64,000 bases of DNA from an uncultured Latescibacterota bacterium (lineage in GTDB: Bacteria > Latescibacterota > UBA2968 > UBA8231). Each line of letters starts with the position of its first letter. The first letter of the stretch is position 1. The translations under genes were made by a program, and so were the position numbers. The DNA is taken from contig OY282352.1 of assembly GCA_958295495.1 (NCBI GenBank), positions 2,108,001-2,172,000 of the forward strand. The letters are read 5' to 3'. The notes below the pieces were generated by a model, which was not told the origin of the DNA, made no database searches, and worked only from the letters and a program-made list of their open reading frames with translations. Shown here one piece after another: positions 1 to 64,000 of this stretch.

Positions 1-7
1 GTCATAA

Positions 8-130
8 TCTCACTCAAACACCGTTGACCGCTACGACGACGCGGCCGGCACCCGGTCATTAGTTGGTGGCGTATCCACGGGGCCTCAAGGCTTGGCAAAA
101 ATCATCGACGTGGCAAAACAATTCGACTAA
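8..130 (+). CDS. Possible C-terminal tail of an upstream gene (partial)
   Basis: An open frame after an in-frame TAA at 5-7 reads to TAA at 128-130 and encodes a protein-like tail containing VDRYDDAAGTRSLVGG and LAKIIDVAKQFD. The composition looks coding, but the in-frame stop at the window edge means that either the gene is frameshifted or the frame is a coincidence. I do not recognise the family. Positions 131-236 hold only the leader of the next gene. Confidence 0.25.
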   Translation, partial: SHSNTVDRYDDAAGTRSLVGGVSTGPQGLAKIIDVAKQFD

Positions 131-236
131 ATTCATCGCGAGGACTCCCCGAGGGCTGGGCTTTAGGATTGGCATACCTAAGGTTAGCCAAAAAGGAGCC
201 CCTCACCTTATCCCGAACTCACGTTAAGGAGGACCC

Positions 237-623
237 ATGAACCGCAAAAACATAGCGACCAGCACCGCATTCGGCGCGGAATTCGGCTATTCGCGCGCCG
301 TGCGCGTGGGCCGTCACATCCACGTCGCTGGCACTTGCGCTCAGCCGCCGCATGACCAAGGCGATGCCTACGAGCAGGCCAAGAGCGCATTGCAGATCAT
401 CGCCAAGGCCCTCGCCGAAACCGATGCCAGCCTCGGCGATGTGGTGCGCACGGTCGTGTACATCACGGATACGGCCCATACCGCTGGCGTCACCCGCGCT
501 CACCGCGAGGTATTTGGCGAGATTTTGCCGGCTTCGACCTTGGTCGTCATAACTGCGCTGCTAAAGCCGCACTTTGTCGTCGAGATCGAAGCCTACGCCA
601 TTTTGCCCACAGAAAGTGCGTGA
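237..623 (+). CDS. RidA/YjgF/UK114 family protein (non-canonical Rid subgroup)
   Basis: The 128-residue length is typical of the small trimeric Rid fold. The ATG at 237 is preceded by a strong AAGGAGG site. The family core is visible: DVVRTVVYITD in the middle and a VVEIEAYAIL C-terminal strand. In RidA proper, the arginine of the PARS motif anchors the imine or enamine substrate. Here the motif reads LPAST, so that arginine is absent, as in the Rid subfamilies not shown to deaminate 2-aminoacrylate. Its stop overlaps the GTG of the next gene by four bases (GTGA), implying translational coupling to the Gfo/Idh oxidoreductase. A detoxifying role for a reactive intermediate of that pathway is inference. 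Confidence 0.85.
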   Translation: MNRKNIATSTAFGAEFGYSRAVRVGRHIHVAGTCAQPPHDQGDAYEQAKSALQIIAKALAETDASLGDVVRTVVYITDTAHTAGVTRAHREVFGEILPASTLVVITALLKPHFVVEIEAYAILPTESA

Positions 624-1693
624 ACAAAGACAGCCAGTTCCTGTCCATCGGCGTGTTGGGCTGCGGCCCCATCGCCCAATTCGCCCACTTTGAGTCGTGC
701 ATCAAGGGCCGCAATACGCGCCTGTACGCGCTCTGCGACCAAGCGTCGGACCTAGTCGAGCGCATGGCCGTCATTCACCAGCCAGAGAAAACCTACGCCG
801 ACTTTGCCGACATGCTCGCGGATCGGCAGGTGGAAGCGGTCATCATCGCCACGGCGGATCAGTTCCACGTCCCGCTCAGCTTGCAGGCGTTGGCGGCTGG
901 CAAACACGTCTTTGTGGAAAAGCCGCTGGGAACAAGCGTGGAAGAATGCGAAGCGCTGCGCCGGGCCGTGGCCGACTCGGGCTGCAAGCTCCAGGTCGGC
1001 CACATGAAGCGCTTCGATCCCGGCATTGCTTTTGCCCGGCAGTTCATCCGCGAGGAGATGGGGTCGCTTTTGGCCTTGAAGGCTTGGTATTGCGATTCGA
1101 CCTATCGCTACACCATGACCGACAACCTCCAGCCCCTGCCGCTGCACAGCAATCAGGCACGCAAGCCAGCGGGCGATCCCAAAGGTGATAAGCGGCACTA
1201 TTTCATGCTGACCCACGGCTCGCATCTCATCGACCTAGCCCGCTTTTTGGGCGGCCCGCTCGTGGCCGTGCGCGGGCGGCGCAAGGAAATGTTCGGGGCG
1301 TATTCTTGGTTTGTCGAAGTGGAATTCGCCAATGGCGGCCAAGGGCATCTCGACCTGACGGTAGCCGTGCGCATGGACTACCACGAAGGCTTTCACATCT
1401 ACGGAGAGCACGGCAGCGTCGTCGGCAAAACCTATTTGCCGTGGTTTTTGAAATCCAGCGATGTCGAATGCTTCTCCGCACGAGACGGCCAATATCGCCG
1501 GCCGCTGGGGGCCGACGCGCATTTCTACCGACTCCAGCTCGAAGGTTTTGCCGATGTCGTCCTCCACGGCGCGCCCCAGATGGGGGCCGATGTGGAGGAT
1601 GGAACCCAAGCGATGCGGGCGATGGCCGCCATTGTCCGCTCGGTCGCAAGCGGCGATTGGGTCCGCATGGCAACCGCGACCGGCGGCGTCTAG
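620..1693 (+). CDS. Gfo/Idh/MocA family NAD(P)-dependent oxidoreductase
   Basis: This is a 357-residue protein. The N-terminal Rossmann domain opens with IGVLGCGPIAQFAH, followed by the family signature EKPLG near residue 100 (AAGKHVFVEKPLGTS) and the GHMKRFDPG segment that places substrate-facing residues. The C-terminal half is the mixed alpha/beta substrate domain. Family members oxidise or epimerise sugars, inositols or related polyols using NAD(P). The start is a GTG overlapping the ridA-like stop. The next gene begins 5 bases after its stop, so the three form one transcription unit. The exact substrate cannot be read from the sequence. Confidence 0.9.
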   Translation: MNKDSQFLSIGVLGCGPIAQFAHFESCIKGRNTRLYALCDQASDLVERMAVIHQPEKTYADFADMLADRQVEAVIIATADQFHVPLSLQALAAGKHVFVEKPLGTSVEECEALRRAVADSGCKLQVGHMKRFDPGIAFARQFIREEMGSLLALKAWYCDSTYRYTMTDNLQPLPLHSNQARKPAGDPKGDKRHYFMLTHGSHLIDLARFLGGPLVAVRGRRKEMFGAYSWFVEVEFANGGQGHLDLTVAVRMDYHEGFHIYGEHGSVVGKTYLPWFLKSSDVECFSARDGQYRRPLGADAHFYRLQLEGFADVVLHGAPQMGADVEDGTQAMRAMAAIVRSVASGDWVRMATATGGV

Positions 1694-1698
1694 CACTC

Positions 1699-3237
1699 AT
1701 GTCCTCAGCTAGCCCTCGCTTATGGCCCCTCTATCTGCTCGGCGTCGGCGTCGTCTTGGCACTCTTGTGGATCTGGTTGCCCGAATCCCTCCATCGCCAG
1801 CGACAGACGATGGGCACCATGGCCATCTTCATTCTCGCCATTTTCTTTTTTTTGCTCTGGTTGCTCTTCGCGTCGCGGCTAGCGTGGGGACGGCGTCTGC
1901 GCTACTTAGGCGGCATTGTCCTCGTCATTGCGCTTGGGATCGGGTGTTTTCGCATCAAGGGTATGAGCGGCGACTTCGCACCGATCCTCGAATGGCGTTG
2001 GAGTACCGAGGACGGAGCCACCGCTGTCGAAGGAGGGGACGCAACCGCGCTCGACGCCCGCGATTGGCCGCAATTTCTCGGCCCCGAGCGCGACAATCGC
2101 CTCCGCGGCTTCTACCTCGAGCGCGACTGGACCAAGCACCCGCCGCGCGAAGTCTGGCGTCGCCCCGTCGGCGCAGCGTGGTCCTCCTTTGCCATTGTCG
2201 GCGGCCGGGCCGTAACTCAAGAACAACACGGCCCCGAGGAGCAGGTCGTCTGCTACGACTTGGCAACGGGCCGCAAGCTCTGGCACCACGCCGATTCGAC
2301 CCGCTACGAGACCGTCATAGCCGGCATCGGCCCGCGCGCTACGCCCACCATTGCCGGCGACCGGGTTTTCACGCTAGGCGCTACTGGCATCCTCAACTGC
2401 TTGGAGCTGGCCAGCGGGGCCCTGATTTGGTCGCGGGACATCCTCGCCGACAACCGGGCTGAGGCCCATATATGGGGCATTAGCTGTTCGCCGCTGGTCC
2501 TCGACTCCTTGGTCGTGGTCAGTGCCGGCGGCCCGGATGAGCGCTCGCTAGTCGCCTATCACCGCCAAAACGGCGCGTTTGTCTGGGGTGGGGGCGCAGA
2601 CAAGGCTGGCTTCAGCTCGCCGCGTCTGGTCACTTTGGCGGGCCGCGAGCAGATTCTGATCTTCAACAACCACAGCGTCGTCGCGCACGATCCGCACAGC
2701 GGAATTCCCCTCTGGCACCAGCCTTGGGATCGAGCCGAGTGCATTGCCAACCCCCTGCTCTTGCCCGGGGACCGAGTTCTGGCTTCCACTGGCTACGGCA
2801 TTGGTGCCAAGCTGTATCAAGTGAACGCCGCGCCCGACAGCGGCCTGACGAGCGATCTCATCTGGAAAAGCCCCCGGCTCAAGGCCAAATTTGCCAACAT
2901 GGTCTATCGCGATGGTTTTGTCTATGGCCTCGACGATGGGGTGCTGGTCTGCCTCGACCCGCAAGACGGCAAGCGCCGCTGGAAGCGCGGTCGCTACGGC
3001 CACGGCCAGCTCATCCTGATAGACGATATCCTGCTGATAATGAGCGAATCGGGGGACGTGGTACTGGTCGAGGCCCGCCCCGACCACCACGTAGAACTAG
3101 CGCGAATGACGGCCTTTGCTGGCAAAACTTGGAATCCCCCGGCCCTTGCCGCACCCTATCTGTTGGTGCGCACGGACAGCGAAGCTGCCTGCTACGAACT
3201 GACGCTTGCAGACGGTGCCGAGGCGCGACGCTTCTAG
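1699..3237 (+). CDS. Membrane-anchored PQQ-like beta-propeller protein
   Basis: A longer open frame exists upstream but lies inside the preceding gene, so the ATG at 1699 is chosen; the product is 512 residues. Three hydrophobic segments occur near residues 7-26, 38-58 and 68-85. A periplasmic eight-bladed-type propeller follows, with repeated segments such as DWPQFLGPERDN, YDLATGRKLWHHAD, LELASGALIWSRD and LDPQDGKRRWKRG. The GxxxW blade pattern is that of PQQ-binding-like propellers (BamB, quinoprotein dehydrogenase-like). No clear catalytic set is seen, so it may be a scaffold or an enzyme. It is co-directional with the RidA and Gfo/Idh genes. Confidence 0.8.
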   Translation: MSSASPRLWPLYLLGVGVVLALLWIWLPESLHRQRQTMGTMAIFILAIFFFLLWLLFASRLAWGRRLRYLGGIVLVIALGIGCFRIKGMSGDFAPILEWRWSTEDGATAVEGGDATALDARDWPQFLGPERDNRLRGFYLERDWTKHPPREVWRRPVGAAWSSFAIVGGRAVTQEQHGPEEQVVCYDLATGRKLWHHADSTRYETVIAGIGPRATPTIAGDRVFTLGATGILNCLELASGALIWSRDILADNRAEAHIWGISCSPLVLDSLVVVSAGGPDERSLVAYHRQNGAFVWGGGADKAGFSSPRLVTLAGREQILIFNNHSVVAHDPHSGIPLWHQPWDRAECIANPLLLPGDRVLASTGYGIGAKLYQVNAAPDSGLTSDLIWKSPRLKAKFANMVYRDGFVYGLDDGVLVCLDPQDGKRRWKRGRYGHGQLILIDDILLIMSESGDVVLVEARPDHHVELARMTAFAGKTWNPPALAAPYLLVRTDSEAACYELTLADGAEARRF

Positions 3238-3325
3238 GCAGGCCATCGAATCGCGACGCCATCTTAACCGGGTGCTGTCTGAAAACTCTGGTGGTCGTCC
3301 TTGGCGTCTAAACGATACCGGCTGG

Positions 3326-3372
3326 ATTCCCGCCCCGTGTCGGGGCACGGGGTGACGTTCTTTCGCGGGAAT
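3326..3372. repeat. Intergenic palindromic (REP-like) element
   Basis: Arms ATTCCCGC (3326-3333) and GCGGGAAT (3365-3372) are perfect inverted copies. They enclose a second hairpin, GCCCCG TGT CGGGGC (3332-3346). It lies in the 209-bp gap between the propeller gene and the downstream PhyH gene, where no other coding signal is visible. ATTCCCGC/GCGGGAAT palindromes are a common extragenic repeat type. No T-run follows, so termination is uncertain. Confidence 0.55.
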
Positions 3373-3446
3373 GACGGAGACCGTCTCTACTGCTTGTTCA
3401 ACACGACCCAAGGTGGGTTTTCAGACCGCTTCTAAGGAGGAAAGCC

Positions 3447-4316
3447 ATGGAAGACTATTTGCACATTCAGAAGCCGGACTTGGGCTATCGCTATGAGTTC
3501 GCCACTGACGAGCTCGACGCGATGGACCAATGCTTGGAGGCGCACGGCTTCGCGGTGATCAAAGACGTGCTGCCGCCGGAGATCGTCGCCAAGCTCAAGC
3601 AGGCGGTGTGGGACGGCACGGACCCGGAGCGCACATTGCAGCCGGGCGAGAGCCGCACGCGGCACGCTTGGATTGAGTCCGGCCCGGGTGCTTGGGAGGT
3701 ACTCGACTACGCGCCCTTCATGGACATTCACCGGCACCTGATCGGCACGGACGAGCTGACGATTCACCGCTCGGCCGCCATCATCCGCCGGACCGGCTCG
3801 GCTCCGGTAGGGTGGCACACGGATTGGTGCGGCTATGCGACCGCGATTAAGCACTCGGGCGACGTCCTCAATCGCGGGCTGTGGCCGTCGGGCAAGTGGT
3901 TCTACCTGACCGGATCGCGGCCCGAACACGGCGGCCTGTGCGTCATTGAGGATTCCCACGTCGAAAATTGGGAGGGGCCGGAGGGGTTTCGCATGACGGC
4001 CGACCGGCGCTCCTTCTACCCGGAGGGCACGGAGGAACGCGCCTACAACGGCTTCGACATCCCCGGCCTCGTCCCGCTCTTCACCAACGGCGGCGACATG
4101 ATCGTCTTTGCCCATCGCACGTATCACGGCGCGTTCCCCAACCGGATTGAAGAAACGCGCCTCTCTTGCGGCATCGGCTTCCGCGCCCGCAGCCACCGCA
4201 TCGACATTCCCTGGGAAATTCCCGAGGAAGGCCAGTGGTTTTTGGCCAACCTACCCGATCACTTGCGCGGCTATGCGGACGGGTACACGAGCATCAATTT
4301 GGAGTGGCAGGGCTGA
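3447..4316 (+). CDS. Phytanoyl-CoA dioxygenase (PhyH) family Fe(II)/2-oxoglutarate enzyme
   Basis: This is a 289-residue double-stranded beta-helix protein with a strong AAGGAGG site before its ATG. The iron-binding facial triad is intact: H124-x-D126 (GWHTDWCG) and distal H227 (FAHRTYHGAF). R238 in IEETRLS can salt-bridge the 2-oxoglutarate carboxylate. The closest functional class is a hydroxylase of a small organic substrate; the substrate is unknown. It converges on the next PhyH gene across a 51-bp gap. Of the five PhyH-type proteins in the window it is one of three with a complete HxD. Confidence 0.88.
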   Translation: MEDYLHIQKPDLGYRYEFATDELDAMDQCLEAHGFAVIKDVLPPEIVAKLKQAVWDGTDPERTLQPGESRTRHAWIESGPGAWEVLDYAPFMDIHRHLIGTDELTIHRSAAIIRRTGSAPVGWHTDWCGYATAIKHSGDVLNRGLWPSGKWFYLTGSRPEHGGLCVIEDSHVENWEGPEGFRMTADRRSFYPEGTEERAYNGFDIPGLVPLFTNGGDMIVFAHRTYHGAFPNRIEETRLSCGIGFRARSHRIDIPWEIPEEGQWFLANLPDHLRGYADGYTSINLEWQG

Positions 4317-4367
4317 TCGGAGTTTTTCGCTGAGACCTCCGCACCCGCTGTAGTAAGCGGACCAAGG

Positions 4368-5204
4368 CTAATCCTCGCGGCGCGGTCGGACTACAGTCTC
4401 GCCGTCCGGTTCGATGAGGGGGTGATGGTAGATGTAGGGCGGTTCGAGCACCGCCTGCTGCGCTGCGGTCAATTCCGACACCCATGCTGGCTGGTTGACC
4501 TCGTACGTGCCGCCGTCGTAGTGCAGGTACTTGGGCGTGTACCGGTAGAGCAGGGCGCGGCGGGCGTGGTCTGCCTGCCACGGCAGGGTGCCGTGCAAGG
4601 TGTTCTCGCTAAAGATGACCATGTCGCCGGCCTTCAGAGGCACTTGGTAAACGACCTCCTGATGCTCCTCCCAAGTCGTGATTTTCGGAGGACAAGAAAA
4701 GTTCGCCTTGTGGCTGCCCGGAATGACGCAGAGGCCGCCGTCGCCGGGATTCTGGTCGTGCAAAGTGTACTGGACGACGAGCAGGCCACAGCGCATCTGG
4801 CCGTTGGAGTACGCGTAGAAGCGGGAGCCATTGAAGAGGACGTTGGTGGTTCCGTGGATGCGCAGGCCTTCAATACCCTTGGGACCAGTAATCATGAACG
4901 GCTCGTGGTCGAGCTTCCAGCCGCGTCCGTGCAGGGTGTCGAGATAGGGGAGGAGCTTGCGGTGCGCGAGCAGGTCGCGGAATGGCTGGCAATGGGGCTG
5001 CTCCCAAGTGAGCATGCCGGTGAAAATGCCGCGCTTGTCCAGCCCAGCCATGTTGCCGCTGGGATCGCCGATTGGGTCTTCGCGGCGCTCGCCCCAGTTG
5101 GCGTCGAAAGCGTCGTTGAGGGCTTTGACTTCGTGCGGCGAGAGGAACTCGCGGACGACGATAAAGCCCTGCAAGTCGAAGAGGAATTTTTCGGTGTCGT
5201 TCAT
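4368..5204 (-). CDS. PhyH-like protein lacking the HxD metal motif
   Basis: The ATG at 5204 (MNDTEKFLF) is chosen over a longer upstream extension because GGAGG lies just before it. The product is 278 residues. The fold is recognisable: GFIVVREFLSPHEV at the N-terminus, GGLCVIPGSHKANF in the core and TLHGTLPWQ near the distal histidine. Where hydroxylases have HxD, this protein reads H117-G-T (LRIHGTTN), so the metal carboxylate is missing. It lies 41 bp downstream of a Gfo/Idh oxidoreductase on the same strand and probably shares its transcript. It could be a halogenase-like variant, a non-iron member or an enzyme with a substitute ligand; the sequence does not decide. Confidence 0.8.
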   Translation of the reverse strand: MNDTEKFLFDLQGFIVVREFLSPHEVKALNDAFDANWGERREDPIGDPSGNMAGLDKRGIFTGMLTWEQPHCQPFRDLLAHRKLLPYLDTLHGRGWKLDHEPFMITGPKGIEGLRIHGTTNVLFNGSRFYAYSNGQMRCGLLVVQYTLHDQNPGDGGLCVIPGSHKANFSCPPKITTWEEHQEVVYQVPLKAGDMVIFSENTLHGTLPWQADHARRALLYRYTPKYLHYDGGTYEVNQPAWVSELTAAQQAVLEPPYIYHHPLIEPDGETVVRPRRED

Positions 5205-5245
5205 GTCGATCCTAACCTCCGTCAGTTGTTGACAGCCATGCAAAA

Positions 5246-6418
5246 TCACCCACTCCGCCCCAACCGCACGTCCTCTGCCGCCAGCCACTCAGCGTATAGA
5301 CGCGGCATGGGCTCGGGTGGGGGCAGGCCGTTTTCGCGCCGCCAGCGCAGAAGGGGATGGGTGCGGTCCTGCTGGGGTAAATCCACCCGTTTGCCGTACG
5401 CGGCGGACTCGAAGATACCCATCATAATTTCCACGATGTGATGGCCGGCTTGGCCACTGCACTCGTGCTCGCGGCCCGCGTCGAGTGCCGCGACGTACTC
5501 CTCTACGTAGGCGTAGTCGTCTGGGTGGGCAAAACTCTGCGGATCGTAGCCCGCGCAGTAGATGGGCGGGAGCACTTCCCAAGGTTCTCTTGCGTCGTTG
5601 AGGGCGTAGTGGGGCTGCGGCAGCAGAAGCGCGCCGAGGTCCCTTTTCCAGACGAGCTGCGAGAGCACTAAGCGGCCTTTGCTGCCGCAGAATTCTATTA
5701 CCGGATTGACCGGGGTGGGGAAGCGGTGTTGCAGGAGGGTTGCGGTGACGCCGTCGGCGAAACTGAGCGTCGCAGTGATGTGTTCGCCAGCGATGGTGCC
5801 CATGCCTTGCGGAGAGGGGACCACATCCGTCGGGGCAATGGGGCGGCCAGCGGTAGTGGCGGTGGCCACGACGCTGTGGCACGGGCCGGCGACCTTGAGC
5901 ACGTTGTTGATTATGTGCGTACCGATGTTCATTAGGTTGTAGCCGCCGTAGTAGTTTTTGCCGTGGGCGTGAATGTGGCGCAACTGGCCGATGCGTCCTT
6001 CGGCAAGGGCTTTGGCCACGGCTTTCATATAGACGCCGACGCGCCCTTGGTGATGCACTGCAATGCGCGCATTTTTTTCTCGGGCCTTGGCCAGCACCTC
6101 GTCGGCCTGCTGGCAATCGACGCACAGGGGTTTTTCAATGTCGATGTGGACGCCGTATTCGAGGGCGCGCAACGCCAGCGAGTGGTGGAATTCCGTGCCC
6201 GTGGGAATGGCGACTATATCGGGTTGGTGCTGGCCGATCATCGCGTCTAGGTCGGTGTATCGGGCCGCGACCCCGAGCTCGTCGCCCAGGGTGTCGAGCC
6301 GATCTTGCACGAGGTCGCAGAGGGCGACGATTTCCGTGCGGGGGTGGGCGTGATACGCACGTGCCGCGGCCGTGCCGCGACCCCGGCAACCCAGTATGGC
6401 CACGCGATAGCTTTTCAT
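5246..6418 (-). CDS. Gfo/Idh/MocA family oxidoreductase
   Basis: This is a 390-residue protein whose ATG is preceded by AGGAGG. The Rossmann start is VAILGCRGRGTAAARAYH, the signature is IDIEKPLCVDC near residue 95, and the catalytic-region histidine segment is NIGTHIINNVLKVAG. It is longer than the 357-residue homologue at 620, with an extra C-terminal stretch rich in Pro/Arg. It is transcribed with the downstream PhyH-like gene, a pairing seen twice in this window (Gfo/Idh next to PhyH). NAD(P)-linked oxidation of a sugar-like compound is expected from the family; the substrate is unknown. Confidence 0.88.
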   Translation of the reverse strand: MKSYRVAILGCRGRGTAAARAYHAHPRTEIVALCDLVQDRLDTLGDELGVAARYTDLDAMIGQHQPDIVAIPTGTEFHHSLALRALEYGVHIDIEKPLCVDCQQADEVLAKAREKNARIAVHHQGRVGVYMKAVAKALAEGRIGQLRHIHAHGKNYYGGYNLMNIGTHIINNVLKVAGPCHSVVATATTAGRPIAPTDVVPSPQGMGTIAGEHITATLSFADGVTATLLQHRFPTPVNPVIEFCGSKGRLVLSQLVWKRDLGALLLPQPHYALNDAREPWEVLPPIYCAGYDPQSFAHPDDYAYVEEYVAALDAGREHECSGQAGHHIVEIMMGIFESAAYGKRVDLPQQDRTHPLLRWRRENGLPPPEPMPRLYAEWLAAEDVRLGRSG

Positions 6419-6528
6419 ACCATCCTCCTAGTGGTCTGAGTATTGGAAGCGGAGAAATCGACGCCTATATTGAGCGTGGTCCGCCTCGGCGCGAAAAAGC
6501 GCTGAGGTATTATACTAAGGAGGAAAAT

Positions 6529-7410
6529 ATGGGACAATTCCACGGGGTGGTGCCGGCGATTATCAGTCCAAAAAACGAGGATGGCACCTTAAACGAAGAG
6601 GCCTTCCGCGCCACAATGGAGTTCAATATACAAGCTGGCGTACACGGCTTTTGGGTCGCCGGCGGCACCGGCGAGAGCGTCCTGCTCGACGACGAGGAGA
6701 ACCAGCGCATCGCCGAAATCGCCGCCGACCAGAACGCGGGACGCACCGAGGTCATCATGCACGTGGGGGCCAATACTACGGCGCGGGCCGAAAAGCTGGC
6801 AGCCCACGCAGCCCACGCCGGAGTGGAAGCCGTCTGCGCGGTGCCCCCCTTCTTCTACCAAGGCGACGACGACGGCGTGGTAGAATACTACCGGGCCGTG
6901 GGGGCTGCGGCCGATCGGCCGTTGTTCATCTACAACTTGCCCGGCTGCACTGGTCTCGATGTCAGTCCGGCCCTGATGCAGCGCCTAGTTGAGGAAGTGC
7001 CCCAAACTGCCGGTTTGAAACACTCGTCGCCGGTATTCGCCAATCTGCTCGATTTCGTCCGCATGGGGCTAGACGCCTTTATCGGTAGCGGCAAGCTGAT
7101 GTTGCCAGCCATGACCATCGGCGCTGTCGGGTCGGTTGATGGTCCTTTGTGCGCGGCCCCGGAACTGTGGATGGCCGTATGGGATGCCCACCAGGCGGGC
7201 GATCTGGCTGCCGCCCAAGCGGCCCAGGAACGGGCCACTGTCTTTCACCGCACGGTGGCGCAATTCGGCTATTTCGGCAGCATCTTGGCCGTGGTCGGTC
7301 AGCGCATAGGGATGGAGTGCGGCGACCCCCGGCGTCCGTTGCGACCCGTGCGCCCCGACGAGCGCGAGATGCTGTTGGCGCAGGTGGAGGCGCTTGGGAT
7401 TATCTCATGA
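6529..7410 (+). CDS. Dihydrodipicolinate synthase / N-acetylneuraminate lyase family aldolase
   Basis: The start at 6529 follows a near-perfect AAGGAGG (6517-6523); an upstream extension lies over the divergent Gfo/Idh gene and is rejected. The 293-residue TIM barrel shows the carboxylate-binding loop GGTGES (residues 45-50), the catalytic tyrosine in FIYNLPG (Y135) and the Schiff-base lysine K164 in AGLKHSS. The family condenses or cleaves pyruvate-type substrates. A single orphan copy in a catabolic neighbourhood, with no lysine-pathway genes nearby, argues for a sugar-acid lyase or dehydratase rather than DapA. This last point is inference. Confidence 0.85.
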   Translation: MGQFHGVVPAIISPKNEDGTLNEEAFRATMEFNIQAGVHGFWVAGGTGESVLLDDEENQRIAEIAADQNAGRTEVIMHVGANTTARAEKLAAHAAHAGVEAVCAVPPFFYQGDDDGVVEYYRAVGAAADRPLFIYNLPGCTGLDVSPALMQRLVEEVPQTAGLKHSSPVFANLLDFVRMGLDAFIGSGKLMLPAMTIGAVGSVDGPLCAAPELWMAVWDAHQAGDLAAAQAAQERATVFHRTVAQFGYFGSILAVVGQRIGMECGDPRRPLRPVRPDEREMLLAQVEALGIIS

Positions 7411-7488
7411 TCTAGCGGCCTAGGCGAGGGCTGCGTATGGGCGGAATGGGATTGGGAGGATGGACCGGATTGAACGATATGGAAAAGG

Positions 7489-7511
7489 GACGAGGTGTGT
7501 TAAACCTCGTC
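7489..7511. terminator. Hairpin between convergent genes
   Basis: GACGAGGT (7489-7496) and ACCTCGTC (7504-7511) form a perfect 8-bp stem with a 7-nt loop. It sits between the DapA-like gene on the plus strand and the lactonase gene on the minus strand. There is no T-run, so it may be a transcription brake or Rho-linked structure rather than a classic intrinsic terminator. The rest of 7411-7590 shows no gene. Confidence 0.45.
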
Positions 7512-7590
7512 AGGCTCGCCCTACCAATCCTTAGACCACTGATTCTCGTCTAACTCGGCGGTCACACTCCGCACACTCCGCCGTCTATTC

Positions 7591-8664
7591 CTAGAAAACC
7601 GGAATGAACTTGTGGCACACGGGCGTCCCCACCTCCACCTCGTGGCCGGTAGGCGTCAGCTTCCCGGTGTCTTGGTCAATTTTGAAGGTGAAGATGTCGT
7701 TGGTGCTGTGGTTGCCAGCGATTAGGTACGTGCCCGTGGGGTCGAGGCCGAAGTTGCGCGGGTTGGCACCGCCAGTCGGCACGATCTCGACGAGTGCGAG
7801 TTGGCCGGTGTCTTGGTCAATGGCATAGACGGCAATGGAGTCGTGGCCGCGGTTGGACCCGTAGAGGAAGTGGCCGTTGGGGTGGACGTGGATGTCGGCG
7901 GTGTGGCTGACCTCGGCGTATCCATCGGGCAGCGTCGAGATGGTCTGAGTGGTGGTGAGCGTACCAGCGTCGGCGTCGTAGGCGAAGGCCGTGATGGTAT
8001 TGCTCAGCTCGTTGATGACGTACGCGCGTTGGCCATCGGGGTGGAAGGCGAGGTGGCGCGGACCGCTGCCCGGGGCGATTTCCGCCGGCGTCTGCGCGCT
8101 GAGCGTACCAGCGTCGTGGTCAATCGCATAGACGAGCACCTTGTCAATGCCCAAGTCTGGGGCAAAAGCGTGTTTGTTGTTGGGGGACACCATAATCGAG
8201 TGGGCGTGCGGCCCCTCTTGGCGGCTTGGGTTGACCGAAGAACCCTCGTGTTGGACGAAATCCGTGGCCGCGCCGAGCGAGCCGTCTTCCCGGATCGGCA
8301 GGATGGCGACGCTCCCGCCGCCGTAGTTGGCAACCAGCGCGTACTGGCCGGCGCGGTCAATGCTGATGTGGCACGGGCCGGTGCCCACGGTCGATTCGGT
8401 GTTGATGTGGGTGAGGGCCCCGCTCTGCTGGTCAATGGCAAAGGCCGCAATAGCCCCCCCGGGCTGGTCGCCGACCGCGCTCACCTCGCCGATGGCGTAG
8501 AGGAAGCGGCGATTGGGAGCAATGTCTAAGAAGGAAGGGTTGTCAATGCCGCCAATACTGCTTTGATGCGCGAGCGCACCGGTGGCCATATCGAGGCGAT
8601 AGACGTGGATGCCATCCTCGTCGCCGCTGGAATAGGTGCCGATATAGACGAGATAATCGCTCAT
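7591..8664 (-). CDS. Lactonase family (6-phosphogluconolactonase-like) beta-propeller protein
   Basis: The ATG at 8664 (MSDYLVYIGTYSS) follows AAAGGAG; a 24-residue extension upstream is not supported by a ribosome site. The 357-residue protein is a seven-bladed propeller of the Pgl/3-carboxymuconate cyclase-like family: VYIGTY start, repeats such as HLAFHPDGQRAYVINE, DIHVHPNGHFLYGSNRGHDSIA (two overlapping short motifs) and NPRNFGLDPTGTYLIAG. Substrates in the family are sugar-phosphate lactones or cyclic muconates. A second paralogue is at 51239-52270. No pentose-phosphate genes are adjacent, so a role on another lactone is possible. Confidence 0.85.
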   Translation of the reverse strand: MSDYLVYIGTYSSGDEDGIHVYRLDMATGALAHQSSIGGIDNPSFLDIAPNRRFLYAIGEVSAVGDQPGGAIAAFAIDQQSGALTHINTESTVGTGPCHISIDRAGQYALVANYGGGSVAILPIREDGSLGAATDFVQHEGSSVNPSRQEGPHAHSIMVSPNNKHAFAPDLGIDKVLVYAIDHDAGTLSAQTPAEIAPGSGPRHLAFHPDGQRAYVINELSNTITAFAYDADAGTLTTTQTISTLPDGYAEVSHTADIHVHPNGHFLYGSNRGHDSIAVYAIDQDTGQLALVEIVPTGGANPRNFGLDPTGTYLIAGNHSTNDIFTFKIDQDTGKLTPTGHEVEVGTPVCHKFIPVF

Positions 8665-8745
8665 GGTGGAACTCCTTTGGGGTGTGGGGTTGTGAATGGC
8701 ACAAGCAAGGCAGAGAAGAGTGGAGACGAATCGCATAGCAGGGTC

Positions 8746-9361
8746 CTACAACCTACCTCGTAAATGTCCGTAGGGCGTCCCTCCTATGTTGAACATCAGG
8801 TCTCGGCCCGTGCGAACTCCGACCTCGGCGAAGGCCCGTGCATTGGGTGTCTCAACGGCCTCGCCATCGACAAAGCGCATCAGGGTGGCGGCAAAGAACA
8901 GCCGGCCAAAATTTTGCTCGACCCCGAGGTCGATGATTTTGGAGCGGTACGTGGCTCGCTTGGGAAAGCCCTCGCCATAGACCTCGAACTCGCCGATAGT
9001 GCCCAAGAGCGAGCGGGCTTGATTGCCTTGGCCGCCGGATGTGCCGCTAACGGGGGTCAAGGCCGTCTCGTCGATGATCGTCAATGATGGAGAATTTGCG
9101 CGCCCAGCGGAAGAAAGAAACGCACGTATTGCTGGTCGAAACCAATGCGCACGTCAGGCGCAAAATTTTGCGTCGGCTCGGCGACGGTCCTTGCGAGGGG
9201 CAGCGGCCCCTTGACGGCGAAAATCTCGCTGTTTTCCTCTTGAATCGAAACTTGGAAGGCTGGCTGCTGCCGAGGTGCCAAGTCGGCACCTCGGCTTTGA
9301 GAACCGCCTGCGCCACGAGCACGAGACCGGCGGCAAGCCCTAAGCTGCGGGTGCTTAGCAC
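8746..9361 (-). pseudogene. Frameshifted remnant of a secreted protein
   Basis: Reading the minus strand from a GTG at 9361 (AGGAGA upstream) gives a signal peptide (LGLAAGLVLVAQAVLKAEV). The frame then shifts to a protein-like segment (PAFQVSIQEENSEIFAVKG ... FFLPLGAQILHH) and shifts again to a third (GEFEVYGEGFPKRATYRSK ... VGVRTGRD) that ends at 8746. Three consecutive protein-like pieces in three frames point to at least two frameshifts and probably a C-terminal truncation. The last piece resembles the stretch before a jelly-roll/discoidin-like domain in large secreted proteins, but I cannot name the family. Confidence 0.55.
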
Positions 9362-9371
9362 GTCCTGTCTC

Positions 9372-10112
9372 CTAGCGGAAATGAACGTCGGCCGCGTGGG
9401 CTGCACCCGGGCCGTGCTGCATCCTCATTAGCTGGCGCTGACGCGGGCTCAAGCCGTCCCACCACTCAGGCGGGAAGCCGTCGTGCGGGTCGAGCTGGAA
9501 GACCAGCATCTGCTTTCTGTAGTGGCCGAAGAGGGCGTGGCGGTTGTGGTCGCTGGTGTTGGCACCGCCGCCGTGCCAGCACTGGCCGTTAAAAACGATC
9601 ACCGAGCCGGCCGGGGCTGTCGGCTGGACCTCGTGCTGGACGGCAAATCCCTCCGGAGGCGCGGCGAGACCGCTCTTGTGCGAGCCGGGCACCACGCGGG
9701 TGCCGCCGCTCTCGGAGCTGAAGTCGTTGAGCATCCACACAGTATTCATCATCACCGGCGTATCCATGTTGAGCATATAGACGGGGATGTCGCTGTGCAG
9801 GTCTTGGAAGCCGTCGCCGGGGCGCACGATACGCGAGTTGAGGCTGCCCAAAATCAGCGAGGGCTCGAGAAAGTGCTCGAGGATCGGCAAGACGCGGGGG
9901 TGGTCGATGCACTGGTGGAAGATGCGATCCATGACCGGGAGGTTGGCCACGTGGCGGGCCGAGCCGCGGTGAGTGTGTTCGGTGCCGTGCTCTTGTTCGC
10001 AGCGGATCAGGGCTTGGCGCATGGCAGCGGCGGTGTCGGAATCAAGGACGCTTTCGAGCAGGGTGAAGCCGTAGATTTCGATTTCTTGGACGGCTTGTTC
10101 AAGTTCGTTCAT
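9372..10112 (-). CDS. Phytanoyl-CoA dioxygenase family protein
   Basis: This is a 246-residue protein whose ATG at 10112 follows AAAAGGAG. The metal motif is intact in LHSDIPVYMLNMD (H-S-D). The double-stranded beta-helix core shows GGTRVVPGSHKSG and a distal histidine in QCWHGGGANTS with a following arginine (NRHALFGHY). It is therefore a plausible Fe(II)/2-oxoglutarate hydroxylase. It lies 10 bp before the frameshifted secreted-protein remnant on the same strand and downstream of the TauE-like exporter. Confidence 0.87.
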   Translation of the reverse strand: MNELEQAVQEIEIYGFTLLESVLDSDTAAAMRQALIRCEQEHGTEHTHRGSARHVANLPVMDRIFHQCIDHPRVLPILEHFLEPSLILGSLNSRIVRPGDGFQDLHSDIPVYMLNMDTPVMMNTVWMLNDFSSESGGTRVVPGSHKSGLAAPPEGFAVQHEVQPTAPAGSVIVFNGQCWHGGGANTSDHNRHALFGHYRKQMLVFQLDPHDGFPPEWWDGLSPRQRQLMRMQHGPGAAHAADVHFR

Positions 10113-10200
10113 AGGGGTCTCCTTTTACGACCAGTTGCGGAGCGGCTTTACAAAATAAGCCCGCAAAGCCCCACCGGGCAACCGCCCCACCCTACGCCGC

Positions 10201-10911
10201 CTAGAGCGCCTCTACGATCATGCGCAGCGAGAGGAGCGTGATCACTATCCTGAAGATCTTGCGGAAGAGGCTTTCGGAAACCCGGTCGCGCAAGCGCGTC
10301 CCCCACCACGAGCCAAGTGCCGCCGCGCCAATCATCCCGGCGATGAGAGGCAAGTAGGGCGCGAACGCGAAACCGACAAAGCCGAAGACTAGGATTTTGC
10401 ACAGGTGGGTGACGGTCATTACCGTGCCGTGGGTAATGACCAAGCGGTCCTTGGGCAAACCCGCGCTGGCTAAGAAGGCACCGGTCAGGGGACCGGCAAC
10501 GCCGACGAAGAGGGAGAGAAAGGTCTGGAGGGCACCGAAAATGGCAAAGTGGCCGGGCAGGCGAAACGCGCGTTTGGGCACGGGAATCCAGATGACGAGG
10601 AGGATGAAGAGGCCCAGATACAGGGGCAGATCGTCAAAGCTAAAGCCACCGACCACCTGCGCCCCCACGACAGCACCGAGGACTGCGCCGCCTGAGAAGG
10701 GCCAGAAGATGCGCCATTCGACGTGGCGCAGGCCAAAGAATACGCGGCTGGCGTTGGAGGCTAGCTGCACGGCACCGTGGACGGGAATGATGGCCGCGGC
10801 GGGCAGAAAGCCCGGCATGACCGAGATCAGCGCAATACCGCCGCCCACCCCGATGATGGCGGTAAAGGTGGAGGTCAGGAAGGAGACGCCGATCAGGAAA
10901 AAGAGCTCCAT
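10201..10911 (-). CDS. TauE/SafE family sulfite/organosulfonate exporter-like membrane protein
   Basis: The 236-residue integral membrane protein has roughly seven to eight hydrophobic helices. Glycine-rich repeats at the start of each half are typical of the family: SFLTSTFTAIIGVGGGIALIS split by a short loop, and FVGVAGPLTGAFLASAGL. TauE/SafE proteins export sulfite, sulfoacetate or related anions. The ATG at 10911 directly abuts the stop of the D-cysteine desulfhydrase-like gene, so the two are co-transcribed. A sulfur-amine catabolic link (PLP enzyme releases sulfide, exporter removes sulfur oxyanion) is a reasonable inference. Confidence 0.85.
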   Translation of the reverse strand: MELFFLIGVSFLTSTFTAIIGVGGGIALISVMPGFLPAAAIIPVHGAVQLASNASRVFFGLRHVEWRIFWPFSGGAVLGAVVGAQVVGGFSFDDLPLYLGLFILLVIWIPVPKRAFRLPGHFAIFGALQTFLSLFVGVAGPLTGAFLASAGLPKDRLVITHGTVMTVTHLCKILVFGFVGFAFAPYLPLIAGMIGAAALGSWWGTRLRDRVSESLFRKIFRIVITLLSLRMIVEAL

Positions 10912-11937
10912 CTAGTCGGCGAGCACTTCCTCGGCATAGGCGAACAGGGCGGGATTGCCGCCGGTGTGCAGGAAGATCGCCTCGCCGTCAAGCCTGCCGT
11001 CGCGTACGTGGGCAACAAGGCCGGCGAGGGCCTTGCTGGTGTACACGGGATCGAGGAGAATGCCCTCCTTGCACGCCAAGGTGTGCAGGGCATCCAAACC
11101 AGCGGGAGTGGGGATGCCGTACCTCTGGCCGACGAAGGAATCGTCGTTGTCGAAGTCGGCGGCACTCATGGCAACGTTGAGGCCGAGGCGGCAGGCGGCT
11201 TGGGTGGCGATGGTGGCCATGTCCTCGTGGCGGTTCTCGACGTTGGCGATTGGGCAAAAGCCGCGCACTTGAATCGGCGACTCAATATAGGCTAGGCCCA
11301 AAGCTACGCCGGCTTGGGTGGTGTCGAGAGCACTGAGATAGAGGTAAGGCGGATTGATGCCTTGCTCTTGGCATTGGTGGGCAATCTCCACGCCCACTTC
11401 GGTGTATGCGATGGCGTCGAGGTCAATCGTATCTTCTCGGCGCGGCCAGTACACTCTTTTTCCGCGTGCGGAAAGCTCCTCGACCTTGGCTTGGAGAGCG
11501 TCTTGTTGGCTGTGCGGATCGCCTGTCTCTAGGACGGTAATCTGTGCGCCGAGCAGGTGCTGTAGCAGGTTGTTGCCTTGGGATTGGGTTCGGTCAATTG
11601 GGCGCACCGGCCGGAGGATCAGGTGGAGTTCCAAGCCTAGCTTGGCGCAGGCCGCGGCAAGTTGGCGGCAGTAGTTGGACTGCACGGCCGCGCCCGAGAC
11701 GATGGTATCGGCACCTTTGGCCAAGGCATCGGCCAAGGCAAACTCAAACATCCGCGTCTTGTTGCCGCCAAAGGCCAGCCCAGTCAGATCGTCGCGCTTG
11801 ATGTAGAGTGCAGGGCTGTTGAGGTGAGCGGTTAGGCGCGGCAGTGGCTCCAACGGGGTGGGGCGGATTGAGGCTAGCCGGACGCGGGGTAGCTTGGCGA
11901 TGGCTGCGGTGAGGGCGTTCGCTTTTGCGGCGTTCAT
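10912..11937 (-). CDS. D-cysteine desulfhydrase / ACC deaminase family PLP enzyme
   Basis: The ATG at 11937 follows AAGGAAA; the longer open frame would overlap the divergent cupin gene. The 341-residue protein is a fold-type II PLP enzyme. The PLP lysine sits in the hallmark ALYIKRDDLTGLAFGGNKTRMFEFALADA region (K in GGNKTR), followed by SGAAVQSNYCRQLAAAC for phosphate binding. The family includes D-cysteine desulfhydrase, L-cysteate sulfo-lyase and ACC deaminase. A cysteate sulfo-lyase would release sulfite, which fits the abutting TauE exporter. The assignment between these is inference. Confidence 0.85.
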   Translation of the reverse strand: MNAAKANALTAAIAKLPRVRLASIRPTPLEPLPRLTAHLNSPALYIKRDDLTGLAFGGNKTRMFEFALADALAKGADTIVSGAAVQSNYCRQLAAACAKLGLELHLILRPVRPIDRTQSQGNNLLQHLLGAQITVLETGDPHSQQDALQAKVEELSARGKRVYWPRREDTIDLDAIAYTEVGVEIAHQCQEQGINPPYLYLSALDTTQAGVALGLAYIESPIQVRGFCPIANVENRHEDMATIATQAACRLGLNVAMSAADFDNDDSFVGQRYGIPTPAGLDALHTLACKEGILLDPVYTSKALAGLVAHVRDGRLDGEAIFLHTGGNPALFAYAEEVLAD

Positions 11938-12105
11938 AGAGGGTTTCCTTTGGTCAGCCTCGGGGTGGCCACTTGTTGCGGCGCGACCTCGGGTTGGGCT
12001 TCTGAGCAAATACGCGTCTATGTTGGGGGTTGGAATAAGGGGTGTCAAGGGTTTGTGAGGGGTAGTTGAGATGCGTAGTTTACGGCGCAGTAAGGGAGAG
12101 TAAGC

Positions 12106-12927
12106 ATGAAGCACATTCATATCAATGAGTTGGACCAAGAGGGCACCCCGGTCTTTTCCTTTTCAAAGGTGCAGCGACAGACGCCGTGGTCGGCATTCGA
12201 CTATTGGGCATTGGCCCCGGGGGAAATGCGCGCGGTGCCAAGTATGGGAATAGCTTGTGAACAAGGCTATGTGTTTATGGGCGGGCCGGTGGAGTTGACC
12301 GTGCGGCAGCAGCGGATAGAAAGCGGAGAAGGACCCGGGTTTATCGTCGAACCTACCGGGTGCGATCATATTCTGAAAAACTTGACCAATATATTTGTAC
12401 ACGTGCTGCGCGTACGCGTCGCGATGAGCATGGGTTTAGAGATACAGCAACGCCTAATCAACCGTTTTGGGGAAAAGCTTGGGGACGTCGAAACGGATGC
12501 GACGCAAGGTGTGCCCTTCCTCGCGGGGACCTTTGACGCACAAGCGCTAACGTGGCGCGACGCAATCCACGGCGGCTGTGGGCAGATCGCCACCCGACAC
12601 ATGCTCTCGCCCAATGACTTCTACAGCGACTGGACCTTTCTCGACCATGCGATCCTAGACGCAGGGGGGTCGTTGGGGTATCACTATCACGACTTTCTCG
12701 AAGAGAGCTTTGTGGTGCTGAAAGGACAGGGGCTGATGACGATTGCCGACGAGACCTTTGCGGTGAGGGGCGGGTCGGTGACTTGGCAGGGCATTGGGCA
12801 GGGGCACGGCATGTACAATCCCGGGCCGGAAAAGCTGGAGTTTGTGCGCATCGCCGTGAAGCAAGCAGACGAGGAATACACTACCATCGACTTGCACGAC
12901 GATTTGTCGGCGCGCAGGCCGACTTGA
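12106..12927 (+). CDS. Bicupin protein
   Basis: This is a 273-residue protein with two cupin-like halves. The N-terminal half (residues 30-105) lacks the metal histidines. The C-terminal half (about 170-265) has the classic GYHYHDFLEESFVVLKGQG motif 1 and a later GQGHGMYNPG motif 2, giving H/H/E/H metal ligands. Cupins of this type bind small ligands or act as isomerases or dioxygenases. The ATG follows GGGAGAG. It is divergent from the PLP-enzyme gene, with starts 168 bp apart on opposite strands, and heads a plus-strand run with DUF3500, GH13-like and TIM-barrel genes. Confidence 0.8.
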   Translation: MKHIHINELDQEGTPVFSFSKVQRQTPWSAFDYWALAPGEMRAVPSMGIACEQGYVFMGGPVELTVRQQRIESGEGPGFIVEPTGCDHILKNLTNIFVHVLRVRVAMSMGLEIQQRLINRFGEKLGDVETDATQGVPFLAGTFDAQALTWRDAIHGGCGQIATRHMLSPNDFYSDWTFLDHAILDAGGSLGYHYHDFLEESFVVLKGQGLMTIADETFAVRGGSVTWQGIGQGHGMYNPGPEKLEFVRIAVKQADEEYTTIDLHDDLSARRPT

Positions 12928-12939
12928 GAAAGGAAGATC

Positions 12940-13917
12940 ATGAACCAAGCCGATACAGTACAGCGCATGGCCGAGGCCGCTGGCAACTTCCTCGCGTCCT
13001 TAGATGCGGCCGGACGGCAGAAAGCGGTGATCGACTTTGCCGACAGCACGGAGCGCAAAAACTGGCACTACGTGCCGCGGGAGCGCGCTGGATTGCCGCT
13101 AAAGGAAATGGACGCGCGACAGCGGGAGTTAGCGCACGCGCTGGTAGCGACCGGAGTCAGCGCGTCGGGGTACGAAAAAGTCTCGACGATCATTTCGCTG
13201 GAGCCGATACTGGCCGAGCTAGAAGGAGCGGGGCGGCGCTTCCAGCGCGATCCCGAGCTGTACTACGTGAGCATTTTCGGCGCGATAGGTGGAGACGCAC
13301 CTTGGGGCTGGCGCTTTGAGGGCCATCACGTCTCGCTCAACCATACGGTAGTACAAGGTCGGATGCTGGGATCAACGCCGCTGTTTTTTGGCTCAAACCC
13401 CGCCGAAGTGCGTCACGGCGAGCAAGCTGGGTTGCGGGCTTTGCGAGAAGAAGAGGATCTAGGGCGGCAGCTTTTGCACGAGTTGGACGGCGAGCAGAAA
13501 GCAATGGCCATCGTCAGTACCGAAGCTCCAGGGGACATCCTCACGACCAATGTGCCCCATGTGCGCGGCGAGGTTGCGCCGGAGGGTTTGGGCAGCGCGG
13601 ATATGAGCGCAGCGCAGCGCCAGATCTTGGACGCCTTGGTCGAAGTATACGTACGGCGCCAGCCCGAAGCGGTGGCCGAAGCCGAATGGGCGCGACTCGG
13701 AGCAGCATGTTTACAGGCGGCGCACTTTGCTTGGGCCGGCGCGGAGGAACGCGGGGGACCGCACTACTACCGGGTCCAAGGGCCGAGTTTCCTAGCCGAG
13801 TACGACAACACCCAAAACGACGCCAATCACATCCACGCGGTTTGGCGCGACCTGCACGACGATTTCGGCGAGGATATGCTCAGGCGACACTATCGGCAGA
13901 ACCATAGACAATTGTAG
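12940..13917 (+). CDS. DUF3500 domain-containing protein
   Basis: This is a 325-residue protein beginning 12 bp after the cupin stop. It matches the DUF3500 pattern: NWHYVPRERAGLPLKEM, LYYVSIFGAIGG, WGWRFEGHHVSLNHT, TPLFFGSNPAEV and a C-terminal GPHYYRVQGPSFLAEYDN followed by NHIHAVWRDLHDDFG. The conserved His/Glu/Asp-rich stretches suggest a metal-dependent enzyme, but the biochemical function of the family is not established. In this window it sits between a cupin and a glycosidase-like gene. Confidence 0.85.
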   Translation: MNQADTVQRMAEAAGNFLASLDAAGRQKAVIDFADSTERKNWHYVPRERAGLPLKEMDARQRELAHALVATGVSASGYEKVSTIISLEPILAELEGAGRRFQRDPELYYVSIFGAIGGDAPWGWRFEGHHVSLNHTVVQGRMLGSTPLFFGSNPAEVRHGEQAGLRALREEEDLGRQLLHELDGEQKAMAIVSTEAPGDILTTNVPHVRGEVAPEGLGSADMSAAQRQILDALVEVYVRRQPEAVAEAEWARLGAACLQAAHFAWAGAEERGGPHYYRVQGPSFLAEYDNTQNDANHIHAVWRDLHDDFGEDMLRRHYRQNHRQL

Positions 13918-13953
13918 GAATTGCGAATTGAGCAATGGACCAATTCCCAATTC
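13918..13953. other. 13-bp-arm hairpin between DUF3500 and GH13-like genes
   Basis: GAATTGCGAATTG (13918-13930) and CAATTCCCAATTC (13941-13953) are inverted copies with one mismatch and a 10-nt loop. The structure begins immediately after the DUF3500 stop and ends just before the ribosome site of the next gene. A related AATTCCCAATTCCC motif appears at 16144-16160. It may lower read-through or protect the upstream mRNA. No T-run follows. Confidence 0.5.
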
Positions 13954-13969
13954 TCTTGGAGAGCATTCT

Positions 13970-16075
13970 TTGACCGTTACGGCTGTCTTAGGTTCACGCG
14001 CTGCGTTCTACGAACAATTGCACTGCCGCTACCAGCGCCGCGAGTTCGACAACTGGCAGGTCTGGGGCGGCAACCTGACCATTGAAATCGACGGTCGGGT
14101 TTGCGAGCCCCCCCTCGCTAGGGCCTACATCGAACCCGGCAAAACAGCGGCCCGAGCCCAGGTGCGCTGCGAGCTCTTCGTCGCGGCTGTGGACCCGTAC
14201 CAAGTCCAGCCAAGGGACGTGGATGCGCGGCTGTGGACCGATGCCAGCGGGACCAACGCGTACGTGGAGATGCGGCTGCTCGTCAATGAGGAAGGCACTC
14301 CCGTCCTCGCCGACAACAATCTCGTCTTTGAATCGGCAACTTTCGCGCTTGAGCGCACCGGCACCTTCAACTACGCGGTGGAGTTTTCCGCCGACAGCTA
14401 CGCCGAGGCCGGGCGCAAGGAGTGGATCAGCCTCAACGATTTGGCCGAAAACCGCGACGGGATCATCGTCGTCAGCCCGGAGTGGGTGCGCAAAGGACCA
14501 ACGATCGCCGAGGTGTGCGTGCGCAAGGTCGGCGCACGCATCGATGGGGGCCGCTTCCGCTCGGGCCGGCTCGCCGAACTGACGCGGCACTTAGATGCCA
14601 TTCCGGCCGATGTGATTTACATGCTGCCCTTTTTTCGTCTGGGCTTTGCGGACCTGCACACCGGCGAGGATGTGCGCAAGGGTGCCCTCGGCAGCGTCTA
14701 TGCGGTGCGGGACTTTTTCCAAGTTGATCCCGAGCTGATTTCGCCAGCCGAGGAAGCGAATTGGGGGACGCTGGTGGCGGAGGGTCTCGTGCATTCAGAG
14801 GAAATGGAAAGTCTCGGCGGGCTGTCGGCAGCCGACGCGGAAAGAGCACTCGGCCGCGAAAGGCTAACCCAGCTCCTCGGACGCGCCGAACTGCGCGCCC
14901 TCACCCGGCGGGCGCACACCCTCGGCAAGAAGGTCATCTTCGACTTGGTCCTGATGCAGAGCAGCCGCGACTGTCCGTTGATCGCCGAACATCCCGAATG
15001 GTATTTGCGCGACGAACGCGGCGTACCGCAAATCCACCAGATCGCTTGGCTGGTCTATTCGGACGTGGCGCTCTTCGACCTGATCGACAACCAGCCGTTG
15101 CAGGAGTACCTGCTGGAGATCGCCCCGTATTGGATTGAGCAGTGCGGATTCGATGGAGTGCGGATCGACGCCAGCCAGACCATTGACCGGCCCTTCCTCA
15201 AAAAGCTCAAGAACCGCATTCAAGCCGCTGCGCCCGAGGCATTGGTGCTGGGCGAAACCCTGTGCCCGCTAACCGAAGCAGTAGATGTCCCGGCCGACGC
15301 GATCTACGCGCTCTTGGTTGACTTTCACCGCGACGTCGAGTACGCCCAGCCCCTCATCGATTTCCTAGAGGAAATGAATCGCACCTTCGCACCGGGCACC
15401 GTGGCGATGGCCTACTTTGAAAACCACGACAGCCCGCGCGCCACCCGCGCGTGGCGCGAGCGGTTCTGGGAACTTTTGCGCTGCGATGAACAGGCGCGGT
15501 CCTACTGGCAGAGCATCACCTGCCCAGAGCACTGCGCGCTGCTGATGGCACTGCTCAAGAACTTGCAGGCCGCCCTGATCAACTGCTCGGCCGGCTCGGC
15601 CTCTAAGTGCAATCTGACGCGAGGTTTGGAACTGGGCAGTGAGTGGGGCGAAGAAACGCGCACTGACTTTGAAAACGAGACCCTCCTGCATTTCGACTGG
15701 GCCGAGCGCGAGCCGCACGCCAGCCTGGCGGGGGCCTACAGGCGTCTCTTCGCGCTGCAAAAGGAGTGGCCGGAATTTTGCGACGGGGAAATTTACTTCC
15801 ACCGCAACGAATTCGCGGGCGGCGACCCAGACGACCGCATTCTGGCGTACGTGCGCTATACTGAGCGGAGCGCGCTTTTGGTGGCGCATAACTTCGATCC
15901 GCGCACCGTGCGGCGGGCGTCCTACCGCTTCGATTACCTGCCGCAGCCGCCCACATCGCGCCAAAAGTGCTTCGACACGTACGAAGCCCTTGCGATTGAG
16001 GCTATACCCGCCCGCGAGGAGGGGGCAACCGTCTGCCTGATGCCATTGCAGACGCAGGTGTGGCGACTTTACTGA
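13970..16075 (+). CDS. GH13-like alpha-amylase-family protein
   Basis: A TTG at 13970 (TTGACCGTT) is chosen because TTGGAGAG precedes it; an in-frame TTG at 13928 lies inside a hairpin. The 701-residue protein has an N-terminal beta-rich region to about residue 150, then a TIM barrel. GH13 landmarks are present: VIYMLPFFRLGF (region I-like), GFDGVRIDASQT with the nucleophile aspartate, VLGETLCP with the acid/base glutamate and YFENHDSPRA with the third carboxylate. A C-terminal beta domain follows. It may be an alpha-glucan-acting hydrolase or transglycosylase; specificity is not readable. It belongs to the cupin-DUF3500 run. Confidence 0.75.
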   Translation: MTVTAVLGSRAAFYEQLHCRYQRREFDNWQVWGGNLTIEIDGRVCEPPLARAYIEPGKTAARAQVRCELFVAAVDPYQVQPRDVDARLWTDASGTNAYVEMRLLVNEEGTPVLADNNLVFESATFALERTGTFNYAVEFSADSYAEAGRKEWISLNDLAENRDGIIVVSPEWVRKGPTIAEVCVRKVGARIDGGRFRSGRLAELTRHLDAIPADVIYMLPFFRLGFADLHTGEDVRKGALGSVYAVRDFFQVDPELISPAEEANWGTLVAEGLVHSEEMESLGGLSAADAERALGRERLTQLLGRAELRALTRRAHTLGKKVIFDLVLMQSSRDCPLIAEHPEWYLRDERGVPQIHQIAWLVYSDVALFDLIDNQPLQEYLLEIAPYWIEQCGFDGVRIDASQTIDRPFLKKLKNRIQAAAPEALVLGETLCPLTEAVDVPADAIYALLVDFHRDVEYAQPLIDFLEEMNRTFAPGTVAMAYFENHDSPRATRAWRERFWELLRCDEQARSYWQSITCPEHCALLMALLKNLQAALINCSAGSASKCNLTRGLELGSEWGEETRTDFENETLLHFDWAEREPHASLAGAYRRLFALQKEWPEFCDGEIYFHRNEFAGGDPDDRILAYVRYTERSALLVAHNFDPRTVRRASYRFDYLPQPPTSRQKCFDTYEALAIEAIPAREEGATVCLMPLQTQVWRLY

Positions 16076-16124
16076 AAGTGCTTGACCCGGAGCAACTCAC
16101 TAACGAAAGGCTGCGCAACATCAG

Positions 16125-16145
16125 TTAGGAACTGAAAACTCCTAA
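16125..16145. other. Small hairpin downstream of the GH13-like gene
   Basis: TTAGGA (16125-16130) and TCCTAA (16140-16145) form a 6-bp stem with a 9-nt loop in the 104-bp gap after the GH13-like gene. The adjoining AATTCCCAATTCCC repeats the half-arm of the hairpin at 13941-13953. The function is uncertain. Confidence 0.3.
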
Positions 16146-16179
16146 TTCCCAATTCCCAATCGACATAAGGAGCACGAGC

Positions 16180-16986
16180 ATGAAAAAAATCGGCGCGATT
16201 CACTACAACTGGCCCGGCTGCGACTTAGAAGGCTTCGCCCGGCGGGCCAGCGAAATCGGCTACCGGTACTGCGAGTTGCAAATCCGCGATATCTGGGATG
16301 GCGAGTCCAAGGACGGCGAGCAGACGGCCGCTGCCACGCGCGAGTTATTGGCCAAATACGGGATGCAAGCCTCAGCCGTAGCGGCTGGCAACGACTTCCT
16401 GCAAGCCGACCGCCGCGACTTGGACGCGCAGATTGAGCGCTACCGCTACGTCTGCCAGATCATTCCCATAACCGGCACGGACATCGTGCGCTCGGATGGG
16501 GGCTGGAACCGCAACGGCGACGTGCCAGAAGACCAGTGGGACGCCATGCTGCTCGAAGCCTTCAAGCGCTGCGCCGATTTTTTGGAGGAATACGATGTGC
16601 GGATCGCCCTCGACAATCACGGGCTTTCCACCAACGACGGCGACTGGCAGCTCAGCCTGATTGAGCGCGTTGGCTCGGACCGGCTCGGCGTCAATTTGGA
16701 TACGATGAACTACCGCTGGTTCGGGCACGGGTTAGACCAAATCGATCACTTCTACGAGATTTTGGCACCGTACGTTTTCCACACCCACCTAAAGGACGGA
16801 ACCGGCTCGCGGCAAAATTACAAGGGGGCAGCACTGGGCGAGGGCGAGATCCACCTCCGCCACGCGGTCAAGTGCCTCAAGGCGGCTGGCTACGACGGGG
16901 CTTGGATAGCTGAATACGAGGGGCCGGAGACCGACGGGCAGGTGGGATACGAAAAGTGCTACAAGTGGTTGGTGGAGAACATCTGA
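16180..16986 (+). CDS. Sugar-phosphate isomerase/epimerase family TIM-barrel protein
   Basis: The 268-residue protein belongs to the xylose-isomerase-like TIM barrel (AP-endonuclease 2) family. Its ATG follows ATAAGGAG. Expected metal-binding positions are seen in VRIALDNHGLST, LGVNLDTMNYRWFG and YVFHTHLKDGTGS, with the terminal glutamate in AWIAEYEGPE. Related enzymes isomerise or epimerise ketoses and inosose. It is the last gene of the plus-strand run that starts with the bicupin, and catalysis on the sugar released or oxidised by the other products is a reasonable inference. Confidence 0.85.
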   Translation: MKKIGAIHYNWPGCDLEGFARRASEIGYRYCELQIRDIWDGESKDGEQTAAATRELLAKYGMQASAVAAGNDFLQADRRDLDAQIERYRYVCQIIPITGTDIVRSDGGWNRNGDVPEDQWDAMLLEAFKRCADFLEEYDVRIALDNHGLSTNDGDWQLSLIERVGSDRLGVNLDTMNYRWFGHGLDQIDHFYEILAPYVFHTHLKDGTGSRQNYKGAALGEGEIHLRHAVKCLKAAGYDGAWIAEYEGPETDGQVGYEKCYKWLVENI

Positions 16987-17075
16987 ACCAACCAAGCCCT
17001 CTCAATTTACGGAGCGATTGGTTGGCACTGGTCCTGCGGTTCGTTTCCGGCGAGCGGCGGTGTTTGGGGGTGTGG

Positions 17076-17402
17076 TCAGAGCTTGATGACGGCGATGAGG
17101 ATGCCGGTGATGGCGACCAAGGTGGTCATCGTCCATCTGAAATGGGCATCCATGCGCTTATTGGTCTCGTCGATGCGGTGGTGAACCGCTTGGATCTGCT
17201 CGCCCAATGAGCGGTTGGTCTCGTCAATGCGGTGATGCACCGCTTGGATCTGCTCGCCCAATGAGCGGTTGGTCTCGTCAATGCGGTGGTGAACCGTTCC
17301 TATCTGGTTACGCAGATCTTGGATGTCTTCGCGCAGATAGCTGATGCCCCAGTGCAGCTCTTCGGGGGCGGGACGAGGTTGGGGGCTGGAACTCTCGGTC
17401 AT
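17076..17402 (-). CDS. Small coiled-coil protein with C-terminal membrane helix
   Basis: The ATG at 17402 follows CAAGGAG; a longer frame upstream is not used. The 108-residue product has a polar N-terminus, then repeated 18-residue heptad-like units (IQAVHHRIDETNRSLGEQ), and ends with a transmembrane helix (WTMTTLVAITGILIAVIKL). The repeats indicate a parallel coiled coil held at the membrane. It resembles short hypothetical proteins often annotated as DUF1640-like or hemolysin XhlA-like, but I cannot assign it. The gene is isolated: 89 bp from the upstream isomerase and 273 bp from hrpA, and that latter gap shows no other gene. Confidence 0.7.
   Translation of the reverse strand: MTESSSPQPRPAPEELHWGISYLREDIQDLRNQIGTVHHRIDETNRSLGEQIQAVHHRIDETNRSLGEQIQAVHHRIDETNKRMDAHFRWTMTTLVAITGILIAVIKL
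17161..17300 (-). repeat. 54-bp tandem repeat inside the coiled-coil gene
   Basis: Units start at 17161, 17215 and 17269 (each beginning TTGGTCTCGTC on the plus strand). The first two are 54 bp and nearly identical and the third is partial. Each encodes 18 residues of the coiled coil, so copy-number change keeps the frame and would only alter stalk length. Confidence 0.85.
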
Positions 17403-17675
17403 GGTGGACTCCTTGAGAGCGGCAAGGCTCAAGGCTAGGGAGTAATATGGTTGCTCAAGGGTAGGAAAGCAACCTACATGCCAGCGCCGATCTCTGAGTA
17501 AAGGCGATGCTCTGCTAGCTCTATCTGTGTGCGCCCGCACACGCGGATGGATTCGTTTCGATACACTGAGATGAACGAGGAGTGTGGGGATTGGCGGCGT
17601 CGGCGCGGGTGCGATAGGCGGGCTAGAGCGAATGGGGGCGGAGCGGCGTCAACCTCGACACCACGCACTACGGCG

Positions 17676-20600
17676 TTACTTCATTTGACGGATCTGCTCA
17701 ATTTTCTTGTCGAGCCGCTTGGGGGAGATCGGGTGGGCGGTGCCCAGCTCTTGGGCGAAGACCGAGACGCGATATTCCTCCAGCATCCAGCGCAATTCCT
17801 CGATTTGGGCCTCCCGCTCGGGCGAATTGGTCTCCCCGACGAGCTTTTCCAACTGGCTCTGGTACACCTCGATCAACTCGGCCTTCTGCGCGTCCTTGCG
17901 CGGGTCGGTCGCAGCGCGCTCGGTACGCACCTCGACGGCCTTTAGGTAGCGGAGCAGATGGCTAAGACGGTGGTAGGGAACGCGGGCGAGGAAGTCGTCT
18001 GGCAACAGTCGCTCCAAGTCCGCGTCCATCCCGCGATAGGCCCGGCCCGCAAGGCGAATTGCCCGGCGGGCTTCGAGCAGGCTATCGACCAAGGAGATGA
18101 AGCGCGGGGCCAAGCCGCGCAGCCGCAACTTGGCCTGCTCCAGCACGGCGTCGAAATCTCGTTGGCGCAGGGGTAGGATTTGCTCGCGGTGAAAGAGATA
18201 GCGCTCGAGATGTTCAAACGCTTGGGTGTGCAGTTCTAGGGAACTGCCTTGGTAGCGCGCCTTGAACTGCGCCAGCTCCTTGAGTTCGCGCTGGAGCCAC
18301 GCTAGCTCGTCGCGCAACGCCAAGGCACAGAGACCCAAGAATCCCGCTCGCGAGCAGATTTCGGCTTCGGCGCGATTTTTGTAGAGCCGCAGCAACACGC
18401 CGCCTTCGTCCCGATTGAGGCTGGGCCATCCATAAAGCGGCACCCCGCCTGCTTGGGTCACCTCTATTCGTTCGGGCAGGTCGCCGAAATCCCACGTAGT
18501 TATCCCTTCCCGTTCCCACTGTTGGACCGCCTTTTTCCAAGCGTCGAGTTCGACTGGCGTGTCGTGCTGTTCGAGGCGTTGGGTCAGTTGCTGCAAATCG
18601 CGACCAGCCGCGACGGATTGCTCGTCAGTGCCTTGGATATCGACGCGCATCTTGAGGTGGTCGGGCAGGTCGGCGGCGTTCCAGTCTGACGCTTGGATTT
18701 GGATCCGGTAGTGCTGGCGGATGTGTTCCTGTAGCGACTCCAAAAAGGTGGGATGCGTCGGCTTGAGTGCGGCCGCAATGCTTTTGGCCTTTGCGGGGAT
18801 CGGCACCAGTTGCTTGCGAATGGACTTGGGCAACGAGCGCAGTAGGACAGTGATTTTGTCTTCGAGCAGGCCCGGCACTAGCCATTCGAGTATTTCTGGA
18901 TCGACGGCGTGGGCCAGTTTGTAGGGCACCTCGACGGTGATGCCGTCCTCGTCTTGCCCCGGGCGATAGGCGTAGCTGATGGCTAGCTTTTTGCCGTCGA
19001 GGTCGAGCGCGTCGGGAAAAGCCTGTTGGTCAAAGTCAGGGCGGGTGGTGCCGAGCAAGTCTTCCTCCTGCATCAGCAGGAAGTCGTCGGCTTTGTCTTT
19101 GAGGAACCGGTTGAGGTCGTGCAGCGAGGAAACATCGTCGAGGTACTGGGAGTAAAAGCGGGCGGCAGCCTCTTCGACGTGTACATCGGCCAAGCCGCGG
19201 GCGCGGGTCTGCCAAGTTTCGATCTTCTGACACAGGCGAATGTTGTGCGCGAGAAACTTGTGCGGAGTATGCACTGCCCCAGGCACCAATGCCTCGCGGA
19301 TGAATATCTCGGTGGCCTCGTGGGCGTTAATGCGGCTATAAGGGATGCGGCGGCTGAGCACTTCGAGGCCGTAGAGGATCAGCTTTTCGCGCACCAGCAC
19401 CCGTCCCGAGCGCGGGTTGAAGTAGGGTTGGTCGTAGGAAGCGCGGCACAGGTGGCTGCCTAGCTCCGCGAGCCATTCAGGCTGGATGCGGGCGACGGTG
19501 CGGGCGAACAGGCGCGAGGTTTCGACGATCTCGGCCGCGACTAGCCAGTTAGGTGGCCCGCCCTCACCCGACTTCTTGCCCTTGTTGGAGCGAAAGAGTC
19601 CCGAGCCGGGAAAAATCATCACCTCGCGGCTGCGCGCTGCCTGATAGACATTGCCTTCTTCTTGACGCGCCACACTCGAAAGCAAGCCGGTGAGTACCGA
19701 GCGATGGATCGCGTCGTACCCGGCGGGTGCTCGGTTAAAGCGGAATCCTTTTATCTCGCCCAGTGCCTCGCGGAGCTGCGCGTGGATATCGCGCCATTCG
19801 CGCATCCGCACGTAGGAGAGGTAGTGCGCCTTGCAGAATTTGCGCAACTCGTTCTGCGAGGCGCTTTCCACTTTGTCGTGGTAGGCGTTCCAGATGTTGA
19901 GATAGCCTAGGAAATCGGAATTTTTGTCGTGGAACTGCCGGTGTGTATGGTCGGCCGCATCCTGCTCTTCGAGAGGCCGCTCGCGCGGATCTTGAATGCT
20001 GATGGCCGCGGCGATGACGAGCACTTCGGACAGGGCTTGTTCCTCGCGGGCCTGGAGCAGCATCCGCGAGACCGTGGGATCGATGGGCAGGCGCGCCATG
20101 GCGCGGCCAATGGAAGTGAGGGCGCGGTTTTCGTCGAGGGCGTTGAGCTGGCTCAGAAGTTGGAACCCGCCGGCGATAGCGGCTTTCGCCGGCGGGTCGA
20201 TAAAGGGAAACGCCTCAATGTCCCCTAACTTGAGATTAATCATCCGCAGGATGACCTCGGCGAGATTGGCGCGTTGGATCTCGGGCTGGGTGTATTCGGG
20301 GCGCGAGAGAAAGTCCTGCTCCGAGTAGAGGCGAATGCACACTCCGTCCGCAACCCGCCCGCAACGCCCCTCCCGTTGGCGGGCACTGCTCTGCGCAATG
20401 GGTTCGATCGGCAGGCGCTGAGTGTGGGTGCGGGGATTGTAGCGCGACAGGCGCGCCAAGCCGGTATCTACGACGTAGCGGATGCGGGGAATGGTCAGGG
20501 AAGTCTCGGCGATATTGGTGGCCAACACTACGCGCCGGCGGTCCCCCGGGGCGAATACGCGCTGCTGCTCCCCGGCGGTTAGGCGGCCAAACAGCGGCAA

Positions 20601-21557
20601 AATCTCAACCCCGCGCAGCTTGCGCCCTTCGAGCCGTTCGCGGGTCTCGCGGATGTCGCGCTCGGACGGCAGAAAGACCAAAAGGTCGCCCTGCCGCGAC
20701 GTCCGCACTATTTCTTCTACCGCACTGGCGGCCGCATCCAAATACGTGTAGTCGCCGCGGTCCTGCAGCAGCTCGTCGAGTGGCCAGTAGCGAACCTCGA
20801 CCGGGAACATCCGGCCCGAGACCTCGATGACGGGAGCGTCGTCAAAGGCCCTAGCGAAGGTTTCGGCGTCAATGGTGGCCGAGGTGATGACGATCTTGAG
20901 ATCGGGCCGCTTGCGGCGCAAAAGCCGCAGGTAGCCGAGCAAGAAGTCGATATTGAGGCTGCGCTCGTGGGCCTCATCCACGATAATGGTGTCATATTCG
21001 AGCAAATCTGGGTCGGTTTGGGTCTCGGCCAGCAAAATGCCGTCGGTCATTACCTTGATGCAGGTCTCGGGCGCGGTCTGGTCGCGGAAGCGGATTTTGC
21101 AGCCGACATCGCGGCCGTAGGTCACCTTGAGTTCTTCAGCCACGCGCTGAGCGATGGAAAGAGCGGCGACGCGGCGCGGCTGGGTGACGGCAACGCGGCC
21201 GGCCTCGCCCCGGCCGGCCTCTAGGCAGATTTTGGGCAATTGAGTGCTCTTGCCCGAGCCGGTCTCGCCGACGACGACCACCACCGGATGCGCCCGGATC
21301 GCCGCGAGGATTTCGTCCTTGCGGTCGCTGATGGGCAGGGCGGGTGGGTAGGTGGGGGTCGGGCGGGTGGCGCGGAATTTTTCGCGGCGATAGGCCGAGC
21401 GGCGGGCTTGGCCTAAGAGGCGTTCGACTTCTCCCGGATCGAGGCGACCCCGACGCTTCAGGCGGCGTTCGATGCGCACCCGATCCTCGAGCATACACTG
21501 GGGCAGGAGGGTTTTAAGCGCGGCGATGGGGTGGAGTTTGGTAGGCGATTGATTCAA
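17676..21557 (-). CDS. hrpA: ATP-dependent RNA helicase HrpA (DEAH box)
   Basis: This is a 1293-residue protein, close to the roughly 1300 of characterised HrpA. Motifs in order are GETGSGKSTQLPK (Walker A, about residue 97), DEAHERSLNIDF (Walker B/DEAH), VITSATIDAETFA (motif III) and QREGRCGRV (motif VI). HA2/OB-fold regions follow, and then the long HrpA-specific C-terminal domain ending in a coiled segment (EAQIEELRWMLEEYRVSVFAQELG as two short motifs). The start is TTG at 21557 with only a weak ribosome site, so a slightly later start is possible. HrpA has been linked to mRNA processing and stalled-ribosome rescue. No operon partner is seen. Confidence 0.93.
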   Translation of the reverse strand: MNQSPTKLHPIAALKTLLPQCMLEDRVRIERRLKRRGRLDPGEVERLLGQARRSAYRREKFRATRPTPTYPPALPISDRKDEILAAIRAHPVVVVVGETGSGKSTQLPKICLEAGRGEAGRVAVTQPRRVAALSIAQRVAEELKVTYGRDVGCKIRFRDQTAPETCIKVMTDGILLAETQTDPDLLEYDTIIVDEAHERSLNIDFLLGYLRLLRRKRPDLKIVITSATIDAETFARAFDDAPVIEVSGRMFPVEVRYWPLDELLQDRGDYTYLDAAASAVEEIVRTSRQGDLLVFLPSERDIRETRERLEGRKLRGVEILPLFGRLTAGEQQRVFAPGDRRRVVLATNIAETSLTIPRIRYVVDTGLARLSRYNPRTHTQRLPIEPIAQSSARQREGRCGRVADGVCIRLYSEQDFLSRPEYTQPEIQRANLAEVILRMINLKLGDIEAFPFIDPPAKAAIAGGFQLLSQLNALDENRALTSIGRAMARLPIDPTVSRMLLQAREEQALSEVLVIAAAISIQDPRERPLEEQDAADHTHRQFHDKNSDFLGYLNIWNAYHDKVESASQNELRKFCKAHYLSYVRMREWRDIHAQLREALGEIKGFRFNRAPAGYDAIHRSVLTGLLSSVARQEEGNVYQAARSREVMIFPGSGLFRSNKGKKSGEGGPPNWLVAAEIVETSRLFARTVARIQPEWLAELGSHLCRASYDQPYFNPRSGRVLVREKLILYGLEVLSRRIPYSRINAHEATEIFIREALVPGAVHTPHKFLAHNIRLCQKIETWQTRARGLADVHVEEAAARFYSQYLDDVSSLHDLNRFLKDKADDFLLMQEEDLLGTTRPDFDQQAFPDALDLDGKKLAISYAYRPGQDEDGITVEVPYKLAHAVDPEILEWLVPGLLEDKITVLLRSLPKSIRKQLVPIPAKAKSIAAALKPTHPTFLESLQEHIRQHYRIQIQASDWNAADLPDHLKMRVDIQGTDEQSVAAGRDLQQLTQRLEQHDTPVELDAWKKAVQQWEREGITTWDFGDLPERIEVTQAGGVPLYGWPSLNRDEGGVLLRLYKNRAEAEICSRAGFLGLCALALRDELAWLQRELKELAQFKARYQGSSLELHTQAFEHLERYLFHREQILPLRQRDFDAVLEQAKLRLRGLAPRFISLVDSLLEARRAIRLAGRAYRGMDADLERLLPDDFLARVPYHRLSHLLRYLKAVEVRTERAATDPRKDAQKAELIEVYQSQLEKLVGETNSPEREAQIEELRWMLEEYRVSVFAQELGTAHPISPKRLDKKIEQIRQMK

Positions 21558-21662
21558 AATTTACAAGGAGTTACGGCGTTTGTGTCGGCACGGGAAATGT
21601 ACGATAGGGGTCGCATGGTGGCAAATGCGAGGTCGTCTGGGTAGAGTCGCGTCCAGCGCGAA

Positions 21663-21821
21663 GTGCAATGCGCCCAGTGTGGGGCGCGGTTGCGCGGTCA
21701 GCAGCACATCATCAGCGATTCTCTCATCGGTGCCCACGCCTTGCACCAAGCCGATCGCCTATTGAGCCGGGATCGCGGATTTTATGCGGCTTACTTCGGG
21801 GAATTGGCGCTGATAGTCTAA
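21663..21821 (+). pseudogene. C-terminal remnant of a PIN-domain (VapC-like) toxin
   Basis: Within the 370-bp gap between hrpA and the amidohydrolase, a plus-strand frame ends at TAA 21819-21821. It encodes a CxxC pair (VQCAQCGARL), then ISDSLIGAHALHQAD and LLSRDRGFYAAYF, the last two being the hallmark C-terminal acidic motifs of PIN ribonucleases. The N-terminal half, with the first catalytic aspartate, is missing, and an in-frame TAG lies upstream, so this is a decayed gene. The rest of the gap (21558-21662, 21822-21927) shows nothing else. Confidence 0.6.
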
Positions 21822-21927
21822 CGTTGCGGGATTTTCGACGGCGAGACGCCCTCGGTCCCAGATACTTTGAGCCAAGTGAGAGACCGAAACCCTAGTTTTG
21901 AGAACGCTTCTAAGCAGAGCGGCCTAC

Positions 21928-23196
21928 TCAGGCATCAGTGCGCCACAGGCGCGGCACGGGGCTAGTGGCTTGGCGCTCGGGCAGGTGCCAGTACTCGGCC
22001 TCTGGCGGGATCTCTTGTAGGTGCGGGCAGGTCATGCCATGGCGGTCCCACACCACCTCGCCAGCGCGCAAGGTCAGGGCGCATTCGAGGCGGTGTTGGG
22101 CCTCGATGCAGGCCCAGCCGCAGTCGCGAAAGTAGAAGTTGCCCTCGAGGACGCCCAGCACGGCGACATCGGCCTCAGAACCGGGCGTCAAAGTTCCCAA
22201 CGCGGGCCGGCGGATGGCGCGGGCAGGGGTGACGGTAGAGCGGTAGATCACTTCCTGTAAGGGCATGTCCATGGCCAAGCACTTGGACATCGTGTCGAGC
22301 ATGGAGTGGACGTGGCCGTTGATATTGCCTATATGCAGGTCGGTGCTAATGGAATCGGGCGGGAAGCGGTCGGCAATGGCCGGTATGGCGGCGCGATACC
22401 AGAAGCTAGCCGCCCCGTGCCCAAGGTCGAAGTGGATGCCCTTTTGCCGCGCCTCGCGCATGTAGTCGTACACTGCGCCGTTTTCATCGACGACGGGGAA
22501 CTGGCGGGCGAAAACGTGGGTGTGGATGTCGCCGGGGCGTAGGTGCTTGAGGAGGAGATCGGGATAGGAGCGCTCGGGCGGGCGCGGCCAAAAATCAACC
22601 ATCACCGGCATTTTACAGCGCTCGCCAGCCTCGACGGCAGCGTCAACCGAGGCCCAAGGCGGATGCTCGCCGTCAAAGGGCTTGGTGGTCCAATAATGGG
22701 CGGTCTTGATGCCGACGCACACCTCGTCGTGGGCCGCGGCCATCTCGGCCGCCTGCTGAGGATCGAGGTTGGCGACGACTTGTTCGGGAGGGCCCATGCC
22801 TGGGGCGGCAATGTTGATATATGCAAACATGCGGATCTTGGAGTGGTCAATCACCGTCTCGCGGAAGTGCTCGAACTCCTCGGCACCGGCGGTGCCAGTA
22901 TCGACGCAGGTGGTTACTCCCTCTTTGAGGAAGTGGGCGTCGGCGTTGAGGCTGCCCACCAACCCACCAGATTTGCGGGCGCGGGTATGGTACGTATGAA
23001 CGTGGATATCGAGCAGGCCCGGCACGACTACGAGGTTGCCCACGTCGAGTACGCGATGGGCATCCGCAGGGGGAATGTCCTCTTCGACGCGGGCGATGCG
23101 GCCGTCGAGTACGCCGACGTCGGCAACGCTGTCGATGTCGTTGGCAGGATCAATTACGTGGCCGCCTTTGAGCAGCATTTCGAGCTTGCGGGGCAT
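21928..23196 (-). CDS. Amidohydrolase/dihydroorotase-like metal-dependent hydrolase
   Basis: The 422-residue protein has the amidohydrolase layout: a small beta-sandwich built from both termini (MLLKGGHVIDPANDIDSV and ADVAVLGVLEG) around a TIM barrel. Metal-site motifs are PGLLDIHVHTYH, a central lysine in VCVGIKTAHYW (carbamylated lysine candidate), HTHVFARQF and the late aspartate in SISTDLHIGN. The PPERSYPDLLLKHLRPGDIHTH region, given here in parts, is typical of the deacetylase/EF0837-type group. The likely reaction is hydrolysis of an amide or cyclic amide; the substrate is unknown. It has no close partner gene. Confidence 0.85.
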   Translation of the reverse strand: MPRKLEMLLKGGHVIDPANDIDSVADVGVLDGRIARVEEDIPPADAHRVLDVGNLVVVPGLLDIHVHTYHTRARKSGGLVGSLNADAHFLKEGVTTCVDTGTAGAEEFEHFRETVIDHSKIRMFAYINIAAPGMGPPEQVVANLDPQQAAEMAAAHDEVCVGIKTAHYWTTKPFDGEHPPWASVDAAVEAGERCKMPVMVDFWPRPPERSYPDLLLKHLRPGDIHTHVFARQFPVVDENGAVYDYMREARQKGIHFDLGHGAASFWYRAAIPAIADRFPPDSISTDLHIGNINGHVHSMLDTMSKCLAMDMPLQEVIYRSTVTPARAIRRPALGTLTPGSEADVAVLGVLEGNFYFRDCGWACIEAQHRLECALTLRAGEVVWDRHGMTCPHLQEIPPEAEYWHLPERQATSPVPRLWRTDA

Positions 23197-23318
23197 GGCT
23201 TTTCCGTTCCGTAGAGAGCGAAAATTACAAAATAGACTGGGCCAAAGGGAGGGTCAAATGAGGTTGTTGACAATGGTTAGACGCTTGGAGTACAATTTAT
23301 AGCTTCATATATTCAATA

Positions 23319-23440
23319 GAAGCCATCTCATACATGCCACCAACCCCATAGGCCAGCCTCTACGCTTGTCTAAACGACGGGCGACCAACAAGGGTCGCCC
23401 CTACATACATGACGTAGTTAGACGTTTATGAGATAACTTC
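23319..23440. repeat. Long imperfect inverted repeat with internal REP hairpin
   Basis: GAAGCCATCTCATA (23319-23332) and TATGAGATAACTTC (23427-23440) are inverted copies (12 of 14). A perfect inner hairpin lies between them: GGGCGACC (23379-23386) with GGTCGCCC (23393-23400). The inner GGGCGACC...GGTCGCCC core is like a common dispersed repeat. The whole could be a MITE-like element or the leader of the nfeD operon, whose ATG is 9 bp beyond it. The remainder of 23197-23448 contains no gene. Confidence 0.45.
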
Positions 23441-23448
23441 ATACGTAA

Positions 23449-24768
23449 ATGCGACGCCTTATCTACACACTCCTAATTTTGTCGGCCGGCAGCGCCCAAG
23501 CTCAGACCGTCTATCGCGTCCACCTCAAGCTAGAGGGCATGATCGACCCGGGCGTGGCGGCCTTTGTCGAGCGCGTGATCGCCGATGCCGACGAGACCGG
23601 GGCCGACGCAGTCGTCTTCGAGATCGACACCTTTGGCGGGCGCGTCGATGCGGCTACCGTGATTCGCGACGCCATCCTCGACGCCGAAACCTTGACCATC
23701 GCCTTTATCAATAAGCGGGCGATTTCGGCCGGTGCACTCATCTCGCTGGCTTGCGATAAGATCGTCATGACGCAAGCCTCAACCATGGGCGCAACCACCC
23801 CGGTCGATGCCACGGGTACCAAGGCCAGCGACAAGGTGACCTCCTATATGCGCGCCGAGATGCGCGCCACGGCCGAGCGCACCGGCCGCGACGTCAAGAT
23901 CGCCGAGGCCATGGTAGATGAGCGCGTCGATGTTCCGGGCCTGAGTGCCGAAGCCGGCCGACCAGCCACCCTGACCACCGAACAGGCGCTCAACTACCAG
24001 ATGGCCGACGAGACGGCTGAAACCCTGATCGAGCTGTTGCGTATCTACGATCTAGGCGAGGCCGAAGTCATCGAAGTCGAGCTCAACTGGGCCGAGCACA
24101 TCCTACGCCTCCTGACCCACCCGATTGTCACTTCAATTTTGCTAGCTGTGGCCATGTTCGGCTTAATCGCCGAGGTGCGCACACCCGGTTGGGGCTTGGG
24201 CGGTACGCTCGCTCTGGTGGCACTGGGGCTTTTCTTCGGCAGCCACCTGATCGTCCACCTAGCGGAGTGGCAGGAGCTCGCGCTCTTTGCTGTAGGCGCG
24301 ACGCTTTTGGTCGTCGAGCTAGTGGCCATTCCAGGCTTTGGCATTGTGGGCGTGTTGGGTATCGGGGCGATGATTGCGAGCGTGGTGATTACCCAATTGG
24401 GCGATTTTCAATTGTGGAGTTTCGACGAAATCGTCTCGGTGATAGGGCGTCTCGCAGGCTCGATGATCGGCGCGTTTGTACTCTCGCTCATCGCGTTGCG
24501 CTCCCTGCCCAAGTTCGCCACCTTCAACCGCCTCGTACTTCACAACGAAATCAGGGCCGCCGACGGGTACACTTCCTCCTCGCGCAAGACCGACGAGGAG
24601 CTGTTGGGCAAGGAGGGGGTCACGGTCAGCTACCTGCGGCCCTCAGGTATAGCCCTGTTTGAGGGCCAGCGGCTCACCGTGATCGCCGAAGGCGAATTCA
24701 TCGAGGCGCAGCGGCCCATTAAAGTCGTCGAAGCCCGCGGTAGCCGAGTGGTGGTGAAGCCACTATGA
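23449..24768 (+). CDS. Long NfeD-family membrane protease (NfeD1b type)
   Basis: The 439-residue protein has a signal peptide (LIYTLLILSAGSAQAQ), a ClpP/crotonase-fold serine protease domain (residues 25-205), about four membrane helices (225-345) and a C-terminal OB-fold NfeD domain (385-439, LRPSGIALFEGQRLTVIAE). The nucleophile is S93 in AISAGALIS; the lysine dyad partner would follow in the ATGTKASDK segment. NfeD proteases cluster with flotillin/stomatin genes and are thought to cleave hydrophobic membrane substrates, and the same partnership is seen here. The stop overlaps the next start (ATGA). Confidence 0.9.
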   Translation: MRRLIYTLLILSAGSAQAQTVYRVHLKLEGMIDPGVAAFVERVIADADETGADAVVFEIDTFGGRVDAATVIRDAILDAETLTIAFINKRAISAGALISLACDKIVMTQASTMGATTPVDATGTKASDKVTSYMRAEMRATAERTGRDVKIAEAMVDERVDVPGLSAEAGRPATLTTEQALNYQMADETAETLIELLRIYDLGEAEVIEVELNWAEHILRLLTHPIVTSILLAVAMFGLIAEVRTPGWGLGGTLALVALGLFFGSHLIVHLAEWQELALFAVGATLLVVELVAIPGFGIVGVLGIGAMIASVVITQLGDFQLWSFDEIVSVIGRLAGSMIGAFVLSLIALRSLPKFATFNRLVLHNEIRAADGYTSSSRKTDEELLGKEGVTVSYLRPSGIALFEGQRLTVIAEGEFIEAQRPIKVVEARGSRVVVKPL

Positions 24769-25274
24769 GCTTTCTGGGGGGGGAGGTATTGGAATGGGTT
24801 TATTCGCTGGCCTTGCTAGTGCTCGGCTTTGTGCTGGTGCTCTTGGAAATTTTCGTCATCCCAGGGCTCAATATCTTCGGCGTCGTTGGTTTTCTGACTG
24901 CTGTCGCCGGCATTGCCTATGCCTATGTGAATATGGGCGTCGTGGCGGCGGGCGTCGTGGCGGGCTTGGGGCTTGCGGGGACCGCCGTCCTAGTGAGGCT
25001 GATGCTCAAGGTCCGCGCTTGGAACCGCTTGGTGCTCAACGATGGCATGACGCGCAAGGCCGGCTACGATTCGGTTAAGCCTGGCCGCGAGGCGTTGCTC
25101 GGGCAGACGGGCGAGGCGGTTACGACGCTGCGGCCAGCGGGGCGGGCGCAATTTGGCAAACGAGTAGTCGACGTAGTCAGCGAGGGTGGCTATATTGAAC
25201 GCGGTGAGCAGGTCGAGGTATTGAAAGTAGCTGGCAACAGAGTAGTGGTTCAGTCCGTTCACTCCGAGCCTTAG
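24765..25274 (+). CDS. Short NfeD-like protein, copy 1
   Basis: This is a 169-residue protein without a protease domain. It has two to three hydrophobic helices (residues 10-32, 38-75) and a C-terminal NfeD OB fold (GQTGEAVTTLRPAGRAQF ... GEQVEVLKVAGNRVVV). Short NfeD proteins usually pair with flotillin (FloA). The ATG overlaps the stop of the long nfeD. It is a near copy of 25484-25993, differing for example by VIPGLN versus TPGLK and VVAAG versus GLAAG. Confidence 0.88.
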   Translation: MSFLGGEVLEWVYSLALLVLGFVLVLLEIFVIPGLNIFGVVGFLTAVAGIAYAYVNMGVVAAGVVAGLGLAGTAVLVRLMLKVRAWNRLVLNDGMTRKAGYDSVKPGREALLGQTGEAVTTLRPAGRAQFGKRVVDVVSEGGYIERGEQVEVLKVAGNRVVVQSVHSEP

Positions 25275-25298
25275 TTTACTTCCTTCAAGGAGCTAATA

Positions 25299-25487
25299 AT
25301 GGAAGTCCTATTTTTGGTCTTGGCGCTTTTTGGCATCATCATCTTTTTGTCGCTGCGGCCCTCAGGTATAGCCCTGTTTGAGGGCCAGCGGCTCACCGTG
25401 ATCGCCGAGGGCGAATTCATCAAGGCACAGCGGCCCATTAAAGTCGTCGAAGCCCGCGGTAGTCGAGTGGTGGTGAAGCCACTATGA
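25299..25487 (+). pseudogene. Chimeric floA(5')-nfeD(3') ORF created by the duplication
   Basis: This 62-codon frame has the first 18 residues of FloA ([18 protein letters not shown]) fused in frame to the last 44 residues of the long NfeD (RPSGIALFEGQRLTVIAE ... VVVKPL). It retains the AAGGAG ribosome site of floA and overlaps the next short nfeD by ATGA, so it is probably translated as a membrane-tethered OB fold. It is a by-product of duplication. Its frame has stayed open despite about 3% divergence between the copies. Confidence 0.85.
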
Positions 25488-25993
25488 GCTTTCTGGGGGG
25501 GGAGGTGTTGGAATGGGTTTATTCGCTGGCCTTGCTAGTGCTCGGCTTTGTGCTGATGCTCTTGGAAATTTTCGTCACCCCAGGGCTCAAGATCTTCGGC
25601 GTCGTTGGTTTTCTGACCGCCATCGCCGGCATTGCCTATGCCTATGTGAACATGGGCGGCTTGGCGGCGGGCGTCGTGGCGGGCTTGGGGCTTGCGGGGA
25701 CCGCCGTCCTAGTGAGGCTGATGCTCAAGGTCCGCGCTTGGAACCGCTTGGTGCTCAACGATGGCATGACGCGCAAGGCCGGCTACGATTCGGTTAAGCC
25801 TGGCCGCGAGGCGTTGCTCGGGCAGACGGGCGAGGCGGTTACGACGCTGCGGCCAGCGGGGCGGGCGCAATTTGGCAAACGAGTAGTCGACGTAGTCAGC
25901 GAGGGTCGCTATATTGAACGTGGTGAGCAGGTCGAGGTATTGAAAGTAGCTGGCAACAGAGTAGTGGTTCAGTCCGTTCACTCCGAGCCTTAG
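25484..25993 (+). CDS. Short NfeD-like protein, copy 2
   Basis: The 169-residue paralogue of 24765-25274 has the same two-part layout (membrane helices then OB fold) and is adjacent to floA, so it is in the ancestral position. Differences from copy 1 include a threonine for isoleucine in LEIFVTPG, lysine in GLKIFG, GGLAAG and arginine in EGRYIERG. Most changes lie in the membrane half and the OB core is almost identical. Both copies could be expressed from the same transcript. Confidence 0.88.
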   Translation: MSFLGGEVLEWVYSLALLVLGFVLMLLEIFVTPGLKIFGVVGFLTAIAGIAYAYVNMGGLAAGVVAGLGLAGTAVLVRLMLKVRAWNRLVLNDGMTRKAGYDSVKPGREALLGQTGEAVTTLRPAGRAQFGKRVVDVVSEGRYIERGEQVEVLKVAGNRVVVQSVHSEP

Positions 25994-26017
25994 TTTACTT
26001 CCTTCAAGGAGCTAATA

Positions 26018-26998
26018 ATGGAAGTCCTATTTTTGGTCTTGGTGCTTTTTGGCATCATCATCTTTTTGTCGCTCTTCACCTATATGATTCCGGTGGGGCT
26101 GTGGATTTCAGCCTATTTCGCCGGAGTCAAGGTGGCGATCTTCAAGGATCTAGTGGGCATGAGGTTGCGCAAGGTGCCGCCCCGCCAGATCGTCGGCCCC
26201 AAGATCAGCGCCACCAAGGCCGGGCTGGATGTCGGCTTGGAGAGCATGGAAGCCCACTTCTTGGCCGGCGGCAACGTCAACGCGGTAATTTTGGCGCTTA
26301 TCTCGGCCGACAAGGCCAATATCGAACTGACTTTTGAGCGAGCCGCCAGCATCGACTTGGCGGGCCGCGACGTGCTCGACGCGGTCAAAGTCAGCGTCAA
26401 TCCCAAGGTGATCAACACGCCCCTTATTGCGGCGATTGCCAAAGACGGCATCCAAGTCAAGGCCACCTGCCGAGTGACCGTGCGCGCCAATATCGACCGC
26501 TTGGTCGGCGGTGCCGGCGAGGAGACGATCATCGCCCGGGTCGGCGAAGGGATCGTCACCACCATCGGTTCGGCTGCGACGCACAAAGAGGTGCTCGAAA
26601 ATCCCGATCTGATTTCCCGGCGAGTGCTGGAAAAGGGTCTCGACTCGGAGACGGCCTTTGAGATTCTCTCGATTGACATCGCCGATGTCGATGTGGGTGA
26701 AAATATCGGGGCCAAACTACAGACCGATCAGGCGGATGCCGATCTCAAAATTGCCCAAGCCAAGGCCGAGGAACGTCGGGCCATGGCCCAAGCGCGCGAG
26801 CAGGAGATGACGGCCCAAGTCGTGGAGATGGAATCGCGGGTCAAGGAAGCCGAGGCCGAAGTGCCCCGTGCGATGGCCGAGGCTTTCCGCGAGGGCAACT
26901 TGGGCGTTATGGACTACTACCGCATGCGCAATATCCAAGCCGACACAGATATGCGCGATTCGATTTCCGAAAGCGGTGAGGACCGCGATAACAACTAG
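26018..26998 (+). CDS. floA: Flotillin-like protein FloA
   Basis: The 326-residue length fits FloA. An N-terminal membrane segment ([19 protein letters not shown]) and a short re-entrant hydrophobic stretch are followed by the SPFH domain ([19 protein letters not shown]) and a C-terminal Ala/Glu-rich coiled coil ([35 protein letters not shown]). FloA scaffolds functional membrane microdomains in bacteria. The ATG follows CAAGGAG. Located directly after the NfeD genes, it completes the nfeD-floA cassette. Confidence 0.92.
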
Positions 26999-27001
26999 TT
27001 C

Positions 27002-27490
27002 ATGGAACTCCTACTCTTTCTTCTCCTCATACTGTTCAGCGTGTTTTCGGCGCTGATGGAGCGTCGCAAGCGCCGCAAACGGCTTGAAGAGGCACAACAA
27101 CAGCACGCCGATATCGAACAACAGCACGCCGAAGTCCATCCGGCCACGCCTGTTGTCGCTGAGGAGGAAAAGGAAGGAGAGCCATCCTTTGGGTGGCCTT
27201 TTGACGGCGATCCTTTTGAGGAGCCGGTTCTCGCTGAAGTCGATCCAGCCGAGGCTGAGCGAGAGGCACTAGAAGCCGAGCGACAGGCTCTGGCGGCTGA
27301 GCGGCGCACCGTGGCGGCCGAGAAGCAGGCCACGGAGCGGCTGACGGCGACCACGCCCGAGGATTCAGGCGAGGCGAGGCGGCCTCGTCGCACCCGGAGC
27401 CGCTGGTTCCTCAACCCTCAGACGGCACGCGACGCGATCGTCTATATGGAAATCCTCGGCAAGCCTAAGAGCGAGCGGGAGGAGTGGTAG
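27002..27490 (+). CDS. Single-pass membrane protein with coiled coil, floA-linked
   Basis: This 162-residue protein starts 3 bp after the floA stop. It has an N-terminal helix (LLLFLLLILFSVFSALM) and a basic cytoplasmic flank (ERRKRRKRLEEAQQQ). Acidic and Ala/Glu-rich coiled segments follow (AEREALEAERQALAAERR), then a distinct C-terminal tail, LNPQTARDAIVYMEILG. That tail (AIVxxEILGxPK) looks like a short conserved motif used for partner binding. I do not recognise a named family. Its position suggests a partner of the flotillin. Confidence 0.75.
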   Translation: MELLLFLLLILFSVFSALMERRKRRKRLEEAQQQHADIEQQHAEVHPATPVVAEEEKEGEPSFGWPFDGDPFEEPVLAEVDPAEAEREALEAERQALAAERRTVAAEKQATERLTATTPEDSGEARRPRRTRSRWFLNPQTARDAIVYMEILGKPKSEREEW

Positions 27491-27498
27491 ATGGGATA

Positions 27499-27585
27499 GC
27501 CGGAGTGGCGGAATTGGTAGACGCGCTGGATTCAAAATCCTGTATCCGCAAGGGTGTGTGGGTTCGAGTCCCACCTCCGGCACCA
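27499..27585 (+). tRNA. tRNA-Leu (anticodon CAA)
   Basis: The acceptor arms GCCGGAG (27499-27505) and CTCCGGC (27575-27581) pair fully, followed by A and an encoded CCA (27583-27585). The D-arm GCGGAATTGGTAGACGC, the anticodon loop TTCAAAA (CAA), a long class II variable arm and GGTTCGAGTCCC for the T arm are all visible. One U-U mismatch appears in the anticodon stem. Confidence 0.97.
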
Positions 27586-27604
27586 TCTTTACCAACCATG
27601 GCAA

Positions 27605-27636
27605 GCTAGCGATGCGGAGCCGCTCGCATCGCTAGC
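27605..27636 (+). terminator. Intrinsic terminator after tRNA-Leu
   Basis: GCTAGCGATGCG (27605-27616) and CGCATCGCTAGC (27625-27636) form a perfect 12-bp stem with an 8-nt loop, followed shortly by TTCTTTTTG. It lies 20 bp after the tRNA and would end the floA-tRNA transcript. Confidence 0.75.
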
Positions 27637-27770
27637 GCCATCAGTTCTTTTTGTACCTCATGGGCCGTGCAACTTTGCCTTCTTTTTTTTCTTCCTCGTC
27701 CGTCAAAAGCTCAATCAACTTTCTCGCCATCTTTCGCACACACCCAAGCCCCGAAAGGAGATAAACCGCC

Positions 27771-27929
27771 GTGACATCTCCGGAAATAAAGCGTCTCTTC
27801 GACATCGCCTCGGTACTCGTTCTGCTGATTGTAGTGCCGGCGTACATCTTCTGCCGCCTAAGACTCGTTCTGCTGATCGTAGTGCCGGCGGCGTACATCT
27901 TCTGCCGCCTAAAGTCGCACGCGGACTAA
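27771..27929 (+). CDS. 52-residue membrane miniprotein with internal duplication
   Basis: A GTG at 27771 is preceded by a strong AAAGGAG (27754-27760) at good spacing and opens a 53-codon frame to TAA at 27927. The product starts MTSPEIKRLFDIASV and then contains two near-identical hydrophobic units, LVLLIVVPAYIFCRLR and LVLLIVVPAAYIFCRLK, ending SHAD. Each unit could be one short membrane helix. The duplication is also visible in DNA (about 48 bp). I do not recognise the family. The strong ribosome site and the in-frame duplication support a real gene. Confidence 0.6.
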   Translation: MTSPEIKRLFDIASVLVLLIVVPAYIFCRLRLVLLIVVPAAYIFCRLKSHAD

Positions 27930-27952
27930 CGTGTTCCAGTCAAATTTCGCGG

Positions 27953-28380
27953 CTATCGCACTAGCCGCTCGTCGAGCAGGTACGGTTCAACCGCCGCGAT
28001 TTCCACCTCTTTCATAGCTGAATGCGCTGGATTGATCAGCACATTGTAGGTGCCTTCGACTACTGCTGAGGGTCAAGGACCGCCTTTCCTCCACCCAACG
28101 GGTGCCGATCTCCTCTAGCTCGACAAGGGCCGGATGTCGCCGCCAGTCGCTTGGCAACATCTCCTCGGTAATGGTTTCTGCTGACGCATCATCCGACACC
28201 GCAATAGTCGCGGTGCTCAGATTTTTCGGTACCCACCCCAACGGCACATGCACTGGGTATTCCACCGTGGCCAATGCCCGACTAGGCGAGGTGTACACAA
28301 GCCCACCCCGACGCGATTCCACCGGCCCCCGATAGATCACTTATGTAGCGGGTCTTGGCGATGCGGAAAATGCAGCCCAC
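27953..28380 (-). pseudogene. RES-domain toxin, frameshifted
   Basis: Read on the minus strand from a GTG near 28380, the pieces are FRIAKTRYISDLSGAG, then after a frame change GGLVYTSPSRALATVEYPVHV, PSDWRRHPALVELEEIGTRW, and after a second change VVEGTYNVLINPAHS to a TAG at 27953. These match the order of a RES-domain protein (Xre-RES/MbcT-type NAD-degrading toxin), including the YTS, EYxVHV and NPAH landmarks. At least two frameshifts make it a pseudogene unless the assembly is wrong. No antitoxin is evident upstream. Confidence 0.75.
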
Positions 28381-28501
28381 ATTGTCAAACTTGCCATCGG
28401 CGCGGCTGAGTTCGTATCTATATGGCAGCCCTTTGCGAGAGGACGACACCGTGAAAACGCTAAAAGGCCAAACGCGCACTGCACCGCCGCTATAGGCGGT
28501 C

Positions 28502-30241
28502 TTGGAGCGCCGACTAATCGACGCTATCGACGAGGCAGCACCGATCTTTTTGGAGAAGTACACCCGTCCCGGCGGCACCCTGATATGGATGGAAGAATAC
28601 CCCGGCGACGGAGTATGGGCCGACGACCTATACGAGGCATTCTTCAACTGGCCTCACTACTATGCCCTAGGCGGCAGCGAGTACACGGGCGTCAAGGCCC
28701 TAGAGGAGTGGAACGCCATTACTCGGCAGCTAGAGCACGACTACGGCCGCGTCACCCGAGAGTTTATCAACGACGACGACTGGTTTCACAACGCCGAAAA
28801 CTACATCTACTTCTATCACTTGGGGATGGCCGATCCGACCAACGCCGACACGCGCCGCCGGGCGCAGCGCTTTGCCGGATTTTATTTGAACGACGACCCG
28901 GCCGTGCCCAACTACGACCCCGAGCACCGCATCGTGCGCTCGCCCTGTAGCGGCAGCAAGGGGCCGCTCTTCCAAATGCGGCGCGGCGAAATCCGCTACG
29001 ACCTCACCCACGACCACGCCACGTTGGGACCGGGCTTTGACTTGCCCGCCAACTGGTGGGAGGACTCCGAGACCAAACGCCGCGTTGAGGAGCAATTTGA
29101 CCAAGTGGTCATGCAGGGCGACGTGACCGTCAACTTAGGTGTCGTGGCGCTGGTGGCAACGGCATTTCTCCACACTGGCGAGGCGCGGTATCGGGGGTGG
29201 ATCGAGGAATACGTAGGGGCCTGGATAGAGCGCACCGAGGCCAACGGCGGCATCGTCCCGGACAACATCGGCCCCAACGGCATTGTCGGCGAGATGCGCC
29301 AAGGGCAGTGGTGGGGCGGGCTGTACGGCTGGACCGGGCGCTATGGACACGGCATGATGGCCCGCGCGATCACTACGGCGGTGGAGGCCGCGCTGTTGGT
29401 CACGGGCGAGACCAAGTATTTGGACCTGCTTCGCATGCATCTAAATGCGCTAGTCGAGCACGGCCGCGAGGAAGGGGGGCGGCTGCTCGTGCCCTACAAG
29501 CACGCGGATGGGGGTTGGACCGCCTTCAACCCCATTGATCCCAATGCGCCGATCCACTTGTGGGCCGCGTCCATGGCGGAGCGGGACTGGCAGCGGCTGG
29601 AAACCTTGCGCCGAGGTGCTGAAAGCGAGTGGGAGCAGGTAGGGCAGCGCGGCCCGCGCTCGCTCGACGACCGCGCCTGGACCCGCTTTCTCGCCGGCGA
29701 GTTCCCGGATTACCCCGAGCGCATCTTGCAGACCAACTACCGAGAGGTCTGCGACCGCATCGCCAAGGTCATGGGCGACGAACAAGATCTCACCAAGCTC
29801 GACGTGCATTGGTGGCAGCAGGTCAACCCGGTGGTCACCGAAGCCTTGGTGCAGCTAACGACCGGCGCACCACAGACCATCTACTGGGGAGGATTGGCGC
29901 AAGGGCGGGTGCGCTATTTCGACGGCGAGCAGCAACGGCCGGGGTTGCCCCCGGACGTAGCAGCCCTGGTGACCGGCCTCAGCGGCGAGGGTGCCGAGCT
30001 GACGTTGGTCAACTTGAGCGCGAGTCGCATGCGGCAGGTGATCGTCGGTGCTGGCAGCTTTGGTGAGCACTGCTTTGGCCGGGTGCGAGCCGGCGACGAG
30101 GTCCTCGACGTGGATAGCACCTATTTCCAAGTCGAATTGGCACCGGCCAGCCAAGTCGAGTTGTCGCTCGCCATGCGGCGTTACAGCCAGCAGCCCAGCT
30201 TTCGCCTGCCTTGGCACGGCGAGCGGATTCCATATCGCTAA
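28502..30241 (+). CDS. Large (alpha/alpha)6-barrel-like hypothetical protein
   Basis: The 579-residue protein is rich in Trp/Tyr/His repeats (WPHYYALGGSEYTGVKALEEW, in two parts) and segments such as GGLYGWTGRYGHGMMARA and LVPYKHADGGWTAFNP, consistent with an alpha/alpha toroid of the glycosidase/GMGH type. The function is not assignable. The start is uncertain: TTG at 28502 is used, but a GTG at 28451 (GAGAGG upstream) opens the same frame and meets a TAG at 28493. The true N-terminus may therefore be interrupted. The downstream PhyH follows after 20 bp and is co-transcribed. Confidence 0.7.
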   Translation: MERRLIDAIDEAAPIFLEKYTRPGGTLIWMEEYPGDGVWADDLYEAFFNWPHYYALGGSEYTGVKALEEWNAITRQLEHDYGRVTREFINDDDWFHNAENYIYFYHLGMADPTNADTRRRAQRFAGFYLNDDPAVPNYDPEHRIVRSPCSGSKGPLFQMRRGEIRYDLTHDHATLGPGFDLPANWWEDSETKRRVEEQFDQVVMQGDVTVNLGVVALVATAFLHTGEARYRGWIEEYVGAWIERTEANGGIVPDNIGPNGIVGEMRQGQWWGGLYGWTGRYGHGMMARAITTAVEAALLVTGETKYLDLLRMHLNALVEHGREEGGRLLVPYKHADGGWTAFNPIDPNAPIHLWAASMAERDWQRLETLRRGAESEWEQVGQRGPRSLDDRAWTRFLAGEFPDYPERILQTNYREVCDRIAKVMGDEQDLTKLDVHWWQQVNPVVTEALVQLTTGAPQTIYWGGLAQGRVRYFDGEQQRPGLPPDVAALVTGLSGEGAELTLVNLSASRMRQVIVGAGSFGEHCFGRVRAGDEVLDVDSTYFQVELAPASQVELSLAMRRYSQQPSFRLPWHGERIPYR

Positions 30242-30261
30242 CAAAATTAGGAGATGAGGCG

Positions 30262-31008
30262 ATGGACCAAGCCGACCGCGATTTCTTTGCTGCAAACGGC
30301 TATCTCAACTTAGGGCAGGTGCTTGCCGACGACGAGGTGCAATACTTCCGCGACATGTTCAATGGGGATATGGAAAGGTATCCCTATTTTTGGCACCACT
30401 ACGGCTATCACCAGCACACTAACTACGAGGCGTTGATCACCTCGCCGCAATTCGACGAACTCATCCGCCACCCTAAGATATACCCCACGATCGAGGCCCT
30501 GATGGGCGGGCCGCTCTGCTTTGGCGAGATCGGGCTGCGGCTGATGCGGGCCTACGACGGCCCGTTGCACCAAGGTTGGCACCGCGACAGGCCGCATTGG
30601 GACGAGCATCCGCTCCGCATGGACTACATCCAACTCATGGTCTATCTGACCGATGTCAACGAGGGAACGCATTGTTTTTCCCTGTCACCGGAGTCGGTAA
30701 GTCAGTCGGTGCTCGAAGATAAGGCGGAGCAGCTCAAGCGGGGCGGCGAGTACCACTTGCACGGGCCGGCCGGGACCTGCGCGCTGTTTAACGTGGCCGT
30801 GCTGCACACGGCGACGACGCGGCCCACGCAGGCAAAGCGGCGGACCGTGCAGATTTACTACGGGCATCGCAGCCGGGCACCGCTGGCGAACGATTCGACT
30901 ATTCCGGCGGCGTTTTGGCGAGAGAGCGAAGATGCGGAGACGCGGGCTTTTTACGGGGTTTTGAACGAGCGCACCAAGGCGTATTTGGCGGCGTTCCCCA
31001 GCACTTGA
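30262..31008 (+). CDS. Phytanoyl-CoA dioxygenase family protein
   Basis: The ATG at 30262 follows TTAGGAG, so the longer upstream frame inside the previous gene is rejected; the product is 248 residues. The HxD motif is intact in QGWHRDRPHWDEHP. The core then shows IQLMVYLTDVNEGTHCFSLSP and the distal histidine-arginine pair in AVLHTATTRPTQAKRRTVQ. It is a likely Fe(II)/2-oxoglutarate hydroxylase. It probably shares an operon with the toroid protein, whose product or substrate it may oxidise (inference). Confidence 0.85.
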   Translation: MDQADRDFFAANGYLNLGQVLADDEVQYFRDMFNGDMERYPYFWHHYGYHQHTNYEALITSPQFDELIRHPKIYPTIEALMGGPLCFGEIGLRLMRAYDGPLHQGWHRDRPHWDEHPLRMDYIQLMVYLTDVNEGTHCFSLSPESVSQSVLEDKAEQLKRGGEYHLHGPAGTCALFNVAVLHTATTRPTQAKRRTVQIYYGHRSRAPLANDSTIPAAFWRESEDAETRAFYGVLNERTKAYLAAFPST

Positions 31009-31071
31009 CCCATTCGGCCCGCAGCAGAGCTCCCTTCCTTTAGGGCGGGGAGATGTTGAGATCAGGTTATT

Positions 31072-32247
31072 TTGCACACACCCCTGTTGAACATAGCACT
31101 CACTGATCTGGTGGACATTGCCGTCGTCGGCTTGCTGCTTTGGGGTCTAATAGCTTGGACCCGCCGAGTGCATACGCGGATGGCACTGCTTGGCTTGGCT
31201 TTTTTGGGCGTCTTCTACCTAGTAGCGCAGCAATTCAAGTTGCAGCTAACAACTTGGATATTCCAAGGCTTTATCCCGGTGCTATTAGTGGTGGTGGTGA
31301 TAGTCTTCCAAGATGATTTGCGCCGGCTCTTTGAGCAGATCGCCGCGCTCGGTCTGCGCCGCAAGGGTCCGCGGCTGGACCAAACCAGCATAGGGAAGCT
31401 GAGCAGGGGGTTGGATAGGTTGGCCAAAAAAAAATGCGGCGCCTTGGTGGTCCTGCCGGGGCGCGAGCCGATAGAACGACATTTTTTGCAGAGTGGGGTC
31501 CCTTTGGACGCGGAGATCAGCGAAGAACTCCTCGACAGCCTTTTCGACCCAGGTTCGGCTGGACACGACGGCGCACTGGTGATGCGCGACAATAGGCTTA
31601 TGAGCTTTGGGGTGCATTTGCCGCTTTCCGAGAATAGGGACGAGATGAGGGGGGGCGGTACGCGACACGCTGCCGCGTTGGGCCTAGCCGAACGCAGCGA
31701 TGCCCTGTGTCTAGTAGTCTCAGAGGAGCGCGGCACCATCGGGATCGCAGCGCGTGGGCAACTCGAGATTCTGAACGCTTCGGACCCGGACAAATTGTCG
31801 AACAGGATCAGAAACTACTTGCATACAGGGCCCCAAGTGAATGCCCGCCGGGTGGAGTGGCGGCGGTTGGGGCGGCGTCTGGTGGAAGGTCTTTTGGCCT
31901 TGGCCTTGGCCTTGGGCGCGTGGCTGGCCTTGGTGCCGGGCTCGGCGATTGAGGAGGCAGTGCTCCAAGTGCCCGTGGCCGTGGAGAACATGCCCGAAGG
32001 GTATGCGCTAAAGGGCGTCAAACCCCCAGAGGTGGAGGTGACAGTGGCCGGATCGCGGCGGACCCTGCTGTGGGCGAGCAACGCGGATTTCCAGTTCGTC
32101 ATTGACGCCAATCTCGTCAAATTAGGGCGGCGGACCTTCGAGGTATCCGCCCAGTCCGTGCGCCATGCGACCGGGTTGGCGGTCACCAGCATCAAGCCAG
32201 AGAAGGTGAAACTAACAGTGCATAAAGCGCGAGGAGGAGCGCGATAG
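31072..32247 (+). CDS. Diadenylate cyclase fused to a YbbR (CdaR) domain
   Basis: This is a 391-residue protein. Residues 10-80 hold three membrane helices as in CdaA. Residues 100-245 are the DAC domain, with D166-G-A168 (GHDGALVMRDNRL) and a GTRHAAALGLAERSDA segment; the usual RHR reads RHA here. A fourth helix is near 270-289, and residues 295-383 form a YbbR-like beta domain (VENMPEGYALKGVKPPEVEV). CdaA makes cyclic di-AMP and CdaR (YbbR) regulates it, normally as separate genes. The start is TTG at 31072. No glmM is adjacent. Confidence 0.85.
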   Translation: MHTPLLNIALTDLVDIAVVGLLLWGLIAWTRRVHTRMALLGLAFLGVFYLVAQQFKLQLTTWIFQGFIPVLLVVVVIVFQDDLRRLFEQIAALGLRRKGPRLDQTSIGKLSRGLDRLAKKKCGALVVLPGREPIERHFLQSGVPLDAEISEELLDSLFDPGSAGHDGALVMRDNRLMSFGVHLPLSENRDEMRGGGTRHAAALGLAERSDALCLVVSEERGTIGIAARGQLEILNASDPDKLSNRIRNYLHTGPQVNARRVEWRRLGRRLVEGLLALALALGAWLALVPGSAIEEAVLQVPVAVENMPEGYALKGVKPPEVEVTVAGSRRTLLWASNADFQFVIDANLVKLGRRTFEVSAQSVRHATGLAVTSIKPEKVKLTVHKARGGAR

Positions 32248-32331
32248 CGGCGAAGAGCGCTATTAGTCAAGGCCACCTTTTCTCCTCTCCTTTTTGCGGA
32301 ATGGCGTAGAAAGGAGTGTGGGTATCGATGA

Positions 32332-33228
32332 TCATCGCCCTATTGCTCCTCGCGTCAAATCGGTTTCGCTTTCAATGCGTTGGACGACCTCGTAGAAGAA
32401 ATCCCGCGACCAAATATCGATGGTTCGCGGGTCGCGCACGAACCGGACCACATCGTCCCGGGCGCGCCCAACATCGAGTCGGTCAACCGCTTGGCGCAAG
32501 AGTTCCACTAGGTGGTCCCGCGTCAAAGGCGTCTCGTCCCGATAATCGCCCGACTGCCTCATGCGTACCTCCAGATGGCTCAGACGCACTTGTGGATGAC
32601 GACCAGCGTACCAGACTAGATCGTACCAGTCCCGACCCTTGACGCGAGTCTGCCACCTCCGGCACAGGATGGCGTGTAGTTTGCCGGCGAGCAGATCGGG
32701 CAGACTATAAACGCGCACCGCAAACGGAATAGGTCGTAACAGATAGCGGCTCTCGGTCGCAAAGCCGCCGGGTGGATCGGTGTCCACCTCGAGTTTGATC
32801 CTTAGGACCGACCCAAGATGCAGCCCGGGGAGCCGTTCGGCGTCTGCTTCGATGACGAGCAACTGTTTGAGCGTATGGGCCTTGAGAAAAGCCGACTCAA
32901 TGGTCGTCTGCCGGGCTTGTTCTCTTTGCTCAAACTCAACGCGAAAACCAAAACTGCCGATCTCGCGCAAGAGTGACTCGCCATATTGCCCGAGCGAAAA
33001 CCCCGGGTCGGGTGTCAACAGCGAGAAGTCAATGTCCTCGGAATAGCGATCTAGGCCGTAGAGTACGCGCAGGGCCGTGCCCCCGTAGAAGGCGGCATGC
33101 TCAAAAAACTTGCTGCGCCAGAGGCCGAGCAACGCCAGTTCCTGCAGTATTTCCCGCAACGCATTGACGTAATCGTCGCGCGTTTGGGGCGCGTAGCGGT
33201 CGAGCATGGAGCGAATGGCCTCATGCAT
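32332..33228 (-). CDS. AbiEii/AbiGii-type nucleotidyltransferase toxin
   Basis: The 298-residue protein has the minimal nucleotidyltransferase core: GGTALRVLYGLDRYSEDIDFSL, with the GG and the DxDF acid pair, followed by the central LPDLLAGKLHAILCRRWQTRVKGRDWYDLVWYAG region (given in overlapping parts). This is the DUF1814/AbiEii pattern of type IV toxins that add pyrimidines to tRNA 3' ends. It overlaps the antitoxin gene by 8 bp and is translated after it. Confidence 0.9.
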   Translation of the reverse strand: MHEAIRSMLDRYAPQTRDDYVNALREILQELALLGLWRSKFFEHAAFYGGTALRVLYGLDRYSEDIDFSLLTPDPGFSLGQYGESLLREIGSFGFRVEFEQREQARQTTIESAFLKAHTLKQLLVIEADAERLPGLHLGSVLRIKLEVDTDPPGGFATESRYLLRPIPFAVRVYSLPDLLAGKLHAILCRRWQTRVKGRDWYDLVWYAGRHPQVRLSHLEVRMRQSGDYRDETPLTRDHLVELLRQAVDRLDVGRARDDVVRFVRDPRTIDIWSRDFFYEVVQRIESETDLTRGAIGR

Positions 33229-33874
33229 GGCTCTGCTCCCTTAGCGTCTGTAAACAGCGCATGAGCCGGTCGAGCTTCCGCGAATCGTAAGCTCTCGCTA
33301 TCGCATCGAGGCAATCGTTGTCGAGGACAGCCAAGCGGGCGGGATCTAGCCGCAGGTCGTCCAGCAAATACGGCCCATAGGCCGACAAGCGAATCCCGTC
33401 GAAGCGCTTGTCGGCCCATACCTTGTCCGCCAGTGCCTTTTCTGGGGAAGCAATCAGGAAGGACAGATCGTTGTGCTCTTCTAGGATGACGCCAACGGCG
33501 TAGCGGCTCTGGTTCAAGCGGCGGTAGGAGAAAATTCCGCAGGGCGTAGTGAAGGTGCGCGATCGCCCCAATGTCACAGAGGTGACCATCTCAACGCGTT
33601 CTGGTATGAGCCCGTGGTAGTTTAGTGCGTAGTCCAGACTTATATAGGAAGGCCCATGGATCAGATTGGCCAGCAGTTCCCGGCTGATAGGTGCTTGCCG
33701 GAGAGACTCGCCAAAGGCGTACAAGCCCTTCCTAAGGCGCACGATTTCTCCGGAAGCCAACAACCTGCAGATTTTGTCACGGGGCTTGCTAAATTGGGAT
33801 AAACAGGCGACCAACTGCTGGTAATCAAAGACATCCCGAGTGATCTGCTGCCGCAATGGGGTCGTTTCAAGCAT
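33221..33874 (-). CDS. AbiEi-type antitoxin (transcriptional regulator)
   Basis: The ATG at 33874 (MLETTPLRQQ) is chosen over a TTG four codons earlier; the product is 217 residues. The N-terminal winged-helix region (DVFDYQQLVACL ... GEIVRLRKGLYAFG) is the AbiEi domain, followed by the AbiEi_3-like half (YISLDYALNYHGLIPE, SPEKALADKVWADKRF). Antitoxins of this family neutralise AbiEii and autorepress by binding inverted repeats, and candidate operators lie just upstream. There is no clear ribosome site, so it may be leaderless. Confidence 0.9.
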   Translation of the reverse strand: MLETTPLRQQITRDVFDYQQLVACLSQFSKPRDKICRLLASGEIVRLRKGLYAFGESLRQAPISRELLANLIHGPSYISLDYALNYHGLIPERVEMVTSVTLGRSRTFTTPCGIFSYRRLNQSRYAVGVILEEHNDLSFLIASPEKALADKVWADKRFDGIRLSAYGPYLLDDLRLDPARLAVLDNDCLDAIARAYDSRKLDRLMRCLQTLREQSHA

Positions 33875-33892
33875 CTTGTACCGCAATAATAT

Positions 33893-33919
33893 ACATTAAT
33901 GTCCACAATTAGTAGACAT
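33893..33919. promoter_or_regulatory. Candidate AbiEi operator palindromes
   Basis: Upstream of the AbiEi start are a perfect palindrome ACATTAATGT (33893-33902) and an inverted repeat ATGTC (33899-33903) / GACAT (33915-33919) with an 11-nt spacer. AbiEi proteins are known to bind such repeats. The region to 34057 is AT-rich and holds no gene. Confidence 0.45.
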
Positions 33920-34057
33920 AGTGTGCTAAAAATAGGGTAATCCTAAAGGATTTTTTGTTTAGGGCCTGATCGTTGGGACGAAACTTGCATATATCGTCGT
34001 GGAAGGTACGGCACTTCGTAGATGTAAAAAGCTCATCTACCATGAGGCGTAACTCTT

Positions 34058-34285
34058 ATGGAAGCCCTGCTCAATGATTTTGGCCGCGTGTTTTTGTTGG
34101 AGCGGATGATGGCCTGCGCTATTACCATCTGCGTCTGCTATACAACCTATACCGATATTCACTTCCGCCATATCCCCCATTGGGCTAGTGGGGGCCTACT
34201 GGCCGTAGGTTTGCGCGAAGGCATGGTGCTGCGTTTGGCGATCTACGCTGGGGATAGAGCGGAGGAATACCGTTGTGACACATAA
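34058..34285 (+). pseudogene. Prepilin-peptidase (A24) N-terminal remnant
   Basis: The 75-codon frame contains AITICVCYTTYTDIHFRHIPHWASGG (in two parts), which resembles the first membrane helix and the YTDxxxxxIPN catalytic loop of type IV prepilin peptidases. The rest of the family (second aspartate and later helices) is missing and the frame ends in charged residues, so it is a truncated gene. A hairpin, GTAGATG/CATCTAC (34018-34040), lies just upstream. Confidence 0.4.
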
Positions 34286-34461
34286 ATCGATCATCTGACG
34301 CGGAATACCTGAAGGCTCGTCCGGACAGGAGACAGGATTTGCTTCTCCATCATGCTTTTTTTGCCCTGACGTGCCGCCCGCTCGTTTGCCGAATGCAGCC
34401 AAAATTCATATCCTATTATATTTTATTTGCTTATCATCCACTTTCATCCTCGGGAGTTACA

Positions 34462-34716
34462 ATGGCCAAGTCGATGTTTTCTCGGGAAGTCGCCCTCAAG
34501 CTGGAAGGCGAAATCAATGCCTTTCAAGCCTGCCGCAGTCTATCGAAGCGCGCACGACATATCAACGAAGAGCGCAAAGAGCGCAAAGAGAGAGAAGCCG
34601 AAAGCGAAAGTCCCGAAGAAGAACAGCCCAATTCGTCGGCCAGTGCCATGCTGGACTTTGCCGAGGGGCGCATCACCCTCTTGCCAGAAGAGAGTGCGGA
34701 CTCAGACGAGGTCTGA
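34462..34716 (+). CDS. DNA-directed RNA polymerase omega subunit-like protein
   Basis: The ATG at 34462 follows CGGGAG; the frame extends upstream but is not needed. The 84-residue product has the omega signature FQACRSLSKRARHINEERKER (two parts: RSLSKRARHINEE), as in RpoZ where the KRAR-x-(I/L)N motif packs on the beta-prime C-terminus. It also has an acidic tail (SESPEEEQPNSSASA ... LPEESADSDEV). RpoZ is normally a near-universal single-copy gene, so this could be the chromosomal omega. The flanking gaps (34286-34461 and 34717-34928) show no other gene. Confidence 0.6.
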   Translation: MAKSMFSREVALKLEGEINAFQACRSLSKRARHINEERKERKEREAESESPEEEQPNSSASAMLDFAEGRITLLPEESADSDEV

Positions 34717-34928
34717 ATCGCTCGTCGTTAGCGACAGCCCTCCTAGGGGCCCCTTGTGGGCCTGTCTTCGCTGCTGTCTTCAACAGAAAAACCGTCGTAC
34801 TATCCGGTCGCGTAGCTTGCTGACTAGTCGGCGGGTTTTACCTTTTCTGCCCTCACTACATAGTGCTTTCACCCTCTGCCACAGCGCGAAAAAGGCATTT
34901 CCACTAAACGTCCTGTAAAGGAGGCGTC

Positions 34929-35867
34929 ATGGGCCCAGAAAAAAACTGTTGTCCCCGCCGCCGCTGGGGCAAGACCGAGCTTTCCATACCAGTGATCCCA
35001 TTCGGGACGCAAGGCTTTGGCGGCCACTTCGGGCCGGTCAGCGACGAAGAGGCCATGGCCCTGATGCGCCGGGCCGTCGATTTGGGCGTCAATCACTTCG
35101 ACTGCGCCCGCTGCTACGGCGACTCCCTGCGCAAGCTGGGCCGCGCAATTGAGGAAGGCGTCATCGGCCGCGACGAGATCATCATCAGCGGGCGCGTATG
35201 CTGCCACAGCGCCGCTGCATGGGGCGGCTACGGCGAGGGGCGGCCCGACTACTCGGCTGCGCGGGCCTTGGCCGATGTCGAAGATCAGCTAAACATTTTG
35301 GGGATCAAGAAATTCGACGCACTCTTCCTCCACGACCCCCACGAGATGAAACCGACCCTTGAGAAAGGCGGCGCGCTCGAAGGATTGGAACGGGCGCGCC
35401 AGCAGGGTGCTGTGGACTTCATCGGCTATGGCATGAGGCCCCACGACTTTCACCTCGCGCACATTGCTTCGGGCCGCACCGACGCGATGCTGTGCTTCAA
35501 TGACTACAACTTGCTCCGGCAGGGCGCAGCCGACGCTATCCTGCCAGCGGCTGCAGCCGCTGACCTCGGAGTACTCAACGGCTGGTCGATCATGCGCGGC
35601 TGGCTGACGGGCGTACCAGTGGAGCGGTTTATACCACGCGACAAGTGGGGCGAAGACCAGCAACGGGCCGAGGCCATGCGCTTGTGGTGCAATGAGCAGG
35701 GCATCGACATGCTGGCTCTGACGTTGCAATTTTGCCTACGAGAGGAACGGATCCACGGCAACCCAATCGGCTCGCTGAACATTGAGCAGCTAGAGCGGAA
35801 CGTCGCGGCCGCCATGGCCACCGTAGCGGATGAAACCATCGCCGCATTTAGAGCCGCGGCACTTTGA
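34929..35867 (+). CDS. Aldo/keto reductase family protein (catalytic Lys replaced)
   Basis: The 312-residue TIM barrel follows a strong AAAGGAGG. Family residues are D58 and Y63 (FDCARCYGDS) and H135 (DALFLHDPHE). The lysine of the catalytic tetrad, normally in a TKV motif, is R89 here (IIISGRVCCHS). The NADPH-site GTQGFGG loop is present. The substitution may lower or alter reductase activity. It is followed after 18 bp by a SIS-domain gene and the ROK kinase, so it belongs to a sugar operon. Confidence 0.8.
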   Translation: MGPEKNCCPRRRWGKTELSIPVIPFGTQGFGGHFGPVSDEEAMALMRRAVDLGVNHFDCARCYGDSLRKLGRAIEEGVIGRDEIIISGRVCCHSAAAWGGYGEGRPDYSAARALADVEDQLNILGIKKFDALFLHDPHEMKPTLEKGGALEGLERARQQGAVDFIGYGMRPHDFHLAHIASGRTDAMLCFNDYNLLRQGAADAILPAAAAADLGVLNGWSIMRGWLTGVPVERFIPRDKWGEDQQRAEAMRLWCNEQGIDMLALTLQFCLREERIHGNPIGSLNIEQLERNVAAAMATVADETIAAFRAAAL

Positions 35868-35885
35868 ACAGGAGAAACCACGCGC

Positions 35886-36656
35886 ATGAGCGCTGCTGAA
35901 GAGTACTACGCGCAGACTATGGACCTGTTGCAACGTCTGCGCGATACGCAAATGGACTCCATAGACCAAGCCGCCGAAATCTGCACCGAGAGCATTGCCA
36001 ACGGCGGCTTGGTCTTTCTCTTCGGCGCCGGGCACTCGCGGATGATGTGCGAGGAAATGACGCCGCGCCAAGGATGTTTCGTGGGCTTTTTTGCGTTGGT
36101 CGAGCTCGCAGTATCGACCCATGCGTCGATCGTCGGCACCAACGGGCTGCGCGGACCGCTCTTTTTGGAAAAATACGAGGGCTATGCCGAGGAGATCCTA
36201 AACGGCTTTACGTTCGGACCGCACGATGCCTTTATCTTGATTTCGACCAGCGGCATTCGGCCCCTGATCGTCGAGATGGCCATGGGTGCTAGGGCGCGGG
36301 GCTTGCCCGTGATCGCCATGCTGTCGAAGCCGCACGGCGACCAGTCGCCGCCAGCGCACTCGTCGGGCAAGAAGCTGATGGAGCTAGCCGACGTCGTCCT
36401 CGACAACCAGTGTCCGCCGGGGGATTGCGTAGTCGAACTAGAGGGGTTGGAGTGGCGGACCGGGCCGGTATCGACGGTGACCGGCGCGATGATGATGAAT
36501 ATGCTGCGCTGCGAGGTGGCCGAGCGGTTGCTGGCGCGGGGGATAAAGCCGGAGCTATTGCCGAGCCATCAGTTTGTGGGAAATACAAGTGCAGAAGAGC
36601 AGCTAGAGCAATTTTACGAGGGCTACCGAAAGAGCCTCAAGCACTTGTATGAGTAG
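35886..36656 (+). CDS. SIS-domain sugar isomerase-like protein
   Basis: The 256-residue protein has a sugar isomerase fold: GLVFLFGAGHSRMMCEE (phosphosugar loop), then ILISTSGIRPLIVEMAMGAR (SxS/TSG loop) and LADVVLDNQCPPGD. This matches the UPF0309/YfeU-like group that binds phosphosugars. It overlaps no neighbour but is 18 bp after the aldo/keto reductase and 3 bp before the SDR remnant. It probably acts on the same sugar as the downstream ROK kinase. Confidence 0.87.
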   Translation: MSAAEEYYAQTMDLLQRLRDTQMDSIDQAAEICTESIANGGLVFLFGAGHSRMMCEEMTPRQGCFVGFFALVELAVSTHASIVGTNGLRGPLFLEKYEGYAEEILNGFTFGPHDAFILISTSGIRPLIVEMAMGARARGLPVIAMLSKPHGDQSPPAHSSGKKLMELADVVLDNQCPPGDCVVELEGLEWRTGPVSTVTGAMMMNMLRCEVAERLLARGIKPELLPSHQFVGNTSAEEQLEQFYEGYRKSLKHLYE

Positions 36657-36659
36657 TAG

Positions 36660-36851
36660 GTGGGCAATCTCGAGAACAAGGTTTGTCTGATTACCGGCTC
36701 CACCGGCATCGCCGAGGCCACGGCTCTGCACGCAGCCGAGGAAGGGGCCAAAGTATTTGTCACTAGGATGGCGGTCTTTTTGTTGGGGGACCGAGCGCGG
36801 GCCATTACCGGGGCCGTAGTAACCGTAGATGCGGGTTGGTGCGTAAGCTGA
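36660..36851 (+). pseudogene. SDR remnant with large internal deletion
   Basis: The 63-codon frame starts with an SDR Rossmann start (VCLITGSTGIAEATALHAAEEGAKVFVT, in two parts) and jumps to the typical SDR C-terminus (RMAVFLLGDRARAITGAVVT, VDAG). The 150-200 central residues with the YxxxK catalytic pair are missing, so it cannot be active. The frame is preserved across the deletion. It sits between the SIS and ROK genes and marks a former three- or four-gene sugar operon. Confidence 0.8.
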
Positions 36852-36866
36852 CGAGGAGAGGACGCT

Positions 36867-37844
36867 ATGAAAGAATACGTCATCGGCTTTGACGTGGGCG
36901 GCACTCGGGTCAAAAGCGGCGCGGTGACTCGGCGGGGGCGGATGCTGGCACCGGGCATCAACCCGTCGGGGTTTGCGCTGGGTATGGGCAACTTGCTCGA
37001 GACGCTGCAAGGAGAATGCGCGCGGATTGCCAAGCGGCTAGGCGGCAAGCCGCAGGCCATTGGCTTGGGCTTTCCCGGGGCCGTGGATCCCGAGGTTGGC
37101 GTGGTGTACATGCCGGGGAAGATCAAGGGGCTGGAGGGCTATCCCATTGTAAAGCGGCTGGCCAAGGCCACGGGGGTCCCGGTCGTCGCCGACAACGATG
37201 GCCGCATCTCCATCTACGCCGAGCGGCACTACGGCCTAGCACGGGATGTGGATTGGGCGACTACCATCACCATCGGCACGGGCGTCGGCTCCGGGGTCTT
37301 GCTCGACGGCAAAATTCTGCGCGATCCGCATCTTCAGTTCGGGACGCAGATGAGCCATATCGTCATGCAGGCCCTCGGCGGGCGGCTGTGCCTGACCAAT
37401 GCGCGGGGCACCGCCGAGATGATGTGCTCGGCCACGGCCCTGACTCAGCAGGTGCGGGACGGGCTGGCGCGCGGCATTCCCTCGGTCTTGAGCGACCAGT
37501 ACTTTAAGGATCCCAACTCGATTGACTTCAAGGCCGCGATCCGCGGCGTGGTGCGCCAAGACCGGCTCTGCACAGACGAGCTGGAGCACTGGACTCGCAA
37601 TCTGGGCTGGCTGCTGGTGAGCGCGGTACACGTGTACGCTCCTCAGCGGATCATCCTCAGCGGCGGGGCGACCAATGCGGCCGAGCACTTCCTCGAACCC
37701 CTGCAAAAGCAAGTTGATCAACACCTGTTCCGCTATCCGGCGGGTGCCGGTGTGCCGATTGTGCTGTCCAAGCTGCGCGACCACGCCGGCGTTTTGGGGA
37801 CGGCGGCAATCGCTTGGGAAAAAGCCGCTGGAGACCAACCGTGA
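36867..37844 (+). CDS. ROK family sugar kinase-like protein
   Basis: The 325-residue protein has the ASKHA fold: DVGGTRVKSGAV (phosphate 1), GLGFPGAVDPEVG, VVADNDGRISIYAE (catalytic aspartate in the NDG region) and TITIGTGVGSGVL. The ROK zinc motif (normally GHx...CxCGxxGC) is degenerate: only MSHIVMQALGGRLCLT and a later cysteine are seen. Its last residues (AAGDQP) and stop lie in the left 77-bp repeat, and its GTGA overlap leads into the interrupted MetE-like gene. Confidence 0.85.
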   Translation: MKEYVIGFDVGGTRVKSGAVTRRGRMLAPGINPSGFALGMGNLLETLQGECARIAKRLGGKPQAIGLGFPGAVDPEVGVVYMPGKIKGLEGYPIVKRLAKATGVPVVADNDGRISIYAERHYGLARDVDWATTITIGTGVGSGVLLDGKILRDPHLQFGTQMSHIVMQALGGRLCLTNARGTAEMMCSATALTQQVRDGLARGIPSVLSDQYFKDPNSIDFKAAIRGVVRQDRLCTDELEHWTRNLGWLLVSAVHVYAPQRIILSGGATNAAEHFLEPLQKQVDQHLFRYPAGAGVPIVLSKLRDHAGVLGTAAIAWEKAAGDQP

Positions 37845-37899
37845 AAGAGCAACCCCTGCGCACAACCGTCATCGGCTCCTACCCCTTCCCGAGCTGGCT
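37823..37899 (+). repeat. Left 77-bp direct repeat of the island
   Basis: Identical to 42847-42923. It covers the ROK C-terminus and stop and the first 20 codons of the MetE-like gene. Beyond its ends the two copies differ at the next base on each side (37822 versus 42846, 37900 versus 42924). Confidence 0.95.
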
Positions 37900-37927
37900 C
37901 GAAGAGGTTTTATACAATAAGAGGTAA
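37841..37927 (+). pseudogene. 5' fragment of the MetE-like gene
   Basis: The GTG at 37841 opens the same 19-residue start as the intact gene (MKEQPLRTTVIGSYPFPSW), then diverges into island sequence and stops at TAA 37925-37927 after 28 codons. It is a truncated duplicate made by the insertion. Its last bases contain AGAGG, which probably serves as ribosome site for the first island gene. Confidence 0.85.
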
Positions 37928-37935
37928 TAAACGCA

Positions 37936-38691
37936 ATGTATAAGGAGAGAACTTCTTCAAATCTACGGTTGCTAATTCTCTCGTGTTCCCAAAGAAAGCA
38001 TTCTGCTCCAAGTTTGCTACCTGCCTTAGAACGGTACGACGGACCGGCCTTTCGGGTGATCAACAAGTTTATACGAATGCGCCCATTTGAAGCACAATCC
38101 CTTGATGTATATATTCTGTCAGCCAAGTTCGGATTGATCCCGTCTAGCCGATTAATTCCTAACTACGATCACCGAGTGACGCTGCAAAAAGTTAGGGAAT
38201 TGCAACTACCGACTCTGGCCGAACTCAAGAGGATTTTGGTTGACAGACAATACGATGAGTTGTTTATAAGCATGGGAAAAGACTATTTACGATTATTGGG
38301 TCGATATGAATCACTAGTTCCTGATAGTCTCAAGGTGATAATTTCTGCTGGAGCAATGGGACGCAAACAGGCAGACCTTCGCAACTGGTTGCATGGTAGG
38401 TCATCGATTCCATCTGATAATCAGACGACGGTCGTACAACAGGGAAAGGCATACCTTCGAGGCGTCGAAATTGTACGCACACCTAAACAGGTAATAAATG
38501 TAGCACGTTTCGCACTCGTAAAGGAACGGAATATTCCCAAATATCAGGTATGGTACGTGCAGATAGATGATCAACAAGTGCCTCCCAAGTGGCTGGTCAG
38601 CAAACTGACGGGGCTGCCCGTGAATGCTTTTCACACAAACGAAGCGAGACGAGTCTTGCAGCAACTCGGAGTCGAAGTCCGTTCAAGATAA
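37936..38691 (+). CDS. DUF6884/YaaA-like protein
   Basis: The 251-residue protein opens with LRLLILSCSQRKH, then VYILSAKFGLIPSSRLIPNYDHRV. This is the arrangement of DUF6884 and the wider YaaA-like fold: an N-terminal xxSCSxxK loop and a SAKFGL/IPxYD motif. The C-terminal 80 residues are less typical (GVEIVRTPKQVINVARFALV) and end with a segment about plant-like AFHTNEARRVLQQLG that may bind the partner. YaaA-fold proteins bind DNA, and DUF6884 members occur near transglycosylase genes. It is first of the four island genes and its start uses AGAGG in the metE fragment. Confidence 0.65.
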   Translation: MYKERTSSNLRLLILSCSQRKHSAPSLLPALERYDGPAFRVINKFIRMRPFEAQSLDVYILSAKFGLIPSSRLIPNYDHRVTLQKVRELQLPTLAELKRILVDRQYDELFISMGKDYLRLLGRYESLVPDSLKVIISAGAMGRKQADLRNWLHGRSSIPSDNQTTVVQQGKAYLRGVEIVRTPKQVINVARFALVKERNIPKYQVWYVQIDDQQVPPKWLVSKLTGLPVNAFHTNEARRVLQQLGVEVRSR

Positions 38692-38704
38692 TAGGAGGTT
38701 TATG

Positions 38705-40231
38705 ATGGAGTTCAATACAGATTCCATTGGCACGGTTATTTCCGATCAAGAAACTCCAACGTTTGAAACTGTCCGGATTAAACTGAAAGCTGGACAGGAT
38801 GTCAAACCGGGAACACTTATTCGGGTGCCTGTATCACGGAATAATACAACAAATAGTACACTCATCGCTCGGGTTCGTAGTGCTCGCGAATATAACCCCA
38901 ACGAAAGCCCAGAAGGCATAAATGTTCGTGATACACTTGCAATGCCTCCAAACTATCCAACGGAGGAAGATAGTACAACCATATACCGCCTTGCCGAAGC
39001 TGAACTAATTGAGGAGATTATCGATCAAACTATGCAATCGCCACAGACGTTGCCTCAATCCGGCACGGAGATATTTATCGCTAATGACAATGAGATTGTA
39101 CAAACTCTTGGTTTGATTAAAGATAAGTCAGTCGGCCTGAGAATTGGCGAAACGGTCAGTGGCACGACGACTGAAATTGTTCTCAAGCGCGAGGCCATTC
39201 AGAGACACTTCTTTCTTTGCGGCACGACGGGTAGTGGAAAGAGCTATGCGATGGGCGTTATCGCTGAAGAATTTGTGAAACATCATTTACCTATCGTCTT
39301 TATTGACACCCAAGACGAATATTCCACGTTGGTGAAGAAACTTGGTGGGAAGGTCGTTGAGCCAGGAGCTGACTTTACAATCCGAGTTTCATCCTTGGCG
39401 GAATCTGAATTATTGAATCTCCTTCCAGCCGCAACGACTGAATTGCAAAGAGATATTGCAGGTCGGGCATTTGGGGAATTGCAAAGTCAACTAGCGTCCG
39501 AAAGTATCGCTAAGTTTTCAATTGATCAATTGTTGAAGAAAATGGAAGTTGTTGGAAGCGATCTAACAAAAACCCCATCTAGCATCCAGATGGCAATCAG
39601 CCGAACAGGCAGTCTTAAGCGAAATAAAATCTTTGGTGATGGCATTGGCAAGGCAGACTGGCGGAAATATATGTATCCCTGTCTGGCGATCAACTGCAAA
39701 CGTTTGACGACGACTCAATTACAGCCAATTGCGACAGCAGTCTTGCGTGAACTTCAAACGTTGCGCCTCCATCATCATATTCCACCCTATGTTGCTGTTA
39801 TTGACGAAGCCCATTTATTTGTCCCCGAAGGAGAAAGCAGTCCCTGCAAACAGATTATCCGAGAAGGAGTTCGTATTGGTCGGCATCATGGAATTTCAAT
39901 GGTACTCATGACGCAAAGTCCTGTTGACATAGACAAGCGGACAATTCGGCAATGTAATACACGACTCGTCTTTGCGTTAGAGCCTGATCAGCTTGATGCT
40001 ATTCGCGGTGTAAAAGCAGATGCTTCGGAGGAAATGTTGAATGCCTTATCAAAAATGCCGCAGGGAACATGTTTGCTTTCAGGAACTTATGAAAGCGTTA
40101 AACATACAATTCCTATAAAAATTCGAGAGCGGGAAACTTCAGATTCAGAGGGCGGTGAAACGCCAGAGATTTTTAAGGAAATGAAAACAGAATGGATTGA
40201 TAAAATTGACAAATTAAAACAAAAAGGATAA
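38705..40231 (+). CDS. HerA-type DNA translocase ATPase
   Basis: The ATG at 38705 is 6 nt after AGGAGG (38693-38698); an ATG at 38702 is possible. The 508-residue protein has an N-terminal HAS-barrel-like region (to about residue 120), Walker A GTTGSGKS (173-180), Walker B VAVIDEAH (363-370), a sensor VLMTQSP (400-406) and the HerA-like CNTRLVFALEPDQLDAI tail. HerA ATPases form hexamers on DNA with NurA nuclease, and HerA-like DptH partners phosphorothioate restriction. The NurA-type gene starts 4 bp after its stop. Confidence 0.88.
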   Translation: MEFNTDSIGTVISDQETPTFETVRIKLKAGQDVKPGTLIRVPVSRNNTTNSTLIARVRSAREYNPNESPEGINVRDTLAMPPNYPTEEDSTTIYRLAEAELIEEIIDQTMQSPQTLPQSGTEIFIANDNEIVQTLGLIKDKSVGLRIGETVSGTTTEIVLKREAIQRHFFLCGTTGSGKSYAMGVIAEEFVKHHLPIVFIDTQDEYSTLVKKLGGKVVEPGADFTIRVSSLAESELLNLLPAATTELQRDIAGRAFGELQSQLASESIAKFSIDQLLKKMEVVGSDLTKTPSSIQMAISRTGSLKRNKIFGDGIGKADWRKYMYPCLAINCKRLTTTQLQPIATAVLRELQTLRLHHHIPPYVAVIDEAHLFVPEGESSPCKQIIREGVRIGRHHGISMVLMTQSPVDIDKRTIRQCNTRLVFALEPDQLDAIRGVKADASEEMLNALSKMPQGTCLLSGTYESVKHTIPIKIRERETSDSEGGETPEIFKEMKTEWIDKIDKLKQKG

Positions 40232-40235
40232 CTCA

Positions 40236-41825
40236 ATGTCACCTGAATCCAAATCTCAATCTAATTCACAATTAGAGTTTAATTTCGATAAAGTACTCCA
40301 GTCTGCGAAAGTACATAGTCGACCACATGATCCGGTTGCAACTACCACCGATTTTATGCAACGTGCAGTCGAGATTGAAAAGGCATGGGGAACAACGTTG
40401 CATAAAGCCCGTGAAGATTTGCTACAGAGAGACCCGAGAGAACTCTACTTTGACTTTCTCATTGATTTGAAACGCCAGATTGAGAAAAATTCATCTAGGT
40501 CTGAAGTGTACGCGAATTTGTTGACCTCAGTGGCAATTCGCGGATTTGGAATGAGTAAACGAGAGATTTGGACGTGTCCACCAACTAGAGGCGGAACGCG
40601 ACGGCAAGTCGATTTCGATGAGAATGCGGTGAAAAGCCATCTTGATGACCACATCGTTGGAAAATATTTTCTCAACCCAATCACAATTGATAAGACTATT
40701 TGGGATGGTCGTCTTCCCACTATTGGCGGTTCAGATGTAAGCCAACACCGCAGTAAGGTTCCTGTTCCGGCACGTTTTTTTAATCGTAGCGTTCCATTTG
40801 TACTCAACAATGCGGCAGGCACACTATACACGGTGCAGGGCGGTACTCCTAAATTTGACAACATCTTCAATCCCAAACCAGATGAGGAGTTGCTGCGATG
40901 GATGCTTATTGATCCATCCTATCAAGATGACCTCGAACCCGAAGATTATCAGCGATGCCTATATTCGGCGATGGATATTGGGCAGTACAAGTTTGATCTT
41001 GCATACTTACTGAAAGCAAATAGGCGCTCACCTGACATCATTTTTAGAGATGGCAGTCTATTTCCGCAAGACGCTTACCTCGATAACTTTCTGATTGAAA
41101 ACAGGCGAGGTGATTTTACTCGCGAGGCCATACGCGAGATGCTCGACTGTCTGAGTTATGCGAGAGAGGTCGGTGGGATTTACTGCGGAGTCTCGAAAAA
41201 TGTACAACTAAAGATATATAGTGCAATCGTCGATTGGTACGTTGCGAAACATATAGATCAAAATTGGAGATTCGGTAATTACACATTCAACGATGGGCAA
41301 ATGATGAGTGTACTATTGGCATCTCCATCATTTTTGGGAGACAATTTAGAACAAACCGTAACAACCTGCCTCATTCGTCGCTCATTCACAACAAGAGCAA
41401 ACTTGAATACCAAAATAGACCTTGATAACCTTGATAACTACTTCCGAACCTATCAAGACCAACATCCAGAAGTGGATATTACTCCATACAGAAGGCTCTG
41501 TAAAATTGCTCATGTTTACATGTTTTTTATTGGTCATTCTAAAAACCCACAGCAACAACTTCCTCGTTATGAGTTCTTTTACTCTGAATCTCTTGGCAAT
41601 CTCGAAAAAATAACACAGAAGATCCTATCTGGAATACAAAGTTGTGGTTTTACAATTGACAGGGACCATTCGTTTATGGCTGAACAACCGGTAACATATA
41701 TCATTCCAACCGTTACTCAACATGCACATATACTATCGAAAGATGTTGGAAAACAAATTGATTCAGCAACCGGACAGTGGATTATGTCTCGTTTCAAAAA
41801 AATGATCAAAGGAAATCACGAATGA
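40236..41825 (+). CDS. NurA-type nuclease
   Basis: The 529-residue protein has the two acidic motifs of the NurA domain: GGSDVSQHRSK (D167) and DIIFRDGSLFPQDA (D272), about 100 residues apart as in NurA, which needs them for Mn-dependent nuclease activity. A long N-terminal region (residues 1-140, with PPTRGGTRRQVDFDE) and the C-terminal 120 residues are extra and may recognise DNA or the partner. The ATG follows AAAGGA and the stop overlaps the next gene by ATGA. It is larger than archaeal NurA (about 350 residues). Confidence 0.75.
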   Translation: MSPESKSQSNSQLEFNFDKVLQSAKVHSRPHDPVATTTDFMQRAVEIEKAWGTTLHKAREDLLQRDPRELYFDFLIDLKRQIEKNSSRSEVYANLLTSVAIRGFGMSKREIWTCPPTRGGTRRQVDFDENAVKSHLDDHIVGKYFLNPITIDKTIWDGRLPTIGGSDVSQHRSKVPVPARFFNRSVPFVLNNAAGTLYTVQGGTPKFDNIFNPKPDEELLRWMLIDPSYQDDLEPEDYQRCLYSAMDIGQYKFDLAYLLKANRRSPDIIFRDGSLFPQDAYLDNFLIENRRGDFTREAIREMLDCLSYAREVGGIYCGVSKNVQLKIYSAIVDWYVAKHIDQNWRFGNYTFNDGQMMSVLLASPSFLGDNLEQTVTTCLIRRSFTTRANLNTKIDLDNLDNYFRTYQDQHPEVDITPYRRLCKIAHVYMFFIGHSKNPQQQLPRYEFFYSESLGNLEKITQKILSGIQSCGFTIDRDHSFMAEQPVTYIIPTVTQHAHILSKDVGKQIDSATGQWIMSRFKKMIKGNHE

Positions 41826-42868
41826 AAATCGTCGCAGGTCTGAGTCTGAAAGGTCTAAAACCTCCTGTGTGGTACACTGGTTCACCATATTATCTTTCCG
41901 ATCTGAAAGCGGTGATGTTCCCCTATGCTGATTTTCACTATATGCCAGCGCGTCGTCGTCAAGCCATGGAAATAGGGCTACACGCTAGTTTCGGTATTCC
42001 GTCATATATGTCGATTTACTTGGACAATGGGGCATTTAGATTTTCACGTGATGATGGCGAAGTACCACGTCAGGATTATGAAGCATTTGTTGCACAGGCT
42101 CAACCTGATTGGTATGCAATCCCTCAAGACTATATCCCTACGCCGCGCATGAGTGATGACAAACAACTCGAATGCCTACAGAAGACGATGGATGTCAACC
42201 AATCCTATTCTCACGATGGATATGTCCCCATTCTTCATATCAGTCGTCACTTGGACGAGTATCTTCGGCAATTTAAGGCGAATGAACAGCTCCGATCTAA
42301 GCCGATTTTTGCCCTTGGTGGAATTGTGCCTAACCTTTTGCGTACCCCCAAAGCCATGTCGTACAGAGAAATACTGGACAGTGTCCGTCAGGTTCGTGCA
42401 ACATTCGCTGATAGGGAATTGCATCTCTTTGGAGTGGGTGGAACAGCGACATTGCACGTCGCAGCATTATTACGCTTAGACTCAGTAGACTCTTCTGGAT
42501 GGCGTGTTCGGGCGGCACGGGGCATTGTGCAGTTGACGGGAATTGGCGATCGTGCCGTGGCGGAACTCGGTAATTGGAAAATTCGCGAGCCAAGTCAACA
42601 GGAAAGAAAAAAATTGATAAAATGTCAATGTCCCGCCTGTCAACTATATGGGCTAGATGGTCTTAAGGCAAACCTCATCTATGGTTTTTGTAATCGAGCG
42701 ACCCACAACCTATGGACGTTGTTGGAAGAAAATCGAATGATTCAAAAGCATCTAAAAGATAAAACTTATGTAGAATGGTACAAAGACCATTTGCATAACT
42801 CGACGTATCGACCAATCATCGATCAAATCATAGAAGATTGGAAACGAGCCGCTGGAGACCAACCGTGA
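41822..42868 (+). CDS. tRNA-guanine transglycosylase-fold (DpdA-like) protein
   Basis: The ATG at 41822 overlaps the nurA-like stop. The 348-residue TIM barrel has TGT landmarks: D68 in YLDNGAF (TGT: DSGGF), ALGGIVPNLL, HLFGVGG (200-207) and DSVDSSGW with D223 in the place of the nucleophile. It also has a complete zinc site, C268-x-C270-xx-C273 and H295 (KCQCPAC, RATHN). TGT inserts queuosine precursors in tRNA, and the DpdA relatives insert 7-deazaguanines in DNA. Its C-terminal AAGDQP and stop are captured from the host repeat. There are no preQ0 genes nearby. Confidence 0.82.
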   Translation: MKIVAGLSLKGLKPPVWYTGSPYYLSDLKAVMFPYADFHYMPARRRQAMEIGLHASFGIPSYMSIYLDNGAFRFSRDDGEVPRQDYEAFVAQAQPDWYAIPQDYIPTPRMSDDKQLECLQKTMDVNQSYSHDGYVPILHISRHLDEYLRQFKANEQLRSKPIFALGGIVPNLLRTPKAMSYREILDSVRQVRATFADRELHLFGVGGTATLHVAALLRLDSVDSSGWRVRAARGIVQLTGIGDRAVAELGNWKIREPSQQERKKLIKCQCPACQLYGLDGLKANLIYGFCNRATHNLWTLLEENRMIQKHLKDKTYVEWYKDHLHNSTYRPIIDQIIEDWKRAAGDQP

Positions 42869-42923
42869 AAGAGCAACCCCTGCGCACAACCGTCATCGGC
42901 TCCTACCCCTTCCCGAGCTGGCT
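42847..42923 (+). repeat. Right 77-bp direct repeat of the island
   Basis: Identical copy of 37823-37899, at 5024-bp offset. It provides the last six codons and the stop of the transglycosylase-like gene and the start of the intact MetE-like gene. Confidence 0.95.
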
Positions 42924-43905
42924 TGAACACGCGGCTGAGCATCTAGCGGCGTTCGGGCCGGACGATATCGCCGAGATGCAGGATGACGCGGTCGTTGCCG
43001 CGCTCGGCGACCAAGTGCGCGCCGGGTTGGACGTAGTCACCGATGGCGAGCAGACCCGCTTTGATTTTAACCTCTCCTTCTACGGCTATCTCGAAGGCAT
43101 CGACCTAGAGTCCGCACCGCCGAGGTGCTTTGGCCCGCCCGCCCACGACCAGCGCGGTCGTCACGCAATCACTGGACTGCTACAAGCACCGCACGGCTTG
43201 GGCGCGGTGGAGGAGTTTGCGCGGCTCAAGCGGTTAGCACCAGAAGGGCCGACGATCAAGGCCAGCGTGCCGGGGCCTTATACGTTGAGCGGCCGATTGG
43301 TGCCCAACGGCCAGTACCCGGACCGCTGGGCCGTGACCGAGGCCCTGTTGCCGATTGTGCGGAGCGAACTGGAGGCACTCTGTGCGGCGGGTTGCACGGA
43401 ACTGACCGTTGATGAGCCATCGATGAGTTGCTATGCCCACCGCGAGAATCCAGCGCGCTTCGCCGACATCTTCAACCGCACGGTCGAATCCATCGCCGGG
43501 CAGTGCCGGCTTTCGACCCACCTGTGCTTTGGCAACTACAAGGGCCGCGCTGTGGGGCTGCGCCGCTACGCACCCATGTTCCCGGCTTTCTTGGACATGA
43601 AGGTCGATGAGATGCACGTCGAGATGGCCAGCCGCGAGTTTGCCGAGCTGGAGATCATCGGCCAAATCGCCGCAAAGGTGGACGTGGCCGTGGGAATTGT
43701 TGACGTGAAGAGCTACTACATTGAAACCGTAGAGGACATCGCGGCGCGGGTGGAGGCGTGCTTGGAGTATGCCCCGGCTGACAAGCTCTCTTTCGCGCCC
43801 GATTGCGGGCTGAGCCAAACGGCGCGCTGGGCGGCGCGGCAGAAGCTAAAGAACATGGTGGCTGGGGTGCGCGCTGTGCGGGAGAAACTGGGGTATGCGC
43901 CGTAG
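42865..43905 (+). CDS. Cobalamin-independent methionine synthase-like (MetE C-domain) protein
   Basis: The GTG at 42865 is used because the same start overlaps the ROK stop at 37841 in the uninterrupted order. The 346-residue TIM barrel has the MetE C-terminal signatures: TVIGSYPFP start, the zinc-ligand pair H-x-C in STHLCFGNYKG, a later glutamate, and the terminal DCGLSQTARWAARQ. It is half the size of MetE and lacks the N-domain, as in the archaeal or alternate family. It probably transfers a methyl group from an unknown donor. Confidence 0.85.
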   Translation: MKEQPLRTTVIGSYPFPSWLEHAAEHLAAFGPDDIAEMQDDAVVAALGDQVRAGLDVVTDGEQTRFDFNLSFYGYLEGIDLESAPPRCFGPPAHDQRGRHAITGLLQAPHGLGAVEEFARLKRLAPEGPTIKASVPGPYTLSGRLVPNGQYPDRWAVTEALLPIVRSELEALCAAGCTELTVDEPSMSCYAHRENPARFADIFNRTVESIAGQCRLSTHLCFGNYKGRAVGLRRYAPMFPAFLDMKVDEMHVEMASREFAELEIIGQIAAKVDVAVGIVDVKSYYIETVEDIAARVEACLEYAPADKLSFAPDCGLSQTARWAARQKLKNMVAGVRAVREKLGYAP

Positions 43906-43964
43906 GCAGCGAGATTGGCCTCGCGAGCAGGGCGATGGAGAAGCGGGGATGAGGGCAATCCACC

Positions 43965-44894
43965 ATGCCTAATTTGACTAAAGCCGCGCAACGCCAAGCA
44001 AAAGCCTCATTCTCGAGTGCATTGCAGAACTTTGTCCAGAGGATGAGGGAGCATGTTAGCGCAGAGGACGGAGAATGGACCGTTAAGGGCTTCATCGACA
44101 TTTATCGGAACGTCTATAGCATCAGTCCAGACACAAAAATTATCTCGAAGATCCTCGAAATCCATCTATTTCCCCAGATTCTTGAGTTTGCACAGGAACA
44201 CGGCTACTCGATCGTACTGGCCGAGCATCAGAACTGGTACCCCGACCTAAGTTTCATCAGCCAAGAGAATCCAAACCTCAAGTTCGCAGTTGATTTGAAG
44301 ACGACGTATCGAGACCTTGAATTTCCTGGACATGTCAACGGATTCACGCTCGGAAGTCACGGAGCGTACTTTAAAAACCGAGCGTCGAAAAAAAATATCC
44401 AGTTTCCATATAGCGACTATTCGGGGCACTTCTGTTTCGGCATAATCTACACCCGAGCTGACGCCAAAGATATCGACGAGACTGAAGTCATCAACATTCG
44501 CAAACTCAACGAGGACGAAGGATGTCCTCATCGCCCAGAGCAACGCGCTGTAACGACAGTAGAAAATCTCTGCTCTATTGCGTCGGTGATCAAGGATTTT
44601 CAATTTTTCGTCTGCGAAAAATGGCAACTGGCCAGCGATCGACAAGGCTCTGGGAATACGGCTAACATTGGATCAATTACTGCCATCGACGATATTTTGC
44701 AGGGGAATGGAGTCTTTGCGAAGCTCGGAGAGGATTGGTTTGACGAGTACTGGATGAACTACGGCGTTACAAAAATGAAGAAGGGTAGGAAAACGGTACC
44801 AATCAAGAGACTGGAAGATTTCGTCGCCTTCAAAGGCGGCGACAAGGACATGATTGTCCTCGTTAAAAAGAAGAGAAAAGAGAAGAGAACGTGA
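43965..44894 (+). CDS. EcoRV-family type II restriction endonuclease
   Basis: The 309-residue protein matches R.EcoRV motif by motif: an early catalytic glutamate (E65 in SKILEIHLFP), YPD with D94, VDLKTTY with D110-x-K112, GFTLGSHGAYF, and the recognition loop GSGNTANIGSI (EcoRV: GSGNTTNIGSI). These conserved DNA-reading residues suggest GATATC specificity, cutting both strands. It overlaps the methylase by GTGA. The start is ATG at 43965, without a strong ribosome site. Confidence 0.9.
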   Translation: MPNLTKAAQRQAKASFSSALQNFVQRMREHVSAEDGEWTVKGFIDIYRNVYSISPDTKIISKILEIHLFPQILEFAQEHGYSIVLAEHQNWYPDLSFISQENPNLKFAVDLKTTYRDLEFPGHVNGFTLGSHGAYFKNRASKKNIQFPYSDYSGHFCFGIIYTRADAKDIDETEVINIRKLNEDEGCPHRPEQRAVTTVENLCSIASVIKDFQFFVCEKWQLASDRQGSGNTANIGSITAIDDILQGNGVFAKLGEDWFDEYWMNYGVTKMKKGRKTVPIKRLEDFVAFKGGDKDMIVLVKKKRKEKRT

Positions 44895-45838
44895 GGCGCG
44901 TCGTCATTCCGCCGCTAAAAAGCCAGGGGATCAAGACCAAACTGGTGCCGTGGATACAGGCCCTCGCGCCCAAAGTCAAGGGACGATGGATAGAGCCATT
45001 TTTGGGTACTGGCGTCGTCGCCTTTAATGCGGGATTCAAGGAGGCCCTACTCGGCGATACCAACCCCCATATTATCCGCTTCTATCAGCAGATTCAACAG
45101 GGCGTCATCCACCCCTCGCACGTCCGCACCTATCTCGAAAAAGAAGGGTTACATCTGCAACAGGCCGGTCGCAATGGATACGACCATTTCACCTACATAA
45201 GGGATCGCTTCAATCGGGACCACGATCCACTCGACTTCTTATTTCTCTCCAGAGCTGGATTCAATGGGATGATGCGATTCAACAAGAAAGGCAAATGGAA
45301 CATCCCCTTCTGCAAAAAGCCAGAGCGCTTCAGCCGTTCCTACATCACCAAAATAGTAAACCAAGTCCGCGATGTAGCCGGCCTAATTCAACGAGGATGG
45401 ACGTTTGAGACCGCCCCATTCGAGGACGTGATTTCGCAGGCAACTGGCGATGACCTCATTTACTGCGATCCACCCTACACTGGCCGGTACGTCGATTACT
45501 ACAACGGCTGGACACAGGCCGATGAAGCGCGTCTTTGCCAACTGCTTTCGGCGACTCCGGCGCGGTTCATCCTCTCTACGTGGCATCACAACGACTATCG
45601 AGAAAACGAAATGGTAGAGCGCCATTGGAATCGATTCAACGTCATAACCCGCGATCACTTTTACCACTCCGGTGGCAAGATAGAAAACAGGCGCTCGGTT
45701 GTCGAAGCATTGGTTTTCAACTTTTCAGCCCCCATCGAACAGCACAATCATGGCGTGGTGCCCAAGCCAGAACAGCTAATGCTGCTCGAAGAGCGGGCTG
45801 AGTACGTCGCTCGGCAATTGGGGCGAGGGTACGAGTAG
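44891..45838 (+). CDS. N6-adenine DNA methyltransferase (Dam/M.EcoRV family)
   Basis: The 315-residue D12-class methylase has the SAM motif EPFLGTG (35-41) and catalytic DPPY (193-196, YCDPPYTGRYVDYYNGW). It also has the variable middle with FLFLSRAGFNGMMRFN, as in M.EcoRV and Dam. It protects the host from the linked endonuclease. A GTG at 44891 overlaps the endonuclease stop, so the nuclease gene is upstream, an order that usually needs control of expression. Confidence 0.92.
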   Translation: MRRVVIPPLKSQGIKTKLVPWIQALAPKVKGRWIEPFLGTGVVAFNAGFKEALLGDTNPHIIRFYQQIQQGVIHPSHVRTYLEKEGLHLQQAGRNGYDHFTYIRDRFNRDHDPLDFLFLSRAGFNGMMRFNKKGKWNIPFCKKPERFSRSYITKIVNQVRDVAGLIQRGWTFETAPFEDVISQATGDDLIYCDPPYTGRYVDYYNGWTQADEARLCQLLSATPARFILSTWHHNDYRENEMVERHWNRFNVITRDHFYHSGGKIENRRSVVEALVFNFSAPIEQHNHGVVPKPEQLMLLEERAEYVARQLGRGYE

Positions 45839-45984
45839 CGTCTAGCAAGATAAAGCCGGAGTTGAGCACCAGTTGGCCTAGGTCCTGTTCAACCGGCTGC
45901 TCATCGGGGCAATCCTCAGAGAAGCCATTCCAATAAGAGCATTTGCATCTATCTGTGTCTGCCAAATCCGATTTTTTGGGCGCG

Positions 45985-46791
45985 CTAGGGCGCATGATCC
46001 GTGTCGATGGGTGCTTCGTCGTTTTCTAGGAAGCGCTCGGTAGTATTGTGGGTCGCCGGGCTGGTGCGGAAATCGGCGATCCAAGGCTGGCGGAAATAAG
46101 CCTGCTTTTCGCGCGGCAGACTGTGCAGCACCACCGGGGGGATCTTCAGCCGGTGCCAGTGGGTGGCCAAATGCGAATAGGCGTGGAGGACGGTGACGCG
46201 CGGGGTGTCGCGGCGCCACACCGGGCCGGCGTGGCACAAGTTTTCGGTAAAAAAAACCGCGCTGCCAGCCGGGCAGGCGTACGTGGTGAGGAAGGGACTG
46301 CGCTTGCCCTCTTCCAGCGACAGATGGTCTTCGTGGATGGGAAATTCCGACTTGTGGCTGCCGATTAAGAAATGGGTGCTCTGATCTTCTAGGGCAATAT
46401 CGGTCAATTCAAAAATAACCCGCACCATACCGGCGTGGATGCGCCCGTTTTTCACCCGGTAGCCAAAAATGGGATCAGCTTGCCCAGGGCCACCCCCGTG
46501 TAGCGGGCCGTGCTCCTCGCCCTTTTTGCGCCACACGCAGCTACAGCCTTCCAGCCGGATATCGGGTCCGATTGCTTCCCGAATTACATCGACCACTTGG
46601 GGATGGTCAATCAGTACGCTGGCCGGGCCACCGGGCACGTCGCGGTGCTCGGGCGGCAGCGATTCGGGGTCGTGTTTGATGCGGTTGATCTGATCGACGA
46701 TAGCGGCGATTTCGGCGGGCTTCAAAATGGCGGGGCGCACCAAAAAGCCGGTGAGGTCAAAGCGGAAGCGTTCTTCTTCGGTCATGGCCAT
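45985..46791 (-). CDS. PhyH-like protein with HGG in place of HxD
   Basis: The 268-residue protein has the PhyH fold: FDLTGFLVRPAILKP start, LIGSHKSEFP core, and distal H187 and R198 (NLCHAGPVWRRDTPRVT). The metal motif is H98-G-G100 (GPLHGGGPG), without an acidic ligand. An HxG/HxA motif marks non-heme halogenases, but here the glycine-rich context is also common among uncharacterised PhyH-like proteins. The ATG at 46791 follows GGAGAT. The 146-bp gap to the methylase holds no gene. Confidence 0.8.
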   Translation of the reverse strand: MAMTEEERFRFDLTGFLVRPAILKPAEIAAIVDQINRIKHDPESLPPEHRDVPGGPASVLIDHPQVVDVIREAIGPDIRLEGCSCVWRKKGEEHGPLHGGGPGQADPIFGYRVKNGRIHAGMVRVIFELTDIALEDQSTHFLIGSHKSEFPIHEDHLSLEEGKRSPFLTTYACPAGSAVFFTENLCHAGPVWRRDTPRVTVLHAYSHLATHWHRLKIPPVVLHSLPREKQAYFRQPWIADFRTSPATHNTTERFLENDEAPIDTDHAP

Positions 46792-46864
46792 GGGAGATCT
46801 CCAAGGAAGCGTTTTTCTGGTGGGGTTTAGGAAGCGGCCCAGCCTGGTCCCGCTACAGCCGGCC

Positions 46865-47998
46865 TCAGTTGACCCTCTGCATGAGGCGTTGGGTGATGGA
46901 GCCTTCCTGGGTCAGGGCATAGACGATCACGTTGACCGCCATCTGATTGTAGCGCGGGTTGCTGCCCCAGCCTACGTTGTCGATGCCGACCATCCGGTCG
47001 CGGATGAAGTACCCGTTGACAATGTCCCTCCAGTCAACCAAGCCCCCAGTACCGCCTTTCAGCGCGAAAAAGGCATTGAAAATGGGATGGTCCAAGGGCA
47101 GGCGTTCTTTCCAGAAATCATACCCTTCTACTAAGCTGCCGTACTTTACCAAGGCTTCGCGATGGTAGCCTCCCATAACGAAGCCCCCGGACAGCATATA
47201 GCGGGCATAGTTTTCCATCTCGCTCTCGTTGAGGGATCCCTGGGGAATGAGAATGGGCAGTTCGAGTAGGCGTTTGTCGTCGTAGGTAATCGTGCCGATA
47301 AACTTGGCTTCGAGTCCGGTGTACTCATTGATGACGTCGCACAAAGCATCAATTGAGCGCAGGTTCAAATTGCTGTAGCCCTCTAGTTGATCGGTAACGG
47401 CGCGGGCCGAAATCACGTGGGCCATTTTGATGAAGCCCTTGACCGCTTGGGGGTCGCCGGGGTTTTGGATGACCATGGCCCGGTAGCGGCCGGTGTCCAT
47501 GCTATTGACATCGAGCATCTCCAAGGCCATGTCGATTTTGTGCTCCGGCATCCGCGTGCTGGTCACCGAAGTGGAGACGAGCTTGGGCTCAAGTACAAGG
47601 CGGTTCGCGTTGCTAGCGGCAATCGGCTTGAACAAGCTAATGCCCGAGTTGCCGACGTGGCTGGAAATCAACGAGCGGACGTTGAAGTTGGTCGTGGCCT
47701 GCACTTGATCTAGGCGGGCGGCAGCCAAGTGAACTTGGCGGCGGGCTAGTTGGCGCTTGGGCTTGGGGATTTTGCGCAGTTCTAAGGGCTTGGTCAGGCG
47801 GGGTTCGCGCTTGATGAATTTGGTGCTGAGAGGCCTAGGAGCTTTGGTCTCGACTTGTTGGAAGGGGTTGAGCGCGACGAAGACCAACGCGAGACCGACG
47901 GCCAGCGCCAAGGACAGGAAAAGGCCTCGGCGTTGGCGAGCGACCAACTCGGCGAGGTCGAAACCGGAAGCGGGAGAATTAAAGCGGGAAGAACTCAT
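46865..47998 (-). CDS. DUF4159 protein with TonB-like N-terminus
   Basis: The 377-residue protein has an N-terminal membrane helix (GLFLSLALAVGLALVFVAL) and a Lys/Pro/Arg-rich linker (RLTKPLELRKIPKPKRQ), as in TonB. The C-terminal DUF4159 domain (about 150-377) contains LPILIPQGSLNESEMENYARY (parts), LSGGFVMGG, and LDHPIFNAFFALKGGTG. DUF4159 proteins are often near ExbBD-like motors, but none is here. The ATG at 47998 follows GGAGGGC. The function is unknown. Confidence 0.75.
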   Translation of the reverse strand: MSSSRFNSPASGFDLAELVARQRRGLFLSLALAVGLALVFVALNPFQQVETKAPRPLSTKFIKREPRLTKPLELRKIPKPKRQLARRQVHLAAARLDQVQATTNFNVRSLISSHVGNSGISLFKPIAASNANRLVLEPKLVSTSVTSTRMPEHKIDMALEMLDVNSMDTGRYRAMVIQNPGDPQAVKGFIKMAHVISARAVTDQLEGYSNLNLRSIDALCDVINEYTGLEAKFIGTITYDDKRLLELPILIPQGSLNESEMENYARYMLSGGFVMGGYHREALVKYGSLVEGYDFWKERLPLDHPIFNAFFALKGGTGGLVDWRDIVNGYFIRDRMVGIDNVGWGSNPRYNQMAVNVIVYALTQEGSITQRLMQRVN

Positions 47999-48192
47999 CG
48001 TGCCCTCCTGAGTGGAGGTTGCAGAGATCAGCCGACAAATCGGTGCTCAAGATATCCCAATCCACCGCTGCAATCAAGCACAGCGCACGCCCGGTTACAG
48101 AAATCCAACATCCAATGCAGCACTGATTGCAAATAGCATCCTACGGCCCGGTGTCTGGCACATTGACAACGTTATACTACTGCCGCACTGTT

Positions 48193-48978
48193 TCAGCCGT
48201 CAACTGAGAAAATGAAGAGGTCAATCGACTCGAAAATGGGGCCATGCGCCTCTTGCGTTCTAAAGAATTCATCCATCTGTTTCATGCCCTCTGCGAATTC
48301 TGCATCCGAGATAGCTTTTAAACTGGACAGTCCGCGCAAGCCTATTTTTCGCATGTAGTCGGCGGCGTTGACGGCGAACTCCTGCTGGACAGGAGTACTA
48401 TAAACCACTTCAAACCCCGTTGCGGAGACAAGATCTAAAATATCCTGCTGGTGAGGACTGCGCCTCAGTTCTATCGCGCGCGCGGAGGGGAAAAAGTGGG
48501 GCCAATAGTACGAGTCCATAGACTCGATGGTTGAGTTGCGGATGCAAAATTTACCCGATCGCTTTAGCACCCTTCTAACTTCATCGATAGCCTTTCCCTT
48601 ATCCTGGACGTGATGGTAGACCATGGACATGAATACCATATCAATGGCACTATCATCCAACGGTATTTCATCGGTTGATCCCTGTACAAAGTCGCAAGCC
48701 AAACCCTGATAGTTGTCCATGGCCACCTGTAGCATCTTGGCCGAGGGGTCAACCCCGTGTACAAAAGCATCGAAGTTCTCGGCTAAGGGCTTGGTGAATC
48801 TTCCGGTGCCACACCCTAGGTCGAGAACGCGATCGATCTCGTCTTTGTCGATCTCAGACAGTAGCACACTCATCCACCTGTCGACAATTTCACTGGGGAG
48901 TTCCCTAGATTTATCGTAATCGATGTGGATATTCGTGCAGTCGTAGTGGAATTGACTGACTTGAGAATCCCGATCCAT
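48193..48978 (-). CDS. Class I SAM-dependent methyltransferase
   Basis: The 261-residue protein has motif I VLDLGCGTGRFTKPLAE, the acid in HGVDPSAKMLQVA, motif II ELPLDDSAIDMVFMSMVYHHV (parts) and a C-terminal lid. The UbiE/Methyltransf_11 type fits and the substrate is unknown. The ATG follows no strong site. It is isolated: 194 bp from the DUF4159 gene and 95 bp from the next gene on the same strand. Confidence 0.85.
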   Translation of the reverse strand: MDRDSQVSQFHYDCTNIHIDYDKSRELPSEIVDRWMSVLLSEIDKDEIDRVLDLGCGTGRFTKPLAENFDAFVHGVDPSAKMLQVAMDNYQGLACDFVQGSTDEIPLDDSAIDMVFMSMVYHHVQDKGKAIDEVRRVLKRSGKFCIRNSTIESMDSYYWPHFFPSARAIELRRSPHQQDILDLVSATGFEVVYSTPVQQEFAVNAADYMRKIGLRGLSSLKAISDAEFAEGMKQMDEFFRTQEAHGPIFESIDLFIFSVDG

Positions 48979-49073
48979 AATCTATCTATAACTTTCGCTT
49001 ATGGGTTTTAGTCACGGATCTACCGCGATAGTGCCCTCGTTTACTGTCGCGTCCCTTAGAGATTTCTATAAGG

Positions 49074-51206
49074 TCAATCGTCCCCGATGAAGTCCGCGAT
49101 GGCGCGGGCTTCCACTTGGGTGATGTGCAACGACGACTTGGATGTGCCCAGGGCAAACTGCTTGGGATGAGCGAGGAACCGTTCCAAGCGGGTCGGCGTC
49201 CACGCCATGTCCAGCGCGCTGAGTGCGTCTGAGAACAGGTAGCCGCTGACCGAGCCTATGCGCCGACCCAGCACCCCGACCAGATGCGGACCAATGCCGT
49301 GCTCCTCGACATTCAGGCTGTGACAACTGCTGCAATGCGTCCCGTATAGCTGAGCACCTGTGGCCGCGGACACCGTATCCGATCGGCTCAGGAAATGGAC
49401 CCTTCCACCATCGGCCAACAGAGCGATGCGCCTGTCCGGCATTTGCGCGAGATCCCGCATCCGGTAGCCAACTTCAATAGGCTCGACGTATTGCACATCC
49501 ACGCCGGCGCGGCGGACTCGAAAGAGCGAGTGGCCTTTAAGCGAACCGATCAGCAGATCGTCTCTCCACAGGGGAAACAAGCGCTCGTCATTTACGGCGA
49601 TGCTGGAAATGCCGATTGACGGCACCCAAGCGAAAACGGGCTTTATGAAGCCATCGTGTTGGCCCAAATGTTCGACCCTGGACACGTTGATAGTTTTTCC
49701 ATACCCGACGCCATAAGTGACCAAAGGCCAACCGTAATTGCCGCCCGGTGCCAGCAAGTTGAGTTCATCGCCGCCCTGCGGTCCGTGCTCGGTTTCCCAC
49801 AAGTTGCCGTCCTCGTCCCGTGCCAGCCCTTGCGGATTGCGAAGGCCGAAGGCCAGCGTCTCCGCGGTGCCAGTCTCGATTTCGATGCGGACGAGCTTGC
49901 CCAAGTGCGAGTCTGAGGCTTGAGCGTGGCTCCTATAACCATGATCTCCTATAACGACCAGCAAGTGATCGGGCCCGTCCGTCAACATCCTTCCTCCCGC
50001 TCGCTCTGATGCGGAAATCAGGCAAGGCTCCGCATCGAATATCGTTCTCCACGCCGACGCTACCGAAACGCTCGCTCCTTGTTGCAGAAGCGTCGCAGAC
50101 GACAACCTGAACCGGATGCACTCGCCGGTGAAATAGTGATGCGTCACAAACAGCTCATAACGCCCCGCCGAATGCCGTTTCAACAAAATGTCGGCCACTC
50201 GAGACCGACCCAAGCGGAAATTTGCTTTGTCCGGGTGTGCTTGGAGTTCCGTCTCATTCATCGGAACTTTCTCCTCGAGATACTCCACCTCTCCGTTTGG
50301 GCGCACCAGAGCGAGCCGTCCCCACGGCGTTGCGGCGAGCAAGTCGTTGTACAACGGCGCGATAGCTCCGCCGCCCGCGCTATCCCATCGGAGACCGACC
50401 GCCGCCGAGTGCAGATCATACAAGTGCGTCCTGAACGTGATATCCTTGGCCGCACTGGCCGCACCGACGACGCCCAACACCGCTGTCGCGGAGTACGACA
50501 CGCCATCTTTGTCATAGTCTGTCTGAACCGACACGCGCTTTCCTTGCATTTCGGGCGTCATAAAGTACTCCCAAGTCGGTTGATGTTGACGCCTCGGCAA
50601 CAGCTTGCACCCGGACCCGTCGGCATTGCAAATAGACCAACGCCACGCCGACCGGTTCGTAAATGGACGCTGGCTATGCAAGTTCAGATGTATGGTTCGT
50701 CCCACCAAATACGGGGGCAGGTTCCTTGCAATCGCGGCGGCAGGGGCCGCTTGGAGCTCGGGGGCTGTTATTGGGACGACACCTGACCACTCGGATTGCC
50801 CGTGGGCGTTGACAGCGGCAACCCGAACCTCATACTGCCTCCCGCTCATCGCCCACATATCCGCGATGGTGTAGGGCGAGGAGGGCGTCGTGTATTCGCG
50901 CCATCTGGAGACGAGTTCGTTTTTCAGCCTGACGGCGATCGCGTAACTCGTCGCGCCGGGGACCGCGCTCCAAGCCACGGTAATTCGTCTGTTGGAAGCA
51001 CTAACGGCGACTCCGGTTGGCGCACCAAGCGTAGGTAGGAACTCGATGCGATCCGCTTCCTCCCTGTCGGGGACGATGCTGATGTACATGCAGCCAGCGG
51101 ATGCCAACAGCATGAGCAAGAGAGCAAGCGCCGAAACTCGGGACCGAATTTTTCGGGGGGGGAATAACTTATTGTTTTTCAACGATTTATGTAAATTATC
51201 TAACAT
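49074..51206 (-). CDS. Lipoprotein: FN3 + glucose/sorbosone dehydrogenase-like + cytochrome c
   Basis: The 710-residue protein has a lipobox (LMLLASAGC), a fibronectin III domain (about 60-150), a sGDH-type propeller (230-600, GLRNPQGLARDEDGNLWETEHGP, in parts, and GDELNLLAPGGNYGWP) and a C-terminal class I cytochrome c (620-710). The heme motif is CSSCH (625-629). The axial methionine position of the usual PGTKM reads LGTSK (about 690), so the sixth ligand is doubtful. It would pass electrons from sugar oxidation to the respiratory chain. The N-terminus is low in GC. Confidence 0.83.
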   Translation of the reverse strand: MLDNLHKSLKNNKLFPPRKIRSRVSALALLLMLLASAGCMYISIVPDREEADRIEFLPTLGAPTGVAVSASNRRITVAWSAVPGATSYAIAVRLKNELVSRWREYTTPSSPYTIADMWAMSGRQYEVRVAAVNAHGQSEWSGVVPITAPELQAAPAAAIARNLPPYLVGRTIHLNLHSQRPFTNRSAWRWSICNADGSGCKLLPRRQHQPTWEYFMTPEMQGKRVSVQTDYDKDGVSYSATAVLGVVGAASAAKDITFRTHLYDLHSAAVGLRWDSAGGGAIAPLYNDLLAATPWGRLALVRPNGEVEYLEEKVPMNETELQAHPDKANFRLGRSRVADILLKRHSAGRYELFVTHHYFTGECIRFRLSSATLLQQGASVSVASAWRTIFDAEPCLISASERAGGRMLTDGPDHLLVVIGDHGYRSHAQASDSHLGKLVRIEIETGTAETLAFGLRNPQGLARDEDGNLWETEHGPQGGDELNLLAPGGNYGWPLVTYGVGYGKTINVSRVEHLGQHDGFIKPVFAWVPSIGISSIAVNDERLFPLWRDDLLIGSLKGHSLFRVRRAGVDVQYVEPIEVGYRMRDLAQMPDRRIALLADGGRVHFLSRSDTVSAATGAQLYGTHCSSCHSLNVEEHGIGPHLVGVLGRRIGSVSGYLFSDALSALDMAWTPTRLERFLAHPKQFALGTSKSSLHITQVEARAIADFIGDD

Positions 51207-51238
51207 TGTCTTGGCTCTGACCTTTCCGGACGAATCCT

Positions 51239-52270
51239 TTAACCCACTCGCAGCGGATACACCCAGCAGGCGCTACCGCCTAGTTCGCAGGGCGCACCAG
51301 AAGGTTCGAGGCGGCCGATCTCGTCAATGCGATAGGAGACCAGCCGCGTGGAACCGTCGCCGCCGCCGTACATGAACTTGCCTTCGGGTTCAATGGCAAA
51401 GGGGCGCGGGGTGGCCTCGCCGGGGTGCTGCCCCAGCGAGCGAATCAGGCCGATGTCTGGATCAATGGCGAACATCGCGATGCTGTCGTGGCCTCGGTTG
51501 GAGGCGTAGATCGACTTGCCAGAGGGGTGGATGTGGAGTTGGGCGTTGCTATTGGCTTCGCGGCCAGCGAAACCTTCTTCGGGCAGGGTCGATACGGTCT
51601 GCACCGCGTGCAGCGTACCTTGGTCGGTGTCGAAGCGGTACACGGTGACGCTGGAGCCTTGCTCGTTATCCGCGTACACCACGTCGAGGGTGGGGTGGAA
51701 CGCCAAGTGGCGCGGGCCTTCGCCCGGTCCGCAGGCCAGAATGGGTCCGGCCGGGTTGGGGCTTAGTTTGCCGGTATCGGCGTCAAAGAGGAATTGGTAG
51801 ATCGAATTGGCCGATTCGACGTGGGGCACAAAGGCGTAGCGGTTGGAAGGGTCGGTGGCAATGTAGTGGGCGAAACGCTCGGTCTCGTACGTATCGACAG
51901 CCGGGTCCTGCAAAGCGCCCTCGCCGCCGATGGCGTGGACCGTGGCCATGCCGCCGACGTAATAGGCCGCCAAGAGGAAGCGACCCGTGCGGTCGGTGGA
52001 TAGATAGCAGGGCATGGCCGCAACCGACACTTCGCCGATAGGCGTCAAAGCTCCGGTGGCTGGATTGATGGCATAGCTGCCAATGGCGTGGGAGTCGCCG
52101 TCTCGCAAGCCGACGTACAGGTATTGGCGCTTTGGATCGGCGGTAACCGCAAAGCCGTTTTTGCTCAGGGTGAGCTGGTGTTTGAGTTCGAGTTGGCCCG
52201 AGTCGGCATCCATGGAAAAGACTAGCAATTGGTTATCCGTCGAGATCGGCACATAGACGTAGTAGTTCAT
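51239..52270 (-). CDS. Lactonase family beta-propeller protein, paralogue 2
   Basis: The 343-residue propeller is a paralogue of 7591-8664: YVYVPISTDNQLLVFSMDAD start, RHLAFHPTLDVVYADNEQGS, LHIHPSGKSIYASNRGHDS and PRPFAIEPEGKFMYGG. The Pgl/lactonase pattern is clear and the substrate unknown. Its stop is 32 bp downstream of the dehydrogenase start in the same direction; sugar oxidation to a lactone followed by hydrolysis is a plausible two-step pathway. Confidence 0.85.
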   Translation of the reverse strand: MNYYVYVPISTDNQLLVFSMDADSGQLELKHQLTLSKNGFAVTADPKRQYLYVGLRDGDSHAIGSYAINPATGALTPIGEVSVAAMPCYLSTDRTGRFLLAAYYVGGMATVHAIGGEGALQDPAVDTYETERFAHYIATDPSNRYAFVPHVESANSIYQFLFDADTGKLSPNPAGPILACGPGEGPRHLAFHPTLDVVYADNEQGSSVTVYRFDTDQGTLHAVQTVSTLPEEGFAGREANSNAQLHIHPSGKSIYASNRGHDSIAMFAIDPDIGLIRSLGQHPGEATPRPFAIEPEGKFMYGGGDGSTRLVSYRIDEIGRLEPSGAPCELGGSACWVYPLRVG

Positions 52271-52322
52271 GGTGTGATAGCCCTCTCTTAGTTAGGTTTC
52301 CCGTGAATTGCCCTGATAAACT

Positions 52323-53936
52323 ATGCAACGCAGCCTAGCGGACCAACTTAACGCGCTAGAGAAAACTATGGCAGAGCAAACGGCCGCGCCCAACTACGGC
52401 ATCCTATACAACTGGGACGGTGCGCCCCACGGCTACAGCGAGTACCCCCAATCGCTGGCCCAGTTCCTCGACAAGGTGTACGCGCCGTTGGCCGATACGC
52501 AGGTGGGGGCTTTGTGCTGGTGCGTGGGCGTCCACGAAGTGCCTTGGCCGTCGCAGCAATTGGATGTGGTAGGAGCATCGACCGAGCGGCGCTACGATTC
52601 AGTGCAGACTATGCGCCACACCGAAAACATCCGCGCCTTTTTCGAGCGGGGGGACGATCTGTACGGGGTGCTGGTGCAGCGCGGGCGCGAACTGGGCATG
52701 GCAGTGCTGCCGTCGCTGCGCATGAACGACAACCACTTCTGGGACTTGCGCCCGGGGGATCTGGGCGGCTTGCAACGGGCCGAGCTAACGCCGCTGCGGC
52801 AACAGCACCCCGAATGGCTTTTGGGCGAGGAACAGGCCCCGGGCTGGGCCTCAACTTCGTGGAATATGGCCATTCCCCAAGTGCGGGCGTACATCTTGCA
52901 GCGCGTCGTCGAAGCCTGCCGCTTGGCCAATTGGGACGGCGTCGAATTGGATTGGCAGCGGCACGCCTTTCACCTGCCAGCCGACGATGCGTACCGCTTG
53001 CGCTACGTTTTGACCGATCTCATGCGGGCCGTGCGAGCGCAGACCGATCAGATCGCCGAGGAGCGGGGGCGGCCCTTTCACGTGGCCGTGCGGGTGGCCA
53101 CGACCTTTGAAGCCTGCCGCCGCATTGGCTACGATGTGGAGACTTGGGTGCGGGATGGCTTGTGCGATATGGTTATCAGCGGCGGCAATTCCGGGACCGA
53201 CCAAGGGGCCGAGGTCGAGCGTTTTGTCGAGTTGTGCCGGCCCCATGGCGCGCGTTTCTACGCTGGCTTTGACTCGGACGGGCGGCAACAGGCGCGGCGG
53301 CCGCGGCCCCACGGGGCGTGGCGGGTGGATTGGTTCCGCGGCTTGGCCCAAGACCAGCTAATGCGCGGGGCGGATGGCGTGTATGTCTTCAACTGGCACG
53401 GCCACGCCCAGACGCACCGACCGTTGCTTACTACTATGGGGTCGGCAAAAACGCTGGCCGGCTTGGACAAAGTGTACACCGCCCTGCACCGCAGCATTGG
53501 CCCCAAGACCGGGAACCGAGTGGATGCCGAGCGCGACGACCGCCTGTACGGCGAAGTTCCGGTAGTGCTGTATCCCACCCTAACGGACAGTGGGCCGATT
53601 TTCCACGTCCGCGTCGCCGACGAGGTCGAGACCGAGGGGCCGTTGGCTGCCGCCGAGTTGCAGATCGAAATGGCCCATTGGTCGCCCGCCGATCGGATCG
53701 AAGCGATGTTGGACGGGGTCGCGTTGGGGACGCCGATGGTGCGCGATGCTGCGGCTGAAGATGCGGCCGATCCGAGCGATGTGTCGGAAAACGCTTGGCT
53801 TTGCTGGTGCTTGACCGCGGCACAGGTGGGGCGCGGCGTCCACCAAGTTCGGCTGCGGCTGCTAGAGCGGGATGCGCGACTGCGGGTGCCTCTGCAGGTC
53901 GAACACGTGGAAATCTATTTGCAGTACCGCCGGTAG
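52323..53936 (+). CDS. Hypothetical TIM-barrel glycosidase-like protein
   Basis: The 537-residue protein has a TIM-barrel look: NYGILYNWDGAPHGYSEYP, LGMAVLPSLRMNDNHFWD, NWDGVELDWQRHAFHLP (candidate acid pair) and GVYVFNWHGHAQTHRP, with a C-terminal beta domain. The pattern resembles DUF4015/GH10-like putative glycosidases. A start at 52368 (MAEQTAAPNYG) is possible as no ribosome site supports 52323. It is divergent from the lactonase gene, so both may share a promoter in the 52-bp gap. Confidence 0.6.
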   Translation: MQRSLADQLNALEKTMAEQTAAPNYGILYNWDGAPHGYSEYPQSLAQFLDKVYAPLADTQVGALCWCVGVHEVPWPSQQLDVVGASTERRYDSVQTMRHTENIRAFFERGDDLYGVLVQRGRELGMAVLPSLRMNDNHFWDLRPGDLGGLQRAELTPLRQQHPEWLLGEEQAPGWASTSWNMAIPQVRAYILQRVVEACRLANWDGVELDWQRHAFHLPADDAYRLRYVLTDLMRAVRAQTDQIAEERGRPFHVAVRVATTFEACRRIGYDVETWVRDGLCDMVISGGNSGTDQGAEVERFVELCRPHGARFYAGFDSDGRQQARRPRPHGAWRVDWFRGLAQDQLMRGADGVYVFNWHGHAQTHRPLLTTMGSAKTLAGLDKVYTALHRSIGPKTGNRVDAERDDRLYGEVPVVLYPTLTDSGPIFHVRVADEVETEGPLAAAELQIEMAHWSPADRIEAMLDGVALGTPMVRDAAAEDAADPSDVSENAWLCWCLTAAQVGRGVHQVRLRLLERDARLRVPLQVEHVEIYLQYRR

Positions 53937-53996
53937 AATTTTTCGTTCATTGACGGTCAGTTCCCTTTGCTCAATCCCATTGGAGTGGACCACTCA

Positions 53997-56348
53997 ATGC
54001 TGGGAATAGCTATATCCGCCGTTCTGGTTGTGGGCCTAGTGCTGCCGACGTACGCCCAAATCGAAAAGAGCGACCTCTACATCGGCCTATTGCTCGATTT
54101 TGAGGCCGAGACAACCAGTGCAGAGCGTGAGCTAGCCCCTCTGCAAGAGGAAATCCACAAGGTGCTAGGGGTCAATAAGTCGGTCCATTTCCTCCCTGAG
54201 CATTTGCGTTTCTCCCCCGACCACGAAGACTATCTGTCCCTAGCCAACGACCCAATGGTCGATCTGATCATTGCCGCCGGGCCGGCCAGTACTGCGATGC
54301 TGGCTGCCCAAGGCAACCTGCCCAAACCAACGATCGCCGTGGGGGTGCTAGACGTGGAGTTACAGCAGATGCCCCTCGTCGAGCCCGGCGTCTCCGGGGT
54401 GCGCAATTTTACTTACGTTCTCAGTACCCACCCAATCCACAAGGACTTGGCGGCACTCTACCGCATCCATCCCTTTTCGCATCTGGCCGTCATCACCAGT
54501 GAAAACTTGAAAGGTACGCTGGATTTTGAGGGCTTCTTTGACCGCCTCGCAGCGCCTTACGGGAGCCAAGTAGAGGTGGTTTTTTGGGATGCGGAAGCGT
54601 CCCTCCCGGTGCTGAGCGACGCGGTCGATGCGGTCTATCTGGCGCTGGTCTTCGAGCGTTCACCCGCAGAGGTCGCCCTGCTGGCTGAGGCCCTTGCCGA
54701 GCGCAAGCTGCCTTCCTTTGCCATGAGCCGGCCTTATGTAGATGTGGGGATGATGGCCTGCATCGGCGACGAGAACGGCCGAGACCAGATTTTACGCAAC
54801 CTAGCCCTAATCGTCGAAGGGGTTGTGCTGGGAGAGGAGCTGGCGTCGATACCCGTGCGGCGCAATCTCGACGAGCAATGGGTACTAAATGCTACAACGG
54901 TCCGACGGATCGGTCTCGACCTCTCTTTTGCAACGCTGTTTTCTGCTCGCTTCCTCAAAGCCGACGAACCCGTTACCGATCGACGCTTGAGCTTACGAGA
55001 GATCATCGCCGAGGGCTTGCAGAACAACCTCGACCTCCGCATCGAAAGGCACAACGTCGATTTGGCCGACCAAGATGTGCGCCGAGCCAAGTCGTCCCTC
55101 TTGCCCACCGTAGAGGCCGCGGCAACTCTATTGCAGGTTGACTCGGAGGTCGCCGAGCGCGCCTTGGGCCAGCAGCCCGAGCGCACCGGCGCGGGTACGG
55201 GGACCGTGCAGCAGGTACTGTTTTCCGAGCAGGTCTTCGCCAACATCAAAATCCAACAGTACCTCGCCGAGGCCGCCCGCCACCAAGCCGACCTCGTGGC
55301 GCTAGACGTAGTGCTGAATCTAGCGACGGCCTATTTCGATATCCTGCTGGCCAAGACTGGAGTGCGCATCGAGGAGGAGAATCTCGAGGCCTCGCGCCGC
55401 AACTTGAAGATCGCCCGTACCCGCAATGCCGTTGGCTATGCTGGCGTCGCCGACGTATTCCGCTGGGAGAGCGAGGTGGCCCGGGCTACCCAAGCCTCGA
55501 TTGAGGCCTTCAACAACCTCTACCTAGCCAAAGTGCAACTCAACCGATTGCTCCACCAAGCGGATATCGGTGAGGAGTTCGAGGTGGAGGATGCCCGGCT
55601 TTCCGACGATCTCTTTGGTCGTTTCGACCCGACCCGCATTGGCCTCCTGATTGATCGCACCAGCACTGTAGAGATCCTGACCGACTTTTTCGTTGAAGAG
55701 GCTCTCAAAAACATGCCTTCGCTCAAACAGCTAGCGGCCAATATGAAAGCAGCCAACCGCCAGCAGGAGATGAACCGCCGGCGGTACTACCTGCCTACAG
55801 TGGCTTTGCGGGGGCAGGCTGACTACACATTCTGGCGCGCCGGCAAGGGGATGCCGCCGGCCTCCTCTGCACCCCTCGACGCCACTTGGAACTTGGCGCT
55901 CAACTTCTCCTACCCTCTCTTTCAGGGCAATCAGCGCAAGATCGCCATCGATCAGACCGCGATCCAGCAGCAGCAACTCCGTCTCCAGGAGGAGAATTTG
56001 CGCCATATACTCTCCCAAGCCGTGCAGATTCGGATGACCAACTTGGTGTCTAGGCGCACCAACATACACTTTGCCGAGGTCGCAGCGACAAGCGCTCAAA
56101 AGAACTTTGAACTAGTGCAGGATGCCTACCAAAAAGGCCAACTCGAAATCACCCAACTGGTGGATGCCCAACGAGCCGCCCTTTCCGCCCGCCAAGCCGA
56201 GGCCGGGGCCGTTTATGAATACTTGGTCAGCTATCTGCAGTTGGAAAACAGCATCGGGGCCTACACCATGTTCATGACTTCAGAGGAGCAGAAAGCCTTT
56301 GTCGGGCGTTTGACGGCCTTCTTCTCTAAAAGAAAAAATGCACCGTGA
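53997..56348 (+). CDS. Substrate-binding protein fused to TolC-type outer-membrane channel
   Basis: The ATG at 53997 follows TTGGAGTGG, so the upstream TTG is not used; the product is 783 residues. After a signal peptide (LVVGLVLPTYAQ), residues 25-340 resemble an ABC sugar/peptide-binding type-1 fold (LIIAAGPASTAMLAAQ, FAMSRPYVDVGMMACIGDENG). Residues 345-783 are a TolC family channel (LSLREIIAEGLQNNLDLRIERH, SYPLFQGNQRKIAID, LEITQLVDAQRAALSARQ). It overlaps the MFP by GTGA and opens the efflux operon. Confidence 0.83.
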   Translation: MLGIAISAVLVVGLVLPTYAQIEKSDLYIGLLLDFEAETTSAERELAPLQEEIHKVLGVNKSVHFLPEHLRFSPDHEDYLSLANDPMVDLIIAAGPASTAMLAAQGNLPKPTIAVGVLDVELQQMPLVEPGVSGVRNFTYVLSTHPIHKDLAALYRIHPFSHLAVITSENLKGTLDFEGFFDRLAAPYGSQVEVVFWDAEASLPVLSDAVDAVYLALVFERSPAEVALLAEALAERKLPSFAMSRPYVDVGMMACIGDENGRDQILRNLALIVEGVVLGEELASIPVRRNLDEQWVLNATTVRRIGLDLSFATLFSARFLKADEPVTDRRLSLREIIAEGLQNNLDLRIERHNVDLADQDVRRAKSSLLPTVEAAATLLQVDSEVAERALGQQPERTGAGTGTVQQVLFSEQVFANIKIQQYLAEAARHQADLVALDVVLNLATAYFDILLAKTGVRIEEENLEASRRNLKIARTRNAVGYAGVADVFRWESEVARATQASIEAFNNLYLAKVQLNRLLHQADIGEEFEVEDARLSDDLFGRFDPTRIGLLIDRTSTVEILTDFFVEEALKNMPSLKQLAANMKAANRQQEMNRRRYYLPTVALRGQADYTFWRAGKGMPPASSAPLDATWNLALNFSYPLFQGNQRKIAIDQTAIQQQQLRLQEENLRHILSQAVQIRMTNLVSRRTNIHFAEVAATSAQKNFELVQDAYQKGQLEITQLVDAQRAALSARQAEAGAVYEYLVSYLQLENSIGAYTMFMTSEEQKAFVGRLTAFFSKRKNAP

Positions 56349-57445
56349 AGCGAGGTATCATGCCAAAACGGAATTTCGTCATGGCCCATCTGATAGCGAT
56401 GGGCGTAGGGGTTGGCTGCGGCTCCGAACCGCAGGTCGCCGAACCCATTCGCCCGGTAAAATACGCCGCAGTCCGTCCTGCCAGCACCGTCCAGAGCCAG
56501 CGTTTTGCCGGTACCGCCAAAGCTGGCATCGAAGCTAAACTCAGCTTTAGAACAGGTGGACTCATCGAATCGATCGGCGTAAAGGTGGGCGATCGAGTCA
56601 AAGCAGGTCAGCGCATTGCCACGCTCGACAACCGCGATGCAGTCCTTGCGCATCAACGAGCCAAGGCAGCGCTAGAAAACGCCCGAGTGCAAAAGGCCAA
56701 TGCCCAGTCTAGGCTCATTCGCGTGCGGCAGCTCTACCAAGCCAACAATGTCTCCCTCGCCGAATACGAACAGGCTAAAAACGGCTTTGCCTCGGCCACG
56801 TCTAGTTACGAATCGGCCCACAAGAGTTTGGATTTGCAGGAGCGCCAACTAGGATACAATGAGATATACGCCCCTGTGGCCGGCATAGTCACCGCGATCC
56901 ACAACGAGGTCAACGAAGTGATCCAAGCCGGTGCGCCCTTGGTGGAGTTGAGCGCGGGTGAGGACATCGAAATGGGGGTAGGGGTGCCCGAGGGCTATAT
57001 CGCCCAAATCCAGACCGGAGAACCGGTGCGCGTGCGTTTTTCAGCCCTGCGCGGACTAGATTTTGCGGCTCGGGTGCGCGAAATATCCTACGCACTCGAC
57101 GCTTCCAGCACGTATCCGGTCATAGTGCGACTCGACGCCCCCGCTCCCGCCATCCGGCCCGGGATGGCCGGCGAAGTGGAATTTCGCTTTGGCACCGCTG
57201 GGCCATCGGACCCGCTCGTAGTGCCCGTCAAAGCAGTAGGGGAAGACGCCAAAGGCCAATATGTCTTTGTCATAGACGGGGTCGCCAAGGGCATAGGCAC
57301 CGTCCACCGCCGGCCGATCCGCATCGGCAAACTGCTGGCAGACGGTTTTGTTGTGGAAGAAGGGCTCGCCGAGCGGGAGTTGGTCGCGACAGCGGGACTC
57401 AGCTCGCTCTTAAATGGGATGAAGGTGCGACTTTTGGAAGAGTGA
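56345..57445 (+). CDS. RND efflux periplasmic adaptor (MFP)
   Basis: The 366-residue membrane fusion protein has a lipoprotein-like N-terminus (MGVGVGCGSE), a biotinyl-lipoyl-like barrel split around a hairpin (TGGLIESIGVKVGDRVKAG and IYAPVAGIVTAIHNEV), a coiled hairpin (NAQSRLIRVRQLYQANN) and a beta-barrel domain. It overlaps the TolC fusion and is 31 bp from the RND pump, so the three form one tripartite exporter. Confidence 0.92.
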   Translation: MKRGIMPKRNFVMAHLIAMGVGVGCGSEPQVAEPIRPVKYAAVRPASTVQSQRFAGTAKAGIEAKLSFRTGGLIESIGVKVGDRVKAGQRIATLDNRDAVLAHQRAKAALENARVQKANAQSRLIRVRQLYQANNVSLAEYEQAKNGFASATSSYESAHKSLDLQERQLGYNEIYAPVAGIVTAIHNEVNEVIQAGAPLVELSAGEDIEMGVGVPEGYIAQIQTGEPVRVRFSALRGLDFAARVREISYALDASSTYPVIVRLDAPAPAIRPGMAGEVEFRFGTAGPSDPLVVPVKAVGEDAKGQYVFVIDGVAKGIGTVHRRPIRIGKLLADGFVVEEGLAERELVATAGLSSLLNGMKVRLLEE

Positions 57446-57476
57446 GACGCGCCCGGCCCTGAGCAGAAACTATACT

Positions 57477-60400
57477 ATGAACCTCACCCAAATCGTCTTA
57501 GAAAACAACCGCGTCACCATCGTGGTCTTGCTCGTCGTTGTGCTGCTGGGCTTGGCCGGCTATCAGACGATGCCGCGCGACAGTATGCCCCCGTACACCA
57601 TCCGCGTCGCCTCGGTGGTGGCTAGCTTCCCCGGTGCTGGTCCCGAGCGAGTCGAAGCCCTGATCACCAGCAAGATCGAAGAAGTCGCGCAAGAATTGCC
57701 CGAACTGAAAACCGTCACCAGTGAGTCGCGGACTGGGCTGTCGATAGTTTCGGTAGAACTCAAACAGGAAGTACCGCCGGACGAACTCCAGACTGTATGG
57801 GACCGATTGCGCCGCAAAATTGAGGCCATCCGCTCGGACTTGCCCGAAGGCATCTATGGCCCCGAGGTCAAGGACGATGGGATCGGAGTGGTGTACGGCA
57901 TTGTGATCGGCCTGACAGGAGATGGTTTCACCTTTGCCGAACTTGAGACTTACGCCCAAGACCTGCGCGACGACCTGATCAAGCTACCCGACGCTGCCGC
58001 GATAAAAATAAGTGGCATCCAAGAGGAGCGGATCTACCTGCAATTCAACGACGCCCGGCTGGCCGAACTGGGCCTTTCGGCCCAAAAGATCAAGAACAGC
58101 ATCGCCAGTACCAATATCGTTTTTTCCGGCGGTGAGGTCAGCCTAGAGGATGAACGCCTAGTGCTCGAACCGACCGGCAGTTACGCCGATCTGGAAGATC
58201 TGGGGAGGACGTTGATCGCGGTGGGCAAGGGCGGAAGCGTGTCCCTCGGCGATATAACCCGCATCGTGCGAGCCTATGAAACACCTCAACAGCGCCTAGT
58301 TAAAATCAACGGTCAGCCGGGGCTGTCGCTCTCGGTGGCACTCAGCGAAGGGGCCAATATCATCAAGTTGGGTAAGGAGATCGACCAACTAGTAGCCCTC
58401 CATCAAGCGCGGTTGCCTTTGGGGATAACCTTCAACAGAGTGGCCTCCCAAGATTTTGAGGTAGAGAAATCGGTCGCCAACTTCACCAACAATCTCTTGC
58501 AAAGCGTCGCCATTGTGCTGTTGTCCATGCTGCTTTTTTTGGGGCTGCGCACCGGTCTAGTGGTGGCTAGCCTCATTCCCATGACCATTGTCGCGACCCT
58601 TTTCATCATGGGTGTGCTCGATATCGGTCTCAACCAGGTGTCGCTGGCAGCGCTGATCATGGCACTGGGCATGTTGGTGGATAATGCCATCGTGGTGTCC
58701 GAAGCGATTGTGGTCAAGATGGAAAAGGGCACCGACGCCCAAGGAGCTGCCATCGAATCGGCTCGGGAACTGGCCGTACCGCTCCTAGTCTCTTCGCTGA
58801 CCACTTCAGCTGCCTTCTTGTCCTTCTTTCTAGCCGAGTCCATCATGGGCGAGATCGTGGGGCCGCTTTTCAGTGTGATTTCCATAGCCTTGCTCTCTTC
58901 TTGGTTGCTCTCCCTGACCATGGTCACTTTGTTGGCGGTGTTTTTCATCCGGGTGAAACGGCAGGCATCTCAGGCTGGGCAAAGCACCGTTATTGACCGC
59001 CTCAACGGCCAATACAAAGGGTTGCTCCTCAAGGCCCTTGAGCGTCCCTATTCATTCACGGCGATCATCGCTGGTTTGTTTGTTTTGTCGCTTTTTGGCT
59101 TTGGTTTTTTGCCGTTCATCTTTTTTCCCGACAGCGAACGCAACCTGTTGACAGTAGATCTGAACTTGCCCTTGGGCACCAAGATCGAGACTACTACCGC
59201 TCGGGTAGAACGGCTCGAATCGCACATTGCAGATAGCCTCTTGGCGAGCACGCAACGGCGGCGCGGAGTAACGGACTGGGCGACCTTTGTCGGCGAGGGA
59301 CCGCCCTCCTACGACCTAGGTTATCAGCCGGGTGAAGCCAATTCGGGTTATGCCCATCTGCTGCTCAATACCAGTTCGGGCGACGATAACCAGTGGGTAA
59401 TTGACCGCCTGGAGGCCTTTTGCTTCCGCTCCTTTCCAGACGCCGAGATACGGGTTTCAAAGTTGGCGGGCGGCGGCGGCGGCGGTGCGGATGTGGCCGT
59501 GCGGATAACAGGGCCGGATCTCAACGAACTGTTTGGCCTCGCCGAGCGCATCAAGCAAAAACTCAACCAACTCTCCAGTACGCAAAATATCGGCGACGAT
59601 TGGGGGCCTAAAATCAAAAAAGTCGCCGTTGACATCGACCAGTCCAAGACCCAGAATGCCGGCCTAACCAACCAAGATATCGCCCTTTCGTTGCAGGTCG
59701 GGCTCGCGGGGTTCAATGCGGGTGCTTTCCGCGAGGGCGATCAGAGTATCCCCATTGTCCTGCGCAACGAAAGCAGTCAGAACGTCGATGTGCGCCAACT
59801 GGAGAGCATCAACATCTACGCCCAAGGATCGGGCAAAAACGTGCCCCTAGGACAAGTGGCGCAGATTGTGCCCCAGTGGCAATTCGCCAAGATCAAACGG
59901 CGCGATCTGTACCGTACTTTGACCGTGACCTGCGATGCCAAAAGTGGTTTTACGGCGCAGGATATCACCGACGCGGTCATCCCCTACCTCGAAGAAGACA
60001 GCAAATCTTGGAAGCAGGGCTATCGCTACGAGCTAGGCGGCGAGTCGGAGCAGAGCGGCGAGGCCATAGGCGCGGTCATCGCCAAGCTGCCTCTGTCCGG
60101 CTTTATCATTTTGGCGCTGTTGATTGTTCAGTTCAACTCCTTCCGCAAGACCTTTATCGTGCTGAGCACCATTCCTCTCGGCCTGATCGGGGTCATCGCC
60201 GGATTGCTTATCTTCCGCTCGTCTTTTGGTTTTTTCGCCTTTCTCGGATTGATCTCGCTGGCCGGTATCGTTATCAACAATGCTATCGTGCTCTTAGATC
60301 GCATACAAATCGAACTGAATCAACCCAGAAAGAAACCCATAGAAGCGATTGTCGCCGCCGCTCAGCAGCGTTTTCGCCCTATCTTGCTGACCACCTGCAC

Positions 60401-60554
60401 GACGACGCTGGGGCTTATTCCCCTCTATTTGGGCGGCGGGCTGATGTGGGAGCCGATGGCGGTGGCCATCATGGTGGGTTTGCTTTTCGCCACCGTGATC
60501 ACCTTGCTGTTCGTCCCAGTGCTCTACAAAATTCTCTTTGCGGTCAAAAACTGA
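57477..60554 (+). CDS. RND efflux pump inner-membrane permease (AcrB-like)
   Basis: The 1025-residue protein has the RND layout: two groups of membrane helices and two large periplasmic loops. It shows the internal pseudo-repeat, PGAGPERVEALITSKIE, the middle helices (ALIMALGMLVDNAIVVSEA, with the proton-relay DN pair) and the second half GLISLAGIVINNAIVLLDRI. A glycine string (GGGGGGAD) in the second periplasmic loop is unusual. Substrates are unknown. It ends the three-gene operon. Confidence 0.93.
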   Translation: MNLTQIVLENNRVTIVVLLVVVLLGLAGYQTMPRDSMPPYTIRVASVVASFPGAGPERVEALITSKIEEVAQELPELKTVTSESRTGLSIVSVELKQEVPPDELQTVWDRLRRKIEAIRSDLPEGIYGPEVKDDGIGVVYGIVIGLTGDGFTFAELETYAQDLRDDLIKLPDAAAIKISGIQEERIYLQFNDARLAELGLSAQKIKNSIASTNIVFSGGEVSLEDERLVLEPTGSYADLEDLGRTLIAVGKGGSVSLGDITRIVRAYETPQQRLVKINGQPGLSLSVALSEGANIIKLGKEIDQLVALHQARLPLGITFNRVASQDFEVEKSVANFTNNLLQSVAIVLLSMLLFLGLRTGLVVASLIPMTIVATLFIMGVLDIGLNQVSLAALIMALGMLVDNAIVVSEAIVVKMEKGTDAQGAAIESARELAVPLLVSSLTTSAAFLSFFLAESIMGEIVGPLFSVISIALLSSWLLSLTMVTLLAVFFIRVKRQASQAGQSTVIDRLNGQYKGLLLKALERPYSFTAIIAGLFVLSLFGFGFLPFIFFPDSERNLLTVDLNLPLGTKIETTTARVERLESHIADSLLASTQRRRGVTDWATFVGEGPPSYDLGYQPGEANSGYAHLLLNTSSGDDNQWVIDRLEAFCFRSFPDAEIRVSKLAGGGGGGADVAVRITGPDLNELFGLAERIKQKLNQLSSTQNIGDDWGPKIKKVAVDIDQSKTQNAGLTNQDIALSLQVGLAGFNAGAFREGDQSIPIVLRNESSQNVDVRQLESINIYAQGSGKNVPLGQVAQIVPQWQFAKIKRRDLYRTLTVTCDAKSGFTAQDITDAVIPYLEEDSKSWKQGYRYELGGESEQSGEAIGAVIAKLPLSGFIILALLIVQFNSFRKTFIVLSTIPLGLIGVIAGLLIFRSSFGFFAFLGLISLAGIVINNAIVLLDRIQIELNQPRKKPIEAIVAAAQQRFRPILLTTCTTTLGLIPLYLGGGLMWEPMAVAIMVGLLFATVITLLFVPVLYKILFAVKN

Positions 60555-60567
60555 CCTAGGGTTTTTA

Positions 60568-60589
60568 ACGCGCCTCCTTTGAGGTGCGT
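60568..60589 (+). terminator. Hairpin after the RND operon
   Basis: ACGCGCCTC (60568-60576) and GAGGTGCGT (60581-60589) form a 9-bp stem with one G-T pair and a CTTT loop, 14 bp after the RND stop. No T-run follows. The rest of 60555-60672 shows no gene. Confidence 0.5.
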
Positions 60590-60672
60590 GGTGCCCTGCC
60601 GCTGCAAATGCAACTCTACTGCGATCGCGGATGCGCCACCGGCCGCAGACGACCAAACAATAAGGAGGCGTC

Positions 60673-61914
60673 GTGAAAATCACTGACATAGAAGTACACG
60701 AAATCAGCCTAGAGTACCAAGACTGGATCGCCTATCCGGTCAGCCACTACCAAGGCGTGAACCGGCGCACGGTGTACGTGGCCCACACCGATACCGGTCT
60801 GATCGGCCTAGGCGAGAGCGGCCGCACCGAGCCGCAGGAGGTAATTGACCAGTACCTAGGCAGCAACCCCTTCGAGTGGATGGGCGACGAAGTCTCCCTC
60901 GGGCTGGGCACGGCCATGTACGATTTAATGGGCCAAGCCGCGGGCGTGCCGGTGTACAAGCTCTTCGGCCAGAAATACCGCTCGTGGGTGCCGGTGGGCA
61001 GTTGGACCGTGTCGAGCGCCCCCAGCCAGATGGCCGAGGCCGTGGAGCGCTACGCCGCCCAAGGGTACACTTGGCTCAAGTTCCACCTGTCGCCCTTTGA
61101 AAATGTCTTCGACCAGACCGAGGCCATGCAGGCCGTGGCCCCGCCCGGGTTCAAGATCCACTACGATTTCACTGGCGGCGGCACCAATGACTACATGCCG
61201 GATCTGCTGGCGAGGTTGGCCCAATATCCCATTGCCGGCTGCTTTGAAGATTCGCTCGATGCCGGCGACACCTTGGCGTCGATTGACTTGCGCCGGCGCA
61301 TTCCCCTGCCCATCGTGCGCCATCAAGCGCCGCTGAACGCCACGTACGAGGTGCTAATGGGGGCGGGGGATGTGTACATGCGCGGTCATCAGAAAATTGG
61401 CGAGGCCATCCGCGCCGCCGGGCTGTTCGCCGCTGGCAATATACCGTTCATGCTGCAAAACGTGGGCGGCACGATCACCCGGGCCATGGTTTGCCAGATG
61501 ATGGCGGCCTTTCCCTCGGCCACCTTTCACTTTATCGACAGCAGCGAAATTCTCAAGGACGAGGTGGTGCGCGAGCGTCTAGAGCCGGTTAATGGACTTA
61601 TTCGAGTGCCGGAAAAGCCGGGCTTGGGTCTGACTCTGGACCGCGACGAGTTGGAACGGCTAAAGAACCGGGAATTGCCACCGATCAAGCCGTGGATCGT
61701 CAAATCGCAACTCGCCAATGGAGCGCGGATGTACCATAGATACGATCCCCTGACGACGCGCCATTTCCTGGTCCGGCCCGACTGGACCCGAGGCGGGATG
61801 CCCCATAGCTACGCCGCGCCCATTGCGACCGAGTACTGGGACGACGACGGCTCGCCCGAATTCGCTCAAATGATGGCGCGGTTGTTGGACGAGGGGACCG
61901 TGTTGGAAGGCTGA
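60673..61914 (+). CDS. Mandelate racemase / muconate lactonizing enzyme family protein
   Basis: The 413-residue protein starts at GTG with AAGGAGG. The enolase-superfamily layout is intact: N-terminal capping domain (to about 115) and TIM barrel. Metal ligands are D165 (KIHYDFTGG) and E192 (GCFEDSL); the third position is H217 (IVRHQAP), not the usual acid. The KxK acid-base position reads K136-F-H138. It probably catalyses proton abstraction on a sugar acid but with altered residues, so its reaction is uncertain. Confidence 0.8.
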   Translation: MKITDIEVHEISLEYQDWIAYPVSHYQGVNRRTVYVAHTDTGLIGLGESGRTEPQEVIDQYLGSNPFEWMGDEVSLGLGTAMYDLMGQAAGVPVYKLFGQKYRSWVPVGSWTVSSAPSQMAEAVERYAAQGYTWLKFHLSPFENVFDQTEAMQAVAPPGFKIHYDFTGGGTNDYMPDLLARLAQYPIAGCFEDSLDAGDTLASIDLRRRIPLPIVRHQAPLNATYEVLMGAGDVYMRGHQKIGEAIRAAGLFAAGNIPFMLQNVGGTITRAMVCQMMAAFPSATFHFIDSSEILKDEVVRERLEPVNGLIRVPEKPGLGLTLDRDELERLKNRELPPIKPWIVKSQLANGARMYHRYDPLTTRHFLVRPDWTRGGMPHSYAAPIATEYWDDDGSPEFAQMMARLLDEGTVLEG

Positions 61915-61980
61915 AAGAACCTCTCTAGCCACTACGTTTTGGGGGCGCTGGCTGTGGAGGTGGTTTCGTGCGGAGACAAA

Positions 61981-62021
61981 GGGACGGGCTTTCTAACGGC
62001 CCTTCGCTGCAAGCCCGCCCC
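61981..62021. repeat. Imperfect inverted repeat in the gap before the AAA gene
   Basis: GGGACGGGCTT (61981-61991) and AAGCCCGCCCC (62011-62021) pair at 10 of 11 positions with a 19-nt loop. It lies in the 184-bp gap after the enolase-superfamily gene and may act as terminator or repeat. Nothing else is visible in 61915-62098. Confidence 0.35.
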
Positions 62022-62098
62022 CATTCAGTACGCCTTGTACTAGCAGAGGACGACCAGCTATCGCTCCTACGCATCTAAAGAAAAAGGAGACTTCCGTC

Positions 62099-63667
62099 AT
62101 GCGCTTCTTCAACACCGCCGGGCCGATCGTCGCCGCGGATCACTACTGCATCGCGCCGTTAGAACGGCTCGATCTCGCCGAGATTCGTTGGCTCATCCGC
62201 ACCAAACGCTACTTCGTCCTGCACGCCCCCCGGCAGACGGGCAAGACCTCGGCCCTGTTAGCTCTGCGCGACCTGCTCAACGCCGAGGGCACTTACCGCT
62301 GCGTGTACGTCAATGTCGAGGGGGCCCAAGCCATGCGCGAAGAGGTGGAGCCGGCGATGCGGGTCATCTTGGGCGAATTTGCGTCCCGAGCGCGTTCCAT
62401 GGGCGACGAGTTTTTGCCCAAGGTCTGGTCCGGCATTCTCGCCGAGTACGGGCCGGGGGCCTTGGGCGAGGCGTTGACCCGCTGGGCGGCGGCTGACCCC
62501 AAGCCGCTGGTCCTGCTCATCGACGAAATCGACGCGCTCATCGGCGACACGCTGCTAGCGGTGCTGCGGCAGTTGCGGGCCGGCTACGACCGCCGACCAG
62601 AGAGCTTTCCGCAGAGTGTGCTCCTGTGCGGAGTGCGCGACGTGCGCGACTATCGCATCCATTCCAAGTCGGCCAACGCCGTCATCGCCGGCGGCAGCGC
62701 GTTCAACATCAAGGCCCGCTCCCTGCGCTTGGGCGACTTCTCGCCGGACGAGGTGCACACTCTGCTCCAACAGCACACCGAGGCGACCGGGCAGGCGTTC
62801 ACCGCCGAGGCCGTAGAAATGATCTGGACCCAAACCCAAGGCCAGCCGTGGCTGGTCAACGCCTTAGCCGACCAAACCTGCTTCCGCGATGGGGCCGCCG
62901 ACCGGCGCGACCCGATCACCGCCGACGCCATCCGCGATGCCCGCGAGCAACTCATCCGCCGCCGGGAGACGCACCTCGACCAGTTGACCGACAAGCTCAA
63001 GGAAGACCGCGTCCGGCGCGTGGTCGAGCCGCTGTTGAGCGGCAGCGAGAAACGCCACTTCACCGACCGCGATGTGGAGTACGTGCGCGATCTCGGCCTC
63101 GTGGCGCAAGACCCGCCGTACCGCATCGCCAATCCCCTCTACGCCGAGGTCGTCCCCCGCCAATTAACGTGGGTCGCTCAAGAGGAGCTAGCGCAAGAAA
63201 CAGCCTGGTACGTCGAAGCCGACGGTCGCCTCAACGTGGACAAGCTGATGGCCGCGTTCCAGACCTTCTTTCGCGAGCACTCGGAGCACTGGGTAACGCG
63301 GTTCCAATACCAAGAGGCCGGTCCGCAACTGCTGTTGCAGGCGTTCTTGCAGCGCCTCGTCAACAGCGGCGGGCGCATCGAGCGCGAGTACGGCTTGGGT
63401 CGGATGCGCACCGACCTGCTCATCGTCTGGCCGCAGGGCGAGCACACGCGCAAGGTCGTGGTCGAGTGCAAGGTGCTGCACAAGAGTTTGGAGCAGACCA
63501 TCGCCGAGGGGGTGGAGCAGACGGCCCACTACATGGATCGGTGTGCGGCCGAGGCGGGGCACTTGGTGATATTCGACCGACGCGCGGGGCGGCGTTGGGA
63601 CGACAAGGTGTTCCGCGCTCGGCGGGCGGCGGGCAGCGGGGTGGAGATCAACCTTTGGGGAATGTGA
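62099..63667 (+). CDS. AAA-type ATPase with C-terminal PD-(D/E)XK domain
   Basis: The 522-residue protein begins at an ATG after AAAAAGGAG. Walker A is APRQTGKT (43-50) and Walker B LLIDEIDAL (139-147), as in the AAA_35/DUF1703 group. The C-terminal 100 residues hold a PD-(D/E)XK-like site: D in RTDLLIVWP and E-x-K in VVVECKVLH. A similar ATPase plus nuclease-like layout is common in selfish or defence genes of unknown role. It stands alone. Confidence 0.8.
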   Translation: MRFFNTAGPIVAADHYCIAPLERLDLAEIRWLIRTKRYFVLHAPRQTGKTSALLALRDLLNAEGTYRCVYVNVEGAQAMREEVEPAMRVILGEFASRARSMGDEFLPKVWSGILAEYGPGALGEALTRWAAADPKPLVLLIDEIDALIGDTLLAVLRQLRAGYDRRPESFPQSVLLCGVRDVRDYRIHSKSANAVIAGGSAFNIKARSLRLGDFSPDEVHTLLQQHTEATGQAFTAEAVEMIWTQTQGQPWLVNALADQTCFRDGAADRRDPITADAIRDAREQLIRRRETHLDQLTDKLKEDRVRRVVEPLLSGSEKRHFTDRDVEYVRDLGLVAQDPPYRIANPLYAEVVPRQLTWVAQEELAQETAWYVEADGRLNVDKLMAAFQTFFREHSEHWVTRFQYQEAGPQLLLQAFLQRLVNSGGRIEREYGLGRMRTDLLIVWPQGEHTRKVVVECKVLHKSLEQTIAEGVEQTAHYMDRCAAEAGHLVIFDRRAGRRWDDKVFRARRAAGSGVEINLWGM

Positions 63668-63699
63668 GGCCGCCCCGCGCCGCGCCTACTTCCATTTTG

Positions 63700-63835
63700 T
63701 AGGGTAATTCACACGCGCCGCAACCGCGGCCCAAGGTAGCCCCCTTGCCGCCCGACGAATGGTAGAAGCACTCCCCGCGCAGCGTCTCGCCGGGTTGGGG
63801 CAGGCGGGCGGCCCGGGTTATCAGCCGCCGAGAAG
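63700..63835 (-). pseudogene. Ribokinase (PfkB) N-terminal remnant, frameshifted
   Basis: On the minus strand the frame LITRAARLPQPGETLRGE and FYHSSGGKG matches the PfkB N-terminal motif (RLPxPGE ... GGKGA). After that a shifted frame reads PWAAVAARVN, like the NQAVAAARLG that follows in ribokinases. The remainder of the protein is missing, and there is no start codon. It is a decayed fragment in the gap 63668-63889, which shows no other gene. Confidence 0.5.
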
Positions 63836-63889
63836 GATTTCGAGGGGTGCTCTGTGTGTTGTGTCGGTGGATTCACGCGACCCGGGTGC

Positions 63890-64000
63890 TCAATGGATGG
63901 CCACGCCCACCTTTTGCGCCAGTTCGTGAATGTAATTGTGCGCCCGAGTATTTTCCCGGTCCGCGTCGGGGTAATTGACGTACACCGGCGAGGCGACCGT
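63890..64000 (-). CDS. 3' end of a gene on the minus strand (partial)
   Basis: A frame entering from the window edge ends with TGA at 63890-63892 and encodes VASPVYVNYPDADRENTR ... IHELAQKVGVAIH. The composition looks coding. The family is not recognised from 36 residues. Confidence 0.45.
   Translation of the reverse strand, partial: TVASPVYVNYPDADRENTRAHNYIHELAQKVGVAIH

Follow-up and report, generated by a model that had tools for sequence, protein, structure and literature searches.

A diadenylate cyclase domain and a YbbR domain in one predicted membrane protein, a fusion found across many bacterial phyla

The diadenylate cyclase CdaA and the YbbR protein CdaR are usually separate proteins, with CdaR as the usual outer-side regulator. 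A gene in the window analyzed here, a 64,000-nucleotide stretch of a single-contig Latescibacterota genome of 5,965,472 bases, appears to join the two in one chain (31072..32247, + strand) and to carry RHA where such cyclases have RHR. The locus therefore raises the questions of whether the fusion is genuine, how far it extends beyond this genome, and whether a protein with this altered motif can still make c-di-AMP.

The gene is an open frame for 391 amino acids, stop codon included in the coordinates, and begins with TTG at a position that is the same in 8 of the 12 relatives displayed. That a DAC and a YbbR domain share one polypeptide, as the first-pass annotation had claimed, is borne out, with CdaA_N, DAC, and YbbR all exceeding their Pfam cut-offs within this frame. 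The CdaA_N membrane domain (PF19293; residues 6-83; 31087..31320, +) scores 35.4 bits against a cut-off of 23.8 (E 1.2e-8) and contains three helices (~10-32, 35-54, and 58-78), found by hydropathy and in the AF2 model. The DAC (diadenylate cyclase) domain (PF02457; residues 112-230; 31405..31761, +) scores 118.3 bits against a cut-off of 27 (E 1.9e-34), and its part of the AF2 model resembles CdaA/CdaM structures in Foldseek (best E 1.5e-13), where the top 50 matches are DAC chains throughout and have no bearing on YbbR. TIGR00159, the NCBIfam CdaA equivalog, gives residues 9-245 a score of 163.3 bits, below its cut-off of 188.8, and by this score the window protein is CdaA-like and outside strict CdaA.

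Between the DAC and YbbR domains lies a fourth transmembrane helix (residues ~269-292; 31876..31947, +), with a hydropathy maximum of 2.24, charge asymmetry, and an AF2 helix at 264-287, in agreement with the earlier proposal. The YbbR domain (PF07949; residues 300-383; 31969..32220, +) falls within the limits of 295 to 383 first assigned to it and scores 31.1 bits against a cut-off of 22.3 (E 2.9e-7). A profile of the 81-row family alignment matches Lmo2119 (5hqh; E 3.8e-4, positions 290-376), a Listeria YbbR protein that we take to be CdaR, as well as the YbbR structure 2l3u (E 2.8e-3). Lys and Arg number 8 after the third helix, 6 before the fourth, and 0 just after it, and from this distribution and the hydropathy helices the DAC domain is expected on the inner side of the membrane and YbbR on the outer side. 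The AF2 model, built on the 81-row alignment (mean pLDDT 73.9, pTM 0.51; helices 10-32, 35-54, 58-78, and 264-287), shows a C-terminal domain made mainly of strands; we rely on it only for the secondary structure elements and for matching the DAC fold, as its domain packing is not trustworthy. Given the predicted topology, it is reasonable to infer, in line with the first-pass annotation, that the fusion would tie periplasmic sensing directly to synthesis.

An intervening stop exposed by resequencing had been named among the findings that could undo this picture. The frame is open, and orthologues are fused in all ten same-genus genomes, with 68-82% identity, which rules out an assembly or frameshift artefact. 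Nearly full-length matches (L008-L024) were found in 17 of 59 relatives searched, one of them G025, at 33% identity. A scan of sequenced genomes returned at least 565 confirmed relatives, from which the best 80, all aligned to residue 378 or beyond, were kept; the other 485 may include ordinary CdaA, and the spread is read from the best 80. Titles among these best 80 of at least 565 come from about ten phyla and include Latescibacterota, 'Gemmatimonadetes', Myxococcota, Deltaproteobacteria, Syntrophaceae, Binatia, Omnitrophota, Elusimicrobia, KSB1, Zixiibacteriota, and Opitutales. When the 81 alignment members were searched singly with Pfam at E 0.01, DAC was recognized in 81, CdaA_N in 79, and YbbR in 48. 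The fusion is thus not confined to one genome or phylum: it is the mark of a large clade across many phyla, with an RH[A/S/T] signature, and no Latescibacterota oddity. No title or visible abstract in the literature searched reports a CdaA-YbbR fusion. An earlier description is possible, for example in the Galperin 2023 catalogue 'All DACs in a row', which is said to classify DACs by domain architecture and may list this one.

To what extent does the active site of this clade depart from that of ordinary CdaA? We built an alignment of 139 distinct DAC sequences taken from the retrieved loci, identical and partial rows having been removed, comprising 81 fused rows (window included), 57 unfused rows, and one further sequence, L024, from G025. 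The DGA motif (residues 166-168; 31567..31575, +) is intact in the window protein, preceded by Gly-His (HDGA, 165-168), and is kept in all 81 fused rows. The motif expected to read RHR is RHA (residues 198-200; 31663..31671, +; TRHA, 197-200), just as first read, with the phosphate-contacting Arg and His retained; membership in PF02457 rests on the profile and not on RHR. Residue 200 is Ala, Thr, or Ser in 81/81 fused rows and Arg or Lys in 57/57 unfused rows. The metal/phosphate motif SEE is followed by a clade-specific Arg (SEER, residues 217-220; 31720..31731, +), residue 220 being Arg in 80 fused rows, Lys in one, and neither in any of the 57 unfused rows. Residue 182 and the changes R130 to Gly, L164 to Gly (giving G-HDGA), and A179 to Phe also separate the classes, so that six positions have no residue in common between the 81 and 57 rows. 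At the pair 200/220, unfused proteins combine R/K with T/S/N/E/Q and fused proteins A/T/S with R/K; at 164/179, the unfused order is large-small and the fused order small-large. In a tree built from 101 rows, 38 near copies among the 139 being left out, all 59 fused RH[AST] rows are set apart from every unfused row by a branch with 100/100 support. The class differences all fall on this single long branch and do not count as separate covariation events. On the strength of the clade-wide pattern and this branch, we read RHA as a lineage trait and not as damage.

L024 falls between the two classes. It shares with the window protein the domain order and the Arg after SEE, with Arg at both 200 and 220, and differs from the clade in that RHR, L-HDGA, A179, and R130 are kept, in having two YbbR matches on the chain, and in branching between the clade and ordinary CdaA. 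Its genome, G025, has one DAC and a c-di-AMP riboswitch. L024 is possibly an intermediate or a second fusion event.

Whether loss of the third Arg inactivates the site can be approached through residues and mutants described in other DACs. For Listeria CdaA, a review lists ATP contacts by L31, D71, T102, R103, H104, S122, and E124, with main-chain contacts by L88, G101, and E123, and the third Arg of RHR is absent from that list (PMC7288161). Mapped by constant offset from the DGA Asp, these listed contacts correspond to D166, T197, R198, H199, S217, E219, L183, G196, and E218, all present in the window protein, with one mismatch, L31 being replaced by V126. In S. aureus DacA, Y192 stacks on the adenine (PMC6368335); residue 182, likewise 16 after the DGA Asp, is His or Tyr in 78/81 fused rows. 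Replacement of RHR by AAA abolishes activity in DisA (PMC3328451) and in CdaS (PMC4568413), yet these results weigh less on the third Arg because the Arg and His were removed with it, and no single-change test of the third Arg was found in the literature searched.

Genomes with a fused gene and no other DAC offer a second line of evidence. One family includes G085 (Syntrophus sp. PtaB.Bin001, which carries L119). Each of its four genomes has exactly one DAC, which is fused and reads LRHT in 4/4, and each has one c-di-AMP riboswitch (RF00379, 94-98 bits), adjoining a K_trans gene in three genomes and a TrkH gene in the fourth. G124, a member of this family, is a single contig (3,179,300 bases), which makes it unlikely that a second DAC was overlooked there; we take it to be possibly Syntrophus aciditrophicus, which, if so, would give the clade a cultured model. 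The YbbR part is recognized by Pfam in G085 (23.7 bits), and that of the G124 protein has no Pfam match at E 0.001. These Syntrophus-type members have LRHT rather than TRHA and a longer C-terminus, which makes transfer to the window protein indirect. More broadly, the riboswitch occurs in 7/42 fused-gene genomes; one DAC over the cut-off was found in 20/66 such genomes, mostly drafts, and at least one further DAC in 46/66, and only 2 of the 20 one-DAC genomes (G085 and G122) are among the 7 with a riboswitch. The window genome and ten same-genus genomes yielded no c-di-AMP riboswitch, and the riboswitch was dropped as evidence inside the window genome.

With the listed ATP contacts kept and a riboswitch in all four sole-DAC genomes, RHx does not look inactivating, and the clade protein is probably still a working enzyme. 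The letters RHA in the first-pass annotation stand, and they should not be read as a damaged site, given that the third Arg lies outside the listed contacts, that Arg or Lys follows SEE in 81/81 fused rows, and that RHT forms are the sole DACs of riboswitch-carrying genomes. The idea that RHA signals a dead enzyme was considered and dropped as the leading view in the face of the clade-wide pattern and the sole-DAC riboswitch genomes. A working enzyme could, in principle, make something else, another cyclic or linear nucleotide, through a pocket rebuilt at G130, G164, F179, A200, and R220, an idea encouraged by the complete separation of the two classes at six positions. The riboswitches beside K+ transporter genes in sole-DAC genomes and the retention of the ATP contacts listed for Listeria CdaA speak against a different product, which we regard as very improbable.

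The window genome raises a further issue, as it has a second DAC (G000:C1:177895-178566; L001, L037), beside a gene judged by eye to be folP-like. This copy keeps RHR and reads DRA in place of DGA. The 23 unfused copies examined in the window's family (among L037-L061) likewise retain RHR, and every one of them has D[R/Q]A, 7 with Arg and 16 with Gln; in other parts of the phylum, three copies (L063, L067, and L072) read DLA. By analogy, a D[R/Q]A CdaA need not be dead, because DisA with Gly changed to Ala in DGA is active (PMC3328451). In other families of the class, DacZ-like DACs are present (L069 of G027, reading GARHVAAA; G038; G044), and DAC types therefore appear to replace one another within the class. 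A stand-alone YbbR protein of 327 amino acids (L070, G000:C1:2591500-2595500) adjoins a gene that is tsaD-like by eye, away from both DAC genes of the window genome.

Two DACs in one genome, together with the missing third Arg and the coexistence of an RHR CdaA or a DacZ-like DAC in most genomes, would fit a fused protein that, in the window genus, is a catalytically weak or dead paralogue, binding nucleotide or the folP-side CdaA and regulating it, with c-di-AMP synthesis left to the other CdaA. We consider this unlikely. The other listed catalytic residues are invariant or nearly so over the 81 rows, and would not persist in a dead enzyme; in the 20 genomes counted above, mostly drafts, no DAC but the fused form exceeds the cut-off, and in the whole G085 family this sole form accompanies the riboswitch; and the second CdaA of the window genome is itself altered. 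That both copies are altered, in the window genome and in the 9/10 same-genus genomes where both were found, and that DAC active sites lie between two domains, could also be taken to mean that the two form an obligate complementary heterodimer, fused DGA/RHA with folP-side D[R/Q]A/RHR. This arrangement seems scarcely credible, as the fused form occurs with a DacZ-like DAC in G038 and G044 and alone in the G085 family, the DQA form occurs in family members without a fused match to the window protein (for example, G012, G014, and G018), and DisA with the Gly-to-Ala change stays active.

We therefore favor the view, with good but incomplete confidence, that the window protein makes c-di-AMP as a CdaA-type synthase and carries a CdaR-like outer domain covalently on the same chain. 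Its enzymatic activity, the role of R220, and sensing by YbbR are what we infer from sequence. Under this proposal, the three N-terminal helices would anchor a cytoplasmic DAC domain, and the fourth helix would recross the membrane to place YbbR outside. Two DAC domains would meet face to face to form c-di-AMP from two ATP, the lost Arg of RHA probably being offset by the Arg after SEE (R220), and YbbR, present 1:1 in cis, would adjust the DAC-DAC meeting according to envelope condition. CdaR is described as an activator or repressor of CdaA depending on conditions, acting via the membrane part by an unclear mechanism (PMC8573169). The same source has R126 of B. subtilis CdaA docking GlmM; the corresponding position 120 is Lys in 38, Glu in 13, Gln in 10, and Asp in 6 of 81 fused rows, and GlmM control of the clade is therefore doubtful. 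More tentatively, and at somewhat less than even odds in our judgment, the clade may constitute a separate, widespread class of c-di-AMP synthase with a built-in regulator, in which the third Arg of RHR has in effect moved to after SEE, L164/A179 have become G/F and R130/E208 have become G/R, and regulation would cross the envelope via the protein's own fourth helix, without GlmM.

Neighboring genes were compared where flanks allowed, 59 of the best 80 loci having 1.5 kb on both sides. A CorA gene lies within 16 bp of the fused gene in 10 of the best 80 loci, one CorA being confirmed by Pfam. Abutment of a CorA-type Mg2+ transporter gene on the 3' end was seen at many Syntrophaceae-type loci (L112, L119, L120, L133, L136, L137, L141, L143, L146, L147, and L194-L197). 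Because the CorA gene abuts the fused cyclase gene, this suggests co-control of Mg2+ and K+. A DHH-DHHA1 phosphoesterase gene occurs within 300 bp in 8 of the best 80 loci, one of them Pfam-confirmed; as evidence in the window genome, DHH phosphoesterases were set aside as unspecific, being present in 14/14 genomes and E. coli. In the window, a PhyH-type dioxygenase gene (30211..31008, +; PF05721, 2.6e-13) ends 63 bp upstream of the fused gene, and its role in the system is doubtful. PhyH-related frames lie upstream in 10 of the best 80 loci, all ten from the window's genus, at a nearest distance of 0-3149 bp, and their link to c-di-AMP is unclear. Downstream, where L073 has 0.86 kb containing another PhyH-type gene, its second, the window has instead 2.2 kb with an AbiEii/AbiEi toxin-antitoxin pair (32246-34440); the pair has no relative among the best 80 of at least 565 related loci.

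A natural fusion of this kind fixes the partner, the stoichiometry, and the membrane geometry, and allows an outer domain and its cyclase to be studied in one polypeptide. The occurrence of RH[A/S/T] proteins as sole DACs in riboswitch-carrying genomes suggests that the 'RHR' rule for judging DAC activity is too strict, and c-di-AMP signaling is likely extended to many uncultured lineages. Compared with CdaA/DacA of Firmicutes and others, the fused protein has the same three-helix CdaA_N anchor and DAC fold, with DGA, GxRH, SEE, and HLPL. It differs in RH[A/S/T] for RHR, the Arg after SEE, and the Gly before HDGA, in the fourth helix and YbbR domain on the same chain, and in its TIGR00159 score under the cut-off. 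Like CdaR, the clade has YbbR behind one membrane helix, predicted to lie outside, and its family profile matches Lmo2119; unlike CdaR, this YbbR is the cyclase's own C-terminal part, fixed 1:1 in cis, and in the Syntrophaceae-type members that part is longer.
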